Part shown: in pieces, positions 1 to 59,487 of the stretch | Numbering within the stretch: the first letter of the stretch is position 1 | How the letters are laid out: each line of letters begins with the position of its first letter | IMG/VR virus record: IMGVR_UViG_3300036820_000019 | Coordinates: 1-59,487 of that record | Direction: 5' to 3' (one strand) | DNA from: a virus | DNA length: 59,487 nucleotides | Notes under the pieces: generated by a model | The model's input: only the letters and a program-made list of their open reading frames with translations | Told to the model about the DNA's origin: nothing | Databases searched by the model: none | Position numbers and translations under genes: made by a program

Positions 1-127
1 AACGAGTGATGGTCTCGGCGTGGAACCCGAACATCTCGCCCGCCGCCTTGACGCCGATCCGGTTCGACTCGGCGACGACCTCCATTTTCGTGTCGAGCGA
101 AGGGTCCTCCCTGCGCGACTTGTCGCG
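1..127. repeat. Terminal direct repeat, left copy
   Basis: Bases 1-127 are identical to bases 59361-59487. An exact 127-base end repeat is the usual trace of a circular assembly graph cut at one k-mer, so the unique genome is 59,360 bases. A physical terminal repeat of this length is possible but less likely, because the repeat lies inside a protein-coding gene that reads through it. Confidence 0.95.
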
Positions 128-331
128 CGGCCGCGTCGACGCGAGCGCGGCCGCTGGGTCGGGGTGATCTTGGAACCGGAGCAGTCCCGGCTTCATGGTC
201 AACAGAAGACTGACCATCCGTTCGTACTCGGCCAGCGTCAAGCCGGGAGGCACCGTCATGGTCACGATGCGCCCCGGCGAGAGTGGAAGAGTCAGAGGTA
301 CGTCCTCGGGTGCCGCCTCAGCCTTTGGCAT
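1..331 (-). CDS. Origin-spanning helix-turn-helix protein, N-terminal part
   Basis: The ATG at 331 begins a frame (MPKAEAAPEDVP...) that is open to base 1. It continues without interruption at 59360 and stops at 59113, giving 192 residues once the contig is closed. The first 75 or so residues seen here have no recognised domain; the helix-turn-helix lies in the other part. The start overlaps the stop of the MazG-like gene by 14 bases, so the two are probably translated together. Regulator is the likely role; the target is unknown. Confidence 0.75.
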   Translation of the reverse strand, partial: MPKAEAAPEDVPLTLPLSPGRIVTMTVPPGLTLAEYERMVSLLLTMKPGLLRFQDHPDPAAALASTRPRDKSRREDPSLDTKMEVVAESNRIGVKAAGEMFGFHAETITR

Positions 332-644
332 TGAGCCGCCGTCGAGCGATCTCCTCGTGGTGCCACTCCTCGAACTGCGCCAGTTTCACGGCCCGACGCC
401 GGTTGATATGGGCGAACGACAACTCATTCTCGTTGCGCACGAACGCCAAGGCGGCGAAGACGTCACCCATCTCGTCGCATAGCCGCTCGACGAGGTCACC
501 GGCGCCGTCCGGGTGGTCACCGTCCGGGTAGGCCTGCAACTTGCCGCAGACCTGCAACAACTCGCCGCATTCCTCGACGAGCTTCGAGATCCCCGGCCAG
601 AGAGACGCGCCGATTGAGTAGGGCTCCTCGTTGCCCGGCATCAC
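318..644 (-). CDS. mazG-like: MazG-like nucleotide pyrophosphohydrolase
   Basis: This 108-residue protein matches the small all-alpha MazG/NTP-PPase pattern. It has an EExxE helix (E24, E25, E28 in KLVEECGELLQ) and a second metal-binding ExxD pair (E58 and D61 in LCDEMGDVFAALA). Such enzymes hydrolyse NTPs or dNTPs to monophosphates; in phages they may clean the nucleotide pool or lower host ppGpp. The ATG at 644 overlaps the upstream stop in an ATGA junction, which fixes the start. It is the last gene of the replication and nucleotide block. Confidence 0.75.
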   Translation of the reverse strand: MMPGNEEPYSIGASLWPGISKLVEECGELLQVCGKLQAYPDGDHPDGAGDLVERLCDEMGDVFAALAFVRNENELSFAHINRRRAVKLAQFEEWHHEEIARRRLNAKG

Positions 645-1060
645 CAGTTCCTTGAGCCGCGGGCCCTCGACTCTTCGACCCGTGCGAAGTTCGCCGCACC
701 GAGGATGCGCGAGAGACGTCGTTCGAGTTGCACGATCCGCTCGGTCTGGTCCTGGCGCTCCTCGCGTATGTAGTCCTCGGGTTGCTTGATCTGCGCCAGA
801 CCGGCGTACGTCGGCGCCTCGCGGATCTCATACCCGCCGACCTGCACGGCTTGTGCGTCGGCGAAGTCGAACGGCGGCATGGCACCGACGATGCTGTCGA
901 GCGTCTTGTTGTGATGCACTCGGAGGTCGTCGAGACGCGTCTCGGATCTCACGGCGCGAGCCTCGGCCTCGGTCAGTTTGTCCTCTAGCCACTGCACCCG
1001 GTCGCGAGCGACGCGTGCGTCCTCGATGGCGTCGTCCAGTTCTTTCTTCGTTATGGGCAT
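641..1060 (-). CDS. Coiled-coil protein of unknown function
   Basis: This 139-residue protein has a charged helical N-terminus (residues 1-50, rich in D/E/R/K with heptad-like spacing) and a second helical stretch near 95-125 (EERQDQTERIVQLERRLSRI). The ATG at 1060 has an AGGAGGAATGAAGC ribosome binding site. It lies between an HNH-like nuclease and a MazG-like enzyme, so a role in DNA or nucleotide metabolism is only a guess from position. Confidence 0.7.
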   Translation of the reverse strand: MPITKKELDDAIEDARVARDRVQWLEDKLTEAEARAVRSETRLDDLRVHHNKTLDSIVGAMPPFDFADAQAVQVGGYEIREAPTYAGLAQIKQPEDYIREERQDQTERIVQLERRLSRILGAANFARVEESRARGSRNW

Positions 1061-1063
1061 GCT

Positions 1064-1456
1064 TCATTCCTCCTGGGTTGTTGGGATTCTGAGACCGATG
1101 GCGACGGCGAAGTCGTTGAAATCGTCGACCCATTCGTTGTGTCCGACACAGAGCGAGACGATCCGCTGCGGGTCGTAGTAGTCCTCGGGGTAGTGCGACG
1201 TCTTGCGCAATTCGTGACCGGTCAGGCGGCCGTGGCAGTCGGGGATGGCGACGTTCCTCGGTTGCTTGGCGTTCGGCTGGGTCATCAGCCACCGGTCGAA
1301 GTACTTCCAAAACTGGCAGGTCTGACCGTCGCGGGCGAAGACGATCTCTAGCGCCGCGTGGCGTTCCGGGATTCGCGATTCACGAATCGGAGAACGAGAA
1401 CGCAGGCCTCGCCGGGCACGACGTACTCGGGGCGCCGGCTTCGGGTCAGTCGGCAC
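1064..1456 (-). CDS. HNH-like endonuclease
   Basis: This 130-residue basic protein has the layout of a small HNH nuclease: a CxxC-type position in DGQTC (C47), then DCHGRLTGHELRK (C74, H81) and RIVSLCVGHNEWVDD (C103, H106). The HNH fold binds one catalytic metal and cuts DNA. The first catalytic His-His pair is not textbook, so the fold is better supported than activity. Stand-alone HNH proteins of this size occur in many actinophage replication blocks, as free homing enzymes or recombination nucleases. Confidence 0.6.
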   Translation of the reverse strand: MPTDPKPAPRVRRARRGLRSRSPIRESRIPERHAALEIVFARDGQTCQFWKYFDRWLMTQPNAKQPRNVAIPDCHGRLTGHELRKTSHYPEDYYDPQRIVSLCVGHNEWVDDFNDFAVAIGLRIPTTQEE

Positions 1457-1649
1457 GGGTCCTCATTCGTCGGCCTTTCTTCACGCCCGAATTGCCGACG
1501 TGGTAGGTCCCGCAGTTGTTGCACTTGTAGGACCTGATCCGGTTCGACCCGCGGCGTTTCATGTTGAGGACGACGTGGTCGGCCTCCGGCTTCGTGCGGC
1601 AGACCTTCCCCGTGGCGTCGCAAATCCCGTCAGTCACAGTTCGCTTCAT
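1446..1649 (-). CDS. Small zinc-ribbon protein
   Basis: This protein has 67 residues and starts at the ATG at 1649, which has a strong AGGAGGAGCCCT site. Two cysteine pairs (CDATGKVC and CNNCGTYH) would bind one zinc. The C-terminus is very basic (KKGRRMRTRAD), which suits nucleic acid binding. The gene overlaps its neighbours by 20 and 11 bases, so it belongs to one operon with them. The partner is unknown. Confidence 0.65.
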   Translation of the reverse strand: MKRTVTDGICDATGKVCRTKPEADHVVLNMKRRGSNRIRSYKCNNCGTYHVGNSGVKKGRRMRTRAD

Positions 1650-1977
1650 AGGGCTCCTCCTCGTTGTGCGAGTCGTACCAGTCCGGCCAGAACACAATCG
1701 GCGAGCCGCCACAGAGCTCCATCGCCACCGACTCGGCCTCGCGGTCGGTGAAGTACCCCCGCGCGATGGCTCGGTTCCACCGTTGACGGCCGGCGATCCC
1801 CGGCCAGCCGACAATCTCGTGCGCTACCGGTTGCACGCCGTCCGACACCCGGCCGAGTTGCAAGGTCGACTCGCGGCCGAGGAACGGCCATCGTCTCGCC
1901 AGGTAGTCCCGCACCGGTTGAACCGGCCAGTGAGCATCGCGCTCGTCCAGCCGTGTGAACCGTGCATCTAGGTCCAT
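1630..1977 (-). CDS. Hypothetical protein
   Basis: This 115-residue protein is rich in tryptophan and aromatic residues, with no recognised family. The ATG at 1977 overlaps the preceding TGA (TGATG junction). The centre reads IVGWPGIAGRQRWNRAI and the end DWYDSHNEEEPYEANCD, which is acidic. Nothing visible supports a function. Confidence 0.6.
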   Translation of the reverse strand: MDLDARFTRLDERDAHWPVQPVRDYLARRWPFLGRESTLQLGRVSDGVQPVAHEIVGWPGIAGRQRWNRAIARGYFTDREAESVAMELCGGSPIVFWPDWYDSHNEEEPYEANCD

Positions 1978-2162
1978 CAGTCATTCTCCCAACCGTCCCA
2001 GCGGTGAGACTCCGCCAGGCGCTCGGTGACGACCTCCGGGTGCTGGGTTAGCATGTGCAACGCCTGGCCCTCGAAGTCGGCCTCCTCGAGTTCGACCGGG
2101 CATTCGGGACACTGGATCATGACGGGTGGTCCGACCATCGCGCGTATGTGTTGTTCACTCAC
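1977..2162 (-). CDS. Small C2H2-like zinc-binding protein
   Basis: The GTG at 2162 overlaps the upstream stop as GTGA, giving 61 residues. A CPECPVEL knuckle followed by ALHMLTQH gives a C-x2-C ... H-x5-H arrangement, like a single C2H2 zinc finger. A longer frame exists upstream but lacks a ribosome binding site, so the coupled GTG is preferred. The role is unknown. Confidence 0.6.
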   Translation of the reverse strand: MSEQHIRAMVGPPVMIQCPECPVELEEADFEGQALHMLTQHPEVVTERLAESHRWDGWEND

Positions 2163-2461
2163 TGCGCCTTCCCCCCGTTCTTCATCTTTTGCGCCCAGGA
2201 CCGGAACGGCACCGGTGAGTCGCCGGGCCCGTTCATGGACTTCTTGACGGCACCGGACGAACCTCGGCCCATGCCCGAGAACGCGAGCTGCACGTGGAAC
2301 TCTTTGCATTCGCACCCAGCGACCTGGCAGGCGCCAACGCCGAACGCCGTCACGGTTTTACCGTCGCGGTCGACCTTCCTCCCGTTCGCGTGCACGTTCT
2401 TTCGGTCTCCGCAGTCACAGCGTTTGTTCGCCTGCGGATCCGTCTTCGGTGGTTTTCTCAT
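2159..2461 (-). CDS. Cysteine-rich hypothetical protein
   Basis: This protein has 100 residues and starts with MRKPPKTDPQANKRC at an ATGA overlap. Cysteines lie in CDCGDRKNVH and CQVAGCECKEFH, suggesting a zinc site in the first half. The second half is glycine- and serine-rich and probably disordered. It has no family match and sits in the small-gene part of the replication block. Confidence 0.55.
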   Translation of the reverse strand: MRKPPKTDPQANKRCDCGDRKNVHANGRKVDRDGKTVTAFGVGACQVAGCECKEFHVQLAFSGMGRGSSGAVKKSMNGPGDSPVPFRSWAQKMKNGGKAQ

Positions 2462-2625
2462 GCCATGCCGCCTTTCCTCCTGGGTCGGGATCTTGCTAGG
2501 TACTCGGGACAGCCGCACTTGACGCACGGAGGCGCCGAGACGTTGAGGTCGTGACCCGGCTTGAGTGGGTGCTCGTCGGGCCCGTGGCCGCAACCGGATC
2601 TAACGCACACGGGGTCATAGGGCAC
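2458..2625 (-). CDS. Small zinc-binding protein
   Basis: This protein has 55 residues and starts at the GTG at 2625, which overlaps the stop of the winged-helix gene. CVRSGCGHGPDEH and PPCVKCGCPEY give a plausible four-ligand zinc site. The tail RSRPRRKGG is basic. It is probably a small nucleic-acid or protein-binding zinc module; the function is unknown. Confidence 0.55.
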   Translation of the reverse strand: MPYDPVCVRSGCGHGPDEHPLKPGHDLNVSAPPCVKCGCPEYLARSRPRRKGGMA

Positions 2626-3112
2626 GGCCCATAGCTTTCCGCGCCTCGGCGATCCCTGCCGGGAAAGTCTCCGGGTCCCAGGCGGGCGGCGACCCTTCGG
2701 GGTCGTCGACGACCGCCGTCGTGCGTTCTTCACCGTTAACTACCGTTAGGCGCGCATCTGATGCGCGGGTTGAGCGCGCATCCATGCGCGGGTTGGCGCG
2801 CACCGGTGCGCGGGTTGTGAATAACTTCCCCTGCCCGAATGCGCGGGTTGCGACGTCGTAAATGGTCGGGTGTCGACCTCGGCTTGAGTGTTGGATCAAG
2901 ACGCCCTCGGCGACCAGAGCCTTGAGCAACCGGCGAACGTGACCGACGTGGTACCCAGTCTGCTCGGCCATGGTCTCGACCGACCGTCGGGAACCTCGGC
3001 CCTCGACGTCGCAACCATTCGCCACGGCGAGGAGGATGACCTTGCGCCCACGACGGGCCGGAGTATCAGCTCGGTAGTTGTCTTGCACAAGGCCGACGAC
3101 GACACCGCTCAA
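2615..3112 (-). CDS. Winged-helix DNA-binding protein, possible replication initiator
   Basis: This protein has 165 residues. Residues 10-85 look like a winged helix (SVETMAEQTGYHVGHVRRLL as the helix-turn-helix, then EGVLIQHS...TIYDV as the wing), similar to helix-turn-helix replication proteins in phages. The C-terminal half is low in structure. The best start is a TTG at 3112 that overlaps the stop of a tiny upstream frame as TTGA. It sits beside SSB and ERF genes, which suggests a role in replication initiation or control. Confidence 0.6.
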   Translation of the reverse strand: MSGVVVGLVQDNYRADTPARRGRKVILLAVANGCDVEGRGSRRSVETMAEQTGYHVGHVRRLLKALVAEGVLIQHSSRGRHPTIYDVATRAFGQGKLFTTRAPVRANPRMDARSTRASDARLTVVNGEERTTAVVDDPEGSPPAWDPETFPAGIAEARKAMGRAL

Positions 3113-3156
3113 GACGTCGGAGTTTGATGCAGAGAGGCGACGGGTAAAGTTCCCAT
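3109..3156 (-). CDS. Short leader peptide, 15 residues
   Basis: The ATG at 3156 follows a strong GGAGG site by eight bases and encodes MGTLPVASLHQTPTS. Its TGA overlaps the TTG start of the winged-helix gene. The TTG has no ribosome binding site of its own, so the winged-helix gene may depend on translation of this peptide. The arrangement is seen directly; its use is inferred. Confidence 0.45.
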   Translation of the reverse strand: MGTLPVASLHQTPTS

Positions 3157-3252
3157 GTCGGACTGACCTCCGATGCGAGTCTTGAGAACCGTCGGCCTCC
3201 GAGAAGCGGTCGGCGGTTCTTCGCGTGTGGCGAGGACCCTACCGCGGCCCGG

Positions 3253-3528
3253 TCAACTTGTCGAAGGGTTCTCCTCGACCGGCGGTCCGCCCTCACCGAT
3301 CAGTTTCGCCAGCACGTGCGCCGACACGACGGCCATCGGTGAGACAGCCATTCGGCCGTCGGGTTGCGGTCGCGGCACGCCGAGAACTATGACCTCCTCG
3401 CCGTGCAGTTGGCACTTGTACGCGACCATGACGTCGAGTTCGATAGCCGTCCGCATGATGATCATCGACGCCTCGGCTTCGGCCTCCTGCGCCGGAGTGA
3501 AGTGCCAAGGGTCGTCATAGACGCTCAC
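3253..3528 (-). CDS. Hypothetical protein
   Basis: This protein has 91 residues. The GTG at 3528 overlaps the preceding stop as GTGA. A mixed alpha/beta core (MIIMRTAIELDVMVAYKC, then VIVLGVPR) is followed by a helix (MAVVSAHVLAKLIGE) and a disordered tail. No family was recognised. Its position directly behind SSB suggests it belongs to the recombination block. Confidence 0.6.
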   Translation of the reverse strand: MSVYDDPWHFTPAQEAEAEASMIIMRTAIELDVMVAYKCQLHGEEVIVLGVPRPQPDGRMAVSPMAVVSAHVLAKLIGEGGPPVEENPSTS

Positions 3529-3632
3529 GAGTGATGCCGCCGGTGGCGCCTGGCGCCCCTGGTGAACCCGGCATCGAACCCGAACCGCACCGACTCGACG
3601 GCGCCTCGCCACCACGACCGGAGGCGACGCAC
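3525..3632 (-). CDS. Small basic peptide gene, 35 residues
   Basis: The GTG at 3632 overlaps the SSB stop (TAGTG) and the frame ends in a GTGA overlap with the next gene, so it fills the space between them exactly. The product is arginine-rich (RRLRSWWRGA; ARRHRRHH). It may be a real basic peptide or simply a frame that couples translation of its neighbours. Confidence 0.4.
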   Translation of the reverse strand: MRRLRSWWRGAVESVRFGFDAGFTRGARRHRRHHS

Positions 3633-4132
3633 TAGAACGGCTCCTCGTCGTCGGCGTAGACGGGCTCGCCACCGGCATACTGACGGTTAGCGTCTCGTTG
3701 GGCGTCCGGGTTCGGTGCTCCGCCTGAGCGGGCACGTGGGCGGCGCTCCGTGGCGTTCGTGGCCGTCGACCCTCTCTCGTTTCGGAGGATGCTCGCCGTC
3801 GACCACCGAAGCGACGGTGCGGCCTCGTCGGCTTGCATCTCCATCACCGAATGGTTCTGGCCGTCGCGGTCCTCCCAGGACCGCTGCTCGAGTTCGCCGG
3901 TAGCTATGACGCGGTCGCCCTTGTGCAGGGAGTCGCCGCAGTTCTCGGCGAGGGTACGCCAGGTGATGACTTTGACGAACGACGTCTTCTCGTCCCACTC
4001 ATTCGTCTGTTTGTTGAGGGTCCTCTTCGAGACCGCGAGCGTGAACGAGCACGAGGCGATGCCGGACTTCGTGAAACGAGTCTCCGGGTCGGCGGTCAGG
4101 TTGCCGACGAGGGTCAGGGAATTACTCGGCAT
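3632..4132 (-). CDS. ssb: Single-stranded DNA-binding protein
   Basis: This protein has 166 residues. The N-terminal OB fold begins SLTLVGNLTADPETRF and continues through SFVKVITWRTLAENC and KGDRVIATGELEQRSWEDRDG, all typical SSB strands. A flexible linker leads to the acidic tip DDEEPF, matching the DDDIPF-like tail through which SSBs recruit partners. It coats ssDNA during replication and recombination. The ATG at 4132 lies inside the end of the ERF gene (11-base overlap), so SSB and annealing protein are made together. Confidence 0.92.
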   Translation of the reverse strand: MPSNSLTLVGNLTADPETRFTKSGIASCSFTLAVSKRTLNKQTNEWDEKTSFVKVITWRTLAENCGDSLHKGDRVIATGELEQRSWEDRDGQNHSVMEMQADEAAPSLRWSTASILRNERGSTATNATERRPRARSGGAPNPDAQRDANRQYAGGEPVYADDEEPF

Positions 4133-5513
4133 CGGTGCCTCCTGTGTTCCCAGCTATTGCCGTGGGTGGCGTCGTCATCTGTAGCGCGGCCTGCCGTGCG
4201 AGACGGTCCTTGCGTTGCGGAGCAGTGCCGTCGATGGGCAGTCCGAACCGTTCGAGCGCCCCAGTCAGATCGGCCGCCTTTGCTGGTGCGATCTCTCGCT
4301 CAAGGGTGTCGCGTTGGTCCTCAGTGATCCCCAGTTCGTACAGGTCCTCCCACGACGGCCATTCGGCAGTCGCGCCTTCGGGTGGTTTCGGCGTGTCAGG
4401 TCTCGGAGCCGCGTGAGCAGCCGCTAACCGGTTCGCCTTTATGCGGAGCGACTCGGCGTCGACGGCGTCATCGGCGACAGCCTGCGCGGCCTTGACCTCG
4501 GGCGAATCCTCGTGAGGTTCCGGCGTCCGGTTCGCGAGCCGTGCCGGAGCGGGCGGTGGTGCCTGCGCGACGCCCGCCGACTTGGCGATGTCGTCAGCAT
4601 CGAGGATGGCGTCGACGTCCGGCTCGGCAGTATGCCCGTCGGTCGGCTCCTCGTCTTCGTGCGGTGCTTGTTCGTGACGGACGGCGGCCTCTGGGCCGTC
4701 GGGTGCTCCGGCGGCCTCCTGCGCGGCCAGGGCCCGGAGCCGGTCGAACAATTCGTCGGCGACGGTGGCAGGCATGGGCCACTTGCGATTGACGTCCTTC
4801 GACGCCAGCCACGCCCGGACCTCCTCGGCCTGTTCGAGCGAGAGCATCGCCCAAGCAGTCGAGACCTGAGTGTGGATCGTCTCGTAGTCCTCGACCGACT
4901 GATAGCCGAAGTACTCCCACGCCTCGGGAGGTTGCACGTCGGAGGCGGGCGAGCCGGAGTCCGAGTCGTCGTTCTTGTCGCCGATCATCAGGGTTTGCAG
5001 GAGCGCATATTTGTAGGCCTGAGTCATGCACTTGTTCGGGCCCTTGTCGGTCTGGTCGCGCGCTATGGCGATGAACCCTTTCTTGCCACCGACGGTGAGC
5101 TTCGTGCCGGAGGGCCCGTGCACAAAGCGGTACTTGATCCGCATCGTCGTCTCGGTCCACGGCTTGCCCGCGACCGTTATCGGAACGATGACCGCGCCGC
5201 CCTTGATGATCGGGTAGCAGACAACACCGAGGCGACCGAGCACGGCTTGCGCCTCGGCCGTGATTGCCTCGATGCCACGGTAGGCATATCCGCCCATCTC
5301 CGGCGCTGCCTTCGAGCCCTTGCCGATGGCAGGCAGCTCGACCATGGCGTGAGCCAGCGCCTCGTAGATGTTCTCCGGGTCTCGGGTGAGCCAGGCCCCG
5401 AGGGTCGAGGTCTCGATGATGCGGTCTAGGGCCTGGTCGAGTTCCTCGGCGGTGTAGGTCCGGCCGCCGTGTTCGTGGATGACGACGGCGGGTGCGTCGG
5501 TGTCGGTGGTCAT
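4122..5513 (-). CDS. erf: ERF-family single-strand annealing protein
   Basis: This protein has 463 residues. Residues 70-185 carry the ERF signature: YAYRGIEAITAEAQAVLGRL, then YRFVHGPSGT, and the helix MTQAYKYALLQTLMIGD followed by acidic DKNDDSDS. ERF proteins anneal ssDNA and promote phage recombination or genome circularisation. The C-terminal half (about 240-463) is long, Ala/Pro/Glu-rich and probably disordered until a final helical section near 390-440. The CCCAGGAG site and ATG at 5513 fix the start; the ATG overlaps the Gam-like stop. Confidence 0.82.
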   Translation of the reverse strand: MTTDTDAPAVVIHEHGGRTYTAEELDQALDRIIETSTLGAWLTRDPENIYEALAHAMVELPAIGKGSKAAPEMGGYAYRGIEAITAEAQAVLGRLGVVCYPIIKGGAVIVPITVAGKPWTETTMRIKYRFVHGPSGTKLTVGGKKGFIAIARDQTDKGPNKCMTQAYKYALLQTLMIGDKNDDSDSGSPASDVQPPEAWEYFGYQSVEDYETIHTQVSTAWAMLSLEQAEEVRAWLASKDVNRKWPMPATVADELFDRLRALAAQEAAGAPDGPEAAVRHEQAPHEDEEPTDGHTAEPDVDAILDADDIAKSAGVAQAPPPAPARLANRTPEPHEDSPEVKAAQAVADDAVDAESLRIKANRLAAAHAAPRPDTPKPPEGATAEWPSWEDLYELGITEDQRDTLEREIAPAKAADLTGALERFGLPIDGTAPQRKDRLARQAALQMTTPPTAIAGNTGGTDAE

Positions 5514-6154
5514 TTGGTCTCCTGGGTAGGGGTGATTTTGAACGTGTCGCGTGCGACGCGGACGACCATAACGCCCGGCACGACTGAGCCCTCCTCGTCT
5601 CCGGCGTGCTTGTAGATGACCGAGGAGACGAGGAGGTCGCCCGACGGCGTCGGCACTCCCTCGGTGACCGGCAGGGTGCCAAGGTCGGACTTGCGAGGCA
5701 CGTACTTGATCTCGTGAAACGGGATCGGGTCCTCATCGGTCCCGACCGATATCGCCCACTCGAGGAGAGCCGCTTCGTCGGTGACCTCGACACGGGTCGA
5801 GGGTTTCGTGAGCGCCAGGCGAGCATCGGGCGTGTCGACGTATTTGCGAGTAGTCCGGTTGCCGACACGAGCCCGCGTCCAGTGGTCGAGGGCTTGCTGT
5901 AACCACGCCTGGCGCATCATGAGCCGACGGCTCCGGCGTTCGACCCACGCGTCGATCTCAGCCTTGCGAGCCTCGGCGACTTTCTCGATGGTGTCTATGT
6001 CCCGCCACGTCAATTTGTAGGCGAGCGAGAAGCGGTGCGCCGTCTCCTCGTCGGGCACGACCGAGTCGGTCGGCGTGTTGACGTAGTAAGTCTCCTCGTC
6101 GGGTACGCCCGCGAGTTCGTTGTCGAGTTCGCGCTCGACGTCGTCAAGTGACAT
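5510..6154 (-). CDS. Gam/Gp157-like nuclease-inhibitor or recombination accessory protein
   Basis: This protein has 214 residues. Residues 45-95 form a long charged helix (IDTIEKVAEARKAEIDAWVE), followed by RTTRKYVDTPDARLALTKP and VEVTDEAALLEWA. This order (coiled coil, basic strand, KP turn, acidic helix ending in WA) is typical of host-nuclease inhibitor Gam and Gp157-like proteins, which sit beside annealing proteins and protect DNA ends. ATG 6154 follows AGGAGG. Longer frames upstream run through the box at 6191 and are not used. The family call is moderate. Confidence 0.55.
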   Translation of the reverse strand: MSLDDVERELDNELAGVPDEETYYVNTPTDSVVPDEETAHRFSLAYKLTWRDIDTIEKVAEARKAEIDAWVERRSRRLMMRQAWLQQALDHWTRARVGNRTTRKYVDTPDARLALTKPSTRVEVTDEAALLEWAISVGTDEDPIPFHEIKYVPRKSDLGTLPVTEGVPTPSGDLLVSSVIYKHAGDEEGSVVPGVMVVRVARDTFKITPTQETK

Positions 6155-6190
6155 GCTGCTCCTCCTGGGTTGGGGGTCGACCTTCGTCAG

Positions 6191-6208
6191 GTCAAGAATA
6201 TCTTTCGG
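6191..6208 (-). promoter_or_regulatory. Degenerate copy of the early promoter box
   Basis: The minus strand reads GAAAGATATTCTTGACC, which matches the box before seven other genes (GAAAGAT-NN-TCTTGAC) except in the two variable bases. No -10 hexamer lies 16-18 bases downstream and there is no loop-AAGGC hairpin. Only the GGAGG site for the Gam-like gene follows. It may be a decayed promoter or a regulator site without promoter function. Confidence 0.5.
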
Positions 6209-6213
6209 GTGTA

Positions 6214-6393
6214 TTACTTCGCGACGAGGTCCCGGCCCTTCGTCAGGGCCCACTTGTCGATCGTTATCTCCTTCCACGCGGGGCGGCCGCCGATGGTGGC
6301 GTCGGGCTCCGGGAGGAGTCCTCGGTGGCGCCAGCCATCGACGGTCGATCTCGTCTTATCGAGTCGTACGGCAATTTCCTTGAGTCCGAGCAT
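6214..6393 (-). CDS. AlpA/MerR-like helix-turn-helix regulator
   Basis: This protein has 59 residues and starts at the ATG at 6393 after GGGAGCTAG. Residues 3-28 (LKEIAVRLDKTRSTVDGWRH) are a clear MerR/excisionase helix-turn-helix, with a wing GLLPEPDATIGGRPAWK and a final helix. Small proteins of this kind act as excisionases or transcription activators. No integrase was found in the genome, so a regulatory role is more likely. It sits just before the degenerate box at 6191. Confidence 0.7.
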   Translation of the reverse strand: MLGLKEIAVRLDKTRSTVDGWRHRGLLPEPDATIGGRPAWKEITIDKWALTKGRDLVAK

Positions 6394-6407
6394 CTAGCTC
6401 CCTTTCG

Positions 6408-6614
6408 TCAGAACCATCGAGCCGCCGCACGGTAGCCGTACTCGTCCTCCCACGCCCGGAGCGTGTCCTCCGTGAGGTCTGCTCCGCAGTCGGCGCAGAA
6501 CACGCCACCCGACTGCCCGACGTCGGGCTCGGCGGCGAAGGATTCGGTGTGCAGGTGCGGGCAGTTGGCGTTGGCCTCGCGGGCCTCGGAGCGCCGCTCC
6601 TCGACGATGCTCAC
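6408..6614 (-). CDS. Small zinc-ribbon protein
   Basis: This protein has 68 residues, with a GTG at 6614 overlapping the upstream stop as GTGA. CPHLHTES and FCADCGADL provide a likely zinc site, and an acidic helix (LTEDTLRAWEDEYGY) follows. No function was recognised. It is the second gene of the transcript that starts at the promoter near 6940. Confidence 0.6.
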   Translation of the reverse strand: MSIVEERRSEAREANANCPHLHTESFAAEPDVGQSGGVFCADCGADLTEDTLRAWEDEYGYRAAARWF

Positions 6615-6868
6615 AGCGAGTGCGCTCGGAGGAAGGTCTCACGACCGTGCCAGCCCGCGTAGCAGGTCTGGATGGACACGAGCATCGCCATGATGGGCGA
6701 GGGCGAGTAGGTGAGTCCGGCGTTGAACACCGGGTCAGCACCCGCCGAGAAGCGAGCTTTCCAGTCGGCGTAGTCGCCCGACTCGAGGAAAGCCTTCGGG
6801 CCGACGAGTGCGTCGGTCGCCGTGTCGAAGGTGAACTCTCCGACGACGACTTCGGTGGTGGTGGACAT
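6611..6868 (-). CDS. Hypothetical protein, first gene behind an early promoter
   Basis: This protein has 85 residues. The ATG at 6868 has the strong CCCAGGAGG site of the shared leader. The sequence begins MSTTTEVVVGEFTFDTA, and the C-terminal half (SPSPIMAMLVSIQTCYAGWH) looks helical. No family was recognised. The promoter and hairpin leader in front suggest it is strongly or early expressed. Confidence 0.65.
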   Translation of the reverse strand: MSTTTEVVVGEFTFDTATDALVGPKAFLESGDYADWKARFSAGADPVFNAGLTYSPSPIMAMLVSIQTCYAGWHGRETFLRAHSL

Positions 6869-6956
6869 TGCGACCTCCTGGGGGAAGTTTGACGGCGCCC
6901 TGCCGACATCACTCACGGTAATGCCGCGCCGTCGGGAAGTCAAGAGAATCTTTCAG
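6869..6956 (-). promoter_or_regulatory. Early promoter with 5' hairpin leader (copy A)
   Basis: The box CTGAAAGATTCTCTTGAC spans 6939-6956. The -35 TTGACT is at 6938-6943, the spacer is 17 bases and the -10 TACCGT is at 6915-6920. The predicted start near 6908 is followed at once by a hairpin (6891-6907, loop AGGGC, one mismatched pair) and then by CCCCCAGGAGG. The upstream gene's TGA stop lies inside the box. Confidence 0.7.
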
Positions 6957-7126
6957 AGTGCGACGTGGATGAGGTCCTTCGAGGCGGCCCAGTCAATCGT
7001 GAACTCGTGGCCGCAGGGCATGACGTTGAGGGTTCGAGCCTTGACACTCGCGATCCTCAACCATTGGATCTCCGCCGCGCACGTCGGGCAGCGGTCGGAG
7101 TGCGGCAGGACACGCCAAGCCGTCAT
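6953..7126 (-). CDS. Small zinc-binding protein
   Basis: This protein has 57 residues. The ATG at 7126 overlaps the helicase stop as ATGA, which is preferred to an ATG seven codons upstream. CPTCAAEI and MPCGHEFT give a plausible zinc site. It is translated with the helicase, so it might be a helicase partner. Its TGA forms part of the next promoter box. Confidence 0.6.
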   Translation of the reverse strand: MTAWRVLPHSDRCPTCAAEIQWLRIASVKARTLNVMPCGHEFTIDWAASKDLIHVAL

Positions 7127-9153
7127 CGCTTCGTCGAGGCAAGGCATCGCTCGCAGGGAGTGATCTCGCCGACGGACACGTGGCGGAACCGAGCCGCCTC
7201 GGCGACCGAGACGATTCGGCCGTCCTTCGCCCCACAGATGGGGTGAGCCCAGACGTACGGCTTGCCGAGTTCTGGGTGGTCCTTCACGCCGTAGCGATTG
7301 ACGACCTCGGCCAGGTGTTCGACTTCGCCGTAGTGGCCGCGCACGTTGCCGGTGACCTGGGAGCGGTAGAACGCTCCGGAGACCCTGTCGCCAGCCTGGG
7401 CGTCCTCGACGGGGCGGGTGCCCTCGAAGGTGCCGGAGTCGCCGGTGGTCAGGATCGCGTCCTTCGCTCGGTCGTGGAGCCGCTCGAACCCGGCGGTCGG
7501 GACGTACCCAGCGGCCACGTCCGAGCCTTGCAACGCCTCGTGCAACACGGCGGCGATTCCAGCATCGCTGCGCACCACGGCGACGTCGGCGGCCGCAACC
7601 GTCGCCCCGACCAGCTCCGACGCGTCCTGCGTGACCTCAGCCACGTCTCCGACCGATTCCTCGGCACCGTCCGGGGAGCCAAGATCTAGCCCCAGCGAGT
7701 CAAGGCATACGACCCGGACGATGTCGAGAGATTGCTTCGCCCGTGTGCAGGCGACATACACGAGGCGCCAGTCGGAGGCCGTCAGCTCGCGGCCCTTGAT
7801 CTGACCGGCGGCGTTCATCCAGAGCCCGGCGGGGAAGTCGGAGAACAACTGCACCGAGTCCCACTCACGACCCTTGGCCTTGTGTGCGGTCGAGATGATG
7901 AGGTCGGCGTTCGCCTCCGATGGCATGTTGTCCATGACGAAGATGATCCGCTCGGCCCCGTACTCCTCGACAAGGTCGACGAGCATCTTGAGATCAGAAC
8001 CGTCTTCGTCCTGGTCGACGTAAGTCACGACCTCCGACCACGAACCGAAGCACGACAGTTCAGCGTGTGCGGTGAAGCCGCGGGTCTGCAATTCGATGGA
8101 TGCCTTCGCGAAGTTCGAGACCTCCGCTCCGCCGCCGACAAGGTGCGGGGACATCCCGTCGCCGAGCGCCTCGACGAACCGCTTGAACGCACCCGCATTG
8201 GTGCGGCAGAGAACCGCGTCGGGGAGTTCGACAGGACCGACGACCGACGGACCGCCGACGCCATCGAGGCGAAGCTCGGCCTCGAGTTCGGTCAGGATCT
8301 TGTTCGCGACCTCGGCGACCTCGGGCCCGAACCGGAACGACTGGGTGAGGAACGTGCGGTGCGAAGCATCGACGTTGGCGAGGGCGTTGACCGCGCCGCG
8401 CCAGTCGTAGATCTGTTGTTGCGTGTCGCCGACCCAGACAACTTGTGAGGACTGCTCGGCGACGACGGCGAGCATGACCGGCGAGGCGTCCTGAGCCTCG
8501 TCGAACAGGATGAACTCGCCAGGGATGACCGGGTGCGAGAGCTGCCACATCTTGAGGTAGCAGTCGTGCGTGAACCGGAGAGTTCCGGCCGTCTTTTGCA
8601 GGTCAGCCCAGGCTCGCACGAGTGCGGGTTCAAGGTGCGCGGCCACGAGGTTGTTGTTGTAATACGACCGCTGGTGAGTGGTCTGGTCGAGGCCGTCGAT
8701 GCCCTCGGTGTAGGGGACGTGGCGACGGGTCGGCACCGAGTCGGCCGAGTTACAGAAGTTGGCGATGGCTCGGTTGACGAGACCGGCGAGCCAGCCCGGC
8801 GCGAGACGCTTCGACTCGCCGTTGACCTCGACGACGAGAGGGTCGATGCCGAGGAACCGGGCGACGTCGGCGGACTTGACGCGAGGGCCGTTGAGGCGGC
8901 CGCGGTAATCCTTGCCGACCGCCTGGTATGCGAGGGCGTGTGCGGTCGAGCACTTGACGTTGGCGGGGAACTTGCGCTCGCCCTCGACCACGATGGCCTT
9001 GTTGAACGCGACGTACGTGCCACGACGAGAGGTCGACTTAGCGATCTCGACGAGGGTTGTCGTCTTGCCGGTACCGGCGCCCGCCTCGATGGCGATGGTC
9101 TCGCCAGTGGCGAACAACTCGACGGCCTGGTCCTGCTCGGGAGTGCGATTCAT
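7123..9153 (-). CDS. UvrD/PcrA-like SF1 DNA helicase
   Basis: This protein has 676 residues. All SF1A motifs are visible: Walker A AGAGTGKTTT (from residue 24), motif II LFDEAQDASP, motif III GDTQQQIYDWRGA, motif IV TQSFRFG, motif V STAHKAKGREWDSVQL and motif VI LVYVACTRAKQ. It should unwind DNA 3' to 5' at the cost of ATP in replication or recombination. The C-terminal 150 or so residues are extra and end in a CERC cysteine pair. ATG 9153 follows the shared AGGAGG leader; a longer frame upstream has no such site. It is the first gene of the replication block. Confidence 0.9.
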   Translation of the reverse strand: MNRTPEQDQAVELFATGETIAIEAGAGTGKTTTLVEIAKSTSRRGTYVAFNKAIVVEGERKFPANVKCSTAHALAYQAVGKDYRGRLNGPRVKSADVARFLGIDPLVVEVNGESKRLAPGWLAGLVNRAIANFCNSADSVPTRRHVPYTEGIDGLDQTTHQRSYYNNNLVAAHLEPALVRAWADLQKTAGTLRFTHDCYLKMWQLSHPVIPGEFILFDEAQDASPVMLAVVAEQSSQVVWVGDTQQQIYDWRGAVNALANVDASHRTFLTQSFRFGPEVAEVANKILTELEAELRLDGVGGPSVVGPVELPDAVLCRTNAGAFKRFVEALGDGMSPHLVGGGAEVSNFAKASIELQTRGFTAHAELSCFGSWSEVVTYVDQDEDGSDLKMLVDLVEEYGAERIIFVMDNMPSEANADLIISTAHKAKGREWDSVQLFSDFPAGLWMNAAGQIKGRELTASDWRLVYVACTRAKQSLDIVRVVCLDSLGLDLGSPDGAEESVGDVAEVTQDASELVGATVAAADVAVVRSDAGIAAVLHEALQGSDVAAGYVPTAGFERLHDRAKDAILTTGDSGTFEGTRPVEDAQAGDRVSGAFYRSQVTGNVRGHYGEVEHLAEVVNRYGVKDHPELGKPYVWAHPICGAKDGRIVSVAEAARFRHVSVGEITPCERCLASTKR

Positions 9154-9242
9154 GACTTCCTCCTGGGGAGAGGTTGCCGGGCTCCGTGCCCGACGAGTCA
9201 ATGGTAATGCGCACTGGTCACGTGGTCAAGACAATCTTTCAG
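9154..9242 (-). promoter_or_regulatory. Early promoter with 5' hairpin leader (copy B, helicase)
   Basis: The box CTGAAAGATTGTCTTGAC spans 9225-9242. The -35 TTGACC is at 9224-9229, the spacer is 17 bases and the -10 TACCAT is at 9201-9206. The predicted start near 9194 coincides with a seven-pair hairpin at 9176-9194 (loop ACGGA), followed by CTCCCCAGGAGG. It drives the helicase and probably the whole replication block. Confidence 0.75.
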
Positions 9243-9251
9243 ACAGACGAA

Positions 9252-9300
9252 CGGCGGGCCCTCCGCCTAGTCGCCGAAGCAACCATCAGCAGGCCCGCCG
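9252..9300 (-). terminator. Probable end of the late transcript: GC-rich hairpin
   Basis: CGGCGGGCC at 9252-9260 is exactly complementary to GGCCCGCCG at 9292-9300, with a 31-base loop. It lies between the last lysis gene and promoter copy B. There is only a weak T-run downstream. Similar hairpins precede promoter copies F and G. The long loop lowers certainty. Confidence 0.45.
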
Positions 9301-9318
9301 CTCAATCTCCCAGGAGGA

Positions 9319-9332
9319 CCGGGCTAGCCCGG
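9319..9332. other. Perfect 14-base palindrome in the lysis-replication gap
   Basis: CCGGGCTAGCCCGG is a perfect palindrome within the non-coding stretch 9301-9360. It could be a second termination hairpin behind the lysis operon or a protein-binding site. No gene is seen here apart from a 15-codon frame without support. Confidence 0.4.
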
Positions 9333-9360
9333 CCATCATTGCTTTGCATCGTAGGTGACG

Positions 9361-9657
9361 CTACCGCGAGAGGGCGGCGGCCGTCGCTTTCAGATGGCGA
9401 ATGACGTTGAACGCGATAACGCCTCCGGCTATGACCCACGAGACCGCCGGGACGAGCGCCTGCACAATGGGCGGGATTACGAACCCAGGGTGCAAGACGA
9501 CGATGATCCCGTTCGCGACCGAGATGGCGGCGGTGAGGAACACGACGATGCTCGTCGGGTCGGTCCACGTCGGCATCGGAATCTCGACTTGCTTCTCGTT
9601 CGCCATGACCGAGCGACCGGCGTCGGTGTCCCGGACCGGGATCGTCAGCTTGCTCAC
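9361..9657 (-). CDS. Holin-like membrane protein
   Basis: This protein has 98 residues with a GTGA overlap at 9657. Two hydrophobic segments are seen, SIVVFLTAAISVANGIIVVL and IVQALVPAVSWVIAGGVIAF, separated by a short turn, with a short basic end. Two transmembrane helices, small size and a place at the end of the lysis block fit a class II-like holin that forms membrane holes. An ATG at 9606 is an alternative start that keeps both segments. Confidence 0.6.
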   Translation of the reverse strand: MSKLTIPVRDTDAGRSVMANEKQVEIPMPTWTDPTSIVVFLTAAISVANGIIVVLHPGFVIPPIVQALVPAVSWVIAGGVIAFNVIRHLKATAAALSR

Positions 9658-11093
9658 GACGCGGTGTTCGGGAGCTTGAGCAGCTTCTCGATGAATGAGA
9701 TCCCGGATTCGGCGAGCGATGCGAACGGCTCGGGCAAGGTCGCGGCGAATGTCGCGATGACCACCAAAGCCTCCTCGACCTCCTGCGTGATGGGTGATGG
9801 CGAGGGCGACGGGGATGGCCCCGGCGAAGGGGAAGGGCTCGGTGCCGGGCCAGGGGTCGGATCTGGGACGGGTCCCGGAGAGGGCGGGCCCGGTGACGGT
9901 GAGGGCGCGGGCTCGGGTGCCGGTGACGGTGAGACGGGAGGGTCCACTACCGTGCCGCCCCCAGCTTTGATGGCGGCCAGGACCGCGTCGAAGTCGAGAC
10001 CCGTGTTCTCGGCGTCCTCGCGAGTGGCGATGCCCCAGGCTTCGACGACGCATGCTGTCATCCAGTCGTAGGTCATCTCCTGGAGCTTCGCCCAGGTGAC
10101 GCACGTCCCCATGCCTGGCGCGAACTTGACGAGCAAGATCCCGTGACCTTCGTCCGGGTCTGGCTTCTCTCCGTTGGCGACGGTCCACGGTGAGTTCGGA
10201 AAGAGCGTCTGCGCGTCGTCGGTGAGCTCGACGCCAAGGATGATCCCATTGAACTCGAGCGCCTCGACTCCGAGGTTCGCCGGGTCGAGGTTCGTTATCT
10301 CGACGAACCCGAACTCGTCGATGTCGTCTCCGGCCAGCTTCGCCTTTTGCGACTCGTCGAAGAGGTACTGCAACCAATCCGAGATGACCGAGCCCTCGTC
10401 GGGAGTTGGCGGCGGTTCGCCCGCCGCGATCCCGTAGCCGTAGTAGAGGCCGAGGGTTTCGTCGGTCGCCGGTGCGGAGTCGCCGGGAAAGAGTTTCTTC
10501 GACATGCGATTGTGCTCGGTGGCGGCAGGCACACAGTCCGACTCGTCGTCGTTGCCGAGCATCCCCCAGGCCGTTATGCCCTGGGTCACGTCGCCGGAGG
10601 TCGCGCCCTCGAACCGTCTCGAGCCGGTGCGGAGGAGTTCGACCGCGAGTTCTGGTCGATGCTTCGCCGGCTTGCGGCCGGTCTTGTACGGGTGCGTCTG
10701 GGCGTGGCCCGCGATCCCGGTGTCATCGTGCGTCAATGTTGCCTCCTGGGTTATCGGTCGAGGAACGCCAGTCGCCGACTCGACGTGGTCGTGCAGCGCG
10801 TCCATCCTTGCATGAAGTCCACCGATGAGGCGAGCCATTTCCTCGGCCTGTGACTTGGCGAGTTCGCGGCGGTGTGCTCGTTCCGACTCGTGGATGCGGT
10901 GCCACCATGCCTCGACCTTCGGGCGGAGCCAGGGTTCGAGGATCTTCGCCAGGACGAGACCGACGAGGATGGCGAGTAGCTGCTCCGAACCGTTCGTGAT
11001 CCAGTTGTCGGGGTTGAACGCGAACGCGGCGAAGTGGCGAAGATGCGCCCAGTCGTAGGGCACGTCGGCATGGATGAACGCGAGGAGGGTCAC
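9654..11093 (-). CDS. Membrane-anchored cysteine-peptidase-like lysis protein with internal start
   Basis: This 479-residue frame starts at a GTG at 11093. Residues 1-115 hold a transmembrane segment (QLLAILVGLVLAKIL) and a coiled coil. The middle carries WGMLGNDDESDCVPA and DEGHGILLVKF, the Cys and His regions of papain-like phage proteins. A Pro/Ser-rich linker (DNA about 9790-9950) and a hydrophobic tail follow. A second ribosome binding site, CCCAGGAGGCAACA, with an in-frame TTG at 10736 would yield a 360-residue form without the anchor. Its place beside the muralytic enzyme suggests cell-wall degradation. Confidence 0.6.
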   Translation of the reverse strand: MTLLAFIHADVPYDWAHLRHFAAFAFNPDNWITNGSEQLLAILVGLVLAKILEPWLRPKVEAWWHRIHESERAHRRELAKSQAEEMARLIGGLHARMDALHDHVESATGVPRPITQEATLTHDDTGIAGHAQTHPYKTGRKPAKHRPELAVELLRTGSRRFEGATSGDVTQGITAWGMLGNDDESDCVPAATEHNRMSKKLFPGDSAPATDETLGLYYGYGIAAGEPPPTPDEGSVISDWLQYLFDESQKAKLAGDDIDEFGFVEITNLDPANLGVEALEFNGIILGVELTDDAQTLFPNSPWTVANGEKPDPDEGHGILLVKFAPGMGTCVTWAKLQEMTYDWMTACVVEAWGIATREDAENTGLDFDAVLAAIKAGGGTVVDPPVSPSPAPEPAPSPSPGPPSPGPVPDPTPGPAPSPSPSPGPSPSPSPSPITQEVEEALVVIATFAATLPEPFASLAESGISFIEKLLKLPNTAS

Positions 11094-11104
11094 GTCCCCA
11101 GAAG

Positions 11105-11437
11105 TTAGCGGTCCTTCGGTGGCAGCTTGAGGAACGCGACGATGGTGCTCGGGCAGTCACGGACGACGGCCGACGATTCGAACTCGATGAGAGGGTCCTT
11201 GCCGTTGTAGAGGGCAGGCACGAGGAACGCGCAGAGGAGGTCGCCGTCGACGCTTGCGGCCGACCGGAGCTTGATCGACGTCGGCGACGTCCCGTGAGCT
11301 ATCAGTTCGTTCGTGTTCGAGACGACCGTGTCGATCTTGGTCAGGAGGACGCCGAACCCAGTCCCGGCCGAAAGAGCCACCACGACGACGACCGCTATCA
11401 CCCAGCCCGTGAAGTCGAGGTGCGGTCGCAACCTCAC
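11105..11437 (-). CDS. Membrane protein of the lysis block
   Basis: This protein has 110 residues with a GTGA overlap at 11437. One N-terminal transmembrane helix (GWVIAVVVVVALSAGTGFG) is followed by an extracytoplasmic part with two cysteines (LLCAFL, VRDCPS). It could be an accessory holin or a spanin-like protein; no motif decides between these. Confidence 0.6.
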   Translation of the reverse strand: MRLRPHLDFTGWVIAVVVVVALSAGTGFGVLLTKIDTVVSNTNELIAHGTSPTSIKLRSAASVDGDLLCAFLVPALYNGKDPLIEFESSAVVRDCPSTIVAFLKLPPKDR

Positions 11438-11766
11438 TTCTCCGTGCCGGTCCTCAACAGTTCGAGGACCGCGTGGTCCTGGCCCTGGACTTCCGAGAGA
11501 TGATTGACCGTGTTCGTCAGCGTGGTCATGCCGTCGGTGAACTTCTTGAGTTGGACAAGCAACGGATCTGCTCCCTCCTCGCCGGTCATCTCATTGGGTT
11601 TCGTACCCTCGAACGCCGTGAGAATCACATCGAACTTCGTCCGCCTGGTCGCCCAGCGGTGGATAGCGTCGGAGCCCTTCGCTCCTGCTACGCCACCGAT
11701 GGTAACGAATGCGAGGGCGACGGTTGCTATCGCGCCCCAGTCGCTACCCGAGATGTTCGCAAGCAT
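11434..11766 (-). CDS. Membrane protein with coiled coil, possible holin
   Basis: This protein has 110 residues. The N-terminal segment GAIATVALAFVTIGGVAGAKG can span the membrane once and is followed by charged helices (LLVQLKKFTDGMTTLTNTVN). One membrane helix plus a coiled coil is a common plan for small holins or antiholins. The ATG overlaps the endolysin stop, so both are made together. Confidence 0.6.
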   Translation of the reverse strand: MLANISGSDWGAIATVALAFVTIGGVAGAKGSDAIHRWATRRTKFDVILTAFEGTKPNEMTGEEGADPLLVQLKKFTDGMTTLTNTVNHLSEVQGQDHAVLELLRTGTEK

Positions 11767-12557
11767 CAGGCGTCTTTAGGCGCGGGCCACAATTCCGGGG
11801 TGAAGTAGGCGAAGGTCTCGGTGTCGATGTTGTGCTGTTCGACGCCGGTCGAGAGGACCTGGGCGAGGACCGGTTCCGACGGTATGCCGACGGCCCTCCG
11901 GGTAGACCAGGAGCAGAGGTAGTCGCCGCCGCCTGGGTTCGGATTTGCCGTCACGAAGGTATCCACGTCGGGCAGCTTAGGAGCTGGCGGCGGAGCCGGG
12001 GGGAATGGCTGCGTGCCGGTCCACGACACGCCCGAGGCAGCCAGGAAGCCCTCCGGCGGGTGACCCGAGGAGATGGCTTGCATGACCTCGTCGACGTCCT
12101 GGGCGTACTGCGCCGGGTCGGCCGGGCGTTGTGCGGCCGCCACGAGGGCGCCACCGGTGAGGCCGGTCGCCCGCATGACTCCGGCCATCTCGGCCATCGC
12201 CACGTTCGAGCAGTTGACGGGGTCCTCGGCCCACGAGGTCGGCACGCCCGCAGGCATCTCGCCGCCAAGGTGCAATTGGTACCACCCGAACGACGTCGGC
12301 AGGGCGCCAGGCGTTCCCGGAGCGACGATGACGCCTCTCGGGTTGCCGCCGTAGGTCCAGTCTCCTCGAGCGGCAGGGTCGAACCCGGATTCGATCCAAC
12401 AACACGCCGCGCACGTCAGAGGGTCGAGGCCGTAGTGCCTCGCCATCTGCCCGTTGAGGTCAAGGAGCGTGAACGTCGTCGCGGCGAAGTCCGGTCGCTT
12501 CGTGAACAAGTGAGCGATGGTCGACTCGTCGAAGGGCTCGGGGACTGGCTGGGTCAC
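11766..12557 (-). CDS. Lysozyme/transglycosylase-like muralytic enzyme (endolysin)
   Basis: This protein has 263 residues. Residues 40-100 match the lysozyme-like transglycosylase core: CAACCWIESGFDPAARGD with E56 as the likely catalytic acid, then SFGWYQLHLGGEMP, the usual GxxQ-type substrate loop. It should cleave glycan strands of peptidoglycan. A Pro-rich linker at 187-196 leads to a C-terminal part without a known binding domain. It lies directly before the membrane genes of the lysis block, which favours endolysin over tail lysozyme. Confidence 0.72.
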   Translation of the reverse strand: MTQPVPEPFDESTIAHLFTKRPDFAATTFTLLDLNGQMARHYGLDPLTCAACCWIESGFDPAARGDWTYGGNPRGVIVAPGTPGALPTSFGWYQLHLGGEMPAGVPTSWAEDPVNCSNVAMAEMAGVMRATGLTGGALVAAAQRPADPAQYAQDVDEVMQAISSGHPPEGFLAASGVSWTGTQPFPPAPPPAPKLPDVDTFVTANPNPGGGDYLCSWSTRRAVGIPSEPVLAQVLSTGVEQHNIDTETFAYFTPELWPAPKDA

Positions 12558-12566
12558 GGCGAGATC

Positions 12567-13736
12567 CTATTGCACGGCGATCTGGCCGACGTGCCAGCCT
12601 TGCGAGCCCGGAGGCGTCCAGAGTTTGCCCCAGGGAGCCGTCGAGAACATCAGCCAGTCGGAGACGTAGACCTCGCCGTTCGTGTGCTGGCAGAGATCCG
12701 TCGGGCACGACAGGGCAGCGCTGCCCCAGAGGTCGTACTCGGCATAGGTGCCCGTCGACGGGTCGAGAGTGAATACTGCCGTCGCGGCCGAATCGAACGG
12801 GACGTCCTCATCGAACCACCAGCCGCAGAACGCGAGGATGTTCTCGGCGCCGTCGTTGTAGATCATGATGCCCGAGACGAAGAACGCCGAAGCACCGATC
12901 TCTATGTCCGGCGGCGGCCCGGTGTAGTTGTGGATGAGGAAGCCCGTTGACGGATCGATGGCGAGGAATCCCCAGCCGCCGCCGTTGTCAGCCCAGTCGG
13001 CGTAGGCGACCCACAGATTGCCGTCGGGACCCTTGAACACCGTCGACGGTCGGCAGGTGTCGAACGGGAGATCGGCTGCTATGTCACGGAGGATCGTCGA
13101 CGCGCCCGAGACGTCGATCTGCAACACGGCGTAGTCGTTCGTCTCTTCGAGGATGACCGCCGCATAGATGTAACTCTCGTCGGCGCAACACGAGCACCAC
13201 GGCAGGCCGTAATAGATCGACACGCCGGTGAGGGAGACCTGAGTCCATGTCGAGCCGTCAGGCGTCACGCCGATCAGGTTCGGCGCCGAACTGCTCGTGA
13301 AAGCACTGAGCCGGTAGAGGTTGCCGTCCGGGCCGAGGACGAGGTTGTAGTCCCAACCGCCATCGAGGATCGAGTCGTCGTGTGGCGCGTTGTACTGCGC
13401 CACCGAGCCGTCGGTCGTGTCGACCACGAGCAGCGTCGGGTAGAGGAAGTCGTAGACCATCGAGTACAGGAGCGAGCCGATCTTGATCGTCTTGCGCGGC
13501 GTGTACCACTCGGTTGCGCCGTCGCCCCAGGCGTCGGGGTCGACGTCGTACTTCGTGATCGAGAAGCCATTGGGCGGCGTCACTTGAAACTCGGTCGGGC
13601 CAGACCCGAAGTACTGCGTCGCGCCCATGATCGACGACGTCTCCATCCAGAGCTTTTGATCCGGGCCCTCGATGACGGTCAGGGCGCCGTGTGGCGGCGT
13701 CGGGATCTGGCGGGGGACGAACGGGCCGGGGACCAC
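12567..13736 (-). CDS. Beta-propeller tail fibre protein
   Basis: This protein has 389 residues. Repeated strands with the signature GPDGNLYRLSA and GPDGNLWVAYAD, spaced about 120 residues apart with weaker copies between, indicate a beta-propeller like streptogramin-lyase/NHL proteins. Cysteines cluster in WCSCCADES. In a phage tail cassette such a domain most likely binds a surface ligand. It is the last structural gene before lysis. The start is the GTG at 13736. Confidence 0.65.
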   Translation of the reverse strand: MVPGPFVPRQIPTPPHGALTVIEGPDQKLWMETSSIMGATQYFGSGPTEFQVTPPNGFSITKYDVDPDAWGDGATEWYTPRKTIKIGSLLYSMVYDFLYPTLLVVDTTDGSVAQYNAPHDDSILDGGWDYNLVLGPDGNLYRLSAFTSSSAPNLIGVTPDGSTWTQVSLTGVSIYYGLPWCSCCADESYIYAAVILEETNDYAVLQIDVSGASTILRDIAADLPFDTCRPSTVFKGPDGNLWVAYADWADNGGGWGFLAIDPSTGFLIHNYTGPPPDIEIGASAFFVSGIMIYNDGAENILAFCGWWFDEDVPFDSAATAVFTLDPSTGTYAEYDLWGSAALSCPTDLCQHTNGEVYVSDWLMFSTAPWGKLWTPPGSQGWHVGQIAVQ

Positions 13737-14276
13737 CTAGACGATCCGCACGGCGGCCACGAGGTCGGCGCCGACCGTCCCACAGGCGGTGCACTGCACT
13801 TGGATTATGTCGGTGGCGTTTCCGCCGAGAGGCGGCCAGGAGGAGTCGTACCGGGCGAACGTCGACGCCTCCGACTCCGAGAGAGTGAGCGTCGTGAACT
13901 CGGTTCCGTTGAGGAGGAACGAGATTGTGATTTCGGCATCAGGGTCGACGGTGCCTATGGCGAGCGTGACGAGGTAGATCTTCGACGTGTTCGGCAGGAT
14001 GACCAAGTGCGGCCCGGATGGGTTGCCGGTGAAGACTTGACCGGGCCAGGTGAACGGGACGAGTTGCGGTGACGACGGTCGCGCGGCGCCGACGAGCTCG
14101 TCGAAGACGTAGGAGTGGCCGTCCTGCACGATGCCCGTCGCCAGGTTGTTGTCGAGCTGCTCCGCGGCGGTCGCCCTCGGGTTGAGCTTGCGCTCGCGCT
14201 CATAGATGCGTGCGGCGTGACGGGAGGTGATCTCCTCCATCGTCAGAGGAATGATGTTCGAGTTCTGCCCAGGCAT
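13737..14276 (-). CDS. Minor tail protein
   Basis: This protein has 179 residues. The ATG at 14276 overlaps the preceding stop (TAATG). The N-terminal 60 residues are helical (TMEEITSRHAARIYERERKL), perhaps for attachment. The rest is beta-rich with ITISFLLNGTEFTTLTLSES and a CTACG motif near the end. It is probably a fibre or baseplate accessory placed between hub and propeller fibre. Confidence 0.6.
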   Translation of the reverse strand: MPGQNSNIIPLTMEEITSRHAARIYERERKLNPRATAAEQLDNNLATGIVQDGHSYVFDELVGAARPSSPQLVPFTWPGQVFTGNPSGPHLVILPNTSKIYLVTLAIGTVDPDAEITISFLLNGTEFTTLTLSESEASTFARYDSSWPPLGGNATDIIQVQCTACGTVGADLVAAVRIV

Positions 14277-16105
14277 TAGACCGGACTCGGCACGCCCGCA
14301 TACGGGTCGGGCAAGTTGAGGGTGAAGTCGACGACGTCGCCGTCGGGGCCTGGGTAGAGGTCGATCTGCACCACGCGGAACACTTCGCCAGTGAACACCA
14401 TCCAACCGTAGGACCCAAACACGGGCACGGTGTCGCCGACCTTGAGGCCGGGTGCGCCGACGATGATCGGGCCGAACGTCGGGTCGGTTGCTCGAGTTCG
14501 GATGACCGGGGCGAGAGGCGTGCCGCCGATTGACTTCTCGCGCTGTTTGGCGAGGGGCGTCAGGGCACCGATCGATATGTCGTTCGGTGCGTTCTCGACG
14601 ATCTCTATGTCCTTGCCGCCGAAGGAGCCGTGGTCTATGAACCCGCCCTCGACGTTGGCCGCGCCCTGGTCGATGCTCGTCGACATGTCGACGCCAATCT
14701 CGGTGACGTTATTGCCGCCGTTCTCGGCATTGGCGGAGAACTGCCCGGACGCCAGGAACGGATCGATGAACAACGGCAGGGCCGGTTGGAAGACTCCCTT
14801 GCGGCCGAGGTTGGCATTGCCCCAGGTCGTGAAGTTCCGATGCTGGGTGTCGGGAAACAGGATTTCCATGTCGAGGCCCTGGTATTGCGAGGTCCAGTCG
14901 TTGAGGGCTTCGAGGATGTTCTGGTGATTCGAGTAGGGGTAGCTCGCCGTCCGCCTGATCGGCATGTTCGGGCAGTCGAACCCGAAGTTGAGATCCGTCT
15001 TCGACGTGTCCATCTGTTCGAGGTTGTCGTCGCCGAGGGAGGTCGGTTGAAAGCAAATCTGAGCGATGCGCTGAACGATGATGTTCTCGTCCTCGCCGCC
15101 CGTCTCCGGGTAGAAACCGTCGAGCTGATTGAACGCCAGGCCCGACCAGAGGATCTTTCCGCCCGGCGCGTACATCCGGTATTTGACGACGAACCCGCCC
15201 GCGAGGCCTTGCGGTGGCACAAGGCCGACCTGTAGCCGAGTCCACTCCTCGGTGTCGGCCGTGGCAGTTATCTGCGCCACCGAGACGGCCAGGCCCGATT
15301 GCAGGTTCGGGGTGTAGGAGCCGTCGTCGTGGACCGTGCCGACGTTGTAGATGGGCGTCGTTCCGTCGGCAAGGAACAGTTGCATGTAGAGCCCGCGCAT
15401 CGTCGCGCCGAGGGTGCCGGGGAAGTTCGCCGCCGGGCCGGTGAACGCGAGGAGGTAATACCAGCACGTGAGCACGAGACCGGGCGCCTGCGGCGTCCAC
15501 GCGCCATCGGGAAAGGCGACGGTCTGCTCCCAATAGGCATCCTCGCCCGCGGTCTGATTCGTGTTGTCGGCGCCGGAGAGTTGGACTGCCGTGTATTGCC
15601 CGTTCGTGAGGTCGCCGGATTGACCGATGAGAGGCGACGGCGGCACCGGCCAGGAGACGTGCGTGTCGACGGCGGTGAAGTGAGTTGCCGGCTGCACGAA
15701 CCCGGAGTCGTAGTCGTAGCCCTTCGCCCACTGCACCCGGTTCGCCATGCCGAAGAATCGCTTGTGCGCGTACCAGAACAGGCCGTAGCCGGTGACCTGC
15801 GTGGTCGAGCCATCGCCCAGGATCTCGACGTCGACCATGACTCCCCACCAATAGAGGCGGCCGTACCGGTAGTACTGGATCTCCCAACGAGCGGTCTCTT
15901 TGCCGTAGGGAGCGAAGGTCGGCTCGGTCGTCGGGATCGTGAACTGGATGAGGCCCATGTTGTTGAGCTGCCACTCGACTTGCGTCAGCTGGTAGTTGCG
16001 GAGGCCCTGCACGAAGACGCCGTAGATGTCCGTGAGGACGAGGAAGTCGCCGCGCGGTCCTGCCGGGGGAGCAACGGCCGCCGGTGGCGGCGTGAGCAGC
16101 GTCAC
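14276..16105 (-). CDS. Gp37-like minor tail protein (baseplate hub)
   Basis: This protein has 609 residues. The N-terminal 120 residues (DIYGVFVQGLRNYQLTQVEW, YYRYGRLYWWGVMVDVEILG) and the C-terminal region (APGLKVGDTVPVFG, FRVVQIDLYPGPDGDVVDFT) match the siphovirus ReqiPepy6 Gp37-like family, the distal tail hub of actinophages. A large central insert (about 130-330) is probably a carbohydrate-binding jelly roll. It follows the tape measure and distal tail gene as expected for the tip complex. Confidence 0.75.
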   Translation of the reverse strand: MTLLTPPPAAVAPPAGPRGDFLVLTDIYGVFVQGLRNYQLTQVEWQLNNMGLIQFTIPTTEPTFAPYGKETARWEIQYYRYGRLYWWGVMVDVEILGDGSTTQVTGYGLFWYAHKRFFGMANRVQWAKGYDYDSGFVQPATHFTAVDTHVSWPVPPSPLIGQSGDLTNGQYTAVQLSGADNTNQTAGEDAYWEQTVAFPDGAWTPQAPGLVLTCWYYLLAFTGPAANFPGTLGATMRGLYMQLFLADGTTPIYNVGTVHDDGSYTPNLQSGLAVSVAQITATADTEEWTRLQVGLVPPQGLAGGFVVKYRMYAPGGKILWSGLAFNQLDGFYPETGGEDENIIVQRIAQICFQPTSLGDDNLEQMDTSKTDLNFGFDCPNMPIRRTASYPYSNHQNILEALNDWTSQYQGLDMEILFPDTQHRNFTTWGNANLGRKGVFQPALPLFIDPFLASGQFSANAENGGNNVTEIGVDMSTSIDQGAANVEGGFIDHGSFGGKDIEIVENAPNDISIGALTPLAKQREKSIGGTPLAPVIRTRATDPTFGPIIVGAPGLKVGDTVPVFGSYGWMVFTGEVFRVVQIDLYPGPDGDVVDFTLNLPDPYAGVPSPV

Positions 16106-16108
16106 GGG

Positions 16109-18775
16109 TTAGCCCTCGACTTCGTCGAACTCGACGGTGGCGCTCCAATTCACCTGGCTGCCGGAGTCGCCCGTCACGGTGACGACGAGCGTCGAGCCGT
16201 CGGTGTCGACGTCGACGGCCCATGTCGCCGCGGCCACGTCCTGAGCAACGAGGACCGGAGTCGGAGCGACGCCACCGACCCACGAATACGACGACACGCC
16301 ATCGCCGCGGAGGACTCCCTGCAAGGTCCACGCCGAATCGGTGCCGGGCACGTCGATCCGTCGCGCCACGATGCGCACGGTCACGAGGGCCGTCGTTGAC
16401 TCATTTTGCATCAGGAACGAGCCGACTTGAGTCGGCGTGTCGGTCATGTCCGTCTGTATGCCAGCGACGATCCGTTGGAACTGGGAGTCGCCAGCGACGG
16501 CTATAGGCGAGCCCGATTCGGCGTGTGCACCGTTGCCGAGGTAGGCGACCGAAGCGACGCCCTCGGCGTGTCCAGCCTGGCCGACGGTATCTTTGACGAC
16601 GGACCCGACGCCCTCGACGTGAGCATACGGCGCCCAGGCTTGGTTTCCGAAGCCCTCAGCATGCGCCCAGCCGTCGAGGACCCAGTTGCTCTCGCCCTCG
16701 ACGTGCGAGTTCTCGCCCATCGCCAGGTTGTTGTAGCCCTCGACTCGGTTCGGGCCACCGGCCGAGGAGTCATCTATGAACCCGACGGATATGACGGCGC
16801 CTTCGCCCTCGCCGAAGACGTTCCCGAAGTTCGCTCCGTCCCAGTAGACGATGGCTTGCGACCACGTGGTGCCGTTCCCGATGGGGCCCATGATGAGTTG
16901 TTGGGCGAGGTTCGCAGCGACGTCGAACGGCGCGACTCGAGTAAGTACCCAGGGGGTCCCGACCGAGCCAGCGTCAGTGACCTGATAGACGCCGTCGGAG
17001 TTCTCGCCACCGACGACGACAACCGCCTCGCCGACAGATGGGTCGGAGCCGTCGATGGAGAGGACGCCGTTCGCGACCGCCGTCAGGGTCGGCTCGGCGT
17101 AGGTGAAGTCGGGGAGGTAGGTCGAGGGCGTGTAGTCCGGCCACGTCGCGGGCGGCAGGAATGCGAGGTACCAATAGAACGCGTCGTCCTCGGCTTGCGT
17201 GACGTAACTCGCCGGGATGGCGGCCGCCTGGCCCGCGAGCTGCGTGTTGGTGGAACCGCCGCCGCCGCCGTAGGACACCCACGTCGAGGCGTCGTCGTCC
17301 CACTGCCAGATGCCCGTCGACGCGGCTTGAATGTCGATGGCAAGCGACGAGGTCCCCGTCGGCGTTAGGTCCGTGTCGTTCGGTGCGGTGGTCGTCAGGT
17401 ACAAGAGACCGGAGCCGGACCCGTCGACCACGAGACCGTAGAGACCGAGCCACGAGGCACCCGATGCCGACAGAGCGACCTCGGCGACTATGGCCGCGTC
17501 TTCGAGGCGTTGTAACACGGGCTGCAATCCGGCGAGGAACGCGTACGAACCGGTGAACCCGAGACCGGGCTCGGGCGAGCCGGTCAATTGGCCGAGACCG
17601 ACCCAGGCGGTGTCGTCAGCCGACGGGGGAGTGATCCATAGGCCGGTGCCGTCGGTGTCGTCCCAGTAGAGGTACGGGATCGAATCGGTCGGCGGGGTGA
17701 CGGCGCCGAGCGGTTTCCCGTGCGAACCGTTGCCAGAGGAGACGAGGAACCACGACGGCAGGCTGGCAGCTCCGATGACCTCCCAGTCAGTGTCCTCGGT
17801 GCCGGTCGCCTGGTAGAGAGCAGGCGTCGCGGTGTCGATGCAAAGGTCGCCCTCGGCATCGGGTGTGACGTGACCGTTCGGGTCGCCCGCATAGGTGTAC
17901 TTGGCGCCGGAGACCTGGCCCCATTGCGACGGCGTCAGTTCGACCCACGTCGCCGCACTGTCGAACTCGGTGACGGTGCATCCCCACCACGTCTCGGTGT
18001 CGATCCGCCAAGCGACGTCGCCCTCCTGGCCGGATTCAGCATCGTTCGGGTCGGTCGTGACGAAGTGCATCGCCGTGCCGGAACCGCCGAGGCGGAGCCA
18101 ATTGGCGACGTTCATGTTTCCGTCTTCGTCGATGCTCCCGGACAGGGGCGAGTCGGGCGCGCCCGTCTGCCACCGGACTTGCTGGTCGCCGTCGACGCCT
18201 CCGGGGTACCACCCGAACCCATTCCCCGAGCCGTCGTTCTGAGCGGCCGGGTCGGAGAGGAGGGCCGACTGATTCGGCAGGGCGAGGATCGAGACCGCAC
18301 CGGCGGTGGAAGTCGCGACGCCGGGGATGGTCGTGTCGGCCGCGCCGCCGACGGCTACCCAATCCTCGTCGGTGACGCCCAGGGCTTCGTAGACCGCGCC
18401 GTTCTCTGTATCTTGATACAGGGCGCCGATCTGAGACGGCACGGTGGTGCCGACCGGAGTTCCTTCGCCGAATTGGAACCACGACGGCAGGTCCTCATCA
18501 CCACCGGACGACGTCACGAGGAAGTAGTAGATGCTCCCGTCCCACTGAATCGCGATGGCGTAGTCGTCGGCGTCCTCCAACTCGAGGGCGTAGAAGCCGG
18601 CGCCGCCATAGTCGACCGACGTCGTCACCGGACCGGCGTCAGGTGAGCCCGCCGGAAGGGCGGTGTTCTCTGCAATCGGAGTGCCGCCGGTGAACCGCGA
18701 CGTGAGCCACGCCGAGACGGTCGCGCCGTTCTGACCCTGCTCGCCGATGATGAACTGACCTGATGCCCAAGTCAC
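16109..18775 (-). CDS. Large tail fibre with YadA-like head repeats
   Basis: This protein has 888 residues. The N-terminal 90 residues look like a virion-attachment domain. Several repeated modules follow with the pattern (GxLYQDTENGAVYEALG, GDLCIDTATPALYQATG), each ending in DxDWxxxG. At about 685-770 lie short repeats NNLAMGENSHVEGES, GWAHAEGFGNQA, YAHVEGVGS and QAGHAEGVAS, the left-handed beta-roll pattern of YadA-type adhesin heads. It probably forms a trimeric fibre that binds the host surface. Confidence 0.75.
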   Translation of the reverse strand: MTWASGQFIIGEQGQNGATVSAWLTSRFTGGTPIAENTALPAGSPDAGPVTTSVDYGGAGFYALELEDADDYAIAIQWDGSIYYFLVTSSGGDEDLPSWFQFGEGTPVGTTVPSQIGALYQDTENGAVYEALGVTDEDWVAVGGAADTTIPGVATSTAGAVSILALPNQSALLSDPAAQNDGSGNGFGWYPGGVDGDQQVRWQTGAPDSPLSGSIDEDGNMNVANWLRLGGSGTAMHFVTTDPNDAESGQEGDVAWRIDTETWWGCTVTEFDSAATWVELTPSQWGQVSGAKYTYAGDPNGHVTPDAEGDLCIDTATPALYQATGTEDTDWEVIGAASLPSWFLVSSGNGSHGKPLGAVTPPTDSIPYLYWDDTDGTGLWITPPSADDTAWVGLGQLTGSPEPGLGFTGSYAFLAGLQPVLQRLEDAAIVAEVALSASGASWLGLYGLVVDGSGSGLLYLTTTAPNDTDLTPTGTSSLAIDIQAASTGIWQWDDDASTWVSYGGGGGSTNTQLAGQAAAIPASYVTQAEDDAFYWYLAFLPPATWPDYTPSTYLPDFTYAEPTLTAVANGVLSIDGSDPSVGEAVVVVGGENSDGVYQVTDAGSVGTPWVLTRVAPFDVAANLAQQLIMGPIGNGTTWSQAIVYWDGANFGNVFGEGEGAVISVGFIDDSSAGGPNRVEGYNNLAMGENSHVEGESNWVLDGWAHAEGFGNQAWAPYAHVEGVGSVVKDTVGQAGHAEGVASVAYLGNGAHAESGSPIAVAGDSQFQRIVAGIQTDMTDTPTQVGSFLMQNESTTALVTVRIVARRIDVPGTDSAWTLQGVLRGDGVSSYSWVGGVAPTPVLVAQDVAAATWAVDVDTDGSTLVVTVTGDSGSQVNWSATVEFDEVEG

Positions 18776-18785
18776 TGTCGACTCC

Positions 18786-19670
18786 TCACAGCCACGCGTC
18801 GTTCCACGAGCAATACGCCTCCTGGGTGCCGGACGGCGACGCCGAGCCTAGGTGGTAGGTGATGGTCGTTCCACCGTTGGGCTTGAGTTGGAAGAACGCG
18901 ATCGCGGCGACGACGTCCCACGCCGAGTTCCCGTCTTGGTCGACGCACGTTTGGTTATACAGGTCGATCTCGATTGCGGTCGGCATGGGCGGCGCGGCAT
19001 TCGTCCCGCGGTTCGCCGACGTTATGAGGATCTGATTGCCGAGGTCGTCTTCGATGTAGTCGCCGTTGCACGGGTAGTCGAGCGTGAACACCGGCCACGC
19101 CGGGTAGTTGCCGAAGGTGTCGATGGCAACCGAGCCGTCACGGTCGAGTTCCTGCGGTGACCGACCCGACGGCGTGACTTGCTTGATCGGGAACGGGCAT
19201 ATCAGCGAGCCCTCGAATTGGAACGGCCAGGCGTCGGGAGTCTGCCCGGACGAGCCCGGCGGGACCTCTTTGTACTCCGGCTTCGATGCCAGGTAGCCAT
19301 CGAGGTACAGGTCAGTCTCGCCCTCGTGCACGACGACGTGGCAGGTCCCCTGAGCAAGCGTCGCGGCGAGGAGCATGCCCCACTGGGATTCGGCCGCCCA
19401 GCGCGCCGACTCGGAGGGAGCTATGGCGAAACCGTTGGCGAAAGTGATTAGTCGGCTTTGGAGTTCGTTCACGCCGACGATGGTCCCGTCGATGCCGTAA
19501 GGGTCGACGAGGACCTGGCGAACGTCGGGCCCGTCCCAGCCTTCGAGTTCCTCTATGGCCCAATAGACGCCGTTGCCGTCGGGGACGAGTTGCCCGGTGT
19601 CGTCGTTCGTCTCGTTGAAATTGATCGAGAGAACGCCGGTCGGGTCGGTGACGGTGTACCAGCGCGGCAC
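18786..19670 (-). CDS. Distal tail (Dit-like) minor tail protein
   Basis: This protein has 294 residues and sits just downstream of the tape measure gene, the usual place of Dit. It opens with beta strands (MPRWYTVTDPTGVLSINFNE) and contains QLQSR-type turns plus DYPCNGDYIEDDL. The GTG start at 19670 overlaps the tape measure stop (TAGTG). Dit proteins form the ring joining tail tube and tip. The assignment rests mainly on position and length. Confidence 0.6.
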   Translation of the reverse strand: MPRWYTVTDPTGVLSINFNETNDDTGQLVPDGNGVYWAIEELEGWDGPDVRQVLVDPYGIDGTIVGVNELQSRLITFANGFAIAPSESARWAAESQWGMLLAATLAQGTCHVVVHEGETDLYLDGYLASKPEYKEVPPGSSGQTPDAWPFQFEGSLICPFPIKQVTPSGRSPQELDRDGSVAIDTFGNYPAWPVFTLDYPCNGDYIEDDLGNQILITSANRGTNAAPPMPTAIEIDLYNQTCVDQDGNSAWDVVAAIAFFQLKPNGGTTITYHLGSASPSGTQEAYCSWNDAWL

Positions 19671-22159
19671 TAGGAGTGCTTCACTTTCGAGGCCTGGGAG
19701 CGGGTGGTCTGTTGGGCGATGGTCTGACCGCTCAGCTTGACGGTCGTCGTCGTCTTCGGGGTGCCGGGCCGCATGGGTGACCGCGGGATGGCGGCCGCCT
19801 TTGCTTTCTCCGCGGCGACCTCGGCGTTGTGCTTCTCCAAGCCAGCGACTCCGCCGTACCGGGCAACGATGGCGTTTGTCTTGGCGGTGTCCGACGTCGA
19901 CGGCGTGACCGCGTGTCCGCCGAAAAAGTTGTAGACGTCACGGCCGAGGTCTTTGTCGTACTGCCCGGCCTTCGTGTGCTTGAGGGCTTCGGTCGTGAGG
20001 CCGAACGCCGCGACGCCTGCGGCCGCAACTGCTATGCCCTGTATGCCCGCAGAGAACGCACCGAGACCAGCGCCGCCTTCGAGACCGGAGGTCCCGGCCA
20101 GGATCTCCGCACCGGACATGAGACCGAGGGCCTTCGTGGCGTCTCCGATCATCGTTATGAACTTGACGAACTTGGCGCCGGTGTAGAGGGCTATGGCGCC
20201 GCCGAGAGTTACCTCGAGTGCGTGTGCCGCGTCCGACGCCGCGCCCTTGTTCTTTTCGAGCCAGTTCGCGCCCTTCGTCAAGTCGCCGACGAACTCGGTC
20301 AATTTCGGAATCACCTTGAGGCCGAGCTTCGTCCCCAAATCTTCGAGGTCGGACCCGAGGATGGCGGCCTGCTTGTCGAGCGTCTGGTTGTTCTTCGCCG
20401 CGGCCTTCGCCGCCGAACCCGCCGCGGCGACTTGCTTGCCCCACTTCTGGAATGCCGCCGGGCCCTCGTTTATGACCTTGAGCATCACCTGCGCGGCACC
20501 GGCGCCGAACAGAGTCGTCGCGGCCTGGTCGCGCTGCTCCGGGGTGAGGACCGCGAACGCCTGGTGCAGGAGACCGAGCGTCTTCGTCGTGCCGATGAAC
20601 TGGCCCTTGGCGTTGAACAACTGGATCCCGGTTTTGCCAAGCGCCAGGATCTCCGCCTCGAGTGAGGCTTTCTGGTCCTTGAGCCCGACGGTTGACTGCC
20701 CCATGGACGCGTTCGTCGTGTCGAGCTGGGATTCGAGGTCGGCGAGATTCGTCTTGAGCAGCGTCACGTTGGCATAAGCGGGCGACGACGAGGTCACCGT
20801 TCCGAACGAAGCGATCTGAGTCTTGAGCGCCGAGATTTGCGAGGTCAGATTCGCGGCCGCCGGTGAGGATGCTCCGGCCTTGTCGAGTTCGGCGTTGACC
20901 TTATCGAGTTGTTGCTTGAGGGAGGCAATCGACGTGCCGCCCTTCGTGCCGAGCGATTCGAGCTGCTCCGTGACGGCGGTCGATCCGCCGAGGAGCTTCG
21001 TGAGCGCCGTCGAGACCATCTGCACGCCCTTGCCGCCGACGACTCCGTTCTTCGCCAACTCGACCATCAGCGTGGCGACGTCGCCGAGGGATGGCGAGGC
21101 GGTGCCGAGGCGGCCGTGCAGTTTGTCGACGGCCGTCGTGACGGTCCCGAGCGAGGTCTGGGTGAGGCGTGACGCGTTGAACAACACGTCCGAGGCGTAG
21201 GCAGCCTGGTCCGTCTTGAGCGAGAACGCTTGCATGACCTGTGAGAGGTTCCCGGTCGTCGTCGCGAGGTCACCGGAAACGGCCTCGTTCAAGTCGAGCG
21301 CGGTGTTCATGAACTTGAGCGCCTGCGCCGCGGTGAGTGCCTTGCCCTGGGTAGCTCCGAGCTGCCCGGCGACCTTGGCGTAGGCGGTGCCGATCTGTGT
21401 CGCCGAGGCGTAGGCGACTCCGCCAGTCGAGAGGAACGCGTTCGAGATCTTCGTCGCGGCCGCAGTCGAGATATTCGCCGAGGCGGCGATTTGGTAGTTC
21501 ACCTGTTGGAACCCGGTTGCCAGCTTGACCGATTCGTACACGACGCCGACGGCCAGTGCCGACCCGGCCAGGAGGACTACCTTGCCGAGTTTGGCGTACG
21601 ACGAAGCGAGCTTGTCGATGTTGCCCTTGTTCGCATCGACCGCCGTCGACGCCCGCGCGAGCGCACCGGCGAACGGGAGTTCGGCCGACTCGGCGACGGC
21701 GCCCAGTTTGCCGAGACCCGTCGAGAGAGCGCCGCCGAAACCCTCGGCCGCCTGCTTGCCCTTCGTGGCGAAGAATGCCGCCAGACCACCGAGCCCGACC
21801 GAGGCATCCTCGGGCAGAGTCTCAGCCATGCCAGCGAACGAAGACGAGATCGAGTCGTGGATCGCGGTGTCGAATGCTTCACCGGTCGCCAGACCTCCGG
21901 CCGCGCCGACCGCCGCGCCTGCGTCTTGGAAGTCGCGGGGAACGAGGAGGCCCGAGGAGTCGAGCTTGAACTTGCCGAGTTCCTCCGAGGCGCCGGTGCC
22001 GACGGCGTCGCCGTAGACCGCACCGGCCGCCAGGCCCGCATCCGACAGTGCGTCGCCGGTCTCTGAACCCGCGGCGAGTTCGGCCTCGGTGGCGTCACCG
22101 AAACCCGTCATCAGCGGGCGGAGTTCTACATACGCATAGCCGACGACGCCGTCAGGCAC
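19670..22159 (-). CDS. Tape measure protein
   Basis: This protein has 829 residues. Residues 215-390 show the phage tail tape measure domain (KLATGFQQVNYQIAASANIS, AQALKFMNTALDLNEAVSGD, SLGDVATLMVELAKNGVVGG). A coiled coil lies near 410-490 and hydrophobic helices near 690-760. The basic C-terminus ends TRSQASKVKHS. Tape measures set tail length; at about 1.5 angstrom per residue this predicts a tail near 125 nm. It follows the chaperones with an eight-base overlap. Confidence 0.88.
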   Translation of the reverse strand: MPDGVVGYAYVELRPLMTGFGDATEAELAAGSETGDALSDAGLAAGAVYGDAVGTGASEELGKFKLDSSGLLVPRDFQDAGAAVGAAGGLATGEAFDTAIHDSISSSFAGMAETLPEDASVGLGGLAAFFATKGKQAAEGFGGALSTGLGKLGAVAESAELPFAGALARASTAVDANKGNIDKLASSYAKLGKVVLLAGSALAVGVVYESVKLATGFQQVNYQIAASANISTAAATKISNAFLSTGGVAYASATQIGTAYAKVAGQLGATQGKALTAAQALKFMNTALDLNEAVSGDLATTTGNLSQVMQAFSLKTDQAAYASDVLFNASRLTQTSLGTVTTAVDKLHGRLGTASPSLGDVATLMVELAKNGVVGGKGVQMVSTALTKLLGGSTAVTEQLESLGTKGGTSIASLKQQLDKVNAELDKAGASSPAAANLTSQISALKTQIASFGTVTSSSPAYANVTLLKTNLADLESQLDTTNASMGQSTVGLKDQKASLEAEILALGKTGIQLFNAKGQFIGTTKTLGLLHQAFAVLTPEQRDQAATTLFGAGAAQVMLKVINEGPAAFQKWGKQVAAAGSAAKAAAKNNQTLDKQAAILGSDLEDLGTKLGLKVIPKLTEFVGDLTKGANWLEKNKGAASDAAHALEVTLGGAIALYTGAKFVKFITMIGDATKALGLMSGAEILAGTSGLEGGAGLGAFSAGIQGIAVAAAGVAAFGLTTEALKHTKAGQYDKDLGRDVYNFFGGHAVTPSTSDTAKTNAIVARYGGVAGLEKHNAEVAAEKAKAAAIPRSPMRPGTPKTTTTVKLSGQTIAQQTTRSQASKVKHS

Positions 22160-22831
22160 GGGGCGCGTCTTTCACAACCGGCTTCGCCCTCGGGACCATG
22201 GCCGTCATTTTCGCAAGCGCGGCCTGCGCAGATGGGGATAGTCCCCAGTTCGTGTTCACCGGGTTCACACCGGGCCCTCGATTGCCCATGATGCGCTGCA
22301 ATGCCTCCTCGGCTTCCTCGCCGCCGAGATGGTCGAGGGCCAGGACCCACAACATAGCCACCCAGCCCCGGAGCGGTACTAGGTCAGGGTCGACGCCTAC
22401 TCGCCAGAAGCACCCGGCGAGCCAGTCCCGTTGGCCGATGCACCATTGGATGAGCCCTTCGGCTCGGTCGTAGGGTCCACGTCTGAGTACGCACCAGTCA
22501 GGAACTCACGCACGGCTTGAACCGTGTCGAACCCTTCGTCGAGTGGCAACCGGCGCCGCACCACGTCAAACCTTTTGACCGCCGCGGCGTGGCCCTCCTC
22601 GTCGACGTCGGGTGACGGCGCCAGGCAGTCGGAGATGAGCTGCACCGCGGCCTCGACCGGGATCGTCGCCTTGTTCGGGTCGAGGGGATCGAACCGGATG
22701 TGCGCCCGGTAATCCTCCATGACCGCGATCGTTATGTCCGGCAGGCACGCGAACTCCTCGCCGTCGAGGATGAACGCGACGTCGCGTTGTCGAGGCGCGG
22801 CGACTTTGAACTCCTGGCGAAATTGGGTCAT
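22152..22831 (-). CDS. Tail assembly chaperone, frameshifted long form (GT-type)
   Basis: The -1 frame relative to the short chaperone is open from 22505 to 22152. It reads RAEGLIQWC, IGQRDWLAG, then VDPDLVPLRGWVAMLWVLAL and HLGGEEAEEALQRIM, the standard T part of tail chaperones. It has no convincing start of its own. A -1 slip in the overlap would fuse it to the first 120 or so residues of the short form. A weak slip candidate is GGACCCT at 22472-22478. Such proteins load on the tape measure and recruit tail tube subunits. Confidence 0.65.
22397..22831 (-). CDS. Tail assembly chaperone, short form (G-type)
   Basis: This protein has 144 residues from the ATG at 22831 (AAGGAGC site). It begins MTQFRQEFKVAAPRQRDVAF with FILDGEEFACLPDITI, typical of the N-terminal part of actinophage tail chaperones, then a helical region. 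The last 25 residues are low-complexity Ser/Gly/Asn. This fits a zero-frame tail read only when the ribosome does not shift. Confidence 0.75.
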   Translation of the reverse strand: MTQFRQEFKVAAPRQRDVAFILDGEEFACLPDITIAVMEDYRAHIRFDPLDPNKATIPVEAAVQLISDCLAPSPDVDEEGHAAAVKRFDVVRRRLPLDEGFDTVQAVREFLTGAYSDVDPTTEPKGSSNGASANGTGSPGASGE

Positions 22832-23256
22832 AGCAGCGAGCTCCTTATGATGATGTTTGCCGACTCCCACAGCCACGGTTGAGGTCGGGTTCCTGGGTGA
22901 TTGACGCTTGCGAAGAAAACGTAGCCGCCGCCCTTCGGCCAAAAGAAGTGCAACGCGGAGGCGTTGACCGCGGCGATGGGATGCGGGCTCGTGCCCTGAT
23001 GCACGAAGTAGGCGTACGACTTGTTGGCACCGATGCGGAATCGCCAGCCCAACTCGACGTCGAGCGCCTCGTCCATGAAGTGCGATTTCTTGAGGCCTCC
23101 GGCGCCAACGTTCGGACCGCCTGAGCCCTGCGCGACCGGGCATCGTTCGATGGCGAGCGCCTCGACCCGGAGGGCTATGTTGCGCGCACCGAGGAACGTC
23201 TGCTGGGCGACGACGAGCCGCCAGTCGGGCTTGAGAACGAACCGCGGGATTGCCAC
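22828..23256 (-). CDS. HK97 gp10-like tail completion protein
   Basis: This protein has 142 residues. The C-terminal half matches the gp10-like pattern: YAYFVHQGTSPHPIAA, LHFFWPKGGGYVFFASVN, then NHPGTRPQPWLWESA. Proteins of this fold close the head-tail joint or the proximal tail. The GTG at 23256 is the first usable start after the upstream stop; its ribosome binding site is weak. The ATGA overlap with the chaperone gene links the two. Confidence 0.72.
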   Translation of the reverse strand: MAIPRFVLKPDWRLVVAQQTFLGARNIALRVEALAIERCPVAQGSGGPNVGAGGLKKSHFMDEALDVELGWRFRIGANKSYAYFVHQGTSPHPIAAVNASALHFFWPKGGGYVFFASVNHPGTRPQPWLWESANIIIRSSLL

Positions 23257-23267
23257 GGTCGGCGAGG

Positions 23268-23612
23268 CTAGTGCTGTCCGGGAGGGGAGTACCCGCAACA
23301 GGAGCGGGCGGGTAGCGCCGCCGGTGCGGGCTCGCCGTCGGGGCCCTCGAGTAGGACCAAGTGCTTTCGGAGGCACACTTCGAGATGGCGGTGAGTTTTC
23401 TTCACGTCGCCCCAGTGGTTCGCCGCGATCCCGAACACGTTCGCCAGGGCGTACACGCGCACGTAGCCGTCCGGCACGTCACCCGGCAAGCCATCCGATC
23501 GAGGCGGCGCCTTGCGGATCGTCTCGGCCGAGAGGATGGTGACCTCACGAACCTTCGGCTTCTCGACTTCGAGAGACGGTACCGCCTTTGGCGAGGTCCG
23601 GCGGGTGGTCAT
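23268..23612 (-). CDS. Head-tail region hypothetical protein
   Basis: This protein has 114 residues. The N-terminus is rich in charged residues (KAVPSLEVEKPKVREVTI). The middle (VYALANVFGIAANHW, KKTHRHLEVCLRKHLVLLEG) is helical. The end is Pro- and Cys-containing. It lies between head-tail connector and tail completion genes, so a connector role is possible. No family was recognised. Confidence 0.55.
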   Translation of the reverse strand: MTTRRTSPKAVPSLEVEKPKVREVTILSAETIRKAPPRSDGLPGDVPDGYVRVYALANVFGIAANHWGDVKKTHRHLEVCLRKHLVLLEGPDGEPAPAALPARSCCGYSPPGQH

Positions 23613-23908
23613 CCGATGACTTGCAGGAACCCGGCCGCGATCCGCGCCTCGACGTCGGGTGTGCGCGGCAGGGTGTACGTCTTGAGGGCCCGGAGCGTCG
23701 CGTGCCCCGCGAGCGACTGACCGGCCATCGCTCGGACCTTCACGTCCGGGTAGGTCGTCTCGGCGGTGTCTGCGCCCTCGGCGAGGTTCGTGGCGCCCTG
23801 CGTGGTCTCAGCCTCGTCTCCGGCCGGTTTGGCGTTCGGGGCGAGCGCCTCGATCTCCTCGGCTCGTGCGACGGCTGGGTCCGGCGGTGCGTGGTAGGGC
23901 TCGGTCAC
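23609..23908 (-). CDS. Head-tail region hypothetical protein
   Basis: This protein has 99 residues with a GTG start at 23908. The first 60 residues are acidic and Ala-rich, probably disordered. The last 40 form helices (GQSLAGHATLRALKTYTL, DVEARIAAGFLQVIG). It is in the connector gene cluster. Nothing decides its role. Confidence 0.55.
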   Translation of the reverse strand: MTEPYHAPPDPAVARAEEIEALAPNAKPAGDEAETTQGATNLAEGADTAETTYPDVKVRAMAGQSLAGHATLRALKTYTLPRTPDVEARIAAGFLQVIG

Positions 23909-23923
23909 GCGCCCGACATTACC

Positions 23924-24460
23924 TCAAGGCATCTGGATCTGCACCGTTAGCTCGTAGCCGACGAACTGCCCTTTGGGTCCAATGGGTTCGAGCGGCCCGA
24001 TCAGTGCGGGCTTGAACGGAAACAGGGTGTTCTGGAATTGAGCAACCTGCAAGGCGGCGAAGATGACGAACGCCGCATTGAGCGAGTTCTTCGAGAACGC
24101 GGTGATGGCTTGCGCCGAGGCGGGCTCGAAACCGGCGATGGCCGAGATCTTCGGTTCGGGAACCGGCGTCTTCGCCCAAGTCTGGACCTTGAAGATGGCG
24201 ACGGTCTGGGTCCACTTCGCCTCGCCCGGCGTCATGCCCGCGAACTGTTGAATGCCGATCTGTCCGGCGTGCCCCATGGAAAACAGGACGGCGACCGTTC
24301 CCGGCACGTCGAGCGGGAACTCGATTCCCGGTGCGATCAGACGGTTTCGGAAGCCGTCTATGTCGTTGGCGTCGAGGGCCGCCGAGGCGGTGTCGAGGAT
24401 CGTCTGCGCCAGGTTCGAGAGAGTCGGCGGTTGAACGTACGGCGGGACGTTGTCGCTCAA
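23924..24460 (-). CDS. Head-tail connector region protein
   Basis: This protein has 178 residues, with a TTG at 24460 overlapping the preceding TGA as TTGA. It has an N-terminal helix (LSNLAQTILDTASAALDAND) and strands such as FPLDVPGTVAVLFSMGHAGQ and FVGYELTVQIQMP. The size and place after the adaptor suit a tail terminator or connector, but no motif is decisive. Confidence 0.55.
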   Translation of the reverse strand: MSDNVPPYVQPPTLSNLAQTILDTASAALDANDIDGFRNRLIAPGIEFPLDVPGTVAVLFSMGHAGQIGIQQFAGMTPGEAKWTQTVAIFKVQTWAKTPVPEPKISAIAGFEPASAQAITAFSKNSLNAAFVIFAALQVAQFQNTLFPFKPALIGPLEPIGPKGQFVGYELTVQIQMP

Positions 24461-25344
24461 GAAATGACCGGCTGGTCGAAGTTGTACCACTCCTGGTAAA
24501 GCGGACTCTCCTCGGGCGCGACCGAGTCGGGAGAGATGAACGAGGCTCGACGTCGGAGGCCGAACGGATTCGAGGCGACGATGAACAGGTCGACGAGCGG
24601 CAGGCCCGTGAGCCCTTTCTCTATGAACGTCAACGGGTCGGCCGCTATGGCGGTGACGCCCTGGCGAGCGATGTTTATGACGCGCTGCGGGAGGTCCGAC
24701 TCCGAGCCCGAGAGGGCTTTGGCGATCTCGACGGCGTAGGCGAACGCGGCGATCCTGCCGTCAGCGGGCAGTCGCTTTCCCCAGGCGTAGTCGACGAACC
24801 ATCGACCATCGGAGAGCGCCGGCTGTCGGAGGTCCTGGCAACACGGCCAGACCTGCGGCGAGTTCGGTGCGGGCGGTGGCGTCGTCGACGCCATGCGGAC
24901 AAGGCGCCGCTTGTTGAGCAGCGTGTAGTCGATGCCCGGTCGGAGCAGCGTGCCGTTGACCGTGACGCCTGATATGACGACCGACGTCGGGAAGACGAAC
25001 TCGGCCGACGACGCGCAGTTACAACCGTTCCACGCGTAACCGCCCGCGCCCCATCCCTGCCAGAGCGACCACGCCGAGCCCCAGCCTCCCCACGACGCCA
25101 TCCACCACGGCGCGCACCCGCAGTCGCGGTTTATGACCGTCGGTTGTATGCGAGCGATTCCGCCCTCGGCGAACTGCCGACCGGTGAGGCGGTACAAGTT
25201 CTCCGAGGCGGCGCAACAGATCAGGCTCAGCATCTCGGGATTCGAGGCGATGTCCGGCGAGAGCCAGCCGGAGCCGCCCTGCCCGTCGGAGTTGGCGCCG
25301 GGTGCGGCGAGGATCTGGTCGGGGGTGACCCATGGGAGGAGCAT
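24457..25344 (-). CDS. Head-to-tail adaptor-like protein
   Basis: This protein has 295 residues. It begins with a helix after LPWVTPDQILAAPG and has ICCAASENLYRLTGRQFAEG, a common opening of actinophage head-tail adaptors in which a helical bundle docks on the portal. A Trp/Gly-rich stretch (WWMASWGGWGSAWSLWQG) and a CxC turn follow. The C-terminal helices VEIAKALSG and RVINIARQGVTAIA fit the same family. Confidence 0.6.
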   Translation of the reverse strand: MLLPWVTPDQILAAPGANSDGQGGSGWLSPDIASNPEMLSLICCAASENLYRLTGRQFAEGGIARIQPTVINRDCGCAPWWMASWGGWGSAWSLWQGWGAGGYAWNGCNCASSAEFVFPTSVVISGVTVNGTLLRPGIDYTLLNKRRLVRMASTTPPPAPNSPQVWPCCQDLRQPALSDGRWFVDYAWGKRLPADGRIAAFAYAVEIAKALSGSESDLPQRVINIARQGVTAIAADPLTFIEKGLTGLPLVDLFIVASNPFGLRRRASFISPDSVAPEESPLYQEWYNFDQPVIS

Positions 25345-25356
25345 GCTCGTAGATCC

Positions 25357-25674
25357 TTAGCTCGGTGGTCCTGGCGGCGCGAGCGCAGTGAACACGGCCG
25401 ACTCGGTGATGGCGCATGCTCCGGTCCCCTGCACGGTGAGCCGACCCACTCCCGCGACGGTAACCGGCAACTCGACCTGGTAGACGCCGACCTCGAGTTT
25501 GTTGATGGTTGCCGGGTAGGCGAGAGGAGTCCAAACGTCGCCCTGCAAATACTGGGCGGTGACGGTGTCGGGATCGACTGGCACCGAGGGTGCGTCGGGA
25601 TTGGCGAACGTCATGGTCGCGGTGATCGATGTATTTGTATACAACGGGTCCGGCAGGTTGAGCTGAATCGCCAC
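25357..25674 (-). CDS. Ig-like small virion protein
   Basis: This protein has 105 residues and is almost entirely beta. The strands (ITATMTFANPDAPSVPVDP, VTAQYLQGDVW, VGVYQVELPVTVAG, GRLTVQGTG) are arranged as in bacterial Ig-like domains found on phage heads and tails. It probably decorates the virion or assists the fibre encoded upstream. Confidence 0.6.
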   Translation of the reverse strand: MAIQLNLPDPLYTNTSITATMTFANPDAPSVPVDPDTVTAQYLQGDVWTPLAYPATINKLEVGVYQVELPVTVAGVGRLTVQGTGACAITESAVFTALAPPGPPS

Positions 25675-25683
25675 GGCGACAGC

Positions 25684-27087
25684 CTACGTGAGGTCGACGG
25701 CGAGGCTCGGTGATTCGACGTCGACGACGAGCGTCGGTGCCTCGACCTCCTCGGTCAGGAGCGGCGCCTCGAGTTCGACCGCCAACGTCGGCGCGGCGAG
25801 GACGATGGTCACCATGCCTTGCATCTTGCCTCCGAGGTTCACGAGCAGCGTAGGTGCCGCGAGCGCAATCGTCACGATCCCCTGCACGACGACCTGGCTG
25901 GTCGAGACGATCAGCCCTGCCGACGCCACGAGGAACACGGCGCCGGACTTGAGAACCTGGGCCGTAGCCGCTAGCGAACTAGTCGCTACCAGGGAGACGG
26001 CGCCGACCCGAAGAACCGTCGCCGTCACGTCGAGGCTTGTCGACGACGACAACACGACGACACCCGTCGACGTAACTCCGCCCGTAACTTGTAACTCCGA
26101 CGCCGCGGCAAGTGCGGCCGCACTTCGCACGTCGACGACGGCCTCAACCTCAAGTGCAGAGTCAGCCGTCAGGGAGACGTCACCGGTCGGGTGCGCCGTT
26201 GTTGATATCTCGATATCGGAAACCCCGACGAGGTCGACAGCCGCGCGGTTTGTCACCACGGCGGCGATAATCAACGCGGCGAGGGCCGCCAGGTCGACCG
26301 AACCGACGACGCCAGACTCGGCGGTGACGTCAATCGAGGAGACGGCGACCAGGGCAATGCTCGCCTTTTGCGTCACGAATGCGTTGACGGTGAGTGACGA
26401 TTGCGCACTCAACGCCACGTCGCCAGACGGTTGCGTGGTGCCAGCGACCAGGAGCGCCGAGAGGGCCGCCAGAACGACCGCTCCGGCAGGGTGCGCCGTT
26501 GCCGTCACGTCGAGGGCGGAGAGGGCCGCCAGGGTCACGGAGGCTCGCTGGGTGACGGTTGCCGCCACCGAGAGGGAGCTCGTCGCCACGAGGGCTACAG
26601 CCGCCGCCTGGGTCACTTCTGCGGACGCGACGAGAGACGACGTCGACGAGAGAACGATGACGCCCGAAGGATGGGCGGATCCGGTCACCACGAGGGCGGA
26701 GGCGGCCGTCAGCGCCACGGAACCGGCGGGGTGTGCCGTTCCTGCCACCACGAGTGCAGATGACGCCACGAGGGCCACAGAGGCCGAAACGGTCTGTTTC
26801 CCGGCCGCCGTCAGAGAAGACGCCGCGACGAGGGAAACAACGCCGGTCGGATGGGCGATGCCAGCAACAACCACGGCCGACGAGGCGACGAGGTCTACTA
26901 CAGCCTTTTGTGTAGTACTACCGGCGACGGTGAGGCCCGAGGTCGCGCCGAGGGTGACCGATGCTTTCTGGGTGACCTTCCCGGCGACGGTGAGCGACGA
27001 CGAGGCGGTGAGCGCGACCGAGCCGCTAATCGTCTGTGTGGCGCCGGTGGCGAGCATGGCCGTGCCGAGCGCCTGGGAACCGAGCAT
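25684..27087 (-). CDS. Repetitive fibre protein with nineteen 20-residue repeats
   Basis: This protein has 467 residues. Residues 24-403 are nineteen consecutive repeats of exactly 20 residues with the pattern VxLxAxSxLxVxAxVTQxAS, in which the VTQKA end often changes to AHPxG. Alternating hydrophobic positions suggest a beta-solenoid or triple beta-helix shaft with one turn per repeat. The N-terminal 23 residues and the last 64 (two IVLAAPTL-like and three shorter repeats) are different. It sits in the fibre cluster, so a fibre shaft is the natural guess. Confidence 0.75.
   Translation of the reverse strand: MLGSQALGTAMLATGATQTISGSVALTASSSLTVAGKVTQKASVTLGATSGLTVAGSTTQKAVVDLVASSAVVVAGIAHPTGVVSLVAASSLTAAGKQTVSASVALVASSALVVAGTAHPAGSVALTAASALVVTGSAHPSGVIVLSSTSSLVASAEVTQAAAVALVATSSLSVAATVTQRASVTLAALSALDVTATAHPAGAVVLAALSALLVAGTTQPSGDVALSAQSSLTVNAFVTQKASIALVAVSSIDVTAESGVVGSVDLAALAALIIAAVVTNRAAVDLVGVSDIEISTTAHPTGDVSLTADSALEVEAVVDVRSAAALAAASELQVTGGVTSTGVVVLSSSTSLDVTATVLRVGAVSLVATSSLAATAQVLKSGAVFLVASAGLIVSTSQVVVQGIVTIALAAPTLLVNLGGKMQGMVTIVLAAPTLAVELEAPLLTEEVEAPTLVVDVESPSLAVDLT
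25879..27018 (-). repeat. Nineteen tandem 60-base coding repeats
   Basis: The DNA that encodes the 20-residue repeats has a 60-base period. Units are similar but not identical (for example GGGTGCGCCGTTG recurs at 26200 and 26490). The period also keeps the opposite strand open for 467 codons. The array is coding, not a CRISPR or satellite. Confidence 0.8.
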
Positions 27088-27408
27088 TTAGCCCTCCGGC
27101 GGTCGGCTCTGGTATGCGGCGTGCGACGCGTCGAGTTCGTCCTGGGTCACGCCACGAGGCCCGCGCGAGCCGTCGGGGTGCACATACTCGCCGACGGGGC
27201 CCGGTGCGGGCGGTGCGGCGTGGACGAGGTCGCCGAGGCGCCAATGGTCAGTCGACTGATCGGCGAAGGTGACGACGATCTCGTCTTCCAATTTCTCGAC
27301 CGAGCGGACGAGCATGTGGTAGCCGGTGCGGCCGTAGTGCAGAACGAACCACCCGGCATCGAGGTCGCGGGCTTCGTGCAGGGTCGGGTGATGGGGGTCG
27401 ACTGTCAT
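27088..27408 (-). CDS. Hypothetical protein between fibre genes
   Basis: This protein has 106 residues and begins with the ATG at 27408. The core DLDAGWFVLHYGRTGYHMLV and IVVTFADQSTDHWRLGDLV resembles a small SH3-like beta barrel. The C-terminus is Pro-rich and then helical. It ends directly before the repeat-fibre gene, so it may be a fibre assembly partner. No family was recognised. Confidence 0.55.
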   Translation of the reverse strand: MTVDPHHPTLHEARDLDAGWFVLHYGRTGYHMLVRSVEKLEDEIVVTFADQSTDHWRLGDLVHAAPPAPGPVGEYVHPDGSRGPRGVTQDELDASHAAYQSRPPEG

Positions 27409-27417
27409 GGTTTCCTC

Positions 27418-28029
27418 CTAGGCGCTTCGATACCAAAAATAGACCGACGCCGACGGTTGGATGTTGTTGTGCTCGGTCGACGCGTTAGCCGCGGCGATGG
27501 CGTGCTCGTGAGTAGCGCCCTCGGTCGCCGAGGCGCCGTTCGTGTTGTGATAGTGCGTGGCGGTCTGGCCGCCGGTGTAGGGCTGGGCGCCACCGTAGGG
27601 ACCGCCCGGTGTCTGACCGCCGCCGCCGTTGGTCTCGATGAAGTCATAACCGTCGCTCGTCCCGTGCGCGTGGTCGGCCGACTCGACTCCCGAATTGATA
27701 TTGACGGCGTGCGTGTGCGTCGAGAGTTCGGTCCCGGTGTCGACGCCGGGCGTGCCCGACTCGGTGCTGAGGAGAAGGTGCCGGTACTCACCGAAGATCA
27801 CTCCCGGCGTGACGTTCTCGGTGTTGCTTGCGCTGTCGGTGTATTGGCCGACGCCGATCAGCACCAGCCCTCCACCGAAGGGAATCCAAGTGCCGAACCC
27901 GAATGTGATCGACGGGTTGACGCCGGTCATCTCCGTGTAGATCGTGCCGACGGGATAGGCGAACTGCAAGATCGTCTGGACGATGATGTCCTTGATCCCG
28001 AGGACGATCCCCAGGAACCCACGGTTCAT
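27418..28029 (-). CDS. Tail collar-domain fibre protein
   Basis: This protein has 203 residues. It has the phage tail collar/microcystin-dependent pattern: AYPVGTIYTEMTGVNPSITF, FGTWIPFGGGLVLIGVGQY, GEYRHLLLSTES, HTHAVNI, a His-rich loop (THYHNTN, THEHAI) and the final HNNIQPSASVYFWYRSA. These fold as T4 gp12-like receptor-binding tips with metal-binding histidines. It is one of several adhesins in this cluster. Confidence 0.8.
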   Translation of the reverse strand: MNRGFLGIVLGIKDIIVQTILQFAYPVGTIYTEMTGVNPSITFGFGTWIPFGGGLVLIGVGQYTDSASNTENVTPGVIFGEYRHLLLSTESGTPGVDTGTELSTHTHAVNINSGVESADHAHGTSDGYDFIETNGGGGQTPGGPYGGAQPYTGGQTATHYHNTNGASATEGATHEHAIAAANASTEHNNIQPSASVYFWYRSA

Positions 28030-28437
28030 CTAGTAGTCGGCTCCCGAGGCGGTGACGACGAGCTTGGCGGCGTTCGAGGATTCCGACTGGCTCACGTAGA
28101 GGAACTGCCCCGTCTCGAGTACGAGGTTCGGGTACTGCTTGGAGCTGCGGAAGCCTGCCGTCGTGGCCGAGGCTGTGATGGCCGAGACCGCATAGACGTC
28201 GAAGAGGTAGTAGGTCGACCCGTTGTAGATGAACAGGTACACGAGACCGGCGACCGTCGTGGCGACGAGCGTCGTCGCGATCGCGTTGACGTCGACCTCC
28301 TCGATCTTCGAGCCCGCGGCCGGTGCAGTCCACAGGAGGACCGACTCGGTCGGGACGGCGAGGTCGGTTTCCGTCGAGGCAATCGCCACCGACACGGAAC
28401 GGGGCGAGTTCGCCGCGTAGTTCGCATTTGCCGCCAT
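28030..28437 (-). CDS. Beta-rich virion protein
   Basis: This protein has 135 residues and starts with MAANANYAANSPRSVSVAIA. Strands such as TESVLLWTAPAAGSKIEEVD, AGLVYLFIYNGSTYYLFDVY and GQFLYVSQSESSNAAKLVVT form a jelly-roll-like pattern. It is common as a small structural protein beside fibres. The start overlaps the previous stop (TAATG). Confidence 0.6.
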   Translation of the reverse strand: MAANANYAANSPRSVSVAIASTETDLAVPTESVLLWTAPAAGSKIEEVDVNAIATTLVATTVAGLVYLFIYNGSTYYLFDVYAVSAITASATTAGFRSSKQYPNLVLETGQFLYVSQSESSNAAKLVVTASGADY

Positions 28438-28835
28438 TATCGGACTCCCATGTTGAACGGTTGCAACGCCAGGCCGAGGTTAGTCAGAGCGCCGGCTGTC
28501 TCGGTGATGACCGCCGTCCAGTTCGCCGCGTGCGCCTTCGGCGTGGTGCCGTCGACGCCACGAATGGCGGTCCACGAGGTCGAGGAGTTGCGCAGAATCA
28601 GACAGACCTCGAACCCGGTCGGGTTGAGGACGTCACACGGCACGAGGGAACCGATGTCGATTTCGTCGATGATGCGGAACCGCTGCCAGGTCGTCGTCGC
28701 TGGGAATGGCGAGTCGGCCGAGTGCTCGACGACGGTCCATGCTTCTTGCGTCCCGGAGGCGGGCGCGGTGGTGCCGCCCGCGGTGACCTCTGCGGTGTTG
28801 GCGTTCCCGAGGACGTCGACGTAGTCGAGCGACAC
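28437..28835 (-). CDS. Beta-rich virion protein
   Basis: This protein has 132 residues with a GTG start at 28835. It has beta strands with a Thr/Ala-rich turn (GGTTAPASGTQEAWTVVEHS) and a C-terminal part NWTAVITETAGALTNLGLAL. It stands with two similar small beta proteins and is presumably virion-associated. No family was recognised. Confidence 0.55.
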   Translation of the reverse strand: MSLDYVDVLGNANTAEVTAGGTTAPASGTQEAWTVVEHSADSPFPATTTWQRFRIIDEIDIGSLVPCDVLNPTGFEVCLILRNSSTSWTAIRGVDGTTPKAHAANWTAVITETAGALTNLGLALQPFNMGVR

Positions 28836-28838
28836 GGG

Positions 28839-29222
28839 CTAGCTCAGAGTCTTGGAGTACGACCCGGAAGCGATGGTGAAGGTGTCGCCTGAGTTGACGA
28901 CCTTGTTCGCCGTAAGAGCTCCCCACCACCGACGTACCGGCGACCCGGCCGAGTCCCACTCGTCGACGGCCACGACGGTGCACGAGGGCATGGACGTATA
29001 CGTCTGCGTGTCCGACGAGGTGTTGCCCTCGGCGCTCGCTGCGTTGAACGTGATGGTCTGGCGGGCGTAGGAGCCGCCTGAGACCTCCGTGCCTGGCGAC
29101 GTCGACGAGCCGATGACCGTGTCAAGGGCGACCTTGATCGGAGTCGTCGGGTTCGTGTAGGCCGACGTGCCCGAGGAGGCGTCGAGGATCGCGTCGGCCT
29201 CGACCGCTACGAGTGCACCCAT
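28839..29222 (-). CDS. Phage virion protein with GGSYAR motif
   Basis: This protein has 127 residues. TEVSGGSYARQTITFNAAS followed by a WWGALTANKVVNSGDTFTI ending is a recurrent pattern in small structural proteins of siphoviruses, often listed as tail fibre or minor structural. The GTE-V-S-GGSYAR turn and the final strand are the conserved parts. The precise virion site is unknown. Confidence 0.65.
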   Translation of the reverse strand: MGALVAVEADAILDASSGTSAYTNPTTPIKVALDTVIGSSTSPGTEVSGGSYARQTITFNAASAEGNTSSDTQTYTSMPSCTVVAVDEWDSAGSPVRRWWGALTANKVVNSGDTFTIASGSYSKTLS

Positions 29223-29489
29223 CTAGTCGCCGTCCTTTGCTGCTAGGGCCTTGATCGACGCGGCGGTCGCCTGTTGCACGCCGTTCGATTGGAGCATGGC
29301 CGCGACGGCGATCAGGTTCGTCAGCTGCGCAGCGGTGAGAGTGAGGGTGGTCGTCACCGGAATCGTCACGATGGCGGCCGTGCCGTCGGACATGAGTTCG
29401 ACCGTTATGCCGCCGAGGAGGATCGAAGTCACGACCGTCTTTTGGACGGGCGCCGGAGTGGGGGTCGTGTCGTCGACGTCAATCGTCAC
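29223..29489 (-). CDS. Small hypothetical virion-region protein
   Basis: This protein has 88 residues from the GTG at 29489 (11-base overlap). Strands KTVVTSILLGGITVELMSDG and VTIPVTTTLTLTAAQLTNLI precede a C-terminal helix. It is unrecognised and probably structural from its surroundings. Confidence 0.55.
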   Translation of the reverse strand: MTIDVDDTTPTPAPVQKTVVTSILLGGITVELMSDGTAAIVTIPVTTTLTLTAAQLTNLIAVAAMLQSNGVQQATAASIKALAAKDGD

Positions 29490-29829
29490 GGACCGACGGT
29501 TCCTCGCCCGGTGCAAGCGTGACAGCGATCCCGTGCCGGTCACGGATCGCGGCCAGGTGCGCCGCGGACTTCGTTTTCATGGCCTCAGTGAAAGCGTCGC
29601 CGATGGTGCCGCCAGTTCCCTGGCCCGAGAGGAACTCGACGTCGGTGGCGCATATCTCGCATCCGTCGAGGGCGCAGCACTGGATGTGCTTCTCGATGGA
29701 GAAGTCGATGTCGGCGCCAGTGACGGGGTGTTTCCCGGAGGCGTAGATGATGTGCTTCGTGTGGCCGTCGGTCACGCCGCACTTGTCGCACGTGTGCGGT
29801 TCGCGGACCTCGGGGACTTGGTCAGTCAC
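29479..29829 (-). CDS. Zinc-binding protein in the fibre cluster
   Basis: This protein has 116 residues. Cysteine pairs CDKCGVTDGHTKH and CCALDGCEIC give a probable zinc site over residues 14-60, followed by a helix (FTEAMKTKSAAHLAAIRDRH). It is unusual among the beta-rich fibre proteins around it and may act in assembly rather than in the virion. Confidence 0.55.
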   Translation of the reverse strand: MTDQVPEVREPHTCDKCGVTDGHTKHIIYASGKHPVTGADIDFSIEKHIQCCALDGCEICATDVEFLSGQGTGGTIGDAFTEAMKTKSAAHLAAIRDRHGIAVTLAPGEEPSVRDD

Positions 29830-29870
29830 CTACGCCTCCGTTGCTAAGCAGCCAGTTGGTCGCCCGAAGC

Positions 29871-30494
29871 TTAGAGGGCCGGGACGACGATCAGGTGCAA
29901 CGTCGACGAGCCCGCAGACGCGCCAGCAGCGGTGCCGCCCTTCACGCCCGTCTCGGAGACGATGATCGTCAGCGGGTTCGCCGGAGACGTGACCCGGATC
30001 GGCATACCGGCGGTGTCGAGGTTGAGGACGTCCGTGGCGATCTTGTCGAGCCCGGCGTTGTCGGTGATTGCCGAGTCAGCCGTGCCGAGGGAGATGGTGC
30101 CCGACAGAAGCTCCGTGAACACGCCGTCATTGCCGCCGTCGAACGTGCCGATATCGGCCTTCGGCGTGGTGCCGTTCCAAAGCGTGTCGGTCTCGAACCA
30201 CGCGGCGAGGATGAGGTCGCCGTCGTTCGGCTGGTAGCCGGTGACGGGGAGACCTTCGGCCGCCCACTCTGCCGACGTGAGGGAGTTCCACGCGAACGGC
30301 TGTACGTAGTGAGCCGGGATGCCCGCCGGTGACGGGGTGACGATCTCACCGGAGACTACTTCCCAGTAGTCGGCGTTCGGCGGTGAGGTGTCGACCGGGA
30401 CGGCCGCCGTTGCCTCATAGAGGACGCCGTCAACGACGACCTGTTGCCCGATGAAGTAGACGATGCCGCTGTCGTACTGACCCTGAATTGCCAT
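29871..30494 (-). CDS. Fibre protein with carbohydrate-binding-like N-terminus
   Basis: This protein has 207 residues. The start YDSGIVYFIGQQVVVDGVLY and AAVPVDTSPPNADYWEVVS matches the small chitin-binding (CBM5/12-like) fold. The rest is beta-rich and ends GSSTLHLIVVPAL. It probably binds a surface sugar. The ATG at 30494 is better spaced from AAGGA than the ATG two codons upstream. Confidence 0.6.
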   Translation of the reverse strand: MAIQGQYDSGIVYFIGQQVVVDGVLYEATAAVPVDTSPPNADYWEVVSGEIVTPSPAGIPAHYVQPFAWNSLTSAEWAAEGLPVTGYQPNDGDLILAAWFETDTLWNGTTPKADIGTFDGGNDGVFTELLSGTISLGTADSAITDNAGLDKIATDVLNLDTAGMPIRVTSPANPLTIIVSETGVKGGTAAGASAGSSTLHLIVVPAL

Positions 30495-30510
30495 GACCAT
30501 TTCCTTTCGG

Positions 30511-31137
30511 TTAGGCCGCGACGGCCTGGTACGTACCCGCGACGATTGTCGCCTCGACCGCGTCGGCTCGGAGCCACCACGTCGGCGGCACGATGATCCG
30601 GTGCACGAGCGTTATGGCGAGAGAGTTCTCGGCGAACGAGGCTTCGAGCGCGCCCTCTGAGCCTGGCGAGGCCGCTGCGAGGGCGATGTTCAAGCTGGCA
30701 GCCGCCGAGTCGGTGGCGGCGTATTCAACCGGCAGGGCGACGACGACCGACTGCCCGGTCTCGTTCTGCCAGGGCGTGCCCGAGACGATGGTCAGGGCGT
30801 GCTCGGTGTAGTCGACGAAGGTGACCGTCGGCTCCGCCGGGTCAGGGTTGACCGTGACGTCGAAGGGCCCGTGCACGTTCCCCGAGGAGTCGGTGATCGT
30901 GTACGTGTAGCCCGCGCCTGGGTCGACGAACACCGGGTCAATGGTGCCATTGGCGTCGGTGACGAGGTCCGGCGTAGTCGTGTCGCCCTTCGTCCGGCTC
31001 GTGTAGTACGTCGGGACGTCAGACGAGGAGTTGAGGAGTTCGACCGTGGCCGCGACGGCAGGCTCGAGGGCGCCTTCGGGCGTGTTGAACGCGAAGGTGC
31101 CTGGCGCCCAAACGCCTGCGAACTCGAAGTCAGCCAT
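30511..31137 (-). CDS. Two-domain beta-rich virion protein
   Basis: This protein has 208 residues. The N-terminal half has Ig-like strands (TYTITDSSGNVHGPFDVTVN). The C-terminal half starts TPWQNETGQSVVVALPVEYA and ends IVPPTWWLRADAVEATIVAG, a pattern seen in C-terminal domains of phage fibre and decoration proteins. ATG 31137 lies seven bases after AAGGAGC. A longer overlapping frame is a shadow of the next gene. Confidence 0.62.
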   Translation of the reverse strand: MADFEFAGVWAPGTFAFNTPEGALEPAVAATVELLNSSSDVPTYYTSRTKGDTTTPDLVTDANGTIDPVFVDPGAGYTYTITDSSGNVHGPFDVTVNPDPAEPTVTFVDYTEHALTIVSGTPWQNETGQSVVVALPVEYAATDSAAASLNIALAAASPGSEGALEASFAENSLAITLVHRIIVPPTWWLRADAVEATIVAGTYQAVAA

Positions 31138-31147
31138 GGTTGCTCCT

Positions 31148-31858
31148 TTATGCTGCGGTCGAGAGGTAGCCCGGCCCAAGGGTAGCGGGCAAGGCTGTCG
31201 AGGCGATCCATTCCCAGACGCGGGTGGAGTCGAGCGCAGTGCCCTCCTCGGTCTCGGTCGTGGTCCAATCCTCGAAGGGACCGGTGCCGAAGTTCGGGTT
31301 CTCGAATGCGTAGCCCGCATACATGAACTCGTTCGGGTTGTTCTCGTGAGCGAGGTCGGTCCGGTGCCAGCCGCGGGTGTACGGCATGAGCCAGCGGTAC
31401 CACTGATAGGTGCCCGTCTGGACGATGCCAACAGGAGCCTTCGACCAGACCTCAAGCGAGACCGGGTTCGAGTTGACGTTCGACGCCAGGAGTGGCGCCT
31501 CATAACCGAGAATCGGGATGACCTCGTCGACGACGTCGCCGAGGAGGAGTGCGCCGTTCTCGATGAGCTCCATGAGCGTCGCGTCCGGATACTGCACCGA
31601 GAGCGACAACTCGACCCACTTGATCTTGTCGTCGTCGCGATAGTCGATGTAGATGCCACCGTCGGCCGACCGCTGAACGAACTCGTTCGCCGACTCCATG
31701 GCGGACTTGACTTCGACCTTCGTGAACGCGTAGTTCGCGTACGCGCCCGTGACCGCGAGGACCGGCGTGCCGTCAGTCCCGAGGCGGCAGATGCGGATGG
31801 CGTCCGCCTGAATAGACGGGTTGTTGATGACGTCGGCGGTGGCATTCGAGGTAGTCAC
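31148..31858 (-). CDS. Probable major tail (tube) protein
   Basis: This protein has 236 residues. RICRLGTDGTPVLAVTGAYA followed by FTKVEVKSAMESANEFVQRS and KWVELSLSVQYPDATLMELI resembles major tail proteins of actinophages, which begin with a short strand pair, then a conserved helix. It lies after the capsid genes and before the fibre cluster. Location and pattern support the call; fold prediction would settle it. Confidence 0.6.
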   Translation of the reverse strand: MTTSNATADVINNPSIQADAIRICRLGTDGTPVLAVTGAYANYAFTKVEVKSAMESANEFVQRSADGGIYIDYRDDDKIKWVELSLSVQYPDATLMELIENGALLLGDVVDEVIPILGYEAPLLASNVNSNPVSLEVWSKAPVGIVQTGTYQWYRWLMPYTRGWHRTDLAHENNPNEFMYAGYAFENPNFGTGPFEDWTTTETEEGTALDSTRVWEWIASTALPATLGPGYLSTAA

Positions 31859-31867
31859 GTCAACTCC

Positions 31868-32893
31868 TTAGATCGTGGTCGTGTCGACGAGGACCGCTGC
31901 GCGCAGCCAGCCGTTCGAGAAGATGGCCCACGGACGGGTGGCCCGCCAGGGGATGTCGTTGTAAACCGGGATCGCGGGCGACATGTCCTCGTATCCCTCC
32001 GGCTCGATGATGACCGGTGCTTGCAACAGGTCGACCATGTCGGTCGCGTACGCCCACTGCTCGGTCGACCACTGCGTCGGCTGGCTGTCGGGGTCGTCCG
32101 CATAAAAGTTGGACGGGCCCGTGCCGTCGTACCCGTAGCCGGGCACCACGAGGTTGCCGTTCGGGGTCCAGATCCGAGTCGAGGAGCCAGGAGTGGCGCC
32201 GTCGTACCGGAACGGGATTCCGCCTCGAGTCGCCCAGGCATTGAACACGTACGGCGTGCAGTGAATGATGCCCTGCCCGGCGTCCGAGTTCGCCAACGAC
32301 TGTTCGAGGAGACCGAGCGAGTTCGCGAGACCGGTCGCCGTGTCACCGGCGACGTCGGCTTGCGCCGAGATCGGGCAGAACGCGTTCGCCTGCGCCAGGT
32401 GTGGATTGTCCGGGTTGAGAGCACCGGTCCACCACTCGTTCTCGACCCGCCAGGCTTCGTGTGCGAGGAGGCCCCGGAGGACCCGGTCACGAGCATCGCT
32501 CGCCTTCCACCCGAGTGTCGATCGGTCGTCGAGCATGACCGCCTCGAACACCGAGACGACGGTCGGGCCGTCGCAGTTGACCTCGTTCGCCATGGGTGCC
32601 GCCTGGCACCACGCATAGCCGGCTGCCGGTCCAGCGAGTTCCCGGAGGAACTGAAACCCGTTCACCCAGCGCGACAGGTCAGGGCCCTGTAGGACCGTCG
32701 ATGGCGTGTCTGGGTCGTCGCCGACGAAGGGCGCCCGGTCGGCCGTGGTGAACAGCGCGCCGGAGGCCTTGCACGTCGAGACGAGAGAAAGGGGTGACGG
32801 CCTCGGCTGGGGAGCTGGGACGACGTCCGCCGGACCCGGAAAGGTCGTGACGGGCGTTGACTCCCAGCCGAGAACGCGCTCGATAACGGACAT
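31868..32893 (-). CDS. Second capsid-region protein, possibly capsid-like
   Basis: This protein has 341 residues. Features include LLAHEAWRVENEWWTGALNP, a helix-rich middle (ADVAGDTATGLANSLGLLEQ), RIWTPNGNLVVPGYGYDGTG and the ending WAIFSNGWLRAAVLVDTTTI. The order (long helix, central strands, final strand pair) recalls HK97-type capsid or encapsulin proteins. It follows the major capsid gene directly. It could be a minor capsid, vertex or adaptor protein. Confidence 0.5.
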   Translation of the reverse strand: MSVIERVLGWESTPVTTFPGPADVVPAPQPRPSPLSLVSTCKASGALFTTADRAPFVGDDPDTPSTVLQGPDLSRWVNGFQFLRELAGPAAGYAWCQAAPMANEVNCDGPTVVSVFEAVMLDDRSTLGWKASDARDRVLRGLLAHEAWRVENEWWTGALNPDNPHLAQANAFCPISAQADVAGDTATGLANSLGLLEQSLANSDAGQGIIHCTPYVFNAWATRGGIPFRYDGATPGSSTRIWTPNGNLVVPGYGYDGTGPSNFYADDPDSQPTQWSTEQWAYATDMVDLLQAPVIIEPEGYEDMSPAIPVYNDIPWRATRPWAIFSNGWLRAAVLVDTTTI

Positions 32894-32911
32894 GTGGGAG
32901 GTTCAGCCCTC

Positions 32912-34789
32912 TTACTGGTCGTCCGAAACGCAGTCTTGCGTGGCGATGGCGTACGACGCGGCGAGCCCGCCGTCCGGGCACGTGGTCATCGTCATGGCAA
33001 GGGCCGCTCCGGGAGGGCCGATGTAGACGACGTTCTCGAACGACTCACCGAAGTTCCTGAACTTGTTGAGCGCGGTCAAGGTCGAGTCCCGGATGATTCC
33101 GAGGTCGAGGATGCCAGCGTCAAGGTGCAGGAAGTGACCCTCGAAAAAGATGTACGCCGCGATGGTGGCGGGGAAGCTCGGAAGCTGCTCGCCACTCGTC
33201 GCCATGACGAACGTCTGGTCGGCACCCGAGGCGGTGTCGATGTAGTACGACGCAACGACGCCGTATTCAGCGAACCACGAGTCGATCTGCGCGTCAGCCA
33301 CGGAGAAGAAATCGAGCGAACCGGCGAAGGTGTACCCGAGGTCGACTCGCATGGCGTCACGGACCCACGCCGGGAGAAGCACACGAACGGTGAGCTTCGG
33401 GTCGGTGCGGTTCGTGTTGCGCAGGTAGGCCGCAGCACGACCCAACTGAGCGACGACCTGGCGGGCCGTGCCGAACGTCTTGGCGTCGGTCACCGGCAGG
33501 CAGAAGTTGGCGATGTTCGTGAGGAGCAGCTCCTCGGCCGCCTGGGCCCATGCCGCGTTCACGAGTCGCACAAACGCCTCGACCTGCTCAGGGAAGGTAC
33601 GCGAAGTCACGTTGGCGAACTGCAAGCAGCGCCAGATGATCTCGATGTCCACTTCGGCGATGTCGTTGCACGGCACGTCGAGGCAAAGCTTCGTTCCGCC
33701 GTTGGCGTCCTCGGCGACCGTCTCGGTTCCTACGGCGTTGCCGAGGAAGTACGGGTTCGGGTCTGGCGACTCGGCGATCAGCGACGCGAGGTTGGGCGGT
33801 GGCACCCAGCGCAGGCCTCCACGCTCAGCACCGAACGTCGGGAGTGCGGCCGCAACCGGGCGCAGGTCCTCGGCGATGACGAGCTGCGTGTAGAACGGCG
33901 CAACCGGCGCACACAGACCACCGGAGGCGGCGATGGCGTCGGGGTCGGTGACGTGCTCGACCTGGCGGAGCAAGTTGCCCTTGCCCTTCGTGACCAGACG
34001 GTCCTCCGGGTAGTGCGACTCGACACGCACGACCGGCACGCGGTCGCCCAGCCGAGACATCGGCGAGGCGGCACCGTCGTAGCGGTTGTCGTAGTCGGCT
34101 TGCAGGGAGAGGTTCATCGAGTTCGCACGGGCGTCGAACGCCTTCACGACGTCATCGAACCCGACGAGCTGTTGCCCGGCAGGCATACCGGGGATGTCCG
34201 AGGAGGCGGTGAGCGTGGTCGCTGGGACCTCGACGCCCTCACGGGTGATCATCGGCGCGGCCTCACGAGGGCGGTATTCGACGAGGGAGATCCGCGACGG
34301 GTCGTTGACCTCCATCGCCTGCCCTCCGGCAGTGACGGCTACCGCACGAGCCTCGACGAGGCCGGTGGCGATTGCGCGCCCCAGGCCCTCGACGTCGAAC
34401 GGCGTCGCCTCGACGATCTGTAGTGCGGCCGGGATCGGGTTGCCGTCGGCGTCAAGCTCGGGCTCGACAACGGCGGCCTCGGTGGCGGGTGCGACGGCGG
34501 TCGCAAGAGCGGTGTCGAGGTCGGCGAGTTGCGCCGCGAAGTCAGGCGAGGCCCGGCGGGCGAGTTCGGCCCGAACGGTGGTCACGTGGCCGACGACGGC
34601 TTGCAGCTCCGTTACGACCTCGGCGGTCGGCGTCGCCGACTCGGCGCGCACTTCGGCGAAGTAGGCAACGAGCCCCGACTCCAACGCGGCCAGGTCCTCG
34701 GGGGACATGGCGGCCAGGTCGGCGGGCACCGGCGGCAGTTCGCGGAACTGGTACCGGAGCGGGTTTACGCGGAACGAGGGGTGATTCAT
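32912..34789 (-). CDS. Major capsid protein with N-terminal scaffold-like part
   Basis: This protein has 625 residues. Residues 1-165 are helical and acidic (DLAAMSPEDLAALESGLVAY, then coiled coil), as in capsid proteins with a built-in scaffold domain. The remainder has HK97-type features: NLLRQVEHVTDP, ALPTFGAERGGLRWVP, NAAWAQAAEELLLTNIANF and the ending LDLGIIRDSTLTALNKFRNF. It is preceded by its own promoter and a GGAGG site eight bases from ATG 34789. The protease encoded upstream probably removes the N-terminal part. Confidence 0.82.
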   Translation of the reverse strand: MNHPSFRVNPLRYQFRELPPVPADLAAMSPEDLAALESGLVAYFAEVRAESATPTAEVVTELQAVVGHVTTVRAELARRASPDFAAQLADLDTALATAVAPATEAAVVEPELDADGNPIPAALQIVEATPFDVEGLGRAIATGLVEARAVAVTAGGQAMEVNDPSRISLVEYRPREAAPMITREGVEVPATTLTASSDIPGMPAGQQLVGFDDVVKAFDARANSMNLSLQADYDNRYDGAASPMSRLGDRVPVVRVESHYPEDRLVTKGKGNLLRQVEHVTDPDAIAASGGLCAPVAPFYTQLVIAEDLRPVAAALPTFGAERGGLRWVPPPNLASLIAESPDPNPYFLGNAVGTETVAEDANGGTKLCLDVPCNDIAEVDIEIIWRCLQFANVTSRTFPEQVEAFVRLVNAAWAQAAEELLLTNIANFCLPVTDAKTFGTARQVVAQLGRAAAYLRNTNRTDPKLTVRVLLPAWVRDAMRVDLGYTFAGSLDFFSVADAQIDSWFAEYGVVASYYIDTASGADQTFVMATSGEQLPSFPATIAAYIFFEGHFLHLDAGILDLGIIRDSTLTALNKFRNFGESFENVVYIGPPGAALAMTMTTCPDGGLAASYAIATQDCVSDDQ

Positions 34790-34857
34790 TGATCTTGCCT
34801 CCGAGCACGGTTAGCAGGAGTTGGCTAGAACGCGACCCGCTGTGCAGGTGCAAGACC

Positions 34858-34916
34858 GCCGGACTGTGTCCGGCTCGACAGATGGAGACTGTAGGTGGAA
34901 CGTTGAGGGTTCGCAA
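34858..34916 (-). promoter_or_regulatory. Major capsid gene promoter with hairpin leader
   Basis: The -35 TTGCGA is at 34911-34916, with a 17-base spacer and the -10 TACAGT at 34888-34893. The predicted start is near 34881. A seven-pair hairpin (GCCGGAC-ACA-GTCCGGC, 34858-34874) follows. The GAAAGATTGTC box is absent, so this promoter belongs to another class, probably late. The remaining bases of 34790-35053 hold no supported gene. Confidence 0.55.
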
Positions 34917-35050
34917 GCATCCTCACAACGACCGCATCGACCTTGCTCGTCCAAACACCGATCGCAACGGTTTGCCCGGCTCGAGGTCGACAGTCGCGGG
35001 CGAAGGTACGGGCGTTAATTCCCGCCAGTGGGTCGCCGCGAGGATGCTTG
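34914..35050. repeat. Inverted repeat around the capsid promoter region
   Basis: CAAGCATCCTC at 34914-34924 is exactly complementary to GAGGATGCTTG at 35040-35050, 115 bases apart. One arm overlaps the -35 hexamer of the capsid promoter and the other lies just behind the stop of the GH16-like gene. A paired operator or an anti-termination structure is possible. Confidence 0.45.
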
Positions 35051-35053
35051 AGA

Positions 35054-36247
35054 CTAGGCGGCCGCGTAAGCGAACTTGGCGACCTGCTCGATGACCAGCT
35101 CGGCCGTCTTCGGCGTGGCCGAGGAGACCTGCGTGTGCCAGCCCTTCGTAGCCGTCGAGGCGACCTGCGTGCCGAGGAGGTCACAGTGCGGAACCGTCGG
35201 AGGCTCGACTGTGATGGTGAACGTCGTTATGACGTCGCCAGTCGTCGGGTCGACGTAGCCCTCGACGATCTTCTCGCCGGGGTAGATCGCACGCCAGGTG
35301 ACGACGGCTTGCTTCGAGAAGTCGAGCGGCGCGGCGTCATAGACCTCGGAGAACGGAGCAGTCGAGGCGGGCGGTGAAGCAGTGCCGTGCCACGACGTCG
35401 TCAGCGCAGTGTTGGCGTTCGCCGGGACCTTGCCGGTGTTCGCCGCGGCCGCCTCGTTGTTGAGCCCGCCCTCGGAGTCGTCGATCTCCTCGTACGCGGT
35501 CGTGCCCTTGGCGGGTGCGTTCTCGTCGGGGAGAGCCCAGAACGCCGTCCAGAGCCCCGAGTTGCAATCGGGCCGTATGGCGTTGCGCAGGTGCAGAGTC
35601 GGGATTCCCGAGGCGACCTGATGCTTGCCGTAGTCGGAGATCATCATCGAGGAGAAGTCCGTCGGCGAAACTTCGGTCGTCGTTATGACCATGCCCTTGC
35701 CCGGCACGAGTGCTATCGCCTCGACGGTGTCGACGTCGTAGCCGAACTGGCTGTCGTAGTTCGGCGGCCAGATACCGCCGGGTCCGCCTTCGGGGCCCAT
35801 GACCCAGTCGTCGGTTATGGGCGGTGCATCCTCGGCGGTGTAGTCGATGTCGAACGAGGTGACCGTGAACTTCGGGTCGATCTTGGCGGCGATCTGAGCG
35901 AGAGTCGAGAGGGTCGCTGGCGGTGCGGGTGGCGAGACCGGCGGCGGTGTCACGACGACTGGCGGCGGTTCCACGGGCGGGGGTGTTACCACCACCACCG
36001 GCGGCCCGTTCGGGTTTGCTTGGATGTACGCCTCGGCGAGGGCGATTGGCGTGTTGAGGTCGCCGGAGGCCTTCGCCATCTTCGGTTGAACCGACTTGAA
36101 CACGGACTGCGGAACGGCCATCCGGAGCGTGTTGTCGGCGGTGTCGATGTCCTGTTGCGCCAGACGCATACCGGCGTAGGCGGTGCGCAGGATCGAGTCA
36201 GCCGTCGGTGCGGTTGCCTCGTCGGTCTCTTCGATTTCCTCGGGCAT
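35054..36247 (-). CDS. GH16-like glucanase/lectin-fold protein in the head cluster
   Basis: This protein has 397 residues. Residues 1-78 are helical, 80-112 a Pro/Val linker, and 120-397 beta-rich. GLWTAFWALP (231-240) followed by EIDDSEG, which gives the ExDxxE triad E254, D256 and E259, matches the active-site region of family 16 glycoside hydrolases. A final strand pair WHTQVSSATPKTAELVIEQV fits the concanavalin-type jelly roll. It may be a capsid decoration protein that binds or cuts polysaccharide. ATG 36247 follows CCCAGGAGG. Confidence 0.55.
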   Translation of the reverse strand: MPEEIEETDEATAPTADSILRTAYAGMRLAQQDIDTADNTLRMAVPQSVFKSVQPKMAKASGDLNTPIALAEAYIQANPNGPPVVVVTPPPVEPPPVVVTPPPVSPPAPPATLSTLAQIAAKIDPKFTVTSFDIDYTAEDAPPITDDWVMGPEGGPGGIWPPNYDSQFGYDVDTVEAIALVPGKGMVITTTEVSPTDFSSMMISDYGKHQVASGIPTLHLRNAIRPDCNSGLWTAFWALPDENAPAKGTTAYEEIDDSEGGLNNEAAAANTGKVPANANTALTTSWHGTASPPASTAPFSEVYDAAPLDFSKQAVVTWRAIYPGEKIVEGYVDPTTGDVITTFTITVEPPTVPHCDLLGTQVASTATKGWHTQVSSATPKTAELVIEQVAKFAYAAA

Positions 36248-36262
36248 GGCGAGCCTCCTGGG

Positions 36263-37777
36263 TTAGACGTTGATGGACGCGGCGAGCCTATCTACCGCGG
36301 CGGCCGTGAGACCAGCCGCCTTGATCGTCTCCTCGAGCACGTGCAAGCGAGCAGACAAGGCGAGGAACATGTCACGGGCTGGGTCGTGAACGACTCGACC
36401 GGCGGCGACCATGGCGGTGCAGACCATCTCGTCGCCGACGCGCTCGTAGTGCTCCCAGGCGCGACCGTCCGCCTCGAACGCCGGACCGCCCGCGGCGGCC
36501 AGACCTCGCGGGATCGGGAACCCAGGAACGGGGACCTGGCAGCACGCGCACATTTCGTAGTGGCCGTTGATCCAGCGCCAGTCACCCGACGGGGAGAGAG
36601 CCATGAACTCGCGGATCTGCGCCGCGGTGAGGTCGGGACGCATGGCGCCTGCGCACCAGATCCCCCACTCATCCTCGCCGACGGTGACGTCCGCGGCCAT
36701 GATCGCACCGGGCCCGCCGTCGTAGTTCGCCTTGTTCGGCGAGTAGTGCGCCTTGGCCGCCCAGACGTCGACGCCGAGGTCGGCGTGCCCGCAGTTCATC
36801 GAGAGCTGTCCCACGCGGACGTTGACGTCGTCCGAGCACGGGTAGTCACCGGTCAGAAAGAACGGGTACGACTCCGACGAGTGCGGCGCGTATTTCTTCG
36901 TGTTGCCGTACCCGGTGTGCGGCGTGCGCCAGTCGGCCAGGTGACCGTAGACCCGGCCCTCCTCGGTGACGGTGAGCGGCGTCGGACCGGAAAGAGCCGG
37001 CTGCGCGAACCATGCCGAGGGCGCGGCACCGTCTCGGAAGTTGGCACCCGAGGCGACGAGCATCGGCACCGTGACGGGCGGAGGCTCGACGCCGGTTCCC
37101 ATGGGCGGCACGATCTCAAGTGTCACGTCGATAGGCGCGATGACACACTGCGGAAAGGCGGGCTTCGAGACGATGGTCCCGCCCATCATCCGGTACGACG
37201 TCATGACTTCGTACACGGAGCCGTAAAACAGGGCGTCCCAGAAGTCGTCGCCGGAGATCGGCTCGCCGGTGTCACCGGAGCAGTAGTTCGAGGCGAGGAC
37301 TTCGATGTCCGCGGAGACGAACCGGGTCCCGCCTTGCAGAGCGACTTGCCGTGCGCATTCCTGGCCGTGCTCGCCGCCGAGGTCGAACGAGCCGGTCTGG
37401 TAGATGAGAGCCCAGGTTCCGCCGTCCTGGTCGATGCGCTCCGAGGTCTCGATGGCGCCGACCGTGACGGCGTCGGTGTGGCCGTAGTCGGTCTCGCGCT
37501 GCCACATCAGCGGCAGGGGAAGCGGGCGAGTCGATCCGGCGTTGAGTTCGGCAGCGCGACCGTCGGTCGTTTGCAGGCCCTCGACGAACATGTACGCGTG
37601 CCACTTCGCCGGGAGCTGCGCGATCTCCTCGGGCGTCAGCGGTGTGGCGGCCGCGGTGGTCGGCTCGGTCTCGACGACAGGAGTGTCGGCGACAGAAGTG
37701 TCGGGTGCGACGAGCTGGTCGAGGTCCGCCTGCAAGTCGGTGAACTGGTACCGGCGCAGCGCCATCTTCGGGTTCAT
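36263..37777 (-). CDS. Capsid maturation protease
   Basis: This protein has 504 residues. RPLPLPLMWQRETDYGHTDA followed by VTVGAIETSER and FDLGGEHGQECARQV fits actinophage prohead proteases, with His in YGH as a probable catalytic residue. The large C-terminal part has GRVYGHLADWRTPHTGYGN, VRVGQLSMNCGHADL, GIWCAGAMRPDLTAAQIREF and ALSPSGDWRWI, conserved in the long forms of this family. It should trim capsid and scaffold during maturation. ATG 37777 overlaps the MuF-like stop as ATGA. Confidence 0.75.
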   Translation of the reverse strand: MNPKMALRRYQFTDLQADLDQLVAPDTSVADTPVVETEPTTAAATPLTPEEIAQLPAKWHAYMFVEGLQTTDGRAAELNAGSTRPLPLPLMWQRETDYGHTDAVTVGAIETSERIDQDGGTWALIYQTGSFDLGGEHGQECARQVALQGGTRFVSADIEVLASNYCSGDTGEPISGDDFWDALFYGSVYEVMTSYRMMGGTIVSKPAFPQCVIAPIDVTLEIVPPMGTGVEPPPVTVPMLVASGANFRDGAAPSAWFAQPALSGPTPLTVTEEGRVYGHLADWRTPHTGYGNTKKYAPHSSESYPFFLTGDYPCSDDVNVRVGQLSMNCGHADLGVDVWAAKAHYSPNKANYDGGPGAIMAADVTVGEDEWGIWCAGAMRPDLTAAQIREFMALSPSGDWRWINGHYEMCACCQVPVPGFPIPRGLAAAGGPAFEADGRAWEHYERVGDEMVCTAMVAAGRVVHDPARDMFLALSARLHVLEETIKAAGLTAAAVDRLAASINV

Positions 37778-38733
37778 CGTTTCCTCCTGGCTTTCTTCGC
37801 CTGCAATCGGCGAGCCTCACGGTTCGGGCCCTGGTAGCCACCGGCTCGAATGACGACCTCGAATCCACCGAGCTTGCCGACCGAGACAGTATGCCCCGGA
37901 TCTCCCTTGAACGGCGAGATTCCCGCCGCGGCGAGGACGTCGGGCGGTGGATCTGCGGCCGCCGCGGTGGCCGTCGGTGCCGGTTCCATGACGAGCCAGC
38001 ACCGGCAGTTCGCGACCTCGGCCTCGGACCCGTTCGGGTCGCCTGGGTACATGAGATCTTCGCCGCCGACGGTGAACGACTGATCAACCGGGATCGTCGT
38101 GCCGTCGACCTCTAGGTGGTCCTCACGCACTTTCGAGTCGCCCATGGTCGTCCACGTCTTTTGCATCGCCTGGCCCGCGCCCTGCACCGTGAGCGCCGCC
38201 TGAGTCGAGAGGGCGTTCGCGAAGAAATTGGCCGACCTCGCGACGTACGACGACTGGATGTCCGCGGCGTCGAACAGCGAGTTCATCGAGGCGGCGAGTT
38301 TGCCTTCGTCGGTGGCCGTCGAGATCGTCAGCGACACCCGTTGCGAGACCCGGTCGGCGAGGGCGTTCGTTTTCTTCATGATGCCGCCGGTCGCCTCGTT
38401 GAGGGAGTTCGCCACCGACCCGCCGTCAGCACCGGGCTTGAGGCCGAGGAGGTACGCCGACCCGCCTTGCACGCCTGCCGTCTTGGCGACGTCGTCGATG
38501 ATCTCCGTGAGTACCGCGCGGACGCGCGGTTCGGTGACGGTCTCGGCAGTATTGGCGAACCCGGCGAGGTCGAACGGATCGGGCGGTGGCGTGCCTGGCT
38601 TAAGCCCCAGGGCGAGCACGGCCTTTCGGTGTATGAGGAACGCGGCCGCTATGGCTGCGGCGATCTGGCGCTCGTACTTGGCGACCTTCCACGCAGCGAT
38701 TGACCGTCTCGCCTCGTGTCTGCCGTCAGCCAC
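37774..38733 (-). CDS. MuF-like minor head protein
   Basis: This protein has 319 residues. The C-terminal half contains the Mu gpF signature: KTWTTMGDSKVREDHLEVDG, IPVDQSFTVGGEDLMYPGDP and the zinc-like ending EAEVANCRCWLV (about 195-250). The N-terminal 190 residues are helical. MuF proteins enter the head with DNA or help prohead assembly at the portal. The gene sits between portal and protease as usual, with a GTG start at 38733 in an eight-base overlap. Confidence 0.82.
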   Translation of the reverse strand: MADGRHEARRSIAAWKVAKYERQIAAAIAAAFLIHRKAVLALGLKPGTPPPDPFDLAGFANTAETVTEPRVRAVLTEIIDDVAKTAGVQGGSAYLLGLKPGADGGSVANSLNEATGGIMKKTNALADRVSQRVSLTISTATDEGKLAASMNSLFDAADIQSSYVARSANFFANALSTQAALTVQGAGQAMQKTWTTMGDSKVREDHLEVDGTTIPVDQSFTVGGEDLMYPGDPNGSEAEVANCRCWLVMEPAPTATAAAADPPPDVLAAAGISPFKGDPGHTVSVGKLGGFEVVIRAGGYQGPNREARRLQAKKARRKR

Positions 38734-39037
38734 TTTCGCCGTCGGGATTGTCGTCGAACGTGCGGCCGTAGAGGTTGCGTGCGGTCAGCGAGGCGGGCGC
38801 CTTGATCCAGCCCATGAGCGCCATGTCGCGCTCGTTCAGACCGACGACCGAATCCTCGGGCGAGACGAGCTCTATGACCGTCATCTCTGGGATGCGGCCT
38901 TCGCGCATGGCCGTCAGGATCTCCTCTCGGAGCGTCTCGTCGTCGTCCTCGGTGGCCGCCGGGTCGAGATGGATGACGAGAGCGACCGAGTCCTTCGAGA
39001 TCCCGGCGAACCGCTTGTTGAACTCCTCGTCAGTCAA
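38726..39037 (-). CDS. Hypothetical protein near the portal
   Basis: This protein has 103 residues and is acidic (PAATEDDDETLREEILTAMR), with strands VALVIHLDP and MTVIELVSPED. The first residues MTDEEFNKRFAGI are helical. No family was recognised. It is bound into the head operon by overlaps on both sides. Confidence 0.55.
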   Translation of the reverse strand: MTDEEFNKRFAGISKDSVALVIHLDPAATEDDDETLREEILTAMREGRIPEMTVIELVSPEDSVVGLNERDMALMGWIKAPASLTARNLYGRTFDDNPDGESG

Positions 39038-39380
39038 TGAACCCTCCGATCAGCGCGTGAGCCGAGACGCACACGAGGTAGCCGTCCGGGTGCGCGTCGA
39101 GGAACGTGAGCAGCTTCTCGCGGTCGGCGGGCCTGCACTCGGGACGGTTGCCGCCCTGCAATGCGAACGCCGTGAGGTAGCCGCGAGCCTGGCGGGCGTG
39201 GCACACGAACGTCGACATTCGGGAGTTCATGCGGTCGTCGAGTTCCGTCACGAGGTCGTACTCGAGGAGGGTTTCCGTGGCGCCTATGCCCGAGCGGTCG
39301 TTCGTGGCACCGTACTTCACGCACCACGTGCGCGTCAGGGTCGACTCGACGTCGTCGTCGGTGTCGGCGGGCTCGTTCAT
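39030..39380 (-). CDS. Hypothetical protein, paralogue 2 of a tandem pair
   Basis: This protein has 116 residues. LTRTWCVKYGAT, LLEYDLVTELDDRMNS, LQGGNRPECRPADR and FLDAHPDGYLVCVSAHAL align along their length with the product of 39377-39742. The shared helix-strand layout suggests a tandem duplication within the head operon. The function is unknown. Confidence 0.65.
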   Translation of the reverse strand: MNEPADTDDDVESTLTRTWCVKYGATNDRSGIGATETLLEYDLVTELDDRMNSRMSTFVCHARQARGYLTAFALQGGNRPECRPADREKLLTFLDAHPDGYLVCVSAHALIGGFID

Positions 39381-39742
39381 GCCACGACAGCGTAGGCGGA
39401 AACGGCGACGAGGTAGCCGTCCGGGTGCGCGTCGAGGAATCGTTCGAGGGCCTGCCGGTCGCCCGGTTTCGCCTCGGGTCGGTGCCGCCCTTGAATGGCG
39501 ATCATGTCGAGGGCCGGGCGGGCGCGTGCGGCCTCCGCGACGAAGAACTCCGGCAGGGAATCGAGGCGGTCACCGAGCGCCAGACACAGTTCGTATTCGG
39601 CCTGCGCCTGGGCGCCGGAAAGGTGCGCACGGTCGACGGCCGCGGTGTACTTCACGACCCATCGGCGATTCCGGGTGAGAGGTTCGGCCGGTCCCTGTTT
39701 CAGACCGCCCAGCGTTTGCCGGTACCGGTGGCGCGAGATCAT
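39377..39742 (-). CDS. Hypothetical protein, paralogue 1 of a tandem pair
   Basis: This protein has 121 residues. RWVVKYTAAVDR, EYELCLALGDRLDSLPEFFV, IQGRHRPEAKPGDRQ and FLDAHPDGYLVAVSAYAV are the counterparts of the next gene's segments. It starts at ATG 39742 in an ATGA overlap with the portal gene. No known family was recognised. Confidence 0.65.
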   Translation of the reverse strand: MISRHRYRQTLGGLKQGPAEPLTRNRRWVVKYTAAVDRAHLSGAQAQAEYELCLALGDRLDSLPEFFVAEAARARPALDMIAIQGRHRPEAKPGDRQALERFLDAHPDGYLVAVSAYAVVA

Positions 39743-41973
39743 GCGTCGACGGGCGCCGGTAGGGCGTCGTCGACGAGGGCCGAGAACGTGGCGAGGTCGA
39801 CGATGTGAGCCGAGTCGAACAGACGGGCGCGGGTGTTCGCTTCGAGGAGTGCCGTCGCTTTCTCGGCGAGGTCGCCAGGCGACTCGCAACCGTGCTCACG
39901 GGCCCATGCCGCGACCATGCGCGAGAACGCCGAGAACTCACCGGCGACGGAGAGGTCCCATTCGCCGAGGAGTGCCGCCGAGGTTGTCGGTCCCAGGGTC
40001 GCGGCGACCTCAGCATTCGAGACGCCGGAGACGAGAGCCGCGGCGGCCGGGTTCTTCGGCACGACCGTCCGCAGTTTGGCGCCGACTTTCTCGACGGCTT
40101 TCTCGACGGCGTACATGGCGGCCGAGTGCACACGGAGCGCCAAGATCCCGACGGCGACGGCGTGTCGCTCCGAGGAGGCCGCGACGGCCTTCGGTGCGGC
40201 CACAGGACCGACGGGCGGGGCGGCGGGCCCTCCGACGGTGCCAGGCGGTGCCGGTGCAGGCGGAGCAGCGGGCGGCAGAGGTAGCCCGGTTTGCGGGTCG
40301 ACCGCTGGCGGCGGTGCGCCGTTGACCGCATCACCCGAGCCCGGCGCGGGCTGGTCGTACGGGTCCGTGCCATCCGGGAACTTGTACTGGCCCTCGGTGT
40401 TGCCCGGTTGATTCTTGAGTTGCAGGAGCGCCGGGTCGACCACGACGGGCAAGTCGACGTCGGTGCCACGGACCATGACCCGGAAGTTCAACTCCTGCGC
40501 CTGGCGGATGCGGCGAGCGATCTCGTCGTCGTCCGGTGCGTCGTCCTCCGTGAAGCCGAGGGTCTGGCGGTAGGCGTGGTCGGAGATCGCGATCGCGTCG
40601 TGTGCCTTCTCGGCGGCCGCGGTGCGGTCCGGCTTCGAGATGAGATGCGAGGCGTCGTACCAAGCGAGTTGCTTCTTGATCTCCGGCGGCACGGGTGACC
40701 CAGGCTTGAGCCCGCGCCGTTGCATGAGCTTCGGCCAGAGGTAGCCGCGGGTCAGGGCCTCGCACACTTCCGAGAGACCGGGCTCGATGTAGAGGCGGAA
40801 AGCGTCCTCGGTGATTTGGAACGCGTTCGAGAACGTCGTCGAGGCGTGGCCGAAGATCCACTCCGGCGGGAGTTCGATGCCCTGGGCGAATCGCTCGAGC
40901 GCCTCGCGCCGTTTCGCCATGGCGACCGCGGCATCCGGGCGCGCGAACGACAGGTACTTGATCCCCTTGTCGATCAGCTCCGCCGGACCTCGCATGACGA
41001 TGGGTGCGACGCCGGCTGCGGTGCCCTTGTTCTCGATGGCGTTGATCATCGTCGTGATGATCTCTCGGGTGAACGGGTCGAAGTCCTCCGTGCCGGGCTG
41101 CGCGTCGTCGTCGTTCGGGAACGAGAACTCGTCGGCGATTGCCATGACACCGGCGGACGAGATGCGTGAGACCGTCTCGCCGCGGACCTCCCGAGTAAGC
41201 AAGACGATCTCATCGAGGATTTCGAGGAGGGCCCGCACCGAGGAGTCGGCGTGTCGCGAGAACCGGGGGTGCGGTCGCCAGATGCGGCAGATGAACGCGT
41301 CGTCCGGGAGCTGCCGAGGGTTGAACCCTGGGCCGTAGTACTTCATCCAGCGGACGTTCTGCGGGCGGTTCGTGGCGTTGTACGCGGCCGACGAGGAGAT
41401 CGGCCGCAGTTCGTCAGTCGACAGGACCTCCCACGTTCCGGCGTTGCCGTCGATGGCGTCGTTGAGATACAGGAAGCACTCGCCGACCATGAACGTGTTT
41501 CGACCCATGCGCTCCATGAGGTACGCCTGGGAGCCGTACGGCGATTGCAACTCCGCCAGGATCTCAGTCGCCTCGTCGGCCATCGTCTTCTCGGGCGAGT
41601 CGTCGTCGAAGGTCATCGAGACGGTGCCCTCCTCGTTGGCGACAGCACCGACGAGGTTCACCCGGCGAAAGCAGTTGCCGTAGATGCGAGCGGCGTTCGA
41701 GAGCTCACCGACGAGGTCGATGTATCCCCAGGCGTCGGTCTGCCACTGGCGAGTCGCCGACGGTGGCGGAACGGCCTCGGGATTCTCGGCGCCCTTCGTG
41801 AACACCGACGCGGCACCGGTGAGAGCTTCACGGTCGAGGACGTGCCCGGCGGCATAGGCACGCTGCGCGGCGATCTGGTGAGCGATGTCGAACCGCGGCC
41901 GCTTCGCCTCCTCGGCTCGAACGACCTCGTGACCCTCGGCCTCGATGACCGACCTACGACTCCAAGGTGCCAC
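39739..41973 (-). CDS. Portal protein
   Basis: This protein has 744 residues. WGYIDLVGELSNAARIYGNC, LMERMGRNTFMVGECFLYLN, WEVLSTDELRP and IWRPHPRFSRHADSSVRAL are typical of large actinophage portals, followed by LLTREVRGETVSRISSAGVM and LPPEWIFGHASTTFSNAFQI. The ring of twelve forms the DNA gate and packaging motor seat. The C-terminal 180 residues, after a Pro-rich linker, are helical and may protrude into the head as a barrel. The start is the GTG at 41973. Confidence 0.85.
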   Translation of the reverse strand: MAPWSRRSVIEAEGHEVVRAEEAKRPRFDIAHQIAAQRAYAAGHVLDREALTGAASVFTKGAENPEAVPPPSATRQWQTDAWGYIDLVGELSNAARIYGNCFRRVNLVGAVANEEGTVSMTFDDDSPEKTMADEATEILAELQSPYGSQAYLMERMGRNTFMVGECFLYLNDAIDGNAGTWEVLSTDELRPISSSAAYNATNRPQNVRWMKYYGPGFNPRQLPDDAFICRIWRPHPRFSRHADSSVRALLEILDEIVLLTREVRGETVSRISSAGVMAIADEFSFPNDDDAQPGTEDFDPFTREIITTMINAIENKGTAAGVAPIVMRGPAELIDKGIKYLSFARPDAAVAMAKRREALERFAQGIELPPEWIFGHASTTFSNAFQITEDAFRLYIEPGLSEVCEALTRGYLWPKLMQRRGLKPGSPVPPEIKKQLAWYDASHLISKPDRTAAAEKAHDAIAISDHAYRQTLGFTEDDAPDDDEIARRIRQAQELNFRVMVRGTDVDLPVVVDPALLQLKNQPGNTEGQYKFPDGTDPYDQPAPGSGDAVNGAPPPAVDPQTGLPLPPAAPPAPAPPGTVGGPAAPPVGPVAAPKAVAASSERHAVAVGILALRVHSAAMYAVEKAVEKVGAKLRTVVPKNPAAAALVSGVSNAEVAATLGPTTSAALLGEWDLSVAGEFSAFSRMVAAWAREHGCESPGDLAEKATALLEANTRARLFDSAHIVDLATFSALVDDALPAPVDA

Positions 41974-42274
41974 TGCTACCGCCTAATCCCATGGGAGACC
42001 CGAGCAACCCGACAACGGTAGCAACCGCCGCCCATTCGACCGGGAATGTCTGCCAGTGCCAGGGCACGAGCCCGAGCCCAGCGCACCACCCGACGACCAG
42101 ACCGGATAGCCACCACCCGCAGCACCAATGGCAGAGGAGCAATTGCAGCGTCACCGGCGGTAGGTGTGAAGCAAGCCACGTGCGGGGACGGTCGAACACC
42201 GTGTCGATCATCCAGAGACGGACGAGCCTCGCGGTAGCGAGGGCCGCGAGAACGAGGACCAGCCACGCGGGCAA
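41954..42274 (-). CDS. DUF1360-like membrane protein
   Basis: This protein has 106 residues with a TTG start at 42274. The first helix LVLVLAALATARLVRLWMID, then LLCHWCCGWWLSGLVVGWCA and a third hydrophobic stretch EWAAVATVVGLLG, match the DUF1360 pattern (ATARLxRL and CxWC with membrane helices). Its role is unknown. It overlaps the portal gene by 20 bases. Confidence 0.65.
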   Translation of the reverse strand: MPAWLVLVLAALATARLVRLWMIDTVFDRPRTWLASHLPPVTLQLLLCHWCCGWWLSGLVVGWCAGLGLVPWHWQTFPVEWAAVATVVGLLGSPMGLGGSSGTLES

Positions 42275-42277
42275 GGT

Positions 42278-42448
42278 CTAAGAGATGATGGCGCGGCCGC
42301 CGCCCGAACGGACGCCGACGGAGCGAGTCGCCTTCGTCTTCGCCCAGGGAGTACGTCCGACCTTGGCGACCCGAGTCTTGATCTTGCGGCCAGCGATGGG
42401 CTTAGCCGTGTGGGCGGTCGATGCCAGTTTCGCCAGTTGGGTCGCCAT
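42278..42448 (-). CDS. Small highly basic protein
   Basis: This protein has 56 residues from the ATG at 42448. It has many Lys/Arg and nearly no acidic residues (AGRKIKTRVAKVGRTPWAKT, then RSVGVRSGGGRA). Such composition fits DNA or RNA binding or a head-packaged peptide. The ribosome binding site is weak. It fills the space between portal-side and early-side genes. Confidence 0.55.
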   Translation of the reverse strand: MATQLAKLASTAHTAKPIAGRKIKTRVAKVGRTPWAKTKATRSVGVRSGGGRAIIS

Positions 42449-42465
42449 GGCCCGGAGTGTAGTGC

Positions 42466-42975
42466 CTAGTCGGCGTCGCCCTCATCCATTGCCTGTTGAA
42501 AGTCGATCATCGCCGCGGTGCGTCCCCATTCGTCGGTCGGCTCCGATGTTTCACGTGGCACGTCGGGGAACTGAGCACCCGGCGGCACGCCCTTATCGAG
42601 CACGTACATATCGACGTGTTCGGTCGCCGAGCGCATCATCGCCAGGTAGGCGCCGAGGATGTCTGATGCCTTCGGGTGACCCATCTGCACGTTCGGCATC
42701 TTCGCTTCGATCAGCGACAGTTCCTCGCGCAGCTCCTCGGTCAACTCGAGGACCCGCCTCACGTGTTGTGCTCGTTCGTCGGTCATGGGTTCCTCCGGTC
42801 GTTGGGCCGAGTACATGCAATCGCCAGTGCGGCAGGCGGCGTTGTCCCGACAGTGCGACAGCATGCACCGGCGCCGGTTGAGATACGCCGTCACGACACA
42901 GAGCGAGCCGGGCCCGCACCGAGGGTCGCACGGGTAGAGGTTGCCGATCAGCGCACACGTGGGCGGCCTAGACAT
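42466..42975 (-). CDS. Cysteine-rich plus helical protein with internal start
   Basis: This protein has 169 residues from the ATG at 42975, which overlaps the upstream stop. Residues 1-56 hold eight or more cysteines (CDPRCGPGSLC, CMLSHCRDNAACRTGDC), a likely metal-binding part. From residue 64 the protein is helical (VRRVLELTEELREELSLIEA). A strong GGAGGAACCC site sits before an in-frame ATG at 42786, so a 106-residue form without the cysteines may also be made. Confidence 0.6.
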   Translation of the reverse strand: MSRPPTCALIGNLYPCDPRCGPGSLCVVTAYLNRRRCMLSHCRDNAACRTGDCMYSAQRPEEPMTDERAQHVRRVLELTEELREELSLIEAKMPNVQMGHPKASDILGAYLAMMRSATEHVDMYVLDKGVPPGAQFPDVPRETSEPTDEWGRTAAMIDFQQAMDEGDAD

Positions 42976-43249
42976 CGATGACCACGTCCCGCCAGCCGCC
43001 ACCGAAGAGTTCCTGATGCCGCGGCGGCGAGCCTGGATCGCGGGTCAGGTACAGCCAGCGCTCACCGGACCGGGCCCCGACCGACGAGAGGATGATGACC
43101 TCGTTTCGGCGCACGCCGTACAGCACCGGCGATTCGAGGAGTTCGTTCACCCGCCTCTGAGCCGCGACGCGCGTCGCGAATGACGCGGTCCGGTTGGCGT
43201 TGTACTCGACGACCTTCCACGGCCGACCACGCGAAGCCCGGCGTTGCAT
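42968..43249 (-). CDS. Small basic hypothetical protein
   Basis: This protein has 93 residues starting MQRRASRGRPWKVVEYNANR at a TGATG junction. A helix (SFATRVAAQRRVNELLESP) and strands (NEVIILSSVGARSG) suggest a small alpha/beta domain. The WKVVEYN start and length recall small phage DNA-mimic or modulation proteins, without proof. Confidence 0.55.
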   Translation of the reverse strand: MQRRASRGRPWKVVEYNANRTASFATRVAAQRRVNELLESPVLYGVRRNEVIILSSVGARSGERWLYLTRDPGSPPRHQELFGGGWRDVVIDV

Positions 43250-43437
43250 CAGTCCGGCAGGTCCGACGTGTAGAGCGTGACGACCTCCCACGACTCACGG
43301 TTCGAGAACGTCATCGCTCCGGTGAGGATGTCGAAGTTAACCTTCGTCGCCTCGACCGGCCAGCCGAATTGCGCGCGAACAGCGGCCGCAATCGCGACCG
43401 CCGCCTGCGCAACCTCGGGAGTGACCTCGGCCGTCAT
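43249..43437 (-). CDS. Small hypothetical protein
   Basis: This protein has 62 residues, with ATG 43437 overlapping the upstream stop as ATGA. A helix (VAQAAVAIAAAVRAQFGWPV) is followed by strands (VNFDILTGAMTFSN, WEVVTLYTSDLPD). No family was recognised. Confidence 0.55.
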   Translation of the reverse strand: MTAEVTPEVAQAAVAIAAAVRAQFGWPVEATKVNFDILTGAMTFSNRESWEVVTLYTSDLPD

Positions 43438-43892
43438 GCGTAGTGGGAGGCGTACATCGAAGCGCCCTCCCAAAGGTGCGCCGAGCTGTAGCTCGTCATG
43501 GTGATGTACTGCCGGACCTCGTCGCCGAAGGTGTAGCTCTGGATCTTGTGCAGTTCGGCCTTGACCGGCTCCGACTCGAAGCCCTCGCACTCGCAGTTGG
43601 CGAACAGGCATCCCGAAGGGCCGAGGTCGTCGTCGTAGTGGATCGAGCCCGCGTGCTGGCAGGTGCAGAACCGGGACTTCGTCACCGGGGCAACGGGAGT
43701 CGCACGCCCGGACATAAACCCGGTCTCGGTCTCGTGCGACGACATCGGGAGAATCCAGCAGGACTTGGCGGTGACCCGAGTCACCATGTAGTAATCGACG
43801 TTCGTCTGGTCGTAGCCCCACGAGCAGACCATGATGGCGCCAGGCTCGATGACCTTGGCGACGTGTGCATCGGGGAGAAGTGCTTCGGACAT
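43434..43892 (-). CDS. Cysteine-containing protein behind an early promoter
   Basis: This protein has 152 residues. The first half is beta-rich (AKVIEPGAIMVCSWGYDQ, DYYMVTRVTAKSCWILPM). The centre has FCTCQHAGSIHYDDD and CLFANCECEGF, a probable zinc knuckle. ATG 43892 follows the shared CCCAGGAGG leader. The promoter and hairpin in front suggest early, strong expression. The function is unknown. Confidence 0.65.
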   Translation of the reverse strand: MSEALLPDAHVAKVIEPGAIMVCSWGYDQTNVDYYMVTRVTAKSCWILPMSSHETETGFMSGRATPVAPVTKSRFCTCQHAGSIHYDDDLGPSGCLFANCECEGFESEPVKAELHKIQSYTFGDEVRQYITMTSYSSAHLWEGASMYASHYA

Positions 43893-43982
43893 TGCGGGCC
43901 TCCTGGGGGAGAGTTTGTCGGCGCCTTGCCAACACAGGTAATGGTAATGGAGCCCGGCCGAGAGGTCAAGACAATCTTTCAG
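43893..43982 (-). promoter_or_regulatory. Early promoter with 5' hairpin leader (copy C)
   Basis: The box CTGAAAGATTGTCTTGAC is at 43965-43982, -35 TTGACC at 43964-43969, spacer 17, -10 TACCAT at 43941-43946. The hairpin GTTGGC-AAGGC-GCCGAC at 43917-43933 begins at the predicted mRNA start and is followed by CTCCCCCAGGAGG. The upstream gene's stop is inside the box. Confidence 0.75.
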
Positions 43983-44305
43983 CCTTCGGGGTGAGACGAC
44001 GCGGACGAGTGAAGCGGGCAGGTCGGCGAATCGAGGCCCTTGTCCCAGCCGTCCTCCTCGCACGTGCAAGCACCGTGGATCGGGCACCATAGAGCCGTGA
44101 GCCCGGTGCAGGTCGTCGTCGCCGAGGCCGGGATCACCATCGGACTCTGCACCACGGCCGACATCGAGTTCGCGTACTTGCTCACGCCGTCGGCGAATGC
44201 TCCGATGAGTTCCTCACGCAGGGCGACCGAGGCATCGACAGCGTCGGCGTCGTAGATGACCTGGATCGGTTTGCCGCAGTGCGGGCACGTCAGCTCGTCG
44301 GTCAC
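43979..44305 (-). CDS. Zinc-ribbon protein
   Basis: This protein has 108 residues with a GTGA overlap at 44305. It opens with a classic ribbon half (LTCPHCGKPIQVIYDAD), then a helix and strands. It ends with a cysteine/histidine cluster (WCPIHGACTCEEDGW, CPLHSSAS). It may bind one or two zinc ions. The role is unknown. Confidence 0.6.
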   Translation of the reverse strand: MTDELTCPHCGKPIQVIYDADAVDASVALREELIGAFADGVSKYANSMSAVVQSPMVIPASATTTCTGLTALWCPIHGACTCEEDGWDKGLDSPTCPLHSSASSHPEG

Positions 44306-44553
44306 GCCTTCGCCGCCGGACCGATGTTGTCGAGGTCCCAGTATGCGCCCGCATCACCGGTCTCTTTTAACGCGCGAACGCGCGTAATGAGGACGAACGG
44401 ATCACCCATGAGCTGATCGATCCCGGCGTTCGTGATTGCCTCCTCGAGTGACTCCTCGTCGTCGAGGCGGTCGATGAGGTCACCGACAGCAACGACGGTC
44501 ACGCCCAGGCGGTCAGGGATGAGGACGTAGATCGACGACGGGTCAGCGGGCAT
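44302..44553 (-). CDS. Small acidic hypothetical protein
   Basis: This protein has 83 residues. Strands YVLIPDRLGVTVVAVGD are followed by acidic helices (LIDRLDDEESLEEAITNAGI). No family was recognised. It overlaps both neighbours. Confidence 0.55.
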   Translation of the reverse strand: MPADPSSIYVLIPDRLGVTVVAVGDLIDRLDDEESLEEAITNAGIDQLMGDPFVLITRVRALKETGDAGAYWDLDNIGPAAKA

Positions 44554-44968
44554 TCGTGCGCTCCTCGATGTGATGTTCGTTCTTGCAGGCGTGGTCGTCG
44601 TTCTCGATGCGGTGCATCGCGTCCTCGGCGAGGGCCCGAGTCTTGAACCCGTTCACGACCCACTCGGCGCAAACGACTGAGTAGGTGATGCCCTTGCGCT
44701 CGGGCTCGGGCGCGTGGTGCGGCGCCTCGATTGCTCCGGGCAGGTAGCCCACGAGGCGAGTCACCCGCATAGTGCGGGTGTACGTGTTCCCGTCTCGCTC
44801 GCTCGTCTCCTGAATGCGGACAGACTGCGCTCCGCGGGGTTCGACTGACTCGACCCGGTACACGTAGCCGTAGTTCCACACGATGCGGTCACCGGGGACC
44901 AGGTCGGCCACGTACTTCGCGGGGACTCGGCCGATGCCGATGAGATGGACGGTCGGGGCCTCGGGCAT
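44543..44968 (-). CDS. Hypothetical protein with beta-rich N-terminus
   Basis: This protein has 141 residues, starting at ATG 44968 in a TGATG junction. PGDRIVWNYGYVYRVESVEP resembles a small SH3/HNH-associated barrel. It has a basic middle (TYTRTMRVTRLVGYL) and a His-rich end (HACKNEHHIEER). It shares the DRIVWNYG-like strand pattern with the protein at 44968-45459, perhaps a distant relation. Confidence 0.55.
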   Translation of the reverse strand: MPEAPTVHLIGIGRVPAKYVADLVPGDRIVWNYGYVYRVESVEPRGAQSVRIQETSERDGNTYTRTMRVTRLVGYLPGAIEAPHHAPEPERKGITYSVVCAEWVVNGFKTRALAEDAMHRIENDDHACKNEHHIEERTNAR

Positions 44969-45459
44969 CAGGCCTGCACCAGCACGAGGTCGAGGTACTC
45001 GCCACGACGCCAGTAGTTGCTCACACCGGAGGTCGTCGACTTCCACATGATGCGGTACAACGTGCCGTCGACGTCGAGCAGGTCACCTTCGACCGCCTCG
45101 ATGAGGAGTCCGGCCTTGCGAGCCTCTTCACGCTCCCACGCCGAGCCGTGACCGTCGGCAGACAGAACTGCCGGGAGTCCGTAGCTGTAGGCCCAGGGTC
45201 CGGGAACCATGGGGCCGCCCGTCTCCTGGCGAGCCTCGACGCCCTCGGGAACGAACCCGAGACCGAAGCCGACGCCGCGCTGGTCACGCACGACCAGGAT
45301 GACGTCCTCGGCCGAGAGAACTCCCCGGCCGTAGTTGTTGCGAAGCGACGCGACCGGCACGACGTGAGTCTGCGGTGCACGCTTCTCGATGATGATCTCT
45401 CCGCCGCTGGCGATTGCCTTGTCGACGGCGGACTTGATGAGGTCGGAACCCTTGCTCAT
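44968..45459 (-). CDS. Hypothetical protein behind an early promoter
   Basis: This protein has 163 residues. The first helix (SDLIKSAVDKAIASGGEIII) is followed by strands and a C-terminal section LLDVDGTLYRIMWKSTTSGV. ATG 45459 follows the shared leader. It is the first gene of a four-gene run that reads toward 43979. The function is unknown. Confidence 0.62.
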   Translation of the reverse strand: MSKGSDLIKSAVDKAIASGGEIIIEKRAPQTHVVPVASLRNNYGRGVLSAEDVILVVRDQRGVGFGLGFVPEGVEARQETGGPMVPGPWAYSYGLPAVLSADGHGSAWEREEARKAGLLIEAVEGDLLDVDGTLYRIMWKSTTSGVSNYWRRGEYLDLVLVQA

Positions 45460-45548
45460 GGTGCCTCCTGGGGGAGTACTTCCGGCGGCGCCTTGCCACC
45501 GAGTCAATGATCACTCAGCGCCGTCGGGAAGTCAAGACAATCTTTCAG
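45460..45548 (-). promoter_or_regulatory. Early promoter with 5' hairpin leader (copy D)
   Basis: The box CTGAAAGATTGTCTTGAC is at 45531-45548, -35 TTGACT at 45530-45535, spacer 17, -10 GATCAT at 45507-45512. The hairpin GGTGGC-AAGGC-GCCGCC lies at 45484-45500, then CTCCCCCAGGAGG. The second stem pair is G-C here instead of T-A in copies C, E and F. Confidence 0.7.
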
Positions 45549-45634
45549 CGGGCCATCTTGTTGTGCTTGCCGCACTGGCGACAGGCCGGATAGCCACCGT
45601 GCAGGCCGAGGGCGCAGAGGAGCTTCGAGAACAT
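45545..45634 (-). CDS. Tiny cysteine-pair peptide, 29 residues
   Basis: The ATG at 45634 follows GGGGGTGATCCC. The product MFSKLLCALGLHGGYPACRQ continues to CGKHNKMAR, with a CxxC pair and one His that could hold a metal. Its TGA is part of promoter box D. It is the last of four very small genes behind the large terminase. Confidence 0.5.
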   Translation of the reverse strand: MFSKLLCALGLHGGYPACRQCGKHNKMAR

Positions 45635-45638
45635 GGGA

Positions 45639-45713
45639 TCACCCCCATCCGAAGACGTGAGACGCGAGTTCGGCCCCGAGGATTATCCCGAGGCCAAACA
45701 GGCACTTGCGCAT
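45639..45713 (-). CDS. Tiny hydrophobic peptide, 24 residues
   Basis: The ATG at 45713 overlaps the upstream TGA. The peptide MRKCLFGLGIILGAELASHV has a positive start and a short hydrophobic core, as in small membrane peptides. The evidence is exact gene packing on both sides; a function cannot be given. Confidence 0.4.
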   Translation of the reverse strand: MRKCLFGLGIILGAELASHVFGWG

Positions 45714-45853
45714 CAGATTTGCTCGCAGACCGGGCAGAGGTTGTCGCCGGTGCGGATTGGCGAGAAGAACCGGTTGCAGTTCTCGCATCGGTCCATGAGG
45801 AGCCGATTCGCTAGGCGGTGCATCCGCCAGCGGTAGAGGAGCCCGCCGATCAA
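45713..45853 (-). CDS. Small zinc-ribbon protein, 46 residues
   Basis: A TTG at 45853 overlaps the preceding TGA as TTGA. After a basic helix (LYRWRMHRLANRLLM) come CENCNRFF and LCPVCEQI, two CxxC pairs that make a complete zinc ribbon. It could bind nucleic acid. Its size alone would hide it from most gene callers. Confidence 0.5.
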   Translation of the reverse strand: MIGGLLYRWRMHRLANRLLMDRCENCNRFFSPIRTGDNLCPVCEQI

Positions 45854-45993
45854 CGGTGGAACCGGACGCGGCGCATGGTGCCGTCGGCGTTCTTGTGGTG
45901 CGCGACGAACGCCTTGAGACCGGCGTAGCAGCCGCCGAAGATGAGACCGATGCGGACGTACTCGGCGTCCCAAAGCAACTTGACGAGGGCCAT
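45850..45993 (-). CDS. Small protein directly behind promoter copy E
   Basis: This protein has 47 residues and begins MALVKLLWDAEYVRIGLIFG at ATG 45993, seven bases from AGGAGG. The N-terminal half is amphipathic to hydrophobic and the end is basic (HHKNADGTMRRVRFHR). It may associate with the membrane. It has a full promoter and hairpin leader for so small a product. Confidence 0.6.
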   Translation of the reverse strand: MALVKLLWDAEYVRIGLIFGGCYAGLKAFVAHHKNADGTMRRVRFHR

Positions 45994-46086
45994 CTGTGAA
46001 ACCTCCTGGGGGAGTGGTGCCGTTGGCGCCTTGCCAACACATTCAAGAGTACTCAGCTCGCCGGGGAAGTCAAGACAATCTTTCAG
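45994..46086 (-). promoter_or_regulatory. Early promoter with 5' hairpin leader (copy E)
   Basis: The box CTGAAAGATTGTCTTGAC is at 46069-46086, overlapping the terminase stop. The -35 TTGACT is at 46068-46073. The -10 is weaker (TACTCT at 46046-46051, spacer 16). The hairpin GTTGGC-AAGGC-GCCAAC at 46022-46038 has six Watson-Crick pairs, followed by CTCCCCCAGGAGG. Confidence 0.68.
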
Positions 46087-47576
46087 GCGCCGAACTGAGA
46101 GATGCGCGAGGTCGACGGGATTCGGATGCCTGCGCCGCCGTTGTAGATGCGAGCGCCCTTTTGCGCCGCCTTGACCATGAGGTACCAGAACCCCCAGACC
46201 ATCGCATCGAGGCGGTTCGGTGACCAGTCCGACGGGTCGATGTCCGTCGGTGGTTTCCACGTGGTGCACTGCCCCTCGAGTAGGGCATGGGAGCCGACCC
46301 ACTTGATCCGGTCCTGCTCCTGTAGCGACACGATGGGCTCGGCACGTGCGGCCTTCCCCTGGCGAGCAGTGACGTCGATGATGCGCACGGTCTCGCCGCC
46401 GGGGATGGCGCGGATGATGCCGATGGTCTCGGCCTTCGGCGGCAGGTTCGTCTCTATGACCATGGCCTTGCACCCGAGGTCGTGGTAAGCCTCGACGGCA
46501 ACCTTGCCCCAGACCGCGCCGCGGCCGACGGTCGAATAATCGCCGAGGATGTACCCGGTCGGCTTCGGTTTCTTGTCGATCCCACAGTGCACGATGCCCG
46601 CCTCGCCACCCATGGACGGGTCGATGCCGAGGACGGTCGACCGCATGTCCGGCAGGTCGAAGACTGAGAGGCCGTCTTCGTCGAGCGACGTCTTCGTGAG
46701 CCGGTTGCGATTTATGAGGGCCGAGTTCCATAGGGCGCCCTCGACGTCGTCGAGGATCTCGGCATAGATCTCCTGGCGGCCGAGCGTGGTCCCTTCGTAC
46801 GCCGACAGGATCTCCGTGTAGAACGTCTCCGACAAGTTCATGGCGTTGCGGTGCGTCGAGAACTTCACCCACTTGCACCGAGGGTGCGCCACGAGGTCGT
46901 CGATGAGGGTGGACCGCGCGGGCGTGCCGGTGACGACCATCTGCGGGTGCTCGCCGACACGGAGCGCGAACAGGAGGTTCGCCACGGTCGAGTTGCGGTA
47001 GAGGCCGACGTGTGCGTCCGGGAACTCGGCCGGCTCGTCGACCCACGCCATGCCGAGGTTGTACCCGCGAGGTTCGTCCGGCTTCTGCGCCGAGAACCCT
47101 TTGACCTTCGCTCCGTTGGCGAGGTAGAGCTCCGACATCGAGCGCGACCACGACGTCTTGAGAGAACCCCCTCTGAGAGCTGATGGGGGTAACACCGACA
47201 ACAGGCCGGAGGGCCCTTCCATCATGAGGTCGCGGAACTTGGCGATCTTCGGCGCGGCCGCACCGACGAGCGAGTGCGGGTGCGTGCGCAGGAACTCGGC
47301 GACCTGTTCGGCGCCGGGGCGCGTCTTGCCGGAGCCTCGACCGCCGCGCATGAACCAAATCGTCCAGTCGCCCGGTGGTGGCAACTGCTCACGCCGCGGA
47401 TCGAACTTGCCTTCGAGGTTCGTCGCCGTGAGCGTCGTCATCAGCCAGCGTGCTCGCCGGAGGGCCCAGTCGTCCTTCGCCTCACGAGCCTTCGCGTACG
47501 CCAACTGCACCGCGGCTATGAGGACGTCGATCTCGTCGTCTCGAAGTGGGACCTCTAGCGGCCGGTACTCGGGCAC
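46083..47576 (-). CDS. terL: Terminase large subunit
   Basis: This protein has 497 residues. The ATPase domain has Walker A FMRGGRGSGKTRPGAE (residues 76-90) and Walker B LGMAWVDEPAEF (D180, E181), with coupling motif VVTGTPA. The RNase-H-like nuclease domain has VLGIDPS, a second acid near MVIETN and the last in SPNRLDAMVWG. It translocates DNA into the head and cuts it. The GTG start at 47576 lies nine bases from the small subunit stop. Promoter copy E begins at its stop. Confidence 0.92.
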   Translation of the reverse strand: MPEYRPLEVPLRDDEIDVLIAAVQLAYAKAREAKDDWALRRARWLMTTLTATNLEGKFDPRREQLPPPGDWTIWFMRGGRGSGKTRPGAEQVAEFLRTHPHSLVGAAAPKIAKFRDLMMEGPSGLLSVLPPSALRGGSLKTSWSRSMSELYLANGAKVKGFSAQKPDEPRGYNLGMAWVDEPAEFPDAHVGLYRNSTVANLLFALRVGEHPQMVVTGTPARSTLIDDLVAHPRCKWVKFSTHRNAMNLSETFYTEILSAYEGTTLGRQEIYAEILDDVEGALWNSALINRNRLTKTSLDEDGLSVFDLPDMRSTVLGIDPSMGGEAGIVHCGIDKKPKPTGYILGDYSTVGRGAVWGKVAVEAYHDLGCKAMVIETNLPPKAETIGIIRAIPGGETVRIIDVTARQGKAARAEPIVSLQEQDRIKWVGSHALLEGQCTTWKPPTDIDPSDWSPNRLDAMVWGFWYLMVKAAQKGARIYNGGAGIRIPSTSRISQFGA

Positions 47577-47585
47577 GCGGTGATG

Positions 47586-48272
47586 CTAGGCGCCCGGTTC
47601 AGCGTCCGGCGTCGCCTCGATGGTTATGACGTCGAGGAGGTCGGTCGCCGCCTCGGTGAGTTCCGGCTCGGCCTCGGCACGTGCGGCCATGGCTCGCTCC
47701 TCGCGCGCCTGGTCGATGCGTGCCAGGTGACCCATGACGTCTTTCTCGAACTCGGTGACGTTGTAGTCGTCGCCCGCGACCTCGACTTGGACCGGCATGT
47801 TGGCGCCGACCAGCCGGGCGTAGTTCCCGAGGACGGAGTTCATCGTGTTCATCGAGCGCAAAGCGACGTCGGCGTCACGAGGTAGCCCGCCATCCATGGT
47901 CGAGCCCCACTGCGCCAGGACGGCGGCCCGGTTGATCAGCCATTGCATCGAGAGACCTATGTCCCGGCGGTAGTCCTCGAGTGCGTTCTTCGGGATCTCC
48001 GTCAGTGCGGTGTTGAAATCCGAGAGGGCGGTCGCCGGTGATATGTGCAGGAGTCGCCCGATCTCCGCGTACGGCACGTTCATCTGGCGAAGTTCGAGGA
48101 CCTGTAGTCGTCTCTGCGCCATCGTGACCCGGCGCCCGTCTATGGGGCCCGGAGGTCGTCCGCCTCGGTTCTTGGCCTTCGTGATGCTCGTTACGTTCGA
48201 CGGTGGCTTCTCGGCCGGTGCGTCTTTCGGCTTTGCCGCGCGCTTGCGCGGTACCTTCGGCTCGTCAGGCAT
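47586..48272 (-). CDS. terS: Terminase small subunit
   Basis: This protein has 228 residues. A basic disordered N-terminus (RKRAAKPKDAPAEKPP) leads to a helix-turn-helix at about 52-85 (QRRLQVLELRQMNVPYAEIG, RLLHISPATALSDFNTAL), then a helical oligomerisation region and an acidic C-terminus. It would recognise the packaging site and load the large subunit. Position immediately before terL supports the call. Confidence 0.75.
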   Translation of the reverse strand: MPDEPKVPRKRAAKPKDAPAEKPPSNVTSITKAKNRGGRPPGPIDGRRVTMAQRRLQVLELRQMNVPYAEIGRLLHISPATALSDFNTALTEIPKNALEDYRRDIGLSMQWLINRAAVLAQWGSTMDGGLPRDADVALRSMNTMNSVLGNYARLVGANMPVQVEVAGDDYNVTEFEKDVMGHLARIDQAREERAMAARAEAEPELTEAATDLLDVITIEATPDAEPGA

Positions 48273-48459
48273 CGCCGTTCAGTTTCCTAGCATTCGGTTT
48301 CGTCAAGATCGCGTCGAGCGGCATGAGGGTCGCCAGGCCTCGTTCGATGACGATTTCGGCGAGGCGGTTCATCGACATATCCCGGTCCTTCGCCTCATTG
48401 GCTAGACGGTCCCGGAGCGCTTGTTCGAGGCGGAGCGGGACGGCGACCCGCGGCGTCAA
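48265..48459 (-). CDS. Ribbon-helix-helix (Arc-like) regulator
   Basis: This protein has 64 residues from a TTG at 48459 that overlaps the preceding TGA. TPRVAVPLRLEQALRDRLA gives the beta strand and first helix, and MSMNRLAEIVIERGLATL the second helix of a ribbon-helix-helix dimer. It probably represses or activates phage promoters. It overlaps terS by eight bases. Confidence 0.7.
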   Translation of the reverse strand: MTPRVAVPLRLEQALRDRLANEAKDRDMSMNRLAEIVIERGLATLMPLDAILTKPNARKLNGDA

Positions 48460-48680
48460 GTCCGATCCTCGGCCGCCGGTTCGACGAGCCTCACTTCGGT
48501 TTTCACCAGGCGCCAGGTCTCGATGACATACTCGCTGGCAACCTCCATCCCCTTGGCGTCCTCGTGCATGACGTCGTCGTCGCCGTCGGCGTAGATCCAC
48601 CAGGAGTACTCGCCGAACATGTCGTCGCCGTCGGCTCGTCGGATCGTCTTCATCTCTTTGCCAGGCAGGTCGACGGCCAT
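48456..48680 (-). CDS. Small acidic hypothetical protein
   Basis: This protein has 74 residues. MAVDLPGKEMKTIRRADGDD is followed by FGEYSWWIYADGDDDVMHED and a strand-rich end (SEYVIETWRLVKTEVRLVEP). The acid-rich aromatic centre resembles DNA-mimic proteins, but nothing more supports this. ATG 48680 directly follows the upstream stop. Confidence 0.55.
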   Translation of the reverse strand: MAVDLPGKEMKTIRRADGDDMFGEYSWWIYADGDDDVMHEDAKGMEVASEYVIETWRLVKTEVRLVEPAAEDRT

Positions 48681-48854
48681 TCAGTTTCCCTTCGGCTTCG
48701 GGGAGAGACGGTCGAGGACCGCCGCGGCGACTCCGGCGAGGGCGCCGACACAGATGCACACGTCCCACTTCGTCGGCGAGACCGTGATGGCGTACGACAA
48801 CGAACCGACGGTCACGCAGACACAGATGACGATGGTCACGAGGCGAGCAGTCAC
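48681..48854 (-). CDS. Small membrane protein
   Basis: This protein has 57 residues with a GTGA overlap at 48854. Two hydrophobic helices (LVTIVICVCVTVGSLSYAIT and CICVGALAGVAAAVL) are joined by a short loop, and the end is basic. The holin-like plan lies far from the lysis block, so an early membrane function is possible. Confidence 0.6.
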   Translation of the reverse strand: MTARLVTIVICVCVTVGSLSYAITVSPTKWDVCICVGALAGVAAAVLDRLSPKPKGN

Positions 48855-49012
48855 GGGCCTCTCCTGTTCTTCGGCTTCTTGTAGAGGAGCGGCACCAGCA
48901 GGCAGTCGGGTTGAGAGTCGTCGAGCCCGGCCGAGAAGTCGCACGGTGAATCTTCGTCGACGTCGACAACGCCGTTGTGCGTCACGCAGTAGCGGAGCCC
49001 GGAATCGATCAT
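48851..49012 (-). CDS. Small hypothetical protein
   Basis: This protein has 53 residues. ATG 49012 overlaps the upstream stop as ATGA and stands seven bases from GAGGA; an ATG two codons earlier is too close to that site. The sequence MIDSGLRYCVTHNGVVDVDE has three cysteines in total and a basic end. The function is unknown. Confidence 0.55.
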   Translation of the reverse strand: MIDSGLRYCVTHNGVVDVDEDSPCDFSAGLDDSQPDCLLVPLLYKKPKNRRGP

Positions 49013-49236
49013 CGGCATTCCTCACACAGGTCCTCGTCGTTGAGGTCGGCGGAGTGCATCCACCACCCACACCCGCGACAGGTGTCGACGTCCGCCAGGG
49101 CTAGCTCGTGTTCGACGTCCTCCTCGGGAACGCCGAACTTGAGAGCGATCTCCGCCGGTAACCGGCAGGTGCCGAGGGTGTCGTTCGCTATCCGGCGCCA
49201 GTCTCCTCGGTTCGGCTTCGGTCCGTCCATGGTCAC
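49009..49236 (-). CDS. Zinc-ribbon protein
   Basis: This protein has 75 residues with a GTG at 49236 in a GTGA overlap; ATG 49230 is an alternative. A helical part (LPAEIALKFGVPEEDVEHEL) looks like a small helix-turn-helix and is followed by CRGCGWWMHSADL and LCEECR, a zinc ribbon. It may be a regulator. Confidence 0.55.
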   Translation of the reverse strand: MTMDGPKPNRGDWRRIANDTLGTCRLPAEIALKFGVPEEDVEHELALADVDTCRGCGWWMHSADLNDEDLCEECR

Positions 49237-49625
49237 GTGTGCGGCCCGACCTCGGGATGGTGAACCGTGATCCATGCGCCGCGCCAGGCCGAATCGTTGT
49301 CGAGGACGTGCGCGCCCATGATGCGGCCGCCGGTCATGGTGCCTTCGGCCTCCTCGTCCTTGACCTCGAACTCCTCGGTGACGTCGCCGACGTCCAGCCC
49401 TACCGGGTAATTGCCGGGCGGCAGTGTCGTCTTGCCCCAGGCAATCCCGACGTGGACAACCTCCTCGACTCGGTCGATGGTGCCGAGGGTGGCTAGGTCC
49501 GAGCTGCCGTGGCTGTACCGCACGAGCGGCACTGGCAGGTCGAACCGGAGTTTGCCCGGCGTTATGAGGCGGCCGTCGACCGTGCGGACGTCGACGAAGT
49601 AGAGAGCACCCGACCAGACGTTCAC
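49233..49625 (-). CDS. Beta-rich hypothetical protein
   Basis: This protein has 130 residues with a GTG at 49625. Strands MNVWSGALYFVDVRTVDGRL, ITPGKLRFDLPVPLVRYSH and VVHVGIAWGKTTLPPGNYPV suggest a beta sandwich. No family was recognised. It lies in the early small-gene run. Confidence 0.58.
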   Translation of the reverse strand: MNVWSGALYFVDVRTVDGRLITPGKLRFDLPVPLVRYSHGSSDLATLGTIDRVEEVVHVGIAWGKTTLPPGNYPVGLDVGDVTEEFEVKDEEAEGTMTGGRIMGAHVLDNDSAWRGAWITVHHPEVGPHT

Positions 49626-50119
49626 GGTTGCGCCGGGCCGTCGTTCTGGTCACCGTTGCGTCGACGTGGCAGGAGCAAGCGCACCTTGTCGGGATAGGCC
49701 CGCGCGGCGGCCTGTTGCAGGACCCTCGATTGCAAGACGTGGACCGGGATCAACATCTCGTTCACGTCGAGGTCGTCGTCGCCGAGGGCAGCCACCATCC
49801 GTCCGGCGATCTGCCCGAGGTCGTGCAGGATCGATTGCTCCTCGTCGGTCATGAGTCCAGCGAGCTGGGCCCGTAGGGCATCGCGGTCGTTCGTGTATGC
49901 GACGACGAGGTCCTGCGCCTGAGTCAGACGAGCAGTCAGACGTTCGACCCGGACGTCGCGATCCTCGCCGGGCCGCTCGACCTCACGGGTGAAGCTAGGG
50001 ACCTCGAAGTCCGGCGTGCGGCCGCCGGTCGCGGCCACGGGCCCGACGTTCGGTTTCGGGTCCTTCGGATGCCCGACCGGCGTCGAGGTCAGACCGAGCA
50101 GTTCACGGATACGGCTCAT
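49622..50119 (-). CDS. Coiled-coil hypothetical protein
   Basis: This protein has 165 residues. The N-terminus is MSRIRELLGLTSTPVGHP, then a disordered stretch, a helix (RVERLTARLTQAQDLVVAYT) and a helical C-terminal half. It has a basic segment near the end (KVRLLLPRRRNGDQN). No function is visible. Confidence 0.58.
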   Translation of the reverse strand: MSRIRELLGLTSTPVGHPKDPKPNVGPVAATGGRTPDFEVPSFTREVERPGEDRDVRVERLTARLTQAQDLVVAYTNDRDALRAQLAGLMTDEEQSILHDLGQIAGRMVAALGDDDLDVNEMLIPVHVLQSRVLQQAAARAYPDKVRLLLPRRRNGDQNDGPAQP

Positions 50120-50190
50120 TCGTCGTCCTCATCGGCGCAATTTATGGCGCCACGGACGGCATCGAGGAGCCTCGACACGACATTGTTCAC
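50116..50190 (-). CDS. Tiny peptide gene, 24 residues
   Basis: A GTG at 50190 overlaps the upstream stop (GTGA) and its TGA overlaps the next ATG (ATGA). The product NNVVSRLLDAVRGAINCADE is an amphipathic helix with an acidic end. The exact packing favours translation; a function is not visible. Confidence 0.42.
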   Translation of the reverse strand: MNNVVSRLLDAVRGAINCADEDDE

Positions 50191-50378
50191 GACTTCACCT
50201 GATGATCGGCGAGTTCCGCCGCGGCCATGGACCGGTCGGAGTACCAGTTCCCTCGCCAGTCCGGCGTGCGGCCGCGCCACTCGGTCGCCGTGCCGAACGT
50301 GCATCTCTCGACGCCGACGAAGTCCGACGGGTCGTCGTGGTACCAGGAGGCGAACCCGATCCCGTCCGGGATCGTCAC
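50187..50378 (-). CDS. Small hypothetical protein
   Basis: This protein has 63 residues from the GTG at 50378, just after the upstream stop. It is aromatic-rich (GFASWYHDDPSDFVGVERC, TPDWRGNWYSDRSM) with a helical end. It was not recognised. Confidence 0.52.
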   Translation of the reverse strand: MTIPDGIGFASWYHDDPSDFVGVERCTFGTATEWRGRTPDWRGNWYSDRSMAAAELADHQVKS

Positions 50379-50380
50379 GG

Positions 50381-50656
50381 CTACCGCTTGCGGCGGCGTC
50401 GGCAGGTCATCGAGTGCACGTCGTACAAGACGCCGTGATTCTCTCTGATGAGGACTGCCGAGGCGGCCGACTTGAGCGAGACGTGCGAGCCCTCGGCGTT
50501 GCGACCGGTGAACAGATACCGGCCGGTTGCATTGGGTTCGGCGTCGAGGATCACTCGTCGGCCGTGGTCGTCGAGAGCCGCGAACGTCTGCGCCTTGCAG
50601 GCGTAGCAGGGCCGTATGGGCCCCGGTGCAGCGGCGATAGTGACGACTTCGTCCAT
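50381..50656 (-). CDS. Small cysteine-containing protein
   Basis: This protein has 91 residues from ATG 50656. CYACKAQTF, then a strand pair RVILDAEPNATGRYLFTGRN and a C-terminal SMTCRRRRKR. ATG 50667 and GTG 50686 are in-frame alternatives and none has a clear ribosome binding site. A promoter-like pair (TTGCGA, 18 bases, TATCAC at 50677-50682) lies just upstream, so a leaderless start at 50667 is conceivable. Confidence 0.52.
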   Translation of the reverse strand: MDEVVTIAAAPGPIRPCYACKAQTFAALDDHGRRVILDAEPNATGRYLFTGRNAEGSHVSLKSAASAVLIRENHGVLYDVHSMTCRRRRKR

Positions 50657-50712
50657 GACAACGAGCATACCCGGAAGTGATAGCACTTAAACGCACTCCC
50701 TCGCAACAGGCC

Positions 50713-50901
50713 TCATTCATCCTCATCGACTAACCGCACGTCGAGCCACCGATCTTTCCGGTAGCGGCCGATGGTCTCACCCTGGCGCTTGATGAGGAGC
50801 TGTCCGTCCTTCGTCTTGCGGAAGTGCGAGGCGTTCGGGTGCTCGATGGTGCGCGGTCCGCCGAACGCCACGGGCGGCACGGAGATGATGGCTTTCCTCA
50901 C
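50713..50901 (-). CDS. Small basic hypothetical protein
   Basis: This protein has 62 residues with a GTGA overlap at 50901. It has strands AIISVPPVAFGG, GQLLIKRQGETIGRYRKDR and WLDVRLVDEDE. The centre is basic and the end acidic. It was not recognised. Confidence 0.55.
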   Translation of the reverse strand: MRKAIISVPPVAFGGPRTIEHPNASHFRKTKDGQLLIKRQGETIGRYRKDRWLDVRLVDEDE

Positions 50902-51077
50902 GAGATTTTGAGCAGGTGCGCCCAGCCTTGGTTCGCCTGCAACTCCGCGACGACGGTCTCGACGGCGACACGGCACGAATGCGGTGACTCGAACGGGCAG
51001 CCCCTAGCCGCCCACGCCTTTGTGACCCGGTCCTCGAGTATCGCTCGAACGACGGGATGCGGTTGTTTCACCTGCAC
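50898..51077 (-). CDS. Small hypothetical protein with strong ribosome binding site
   Basis: This protein has 59 residues. The GTG at 51077 is six bases from GAGGAGG. The sequence contains VVRAILEDRVTKAWAARGC and RVAVETVVAELQANQGW, two helices with two cysteines between. Its first 74 bases overlap the end of the gene at 51004-51219 in another frame, an unusual length in this genome. Confidence 0.58.
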   Translation of the reverse strand: MQVKQPHPVVRAILEDRVTKAWAARGCPFESPHSCRVAVETVVAELQANQGWAHLLKIS

Positions 51078-51219
51078 GTGATTCCTCCTCTGAGTAGGGC
51101 CAGTCGATGATCTGCGGTTCGTTGGCGGTGCGGTAGCCGTTCAGGTGCAACGTGGCATCGATGAGGCGGCCGACCTCCTCGGCGACGTCGTCAGGCAGGA
51201 CGAGGACGATGGCTTTCAC
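51004..51219 (-). CDS. Small hypothetical protein with run-on C-terminus
   Basis: This protein has 71 residues with a GTGA overlap at 51219. The first 45 residues (KAIVLVLPDDVAEEVGRLID, then ATLHLNGYR) look like an ordered alpha/beta unit. The last 25 (TTASRRSSDTRGPGHKGVGG) are low in structure and are read from DNA that also encodes the next gene. A former stop near 51075 may have been lost. Confidence 0.5.
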   Translation of the reverse strand: MKAIVLVLPDDVAEEVGRLIDATLHLNGYRTANEPQIIDWPYSEEESRAGETTASRRSSDTRGPGHKGVGG

Positions 51220-51539
51220 CGGTCCGCCCGGTATTGCCGGAGTTCGCCGAGGAGCATGGCGGCGCGACCCTTGTCGATGATCTCGTTCTCGGTGAGGAAC
51301 CGGAACACCATCGAGTCGTGTTCGGCCGCCTCGGCTATGGCGAGCCAGTCGAGGGCGGTCTGTCGGACCTCGGCGACGGTCAACTGCCCATAGGCGGACC
51401 GGTGCCACATGCCGAGCGAGGACGAATACATGACCTCGACGCGGCAGAACGGCTCGCCGTCGACATTGACACCCGATTCGATGTTGACCTGGTCGACGTG
51501 TTGCGAACCCTCGGGTACCGGGCCGGGCCCGTGCGACAT
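51216..51539 (-). CDS. Hypothetical protein
   Basis: This protein has 107 residues from ATG 51539. The first half is beta-rich (VNVDGEPFCRVEVMYSSS) and the second half helical (VAEVRQTALDWLAIAEAAEH, then RAAMLLGELRQYRADR). It was not recognised. Confidence 0.58.
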   Translation of the reverse strand: MSHGPGPVPEGSQHVDQVNIESGVNVDGEPFCRVEVMYSSSLGMWHRSAYGQLTVAEVRQTALDWLAIAEAAEHDSMVFRFLTENEIIDKGRAAMLLGELRQYRADR

Positions 51540-51541
51540 GC

Positions 51542-51769
51542 TCACCCGACGACCGCCTGGCGCAGGTGCGTGAGTGCTCCCTTGACGTTGAGACGCCGGG
51601 CCGACCGGTCCCACGAGTTCAGCGGACGGTCGTCATCCAGTTCGGCCGCCTTGCGGGCAACCTCGACGAGGGCATCCCATATGGGACCCTCGACCTCGAC
51701 GATGGCGTGCTTCTCGCCCTTGTAGTCCGCGTCCAACTGCTCGAACACGGGGATCATGGGCCCGTTCAT
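51542..51769 (-). CDS. Small hypothetical protein
   Basis: This protein has 75 residues with an ATGA overlap at 51769. Strands (PVFEQLDADYKGEKHAIVEV) precede a helix (PIWDALVEVARKAAELDD). Nothing decides a function. Confidence 0.55.
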   Translation of the reverse strand: MNGPMIPVFEQLDADYKGEKHAIVEVEGPIWDALVEVARKAAELDDDRPLNSWDRSARRLNVKGALTHLRQAVVG

Positions 51770-52092
51770 GCGGGCATCTCGATCGACCCGACGGGAGCAT
51801 CGCGCTCGTAGGAGTGCAGGCCGTTGTGCCCGGCGGCGAAGGTGCAACGCCAACCGCCCTTGATCGCGCCGAAACGGCACTTCGGCTCGTCGGCCTTGAC
51901 CTCTCGCTCGTGCCAATTGCCGGTGCGGTCGCCGACGACGTAGGACTTCCATTCGTCCACATTCCACCCGGCGATCTGGTAGCCGTTGTTGTCGATGACG
52001 AGGGCGCCGGTGCCGGTGACGTGCGCGTGCGTGGCGTCGGGGTAGTCCCGCCAGGTCGAGCCCTTCGGCCCTCTCACTCTCACTCTGACCAT
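51766..52092 (-). CDS. Hypothetical protein with Cys/His knuckle
   Basis: This protein has 108 residues. Two beta hairpins with basic start (VRVRVRGPKGSTWRDYPD) are followed by CRFGAIKGGWRCTFAAGHNG, a possible zinc knuckle, and an acidic end. It overlaps the upstream gene by 13 bases. Confidence 0.55.
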   Translation of the reverse strand: MVRVRVRGPKGSTWRDYPDATHAHVTGTGALVIDNNGYQIAGWNVDEWKSYVVGDRTGNWHEREVKADEPKCRFGAIKGGWRCTFAAGHNGLHSYERDAPVGSIEMPA

Positions 52093-52442
52093 TTGCGTGC
52101 CTCCGGTTCGAGCTTGTAGACCTCGTCGAGGGAGATCGTCACGGCGGTGTTTATAGCGGTGAGTTGCGTCTCGGTCGAGACCTTGACGCCGTTGTCGTCG
52201 ACGTAGCCCGCGTCAAGACTTTGTTTCACGCCTATGAGCGTGCCGCAGGCCCGACCGGCGACCATCGCGTAGTGCGCCGCCTGGTCGACGAGAGCGTCGA
52301 CTTCGTTCTGCAAGTCGAGGACGAACCGCGCCAGGACGTCGCCGTCAGCTTGCAGGTCATCCCATCGTTTGACCGTGCGCGACCGGTTCTGCCAGGCGAC
52401 CGCCGCGGCGACCGCCTTCGATACGACTTGAGTGTCAGCCAT
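52080..52442 (-). CDS. Helical hypothetical protein
   Basis: This protein has 120 residues and is mostly helical (VSKAVAAAVAWQNRSRTVKR, DLQNEVDALVDQAAHYAMVA, LTAINTAVTISLDEVYKLEP). No family was recognised. ATG 52442 overlaps the DUF1643 gene by eight bases. Confidence 0.58.
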   Translation of the reverse strand: MADTQVVSKAVAAAVAWQNRSRTVKRWDDLQADGDVLARFVLDLQNEVDALVDQAAHYAMVAGRACGTLIGVKQSLDAGYVDDNGVKVSTETQLTAINTAVTISLDEVYKLEPEARKWSE

Positions 52443-52950
52443 GGGAGCGGAACCTTTCGTAGGGTGTCACGTCGGCGAGGTAGAGCGGGTGCTTCGGTGA
52501 GCCGTCGGCGTTGTGGCCGAGGCATTGCCAGGACGATCTCAGCATGAGCGGCACGGTCCCGAGGGCCTTCGACGGCGGGACACCTTTCGGCGTGCCTGCG
52601 CCCCATCCAGCCATCACTAACCCGACTCTGTGATCGGAGAGGACGTTCGCCCAGGCGATCCAGTTCAGCATGCCCTCCGGGTCGCCTGGGTCGAGGAGAT
52701 GCTTCGGCTTCGTGCAACGCCGGGCGTAGAGGTTGATGACGACGATCCCGTCGTACTCCTCGCGCTGGGCGAACTTCATGCACTTGCGGATCGTGTTGTC
52801 GTCGACCTCGGCGTCGGCCGTCGACGGGTTGAGCATGATCCACGCCATGATCTCGCCGGAGCCCCAGGTGCGCCGGAGTTCGTACCGGTAGAGACCATCG
52901 TTCGAGAGGTCGGCGGAGCGCATTATGTCAGTGTCCAGAGGTTCGCTCAC
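52435..52950 (-). CDS. DUF1643 family protein
   Basis: This protein has 171 residues. The family pattern is clear: YRYELRRTW, then AWIMLNPSTADAEVDDNTIR, KCMKFAQREEYDGIVVINLY, AWGAGT and CLGHNADGSPKHPLYL. DUF1643 proteins are widespread in phages and plasmids and their biochemical role is not known. The GTG at 52950 starts the frame, with a 23-base overlap with the upstream gene. Confidence 0.82.
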   Translation of the reverse strand: MSEPLDTDIMRSADLSNDGLYRYELRRTWGSGEIMAWIMLNPSTADAEVDDNTIRKCMKFAQREEYDGIVVINLYARRCTKPKHLLDPGDPEGMLNWIAWANVLSDHRVGLVMAGWGAGTPKGVPPSKALGTVPLMLRSSWQCLGHNADGSPKHPLYLADVTPYERFRSHG

Positions 52951-53089
52951 CGTGATTCTCCAATCTCTCGGCGGCCTCGATGAGGAGGGCGACGCGTTCC
53001 TCGGCGGTCCGGCCTCGGAGGTCGTTCGCCAGGCGCTCGTTGTTCATGGCGTGCGCCCAGTTCCGGGTAACCGTCGTCGGCGGGTTCAT
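52928..53089 (-). CDS. Small helical protein
   Basis: This protein has 53 residues with an ATGA overlap at 53089. It is one long charged helix (NNERLANDLRGRTAEERVAL, LIEAAERLENHG). It could form a coiled coil. The role is unknown. Confidence 0.55.
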   Translation of the reverse strand: MNPPTTVTRNWAHAMNNERLANDLRGRTAEERVALLIEAAERLENHGERTSGH

Positions 53090-53544
53090 CGGGTCGGCCT
53101 CGACCAGAGCTGGTCGACGATGTACGACCGGACGGCGTTCTGATTGTGCGACCCGACCTGTTTGAATATCGCCTCGCGCAGTTCGTTGATGGCCGTCTCG
53201 AGTGGCTTCTGCCGAGTCGACGACTTCTCCATCGAGAGCTGCGCCAAACGCCGGTCGGCCTCGTGCTGCTCCGCCACGGCGAGAACACGGAACGGGTCGT
53301 CGACGGGGAGTTCGCCGACCCACTTCACGGCTACACCCTTGAGCCCGGCGACGTCGCCGTCGGCGTCGTAGGTCGGGTGCACTTCGTAGATGCAACCGGG
53401 CGTGCCCTTCGTCTTTTGGAACACCCACGGCGTCTCATCGGGCGCCGATTCTCGGACCCAGAGCCATCGCTGTTTACCGTTGACGATCCTGCGCCCGAGG
53501 GCGATCCATCGTTCGGTGCGGTCCTCGACCTCGGGCGTCGTCAC
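53086..53544 (-). CDS. Hypothetical protein
   Basis: This protein has 152 residues with a GTGA overlap at 53544. The N-terminal half has strands (ERWIALGRRIVNGKQRWLWV, GLKGVAVKWVGELPVDDPF). The second half is helical with basic and aromatic residues (AINELREAIFKQVGSHNQNA). It was not recognised. Confidence 0.58.
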   Translation of the reverse strand: MTTPEVEDRTERWIALGRRIVNGKQRWLWVRESAPDETPWVFQKTKGTPGCIYEVHPTYDADGDVAGLKGVAVKWVGELPVDDPFRVLAVAEQHEADRRLAQLSMEKSSTRQKPLETAINELREAIFKQVGSHNQNAVRSYIVDQLWSRPTR

Positions 53545-53852
53545 GACGGGTTCCCGAAGCGTCGAATGTCGGGAGTCCACTCGCCGGTGGCGGCGGACAT
53601 GCCGAGGTCGGCGAGAAGTTCGGCTTTGGTCGGGCCCTCGTCGGGCCCTCCCGGCCGCATGAGCATAATTATTTCGAGGGCGGCGTTCAGCCAGCCGGTC
53701 ATGCAGGCGACGGTGTCGATCAATTCGATTCGGGGCATGGTGAGCAGCGTCCGGGCGAGTTCGCCCTTCGTGCCCTGAGCATCCATGGCCGTCAGTGCCA
53801 TGACGCAGTTCGAGGCGGCGGCGTCGAGCCGCGGGTTGCGGTCGGCGGTCAT
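53541..53852 (-). CDS. Helical hypothetical protein
   Basis: This protein has 103 residues from ATG 53852 (ATGA overlap). It has helices DAAASNCVMALTAMDAQGTK and MPRIELIDTVACMTGWLNAA and a Gly/Pro-rich turn. No family was recognised. Confidence 0.57.
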   Translation of the reverse strand: MTADRNPRLDAAASNCVMALTAMDAQGTKGELARTLLTMPRIELIDTVACMTGWLNAALEIIMLMRPGGPDEGPTKAELLADLGMSAATGEWTPDIRRFGNPS

Positions 53853-54277
53853 GCGAGCGAACCCGTGCGGAACGCAGCGAGGAGTTCGAGTTCCGACAGA
53901 CCCGAGACAGGGGCCGGGCAATCGGCGAGGACGGCGAAGCCGAACGAGAGAGCAGCGAGAGCGACCTCGGCCTCGGGGAACAGGACGACGTCGCCGACAC
54001 ACATCGAACGGAAGTACTGCCCGGTCGGACGGCTGTCGGAGTTCATGAGGGCGAACACGGTCTCGGCCGCGTCGAGGAGTTCGGCGAGCGGCGACCACTT
54101 GGCGGAGACGTCGCGCTGGGCCGGGCCCACAGCAACGGAGCCTTCGTAGACGACGACGAGCTGGTCGGTCGGGAGGACCGCCTGTTCGGCCGTGTCAGGG
54201 AACCGGCAGTACGCGGGACGAGGGACGACTTCGCCCTCGGAGTCGCGGGTGATGTTGCCGAGGAATTGGTAACGCAT
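53849..54277 (-). CDS. Hypothetical protein behind promoter copy F
   Basis: This protein has 142 residues. ATG 54277 is nine bases from AGGAGG. Strands (MRYQFLGNITRDSEGEVVPR, DQLVVVYEGSVAVGPAQRDV) precede helices (PLAELLDAAETVFALMN). It is the first gene of the long small-gene transcript that reads to the terminase genes. The function is unknown. Confidence 0.62.
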   Translation of the reverse strand: MRYQFLGNITRDSEGEVVPRPAYCRFPDTAEQAVLPTDQLVVVYEGSVAVGPAQRDVSAKWSPLAELLDAAETVFALMNSDSRPTGQYFRSMCVGDVVLFPEAEVALAALSFGFAVLADCPAPVSGLSELELLAAFRTGSLA

Positions 54278-54372
54278 GATGCATTGCCTCCTGGGGGAGT
54301 CATTCTGTCGGCGCCTTGCCAACAGGTGAAACGGTACTCGTCGACGGCCGGGCCGTCAAGACAATCTTTCAC
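54278..54372 (-). promoter_or_regulatory. Early promoter with 5' hairpin leader (copy F)
   Basis: The box GTGAAAGATTGTCTTGAC is at 54355-54372, -35 TTGACG at 54354-54359, spacer 17, -10 TACCGT at 54331-54336. The hairpin GTTGGC-AAGGC-GCCGAC is at 54307-54323, then CTCCCCCAGGAGG. A GC-rich hairpin lies just upstream of the box. Confidence 0.75.
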
Positions 54373-54376
54373 GAGC

Positions 54377-54410
54377 GGCCCGGCCGAGACTTACACTCAC
54401 CGGCCGGGCC
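54377..54410 (-). terminator. GC-rich hairpin, probable terminator
   Basis: GGCCCGGCCG at 54377-54386 pairs exactly with CGGCCGGGCC at 54401-54410 over a 14-base loop. It lies between the stop of the gene at 54425 and promoter box F. No U-run follows, as is common for hairpins proposed as terminators in high-GC Actinobacteria. Confidence 0.6.
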
Positions 54411-54424
54411 CTCGATCGTTCGGT

Positions 54425-54970
54425 TTACGCAGACGCCACCTGCCAAACTCCGTTCTCGTCTTGGACCATGTCCTCGACGGGGACGAGTGCCGTGGTCGCT
54501 TTGCCGAGATCGGCAACGACCGTCTCATCATGCGCGGCCTGGCGAGCCAGACCCTCGGCGTGAAGGTTGTCGAGGTTCGGCGTGTCGGGCCGGGTAGCCG
54601 GGTCGGAGCCAGCGTCTTCCCATGCCTTGACGCTCGCCGTCTCCTCGCGGATCGCGTTCAGCCGTGCCGTCCGCTCTGCACCGGTCAGCTTCGACTTCGG
54701 CTTCGGGTCGGGACGGACCGCCTTGCGTGCGTTCGCCTTGCGAGCGGCGACTTTGCCGGGCGCCTTTTTGATGACGGCGGCGTGAGGGTCCTTCGCCGGG
54801 GCGGCCGCTTTGACCGGTGCGGGCTTGCCGCCTCCGGGCTTCTCCGGTCCGCCCTTTGCTGCCACGCGGGCAGCGCACGCCTTCTCCGACTTACAGCGCG
54901 GAGTGGTTCGCGGTGAAGGGAACTTGTAGCCGCAGACTTCGCAGTTCTCGTGCTTGGTTTCGGTTGCCAT
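54425..54970 (-). CDS. Cysteine-start, lysine/alanine-rich protein
   Basis: This protein has 181 residues from ATG 54970 (AGGAGG). The first 35 residues have CEVCGYKFPSPRTTPRCKSE and a further cysteine, a zinc-ribbon-like start. Residues 45-100 are a Lys/Ala/Pro-rich, histone-like tract (KAAAPAKDPHAAVIKKAPGK, VAARKANARKAVRPDPKP). The end is helical and acidic. It may be a DNA-binding protein. It stands alone between a promoter and a terminator. Confidence 0.65.
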   Translation of the reverse strand: MATETKHENCEVCGYKFPSPRTTPRCKSEKACAARVAAKGGPEKPGGGKPAPVKAAAPAKDPHAAVIKKAPGKVAARKANARKAVRPDPKPKSKLTGAERTARLNAIREETASVKAWEDAGSDPATRPDTPNLDNLHAEGLARQAAHDETVVADLGKATTALVPVEDMVQDENGVWQVASA

Positions 54971-55071
54971 GGGCTCCTCCTGGGGGAGTCGATTCGGTCG
55001 GGCGCCTTGCCCGGCTCGTTGCATCGGTGACTGTAATGGAGCACCGCGGAAAGGTCAAGACAATCTTTCAA
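54971..55071 (-). promoter_or_regulatory. Early promoter with 5' hairpin leader (copy G)
   Basis: The box TTGAAAGATTGTCTTGAC is at 55054-55071, -35 TTGACC at 55053-55058, spacer 17, -10 TACAGT at 55030-55035. The hairpin CGGGC-AAGGC-GCCCG is at 54999-55013, about ten bases after the predicted start, then CTCCCCCAGGAGG. It drives the lysine-rich gene alone. Confidence 0.72.
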
Positions 55072-55080
55072 GATGCGACA

Positions 55081-55108
55081 GGCGGGCCCCGCTCGCCCAG
55101 GGCCCGCC
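55081..55108 (-). terminator. GC-rich hairpin, probable terminator
   Basis: GGCGGGCCC at 55081-55089 pairs exactly with GGGCCCGCC at 55100-55108 over a ten-base loop. It follows the cupin stop by seven bases and precedes promoter box G. The place and shape repeat those at 54377-54410. Confidence 0.6.
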
Positions 55109-55115
55109 CGGCGCT

Positions 55116-55655
55116 CTAGTGCAAGGGCGGAGCGTGAGGGCAGCCCTGCGCGATCAGTTCATCCCGCGTCCCGACCTTCGCGCAGAGGAGACATTCGAGA
55201 ACGCCGGGGAGGTCCGAGGCGACCGACGTGTACTCGACCGGTGTCATCCGGTCCTCGGAGTCGACGGGCATGTGCGGCGCACCGACAGCGAGGATGACGT
55301 GCTCGCTGATGGCGCCGACGGCGTGCGGTTCCATGCCGGGCACGAGGTAGATATCCCCGGCCTCGGTCGGGTGGATCTTGCCGCCTATGGTGACCGTCCC
55401 GTTGCCCGCCATGATGACGAGCAAGTGGTCGCCTGGGTGCGTGTGAGGAGTGAATCCGTCGCCCGCCTCGAGTCGGATGAGGTCGGCACCGAGGGCACCG
55501 TTCGAGACGAGCCCTCGGCCGTGCGCGTTCGAGTGCGCCATCTCCGCCGGGTAGTCGCCTATGAACCGTGAGACGTCGGCCGAGACGGTGAACAGCTTGC
55601 CTCGGTCGTAGCCGAGGATGCCCTGGCCCCACTTGACGATCTGTAGTTCGCTCAC
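55116..55655 (-). CDS. Cupin-domain protein
   Basis: This protein has 179 residues with a GTGA overlap at 55655. The cupin motifs are TPHTHPGDHLLVIMAGNG with three histidine/acid ligands, and AGDIYLVPGMEPHAVGA with the last His. It should form a small beta barrel that binds a metal or sugar. A C-terminal CLLCAKVGT pair and QGCPHAPPLH may hold zinc. It is the last gene of the ParB/PAPS operon. Confidence 0.8.
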   Translation of the reverse strand: MSELQIVKWGQGILGYDRGKLFTVSADVSRFIGDYPAEMAHSNAHGRGLVSNGALGADLIRLEAGDGFTPHTHPGDHLLVIMAGNGTVTIGGKIHPTEAGDIYLVPGMEPHAVGAISEHVILAVGAPHMPVDSEDRMTPVEYTSVASDLPGVLECLLCAKVGTRDELIAQGCPHAPPLH

Positions 55656-56230
55656 TTCGGTTTCCATGCCTTCCCGAACTCGGCGGTTCCGCCGCGCTTA
55701 GTCATCGAGCCTCGGTCGAGGAGGCGAGTCACTTCCTCCGGTTCCATCTGTAGTCGAGCCGCGATCTCCTCGGGTGCCACGTCGAGGTCGACGAGCTCCG
55801 CCACGAGCTCGGCCATCGACACAACGTAGTGAGTGCCGCGTGCTCGGTTGTGCCGGATGGTCGCCATGCGCTCCTGCGCCGGGTCGGAGTCGGAAAGAAA
55901 GACGACCGGAACTTTCCCGTTCGTCGCCGCGGCGACCGGGCCCCAGCCGGCAACGGTCCACCGGTGGAAGCCGTCGATGATCGTGCCGTCCTGCCGCGCG
56001 ACTATGGGTTGCGTCCAGCCGTCCTCGAGTATCGAGATCGCGAGCAGGATCATCTCGGGCCTGGCCGTCTTGTTCGGGTTCCAATGGTTCGCAGTCAGGG
56101 AGTCGCGGTCGACCCACTTCACGGCGGAGACGGGTTGCGCCTTTTGCCCCTGCCGTTTTGCCCGCGGTAGACCGCGGGGAGCCTCCGTCGGTGCGAACTC
56201 TTTCTCGCGTGCTCCGGTCTCAGCCCTCAA
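55652..56230 (-). CDS. ParB/sulfiredoxin-like protein (IbrB-type)
   Basis: This protein has 192 residues from a TTG at 56230, in an 11-base overlap with the PAPS-reductase-like gene. ParB-like features are VDRDSLTANHWNPN, then ILEDGWTQPIVARQDG, IIDGFHRWTVAG and a helix-turn-helix-like end (LDVAPEEIAARLQMEPEEVT). The GFHRW loop replaces the usual GEHR/GxxR. It resembles IbrB, found beside IbrA-type PP-loop proteins, which fits the neighbour here. It may bind DNA or nucleotide. Confidence 0.72.
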   Translation of the reverse strand: MRAETGAREKEFAPTEAPRGLPRAKRQGQKAQPVSAVKWVDRDSLTANHWNPNKTARPEMILLAISILEDGWTQPIVARQDGTIIDGFHRWTVAGWGPVAAATNGKVPVVFLSDSDPAQERMATIRHNRARGTHYVVSMAELVAELVDLDVAPEEIAARLQMEPEEVTRLLDRGSMTKRGGTAEFGKAWKPK

Positions 56231-57422
56231 GAGTGATCCCCAGTTCCGCCTTGACCGCCGCCAGGTACGCAGTACGTAGCTTGTCGAACTCCTCCGGCTT
56301 CGGGAGCGGTCGCCATTCCCGGTTCTTGAGGTCGCCTCGGTCGGCGAGCATGTAGAGCCACTCCCACGAGAGCCCGGTCGTCGGGTGCATGGCCGAGACG
56401 AGAGGTTCGCTCGTGAGCTTGTAGTGCTGCCGGATGAAACCTTGGATGCGCCGACCGGTGTAGGTGCGGACCGACATGTCATCGACGGCCAGAAGCCGCT
56501 GTCGGATGAGTTCCTGCCAGGTGTAGCCCTCGGGCAGTTCCATCGACTCGCCGAACGAGTAGATCTCCGTGCGCGCATAGCGAGCAGCGGCGGCCGCGCC
56601 AGGCACGCGGTCGACCATCTTCGTCCAGAGGTCCGGGCAGCACGTCTTGAACACCCACAGATCCTTCATCGGTTGCTCGCCGTAGGGCGGAGCGCAGCGT
56701 TGCGACCCGTGAGGAATCCCGACCATTTCGAGGAGGTCGTAGTACTCGTTGTAGTCCCAGCCGAACGACGCGGCCGCGTGCCAGACGTCGTTCGTGTTCA
56801 TGTCGTACACCGGGTAGACCTTGGCGACGTTGGGCCCGAGGTCGTGAGCGTGGATGATCCAGTTCTCTTTGCGCCGGTTGCCGACCGCGCGGCGCCGGGT
56901 CATCGACTCAGCGGCCCGTATCCCCATCAGCACGCCGACCGAGCCCAACTCCGCCGGACACAGGAGTCCGGTCGTCTCCGGGATCGTGGGTCGTCGCTCC
57001 GGCGGTTCTACGGGGAAGCCTGGCAAGTCAGTGATGGCTTCGGGCGGTAGAGGGCGGCACCAGAGATCGCGTGCCTCCGGCGCCCACGGCCACCAGTGCG
57101 GCGACTCTCGTGAGCACCCGTTCCGGTGTTGCACCGGCAGGCACAACCATTCGAGTTCGATGCGAGGGTCCTGGGCTATGCGCCGGACGTAGTCCTCGGT
57201 CTCGAACGGTATCGCCTCCTCGTCGAAGAACACGACCCGGAGCGGCAGTTTGCCGAGGCGCTCGGCGACGGTGAGGGCGACGTTGAGGACGACCGTCGAA
57301 TCCTTGCCGCCCGAGAACGAGACCCAGACGTTGTCGAATTGCGCGTACGCCTGCGCCGTGCGGTCGAGTGCCTCGTCCCAGACGTTCCGCTCGAGTTCGT
57401 CTTTCTGCCAGGCAATGCTCAC
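56220..57422 (-). CDS. PAPS-reductase-like PP-loop protein (IbrA-type)
   Basis: This protein has 400 residues. The PP-loop WVSFSGGKDSTVVLNVAL (S37-T43) binds ATP and activates an oxygen or sulfur group. The protein then shows VVFFDEEAIPFETEDYVRRI, LMGIRAAESMTRRRAV and VYPVYDMNTNDVWHAA, as in phosphoadenosine-phosphosulfate reductase-like and DUF3440/IbrA proteins. It lacks the usual C-terminal ECGIH-type cysteine, so classical sulfate reduction is unlikely. Pairing with ParB-like genes points to nucleic-acid or nucleotide modification. Confidence 0.8.
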   Translation of the reverse strand: MSIAWQKDELERNVWDEALDRTAQAYAQFDNVWVSFSGGKDSTVVLNVALTVAERLGKLPLRVVFFDEEAIPFETEDYVRRIAQDPRIELEWLCLPVQHRNGCSRESPHWWPWAPEARDLWCRPLPPEAITDLPGFPVEPPERRPTIPETTGLLCPAELGSVGVLMGIRAAESMTRRRAVGNRRKENWIIHAHDLGPNVAKVYPVYDMNTNDVWHAAASFGWDYNEYYDLLEMVGIPHGSQRCAPPYGEQPMKDLWVFKTCCPDLWTKMVDRVPGAAAAARYARTEIYSFGESMELPEGYTWQELIRQRLLAVDDMSVRTYTGRRIQGFIRQHYKLTSEPLVSAMHPTTGLSWEWLYMLADRGDLKNREWRPLPKPEEFDKLRTAYLAAVKAELGITLEG

Positions 57423-58111
57423 TTGGCGCGGCGTTCGAGGTCGGCGAGGGCGAACATGGCTTCGCCGATTGTGTCGACCTCGAATTGCTTCGCCTGGGCC
57501 CGTAAGTACTTCACGACGACGTCGCGCTCCTCGGTCGAATTGAACACGAGAGTGACCGACACCGCGTCGGTCTCGTTGACGCCGCCCTCCGAGCCCATGG
57601 CGTGACCACGAGACTCGCCGAGGATGTCATCGAGGAATCCACCATCACCCGCCGCGGCCAGTCCACTACTCGCCATGAGGTCCCGCATCGTCTGGTCGTT
57701 GTACCCAGTGCCGAGGAGACCTTCGGGCGTTGCTTTGAGATCCTGTAGGACCTGGGCCAGAGCCAGCGGGTCGTTGCCGCCCGCCTCGGTGAGCCGGTTG
57801 AGCGCCAGGACCATGCGCGTCGCGTGGCGGTCGTTCTTCGACCTCACGCCAGTCTGCACCGGGACGAGCCATTCGTCGCCGTCGGCGTCGACGTTCTTCG
57901 GCGGAGAGTCCCCGGCGTCACGGAGGATGACAAGTTCGTCGAGGCGGCCGTGACCACCGAGGAGTCGACCCGTGCGGTCGTCGAGGACCAGCGACTCGAT
58001 GAACCCGTGCTGCTCGAACGACTCACGAATGAGGTCGAGGTCGTGCAACTTCGGGTTGACCTTCGCGGGCGCGACGTCTGAGAGTTTCATGTACCGGATA
58101 GCGAGCGGCAT
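57419..58111 (-). CDS. ParB-like nuclease-domain protein
   Basis: This protein has 230 residues. The ParB N-terminal core reads MKLSDVAPAKVNPKLHDLDL, SFEQHGFIESLVLDD, RLLGGHGRLDELVIL with GHGR as the nucleotide-binding motif, then VRSKNDRHATRMVLALNRLT. The C-terminal part (VSVTLVFNSTEERDVVVKYL) is an added alpha/beta segment. It is the first of two ParB-like proteins that flank the PP-loop gene. ATG 58111 is the likely start, with a weak ribosome binding site. Confidence 0.75.
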   Translation of the reverse strand: MPLAIRYMKLSDVAPAKVNPKLHDLDLIRESFEQHGFIESLVLDDRTGRLLGGHGRLDELVILRDAGDSPPKNVDADGDEWLVPVQTGVRSKNDRHATRMVLALNRLTEAGGNDPLALAQVLQDLKATPEGLLGTGYNDQTMRDLMASSGLAAAGDGGFLDDILGESRGHAMGSEGGVNETDAVSVTLVFNSTEERDVVVKYLRAQAKQFEVDTIGEAMFALADLERRAK

Positions 58112-58125
58112 CGCCCGGAGTCTAG

Positions 58126-58287
58126 TTACGCCCAGTTGTCGTAGGTGCCGACCGGTTCGGGCACGACGAGGATCACCGTGCCACCGGCGAACTCGATAGC
58201 GATGCACGCCCCGTCGCCGTCAAGGTCGATGATGTCCCGCGGGTCGACCTTTGCCAGCTCCGCCATCAGCTCGCCGACGGTGATCAT
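58126..58287 (-). CDS. Small hypothetical protein
   Basis: This protein has 53 residues from ATG 58287. MITVGELMAELAKVDPRDII is followed by strands GACIAIEFAGGTVILVVPEP. The pattern of an initial helix with D-rich turn and two strands is common in small phage accessory proteins. Function unknown. Confidence 0.6.
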   Translation of the reverse strand: MITVGELMAELAKVDPRDIIDLDGDGACIAIEFAGGTVILVVPEPVGTYDNWA

Positions 58288-58294
58288 GACGGAC

Positions 58295-59033
58295 TTACGA
58301 CAGCCGACAGTCGGACCAGTCCGCGAGCCAGGGCCACCAGCCCATCCGAGACCACTCGACGTAGGCGGCGCGGTTTTGCACCGCGGGCGAGGAGTCCCCC
58401 GGCGGCGAACGCAAGCCGGTCACGCTCAGCCACGTCCCGCCCTCGAACTGCCAGATGTTCCCGTAAGCCCTCGGGTCGTAGGTCACTCCGTTGATGGTCG
58501 TCGACTCGTGTCGTTCCACGCACTTCGCCGCTGCCGATGCCAGCCAGGACGTCTCCGATCGTGTCGCCCGGTTGGATCGGGCCACCGAGCCAGAGATCCT
58601 GATAGACGACGAGGTCGAACTCACCATCGTCGACGTAGAACCCTTCGAGGTTCGGCCGGATGGTGACGACGAGATCCGGGAGTCCTTCGGGGAGGTCCGG
58701 ATTGCGACTGATGCGGAGACCGCCTCGACCGACGTTGGGCCCATCGATGCCAGGCTGATAGGGCGTGCCGACGTCGATAGACCCGGCGAAGTAGTCCCCG
58801 AACGTGAGGGGATCGAACGGGTCCTCGTCGCCTGCGCCAGGGTGACCGTCGGGGAGATCGTGAACGGTGAGTAACCGCTCCGACTCGATGCGGGCACGGA
58901 GGCGAGAACGGTCGCGCCAGTTCTTGAGGTCGGCGGCGTCGGCGATGTTGAGACCGGGACAATCCTCGGGCTCGTGACCAACGCCAAGACAGATAAAGCA
59001 GGGAGCGCCGCCCGGCGCAGCCGCCTCACTCAT
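58295..59033 (-). pseudogene. Zinc-knuckle protein gene with a frameshift
   Basis: ATG 59033 starts a frame with CFICLGVGHEPEDCPG (a CCHC knuckle, CxxC-x4-H-x4-C) and a beta-rich body to GDTIGDVLAG near 58540. There the convincing coding moves to another frame, SAAAKCVERHESTTINGVTY ... WWPWLADWSDCRLS, ending at 58295. Removing one base near 58540 restores a 245-residue protein. Without a shift the first frame runs on to 58284 as an arginine-rich tail. It may be a sequencing error, a broken gene or a programmed shift. Confidence 0.6.
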
Positions 59034-59070
59034 CAGGCCTTCCCTCACCGCGGGAGTAGCTCGGAACCGA

Positions 59071-59092
59071 CAACATATTTTCAACATATTTT
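59071..59092. repeat. Two tandem 11-base AT-rich repeats
   Basis: CAACATATTTT occurs twice head to tail (59071-59081, 59082-59092) in the non-coding stretch 59034-59112. It is the most AT-rich spot seen in a GC-rich genome. It lies between the stop of the helix-turn-helix gene and the ribosome binding site of the zinc-knuckle gene, so it is a good candidate for an operator or a melting site. Confidence 0.65.
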
Positions 59093-59112
59093 GAAAGAAT
59101 CATGGGAACTCC

Positions 59113-59487
59113 TCAGTCCTTCGGGTAGGCGGCCAGAGCGCCGCGGGCCCGTGCTTCGTCAGGGTCGAATGATGGGTGGTCGGCGAGGACCATCGGCCTC
59201 TCGCCGTTCGCAAAGATAGGCGCGTGGTCGTACAGGTCGTCATCTTCGGCGCCTTCGCCCTCGTCGCCGTCGGTGCGCGACACGTCGCGCAAGGGTGCGT
59301 CGGGTGCGTGGCCGCCGCCGTTGTTCTCGCGGGCGTCACCGGCCGCCAGTTCCCGGCGCCAACGAGTGATGGTCTCGGCGTGGAACCCGAACATCTCGCC
59401 CGCCGCCTTGACGCCGATCCGGTTCGACTCGGCGACGACCTCCATTTTCGTGTCGAGCGAAGGGTCCTCCCTGCGCGACTTGTCGCG
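59113..59487 (-). CDS. Origin-spanning helix-turn-helix protein, C-terminal part
   Basis: This is the continuation of the frame that starts at 331, read through the closed ends. VAESNRIGVKAAGEMFGFHA with ETITRWRRELAAG forms a helix-turn-helix of the transposase/regulator type at about residues 80-110 of the full protein. The C-terminus is acidic (DGDEGEGAEDDDLYDHAPIF), followed by a short helix. ATG 59445 could start a 110-residue short form. The neighbouring AT-rich repeat may be its binding site. Confidence 0.75.
   Translation of the reverse strand, partial: RDKSRREDPSLDTKMEVVAESNRIGVKAAGEMFGFHAETITRWRRELAAGDARENNGGGHAPDAPLRDVSRTDGDEGEGAEDDDLYDHAPIFANGERPMVLADHPSFDPDEARARGALAAYPKD
59361..59487. 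repeat. Terminal direct repeat, right copy
   Basis: This segment is identical to bases 1-127. Joining the two copies restores one uninterrupted 192-codon gene, which supports a circular contig. Confidence 0.95.

Follow-up and report, generated by a model that had tools for sequence, protein, structure and literature searches.

Which reaction do four overlapping genes of a phage contig serve, and on which molecule does it act? IbrA-IbrB gene pairs are present in hundreds of phages and their biochemical role is not settled; a sequence-only reading of this contig had noticed such a pair in one operon with a second ParB-type gene and a cupin gene, and had proposed phage DNA, tRNA or a small molecule as the target. 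The window, i.e. the whole stretch of DNA analysed, is a phage contig of 59,487 bases with about 66% G+C in which portal, major head, tape-measure and large terminase genes were detected. Its last 127 bases are the same as its first 127, and this terminal repeat makes it probable that the window is a whole genome, read as a circle. The second half of the window has no close DNA relative among cultured phages. A gene for an HTH protein is broken by the contig ends (Table 1), and the terminal repeat rejoins its halves into one frame of about 190 codons.

The four coupled minus-strand genes at 55116-58111 were confirmed to be real, with overlaps at every junction. The PP-loop gene starts with GTG and shares a 4-base GTGA overlap with ParB1, the ParB2 gene starts with TTG and overlaps the PP-loop gene by 11 bases, and the cupin gene starts either at ATG 55667 (16-base overlap with ParB2) or at GTG 55655 (4-base GTGA overlap). 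The proteins on either side of the PP-loop protein are, as had been claimed, two different ParB types: ParB1 clearly matches ParB families (phrog_620, 4.7e-20; phrog_723, 1.2e-18) and has no Pfam match, while ParB2 matches phrog_2159 (4.6e-58), has a sub-threshold match to PF02195 and carries the motifs DG[FY]HR (DG-x-HR invariant) and NRARG (invariant). The element AAGATTGTCTTGAC occurs in the window in six exact copies, and in nine at two or fewer mismatches (0.06 expected); its copies apparently mark the heads of several transcription units, and it is likely a phage promoter or regulator site. The operon probably ends at the cupin, because a promoter-like copy, the probable start of the next transcription unit, lies directly after it. 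A DUF1643 protein is encoded among the small genes that separate the cassette from the terminase.

Table 1. Positions of the cassette genes and of other features in the window
Feature	Positions	Strand	Basis
ParB1, ParB/Srx-fold protein, 230 aa, GHGR motif; first cassette gene	57419..58111	-	phrog_620, phrog_723
IbrA-like N-type PP-loop ATPase, 400 aa, SGGKDST; PAPS-reductase fold and DUF3440	56220..57422	-	PF01507, PF11922, phrog_2302
ParB2, IbrB-like ParB-fold protein, 192 aa	55652..56230	-	phrog_2159; after IbrA in nearly all loci
SbzM-family cupin, 183 aa	55116..55667	-	PDB 9ug7 match; conserved SbzM positions
Repeated promoter-like element AAGATTGTCTTGAC, copy just past the cupin	55054..55067	-	motif count
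AAGATTGTCTTGAC, exact copies	55054-55067, 54355-54368, 46069-46082, 45531-45544, 43965-43978, 9225-9238	-	window
HTH protein gene, two halves	1-331 and 59113-59487	-	
DUF1643 protein	52435-52950	-	PF07799, 1.8e-29

The PP-loop protein matches PF01507 (4.7e-10), PF11922 (DUF3440, 9.5e-13) and phrog_2302 (1.1e-76), and its gene overlaps that of the downstream ParB-fold protein, an arrangement shared with the IbrA-IbrB genes of phages and E. coli prophages, in which the same PP-loop/DUF3440 protein is followed by the same ParB-fold protein. These matches, with that of ParB2, bear out the earlier IbrA/IbrB-type assignment, and by sequence the second and third cassette genes are an IbrA-IbrB pair, i.e. 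an N-type PP-loop ATPase and a ParB-fold protein. The window adds an upstream ParB1 and a cupin, whereas the coliphage pair has neither; in coliphage PhiR5_2, IbrA and IbrB occur without a cupin and are annotated as co-activators of prophage gene expression. Mycobacterium phage Nebkiss encodes IbrB as a fusion with an ectoine-synthase-like (EctC-like) cupin. Genes 5-8 of Arthrobacter phage Wheelbite resemble the window in the succession of a ParB, a PAPS reductase-like protein and a ParB, then HTH and terminase, but no cupin was detected there, gene 8 is annotated as a methyltransferase and the IbrA-like protein is only about 33% identical.

The SGGKDST motif is intact in the window protein and invariant in the alignment of its relatives, the catalytic cysteine motif of PAPS reductases is absent from the window protein and from the alignments, and no conserved C-terminal cysteine was found among 14 relatives; the sequence-only observation of an intact PP-loop lacking the reductase cysteine is supported. 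The predicted IbrA structure, of moderate confidence (pLDDT 74), is closest, by a weak match, to the PAPS domain of FAD synthase and to PAPS reductases. PAPS reductase is the label that such genes carry in some phage papers (PMC10434257); the fixed linkage to ParB2, ParB1 and cupins makes an ordinary auxiliary sulfur-assimilation gene with unrelated neighbours scarcely credible, and the missing cysteine motif led us to reject it. It is also very improbable that IbrA is a sulfur transferase of the DndC type whose substrate is the DNA backbone. Partial DndC matches (5.5e-9) and the ParB-fold DndB of Dnd systems (PMC12839542) would fit such a phosphorothioation-like activity, but the best stretch covers only about 70 of the 481 DndC positions, the flanks examined contain no DndA, DndD or DndE gene, and the cupin and the aldehyde dehydrogenase of related loci have no Dnd role. 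Dnd phosphorothioation was rejected, as only short stretches of DndC and not its full length were matched. PADLOC made no defence-system assignment.

The cupin is no generic family member and proved more informative than the sequence-only reading had recognised, which placed it correctly at the operon end. In addition to PF07883 and an AraC ligand-binding model, it matches PDB 9ug7, titled sulfonamide synthase SbzM from Actinokineospora mzabensis, as its best solved relative (phmmer, 4.6e-45; Foldseek, 4.7e-18, about 50% identity); the next cupins reach 15-25%. Similarity to the characterised SbzM runs the full length of the domain, with the Cys/His tail (Cys159, Cys162, Cys176, His178) included. 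All four histidines of the barrel motif (His75, His77, His81, His115; metal-binding-type) are retained, as are 42 of the 47 positions fixed in 29 bacterial SbzM homologues. Phylogenetic analysis placed the window cupin and bacterial SbzM proteins together in one 20-member group (SH-aLRT 91), the branching inside which is poorly resolved. When the phage cupin alignment was run against bacterial genomes, nearly all hits were SbzM homologues of actinomycetes; these lie in chromosomes, and many have an aldehyde dehydrogenase nearby, e.g. in Streptomyces antioxidans, whose cluster is named in the altemicidin-pathway paper (PMC6331615). On this evidence the cupin is an SbzM-family sulfonamide synthase homologue, and it quite probably performs SbzM-like cysteine chemistry. 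SbzM makes 2-sulfamoylacetaldehyde from L-cysteine, and SbzJ, an aldehyde dehydrogenase, oxidises this product to 2-sulfamoylacetate (PMC6331615; PMC9113183); this order of SbzM and then aldehyde dehydrogenase is known from altemicidin synthesis (PMC6331615). No aldehyde dehydrogenase, the partner that SbzJ provides in the altemicidin/SB-203208 system, was detectable within the window, and the product of the phage cupin is predicted from its family. The antibiotic gene cluster contains AMP-ligases (PMC9113183), whereas among the neighbours of the phage cupins a PP-loop ATPase and two ParB-fold proteins take the place of ligase, carrier and GNAT protein.

The sequence-only reading had named rare co-occurrence of the four genes elsewhere as the outcome that would count against it; the search was run, and the gene set belongs together. 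Scans with the cupin or ParB1 alone recovered few relatives, the cupin scan also seeding six chance loci (L019-L024), and alignments were therefore used as queries. All counts are from viral contigs, many of them partial, with mechanical gene calls. The PP-loop alignment recovered 80 loci, 56 of them non-redundant; ParB-family neighbours are present in nearly all of these 56 and a cupin in 39, with a Cupin_2 match in 32 of the 39 cupin members. Across 89 PP-seeded loci, PP-loop protein and ParB2 occur together in 86 and ParB1 in 62. The usual order is ParB1-cupin-IbrA-IbrB, and ParB1-IbrA-IbrB-cupin, the order of the window, is found sometimes. Besides SbzM-type cupins, the loci contain a second, larger kind with the motif YIDGCTDSLL...HTHPS...HPDSDFGP (alignment A7), which is much commoner, occupies the same slot and is used by most relatives; the two never share a locus among those examined. 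Reverse tests agreed: with the larger cupin (bicupin) as seed, IbrA was found in 77 and ParB1 in 71 of 80 loci, and with the SbzM type as seed, 22 of 23 loci (12 or 13 groups at 80% IbrA identity) contained IbrA, not counting a weak PP-loop match in L201, 21 contained ParB2 and 19 ParB1. Since relatives of all four genes cluster in unrelated viral contigs, the set is far from a chance grouping.

The neighbours of the pair point to metabolism. An aldehyde dehydrogenase stands beside the cupin in 9 of the 23 SbzM-type loci, up to a five-gene run ParB1-SbzM-ALDH-IbrA-IbrB (L190), so that the SbzM-ALDH gene order of the antibiotic pathway is seen again in several phages. Cupin-less loci can have a sodium:solute symporter or a TctC receptor between ParB1 and IbrA. 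As this slot holds either a cupin or a transporter-type gene, it is suggested to supply a small precursor that is cupin-made or imported. Some IbrA cassettes have as further neighbours a short second PP-loop protein and a class II glutamine amidotransferase (L078, 5354-6037; L083, 8428-8991), which suggests an amidation step in some versions. In another locus (L006, 9117-10226), an SbzM-like cupin carries a fused C-terminal domain, about 180 aa long, that is uracil-glycosylase-like by eye and has no Pfam match. We consider it quite unlikely that IbrA-IbrB are instead regulators that co-activate phage or prophage transcription, the cupin being a ligand sensor like AraC-type cupins. The PhiR5_2 annotation and the AraC model match of the window cupin agree with such a role, but the ATP site of the PP-loop is invariant, the cupin retains all four SbzM histidines, and aldehyde dehydrogenase, amidotransferase and transporter partners suit metabolic enzymes.

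ParB1 is shared with known DNA-modification cassettes. Relatives of ParB1 head phage operons of TET/JBP-kinase or FolE-QueD-QueE-QueC DNA-modification genes, as in phage Cinna (ParB-TET/JBP-kinase-terminase); Gordonia phage CaiB has the same layout and is annotated with nucleotide modification (PMC9302106). These actinophage cassettes, ParB-TET/JBP-kinase-terminase and ParB-FolE-QueD-QueE-QueC-DpdA, share with the window a ParB1-family first gene and overlapping modification genes, and usually lie just upstream of the terminase; cupin, IbrA and IbrB stand where they have TET/JBP or 7-deazaguanine enzymes. ParB1-seeded loci were collected with alignment A10, the broader alignment A9 being too diverse, and 28 of 81 carry at least one marker (FolE/QueD/QueE/QueC/DpdA-like, TET/JBP, kinase or IbrA): preQ0-pathway or DpdA-like genes in 14 (13 with three or more), TET/JBP in 10 and IbrA in 3, while the other 53 have none of the tested markers. 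FolE, QueD and QueC were confirmed by Pfam, a radical-SAM protein was read as QueE, and DpdA was assigned by eye. For the preQ0 route, modification of phage DNA has been proven by experiment (PMC6884629), and DpdB, which has a ParB fold, serves in inserting bases into DNA (PMC12839542). Loci with IbrA contain no TET, kinase or 7-deazaguanine gene and share ParB1 with the cassettes that do; as none of the 189 IbrA/cupin loci has a 7-deazaguanine or TET marker, the cassettes resemble interchangeable sets that follow a common ParB1. In 13 of the 81 loci, ABC-ATPase/GNAT-type proteins are encoded close to ParB1 (e.g. L236, 597-1817; L281, 7469-9088); they are possibly another DNA-modification chemistry. 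A protein of Mycobacterium phage Indlovu (L238, 809-1687) is annotated as queuine tRNA-ribosyltransferase, an annotation that may be wrong; its only Pfam match is a weak one to Tet_JBP (0.0028).

A large terminase gene follows downstream on the same strand in 119 of the 145 IbrA loci with enough sequence (median distance 777 bases), a measure of adjacency and not an independent discovery, as the terminase queries were drawn from the same loci. These terminases form six separate groups. The window is an exception, with its terminase about 7 kb downstream of the cassette. Among the three targets proposed by the sequence-only reading, DNA is favoured because of the position upstream of the terminase and the ParB1 common to TET/JBP and 7-deazaguanine cassettes, and by this analogy the cassette probably modifies phage DNA. 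That it acts on host tRNA or yields a free small molecule (a sulfonamide metabolite, e.g. an aminoacyl-tRNA-synthetase-type inhibitor) appears unlikely. PP-loop enzymes, whose fold is present here, typically modify tRNA; SbzM serves antibiotic synthesis, and many of its homologues on actinomycete chromosomes, among them that of S. antioxidans (PMC6331615), adjoin an aldehyde dehydrogenase gene; and transporters occur in some cassette loci. Set against this, none of the phage cassettes examined comes with a gene for a carrier protein, a ligase or export, DNA is the better fit for two ParB-fold proteins and the terminase linkage, and ParB1 is common to DNA-modification operons.

With DNA as the favoured target, and a cysteine-derived group as the likely building block because the cupin belongs to the SbzM family, we think it reasonably likely that the four genes are an interchangeable phage DNA-hypermodification cassette that uses such a group. 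The cupin, judged by its family and conserved residues, would oxidise and decarboxylate L-cysteine to 2-sulfamoylacetaldehyde or a close product. An aldehyde dehydrogenase, a neighbouring gene in some phages and presumably host-supplied for the window, would convert it to 2-sulfamoylacetate. IbrA, from its PP-loop fold, would adenylate the acid or the target base with ATP and release pyrophosphate. By analogy with DpdB and with ParB1-headed operons, ParB1 and IbrB would bind DNA and/or hydrolyse nucleotide and install the group before packaging. Protection from host restriction is a plausible result, as is the escape from host defences that the sequence-only reading had suggested. A sulfonamide-bearing base as the product is a tentative prediction. 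We advance with yet more reserve the broader idea of a widespread undescribed system in which an IbrA PP-loop ligase and its ParB-fold partners would place a cysteine-derived sulfonamide (sulfamoylacetyl-type) on DNA bases.

The full cassette was found neither in cultured phages nor in the literature searched (open-licence papers), and that it has been overlooked so far would be explained by both cupin types having no match in 50,697 cultured phage records. The linkage of IbrA-IbrB to an SbzM-type sulfonamide synthase and to a ParB1-terminase modification locus allows a concrete reaction to be proposed for the pair. If true, this would add a new chemistry to phage DNA in the form of a sulfonamide and assign a biochemical function to IbrA-IbrB; it would also provide a new candidate route of protection against restriction, and enzymes of use in sulfonamide and base chemistry.
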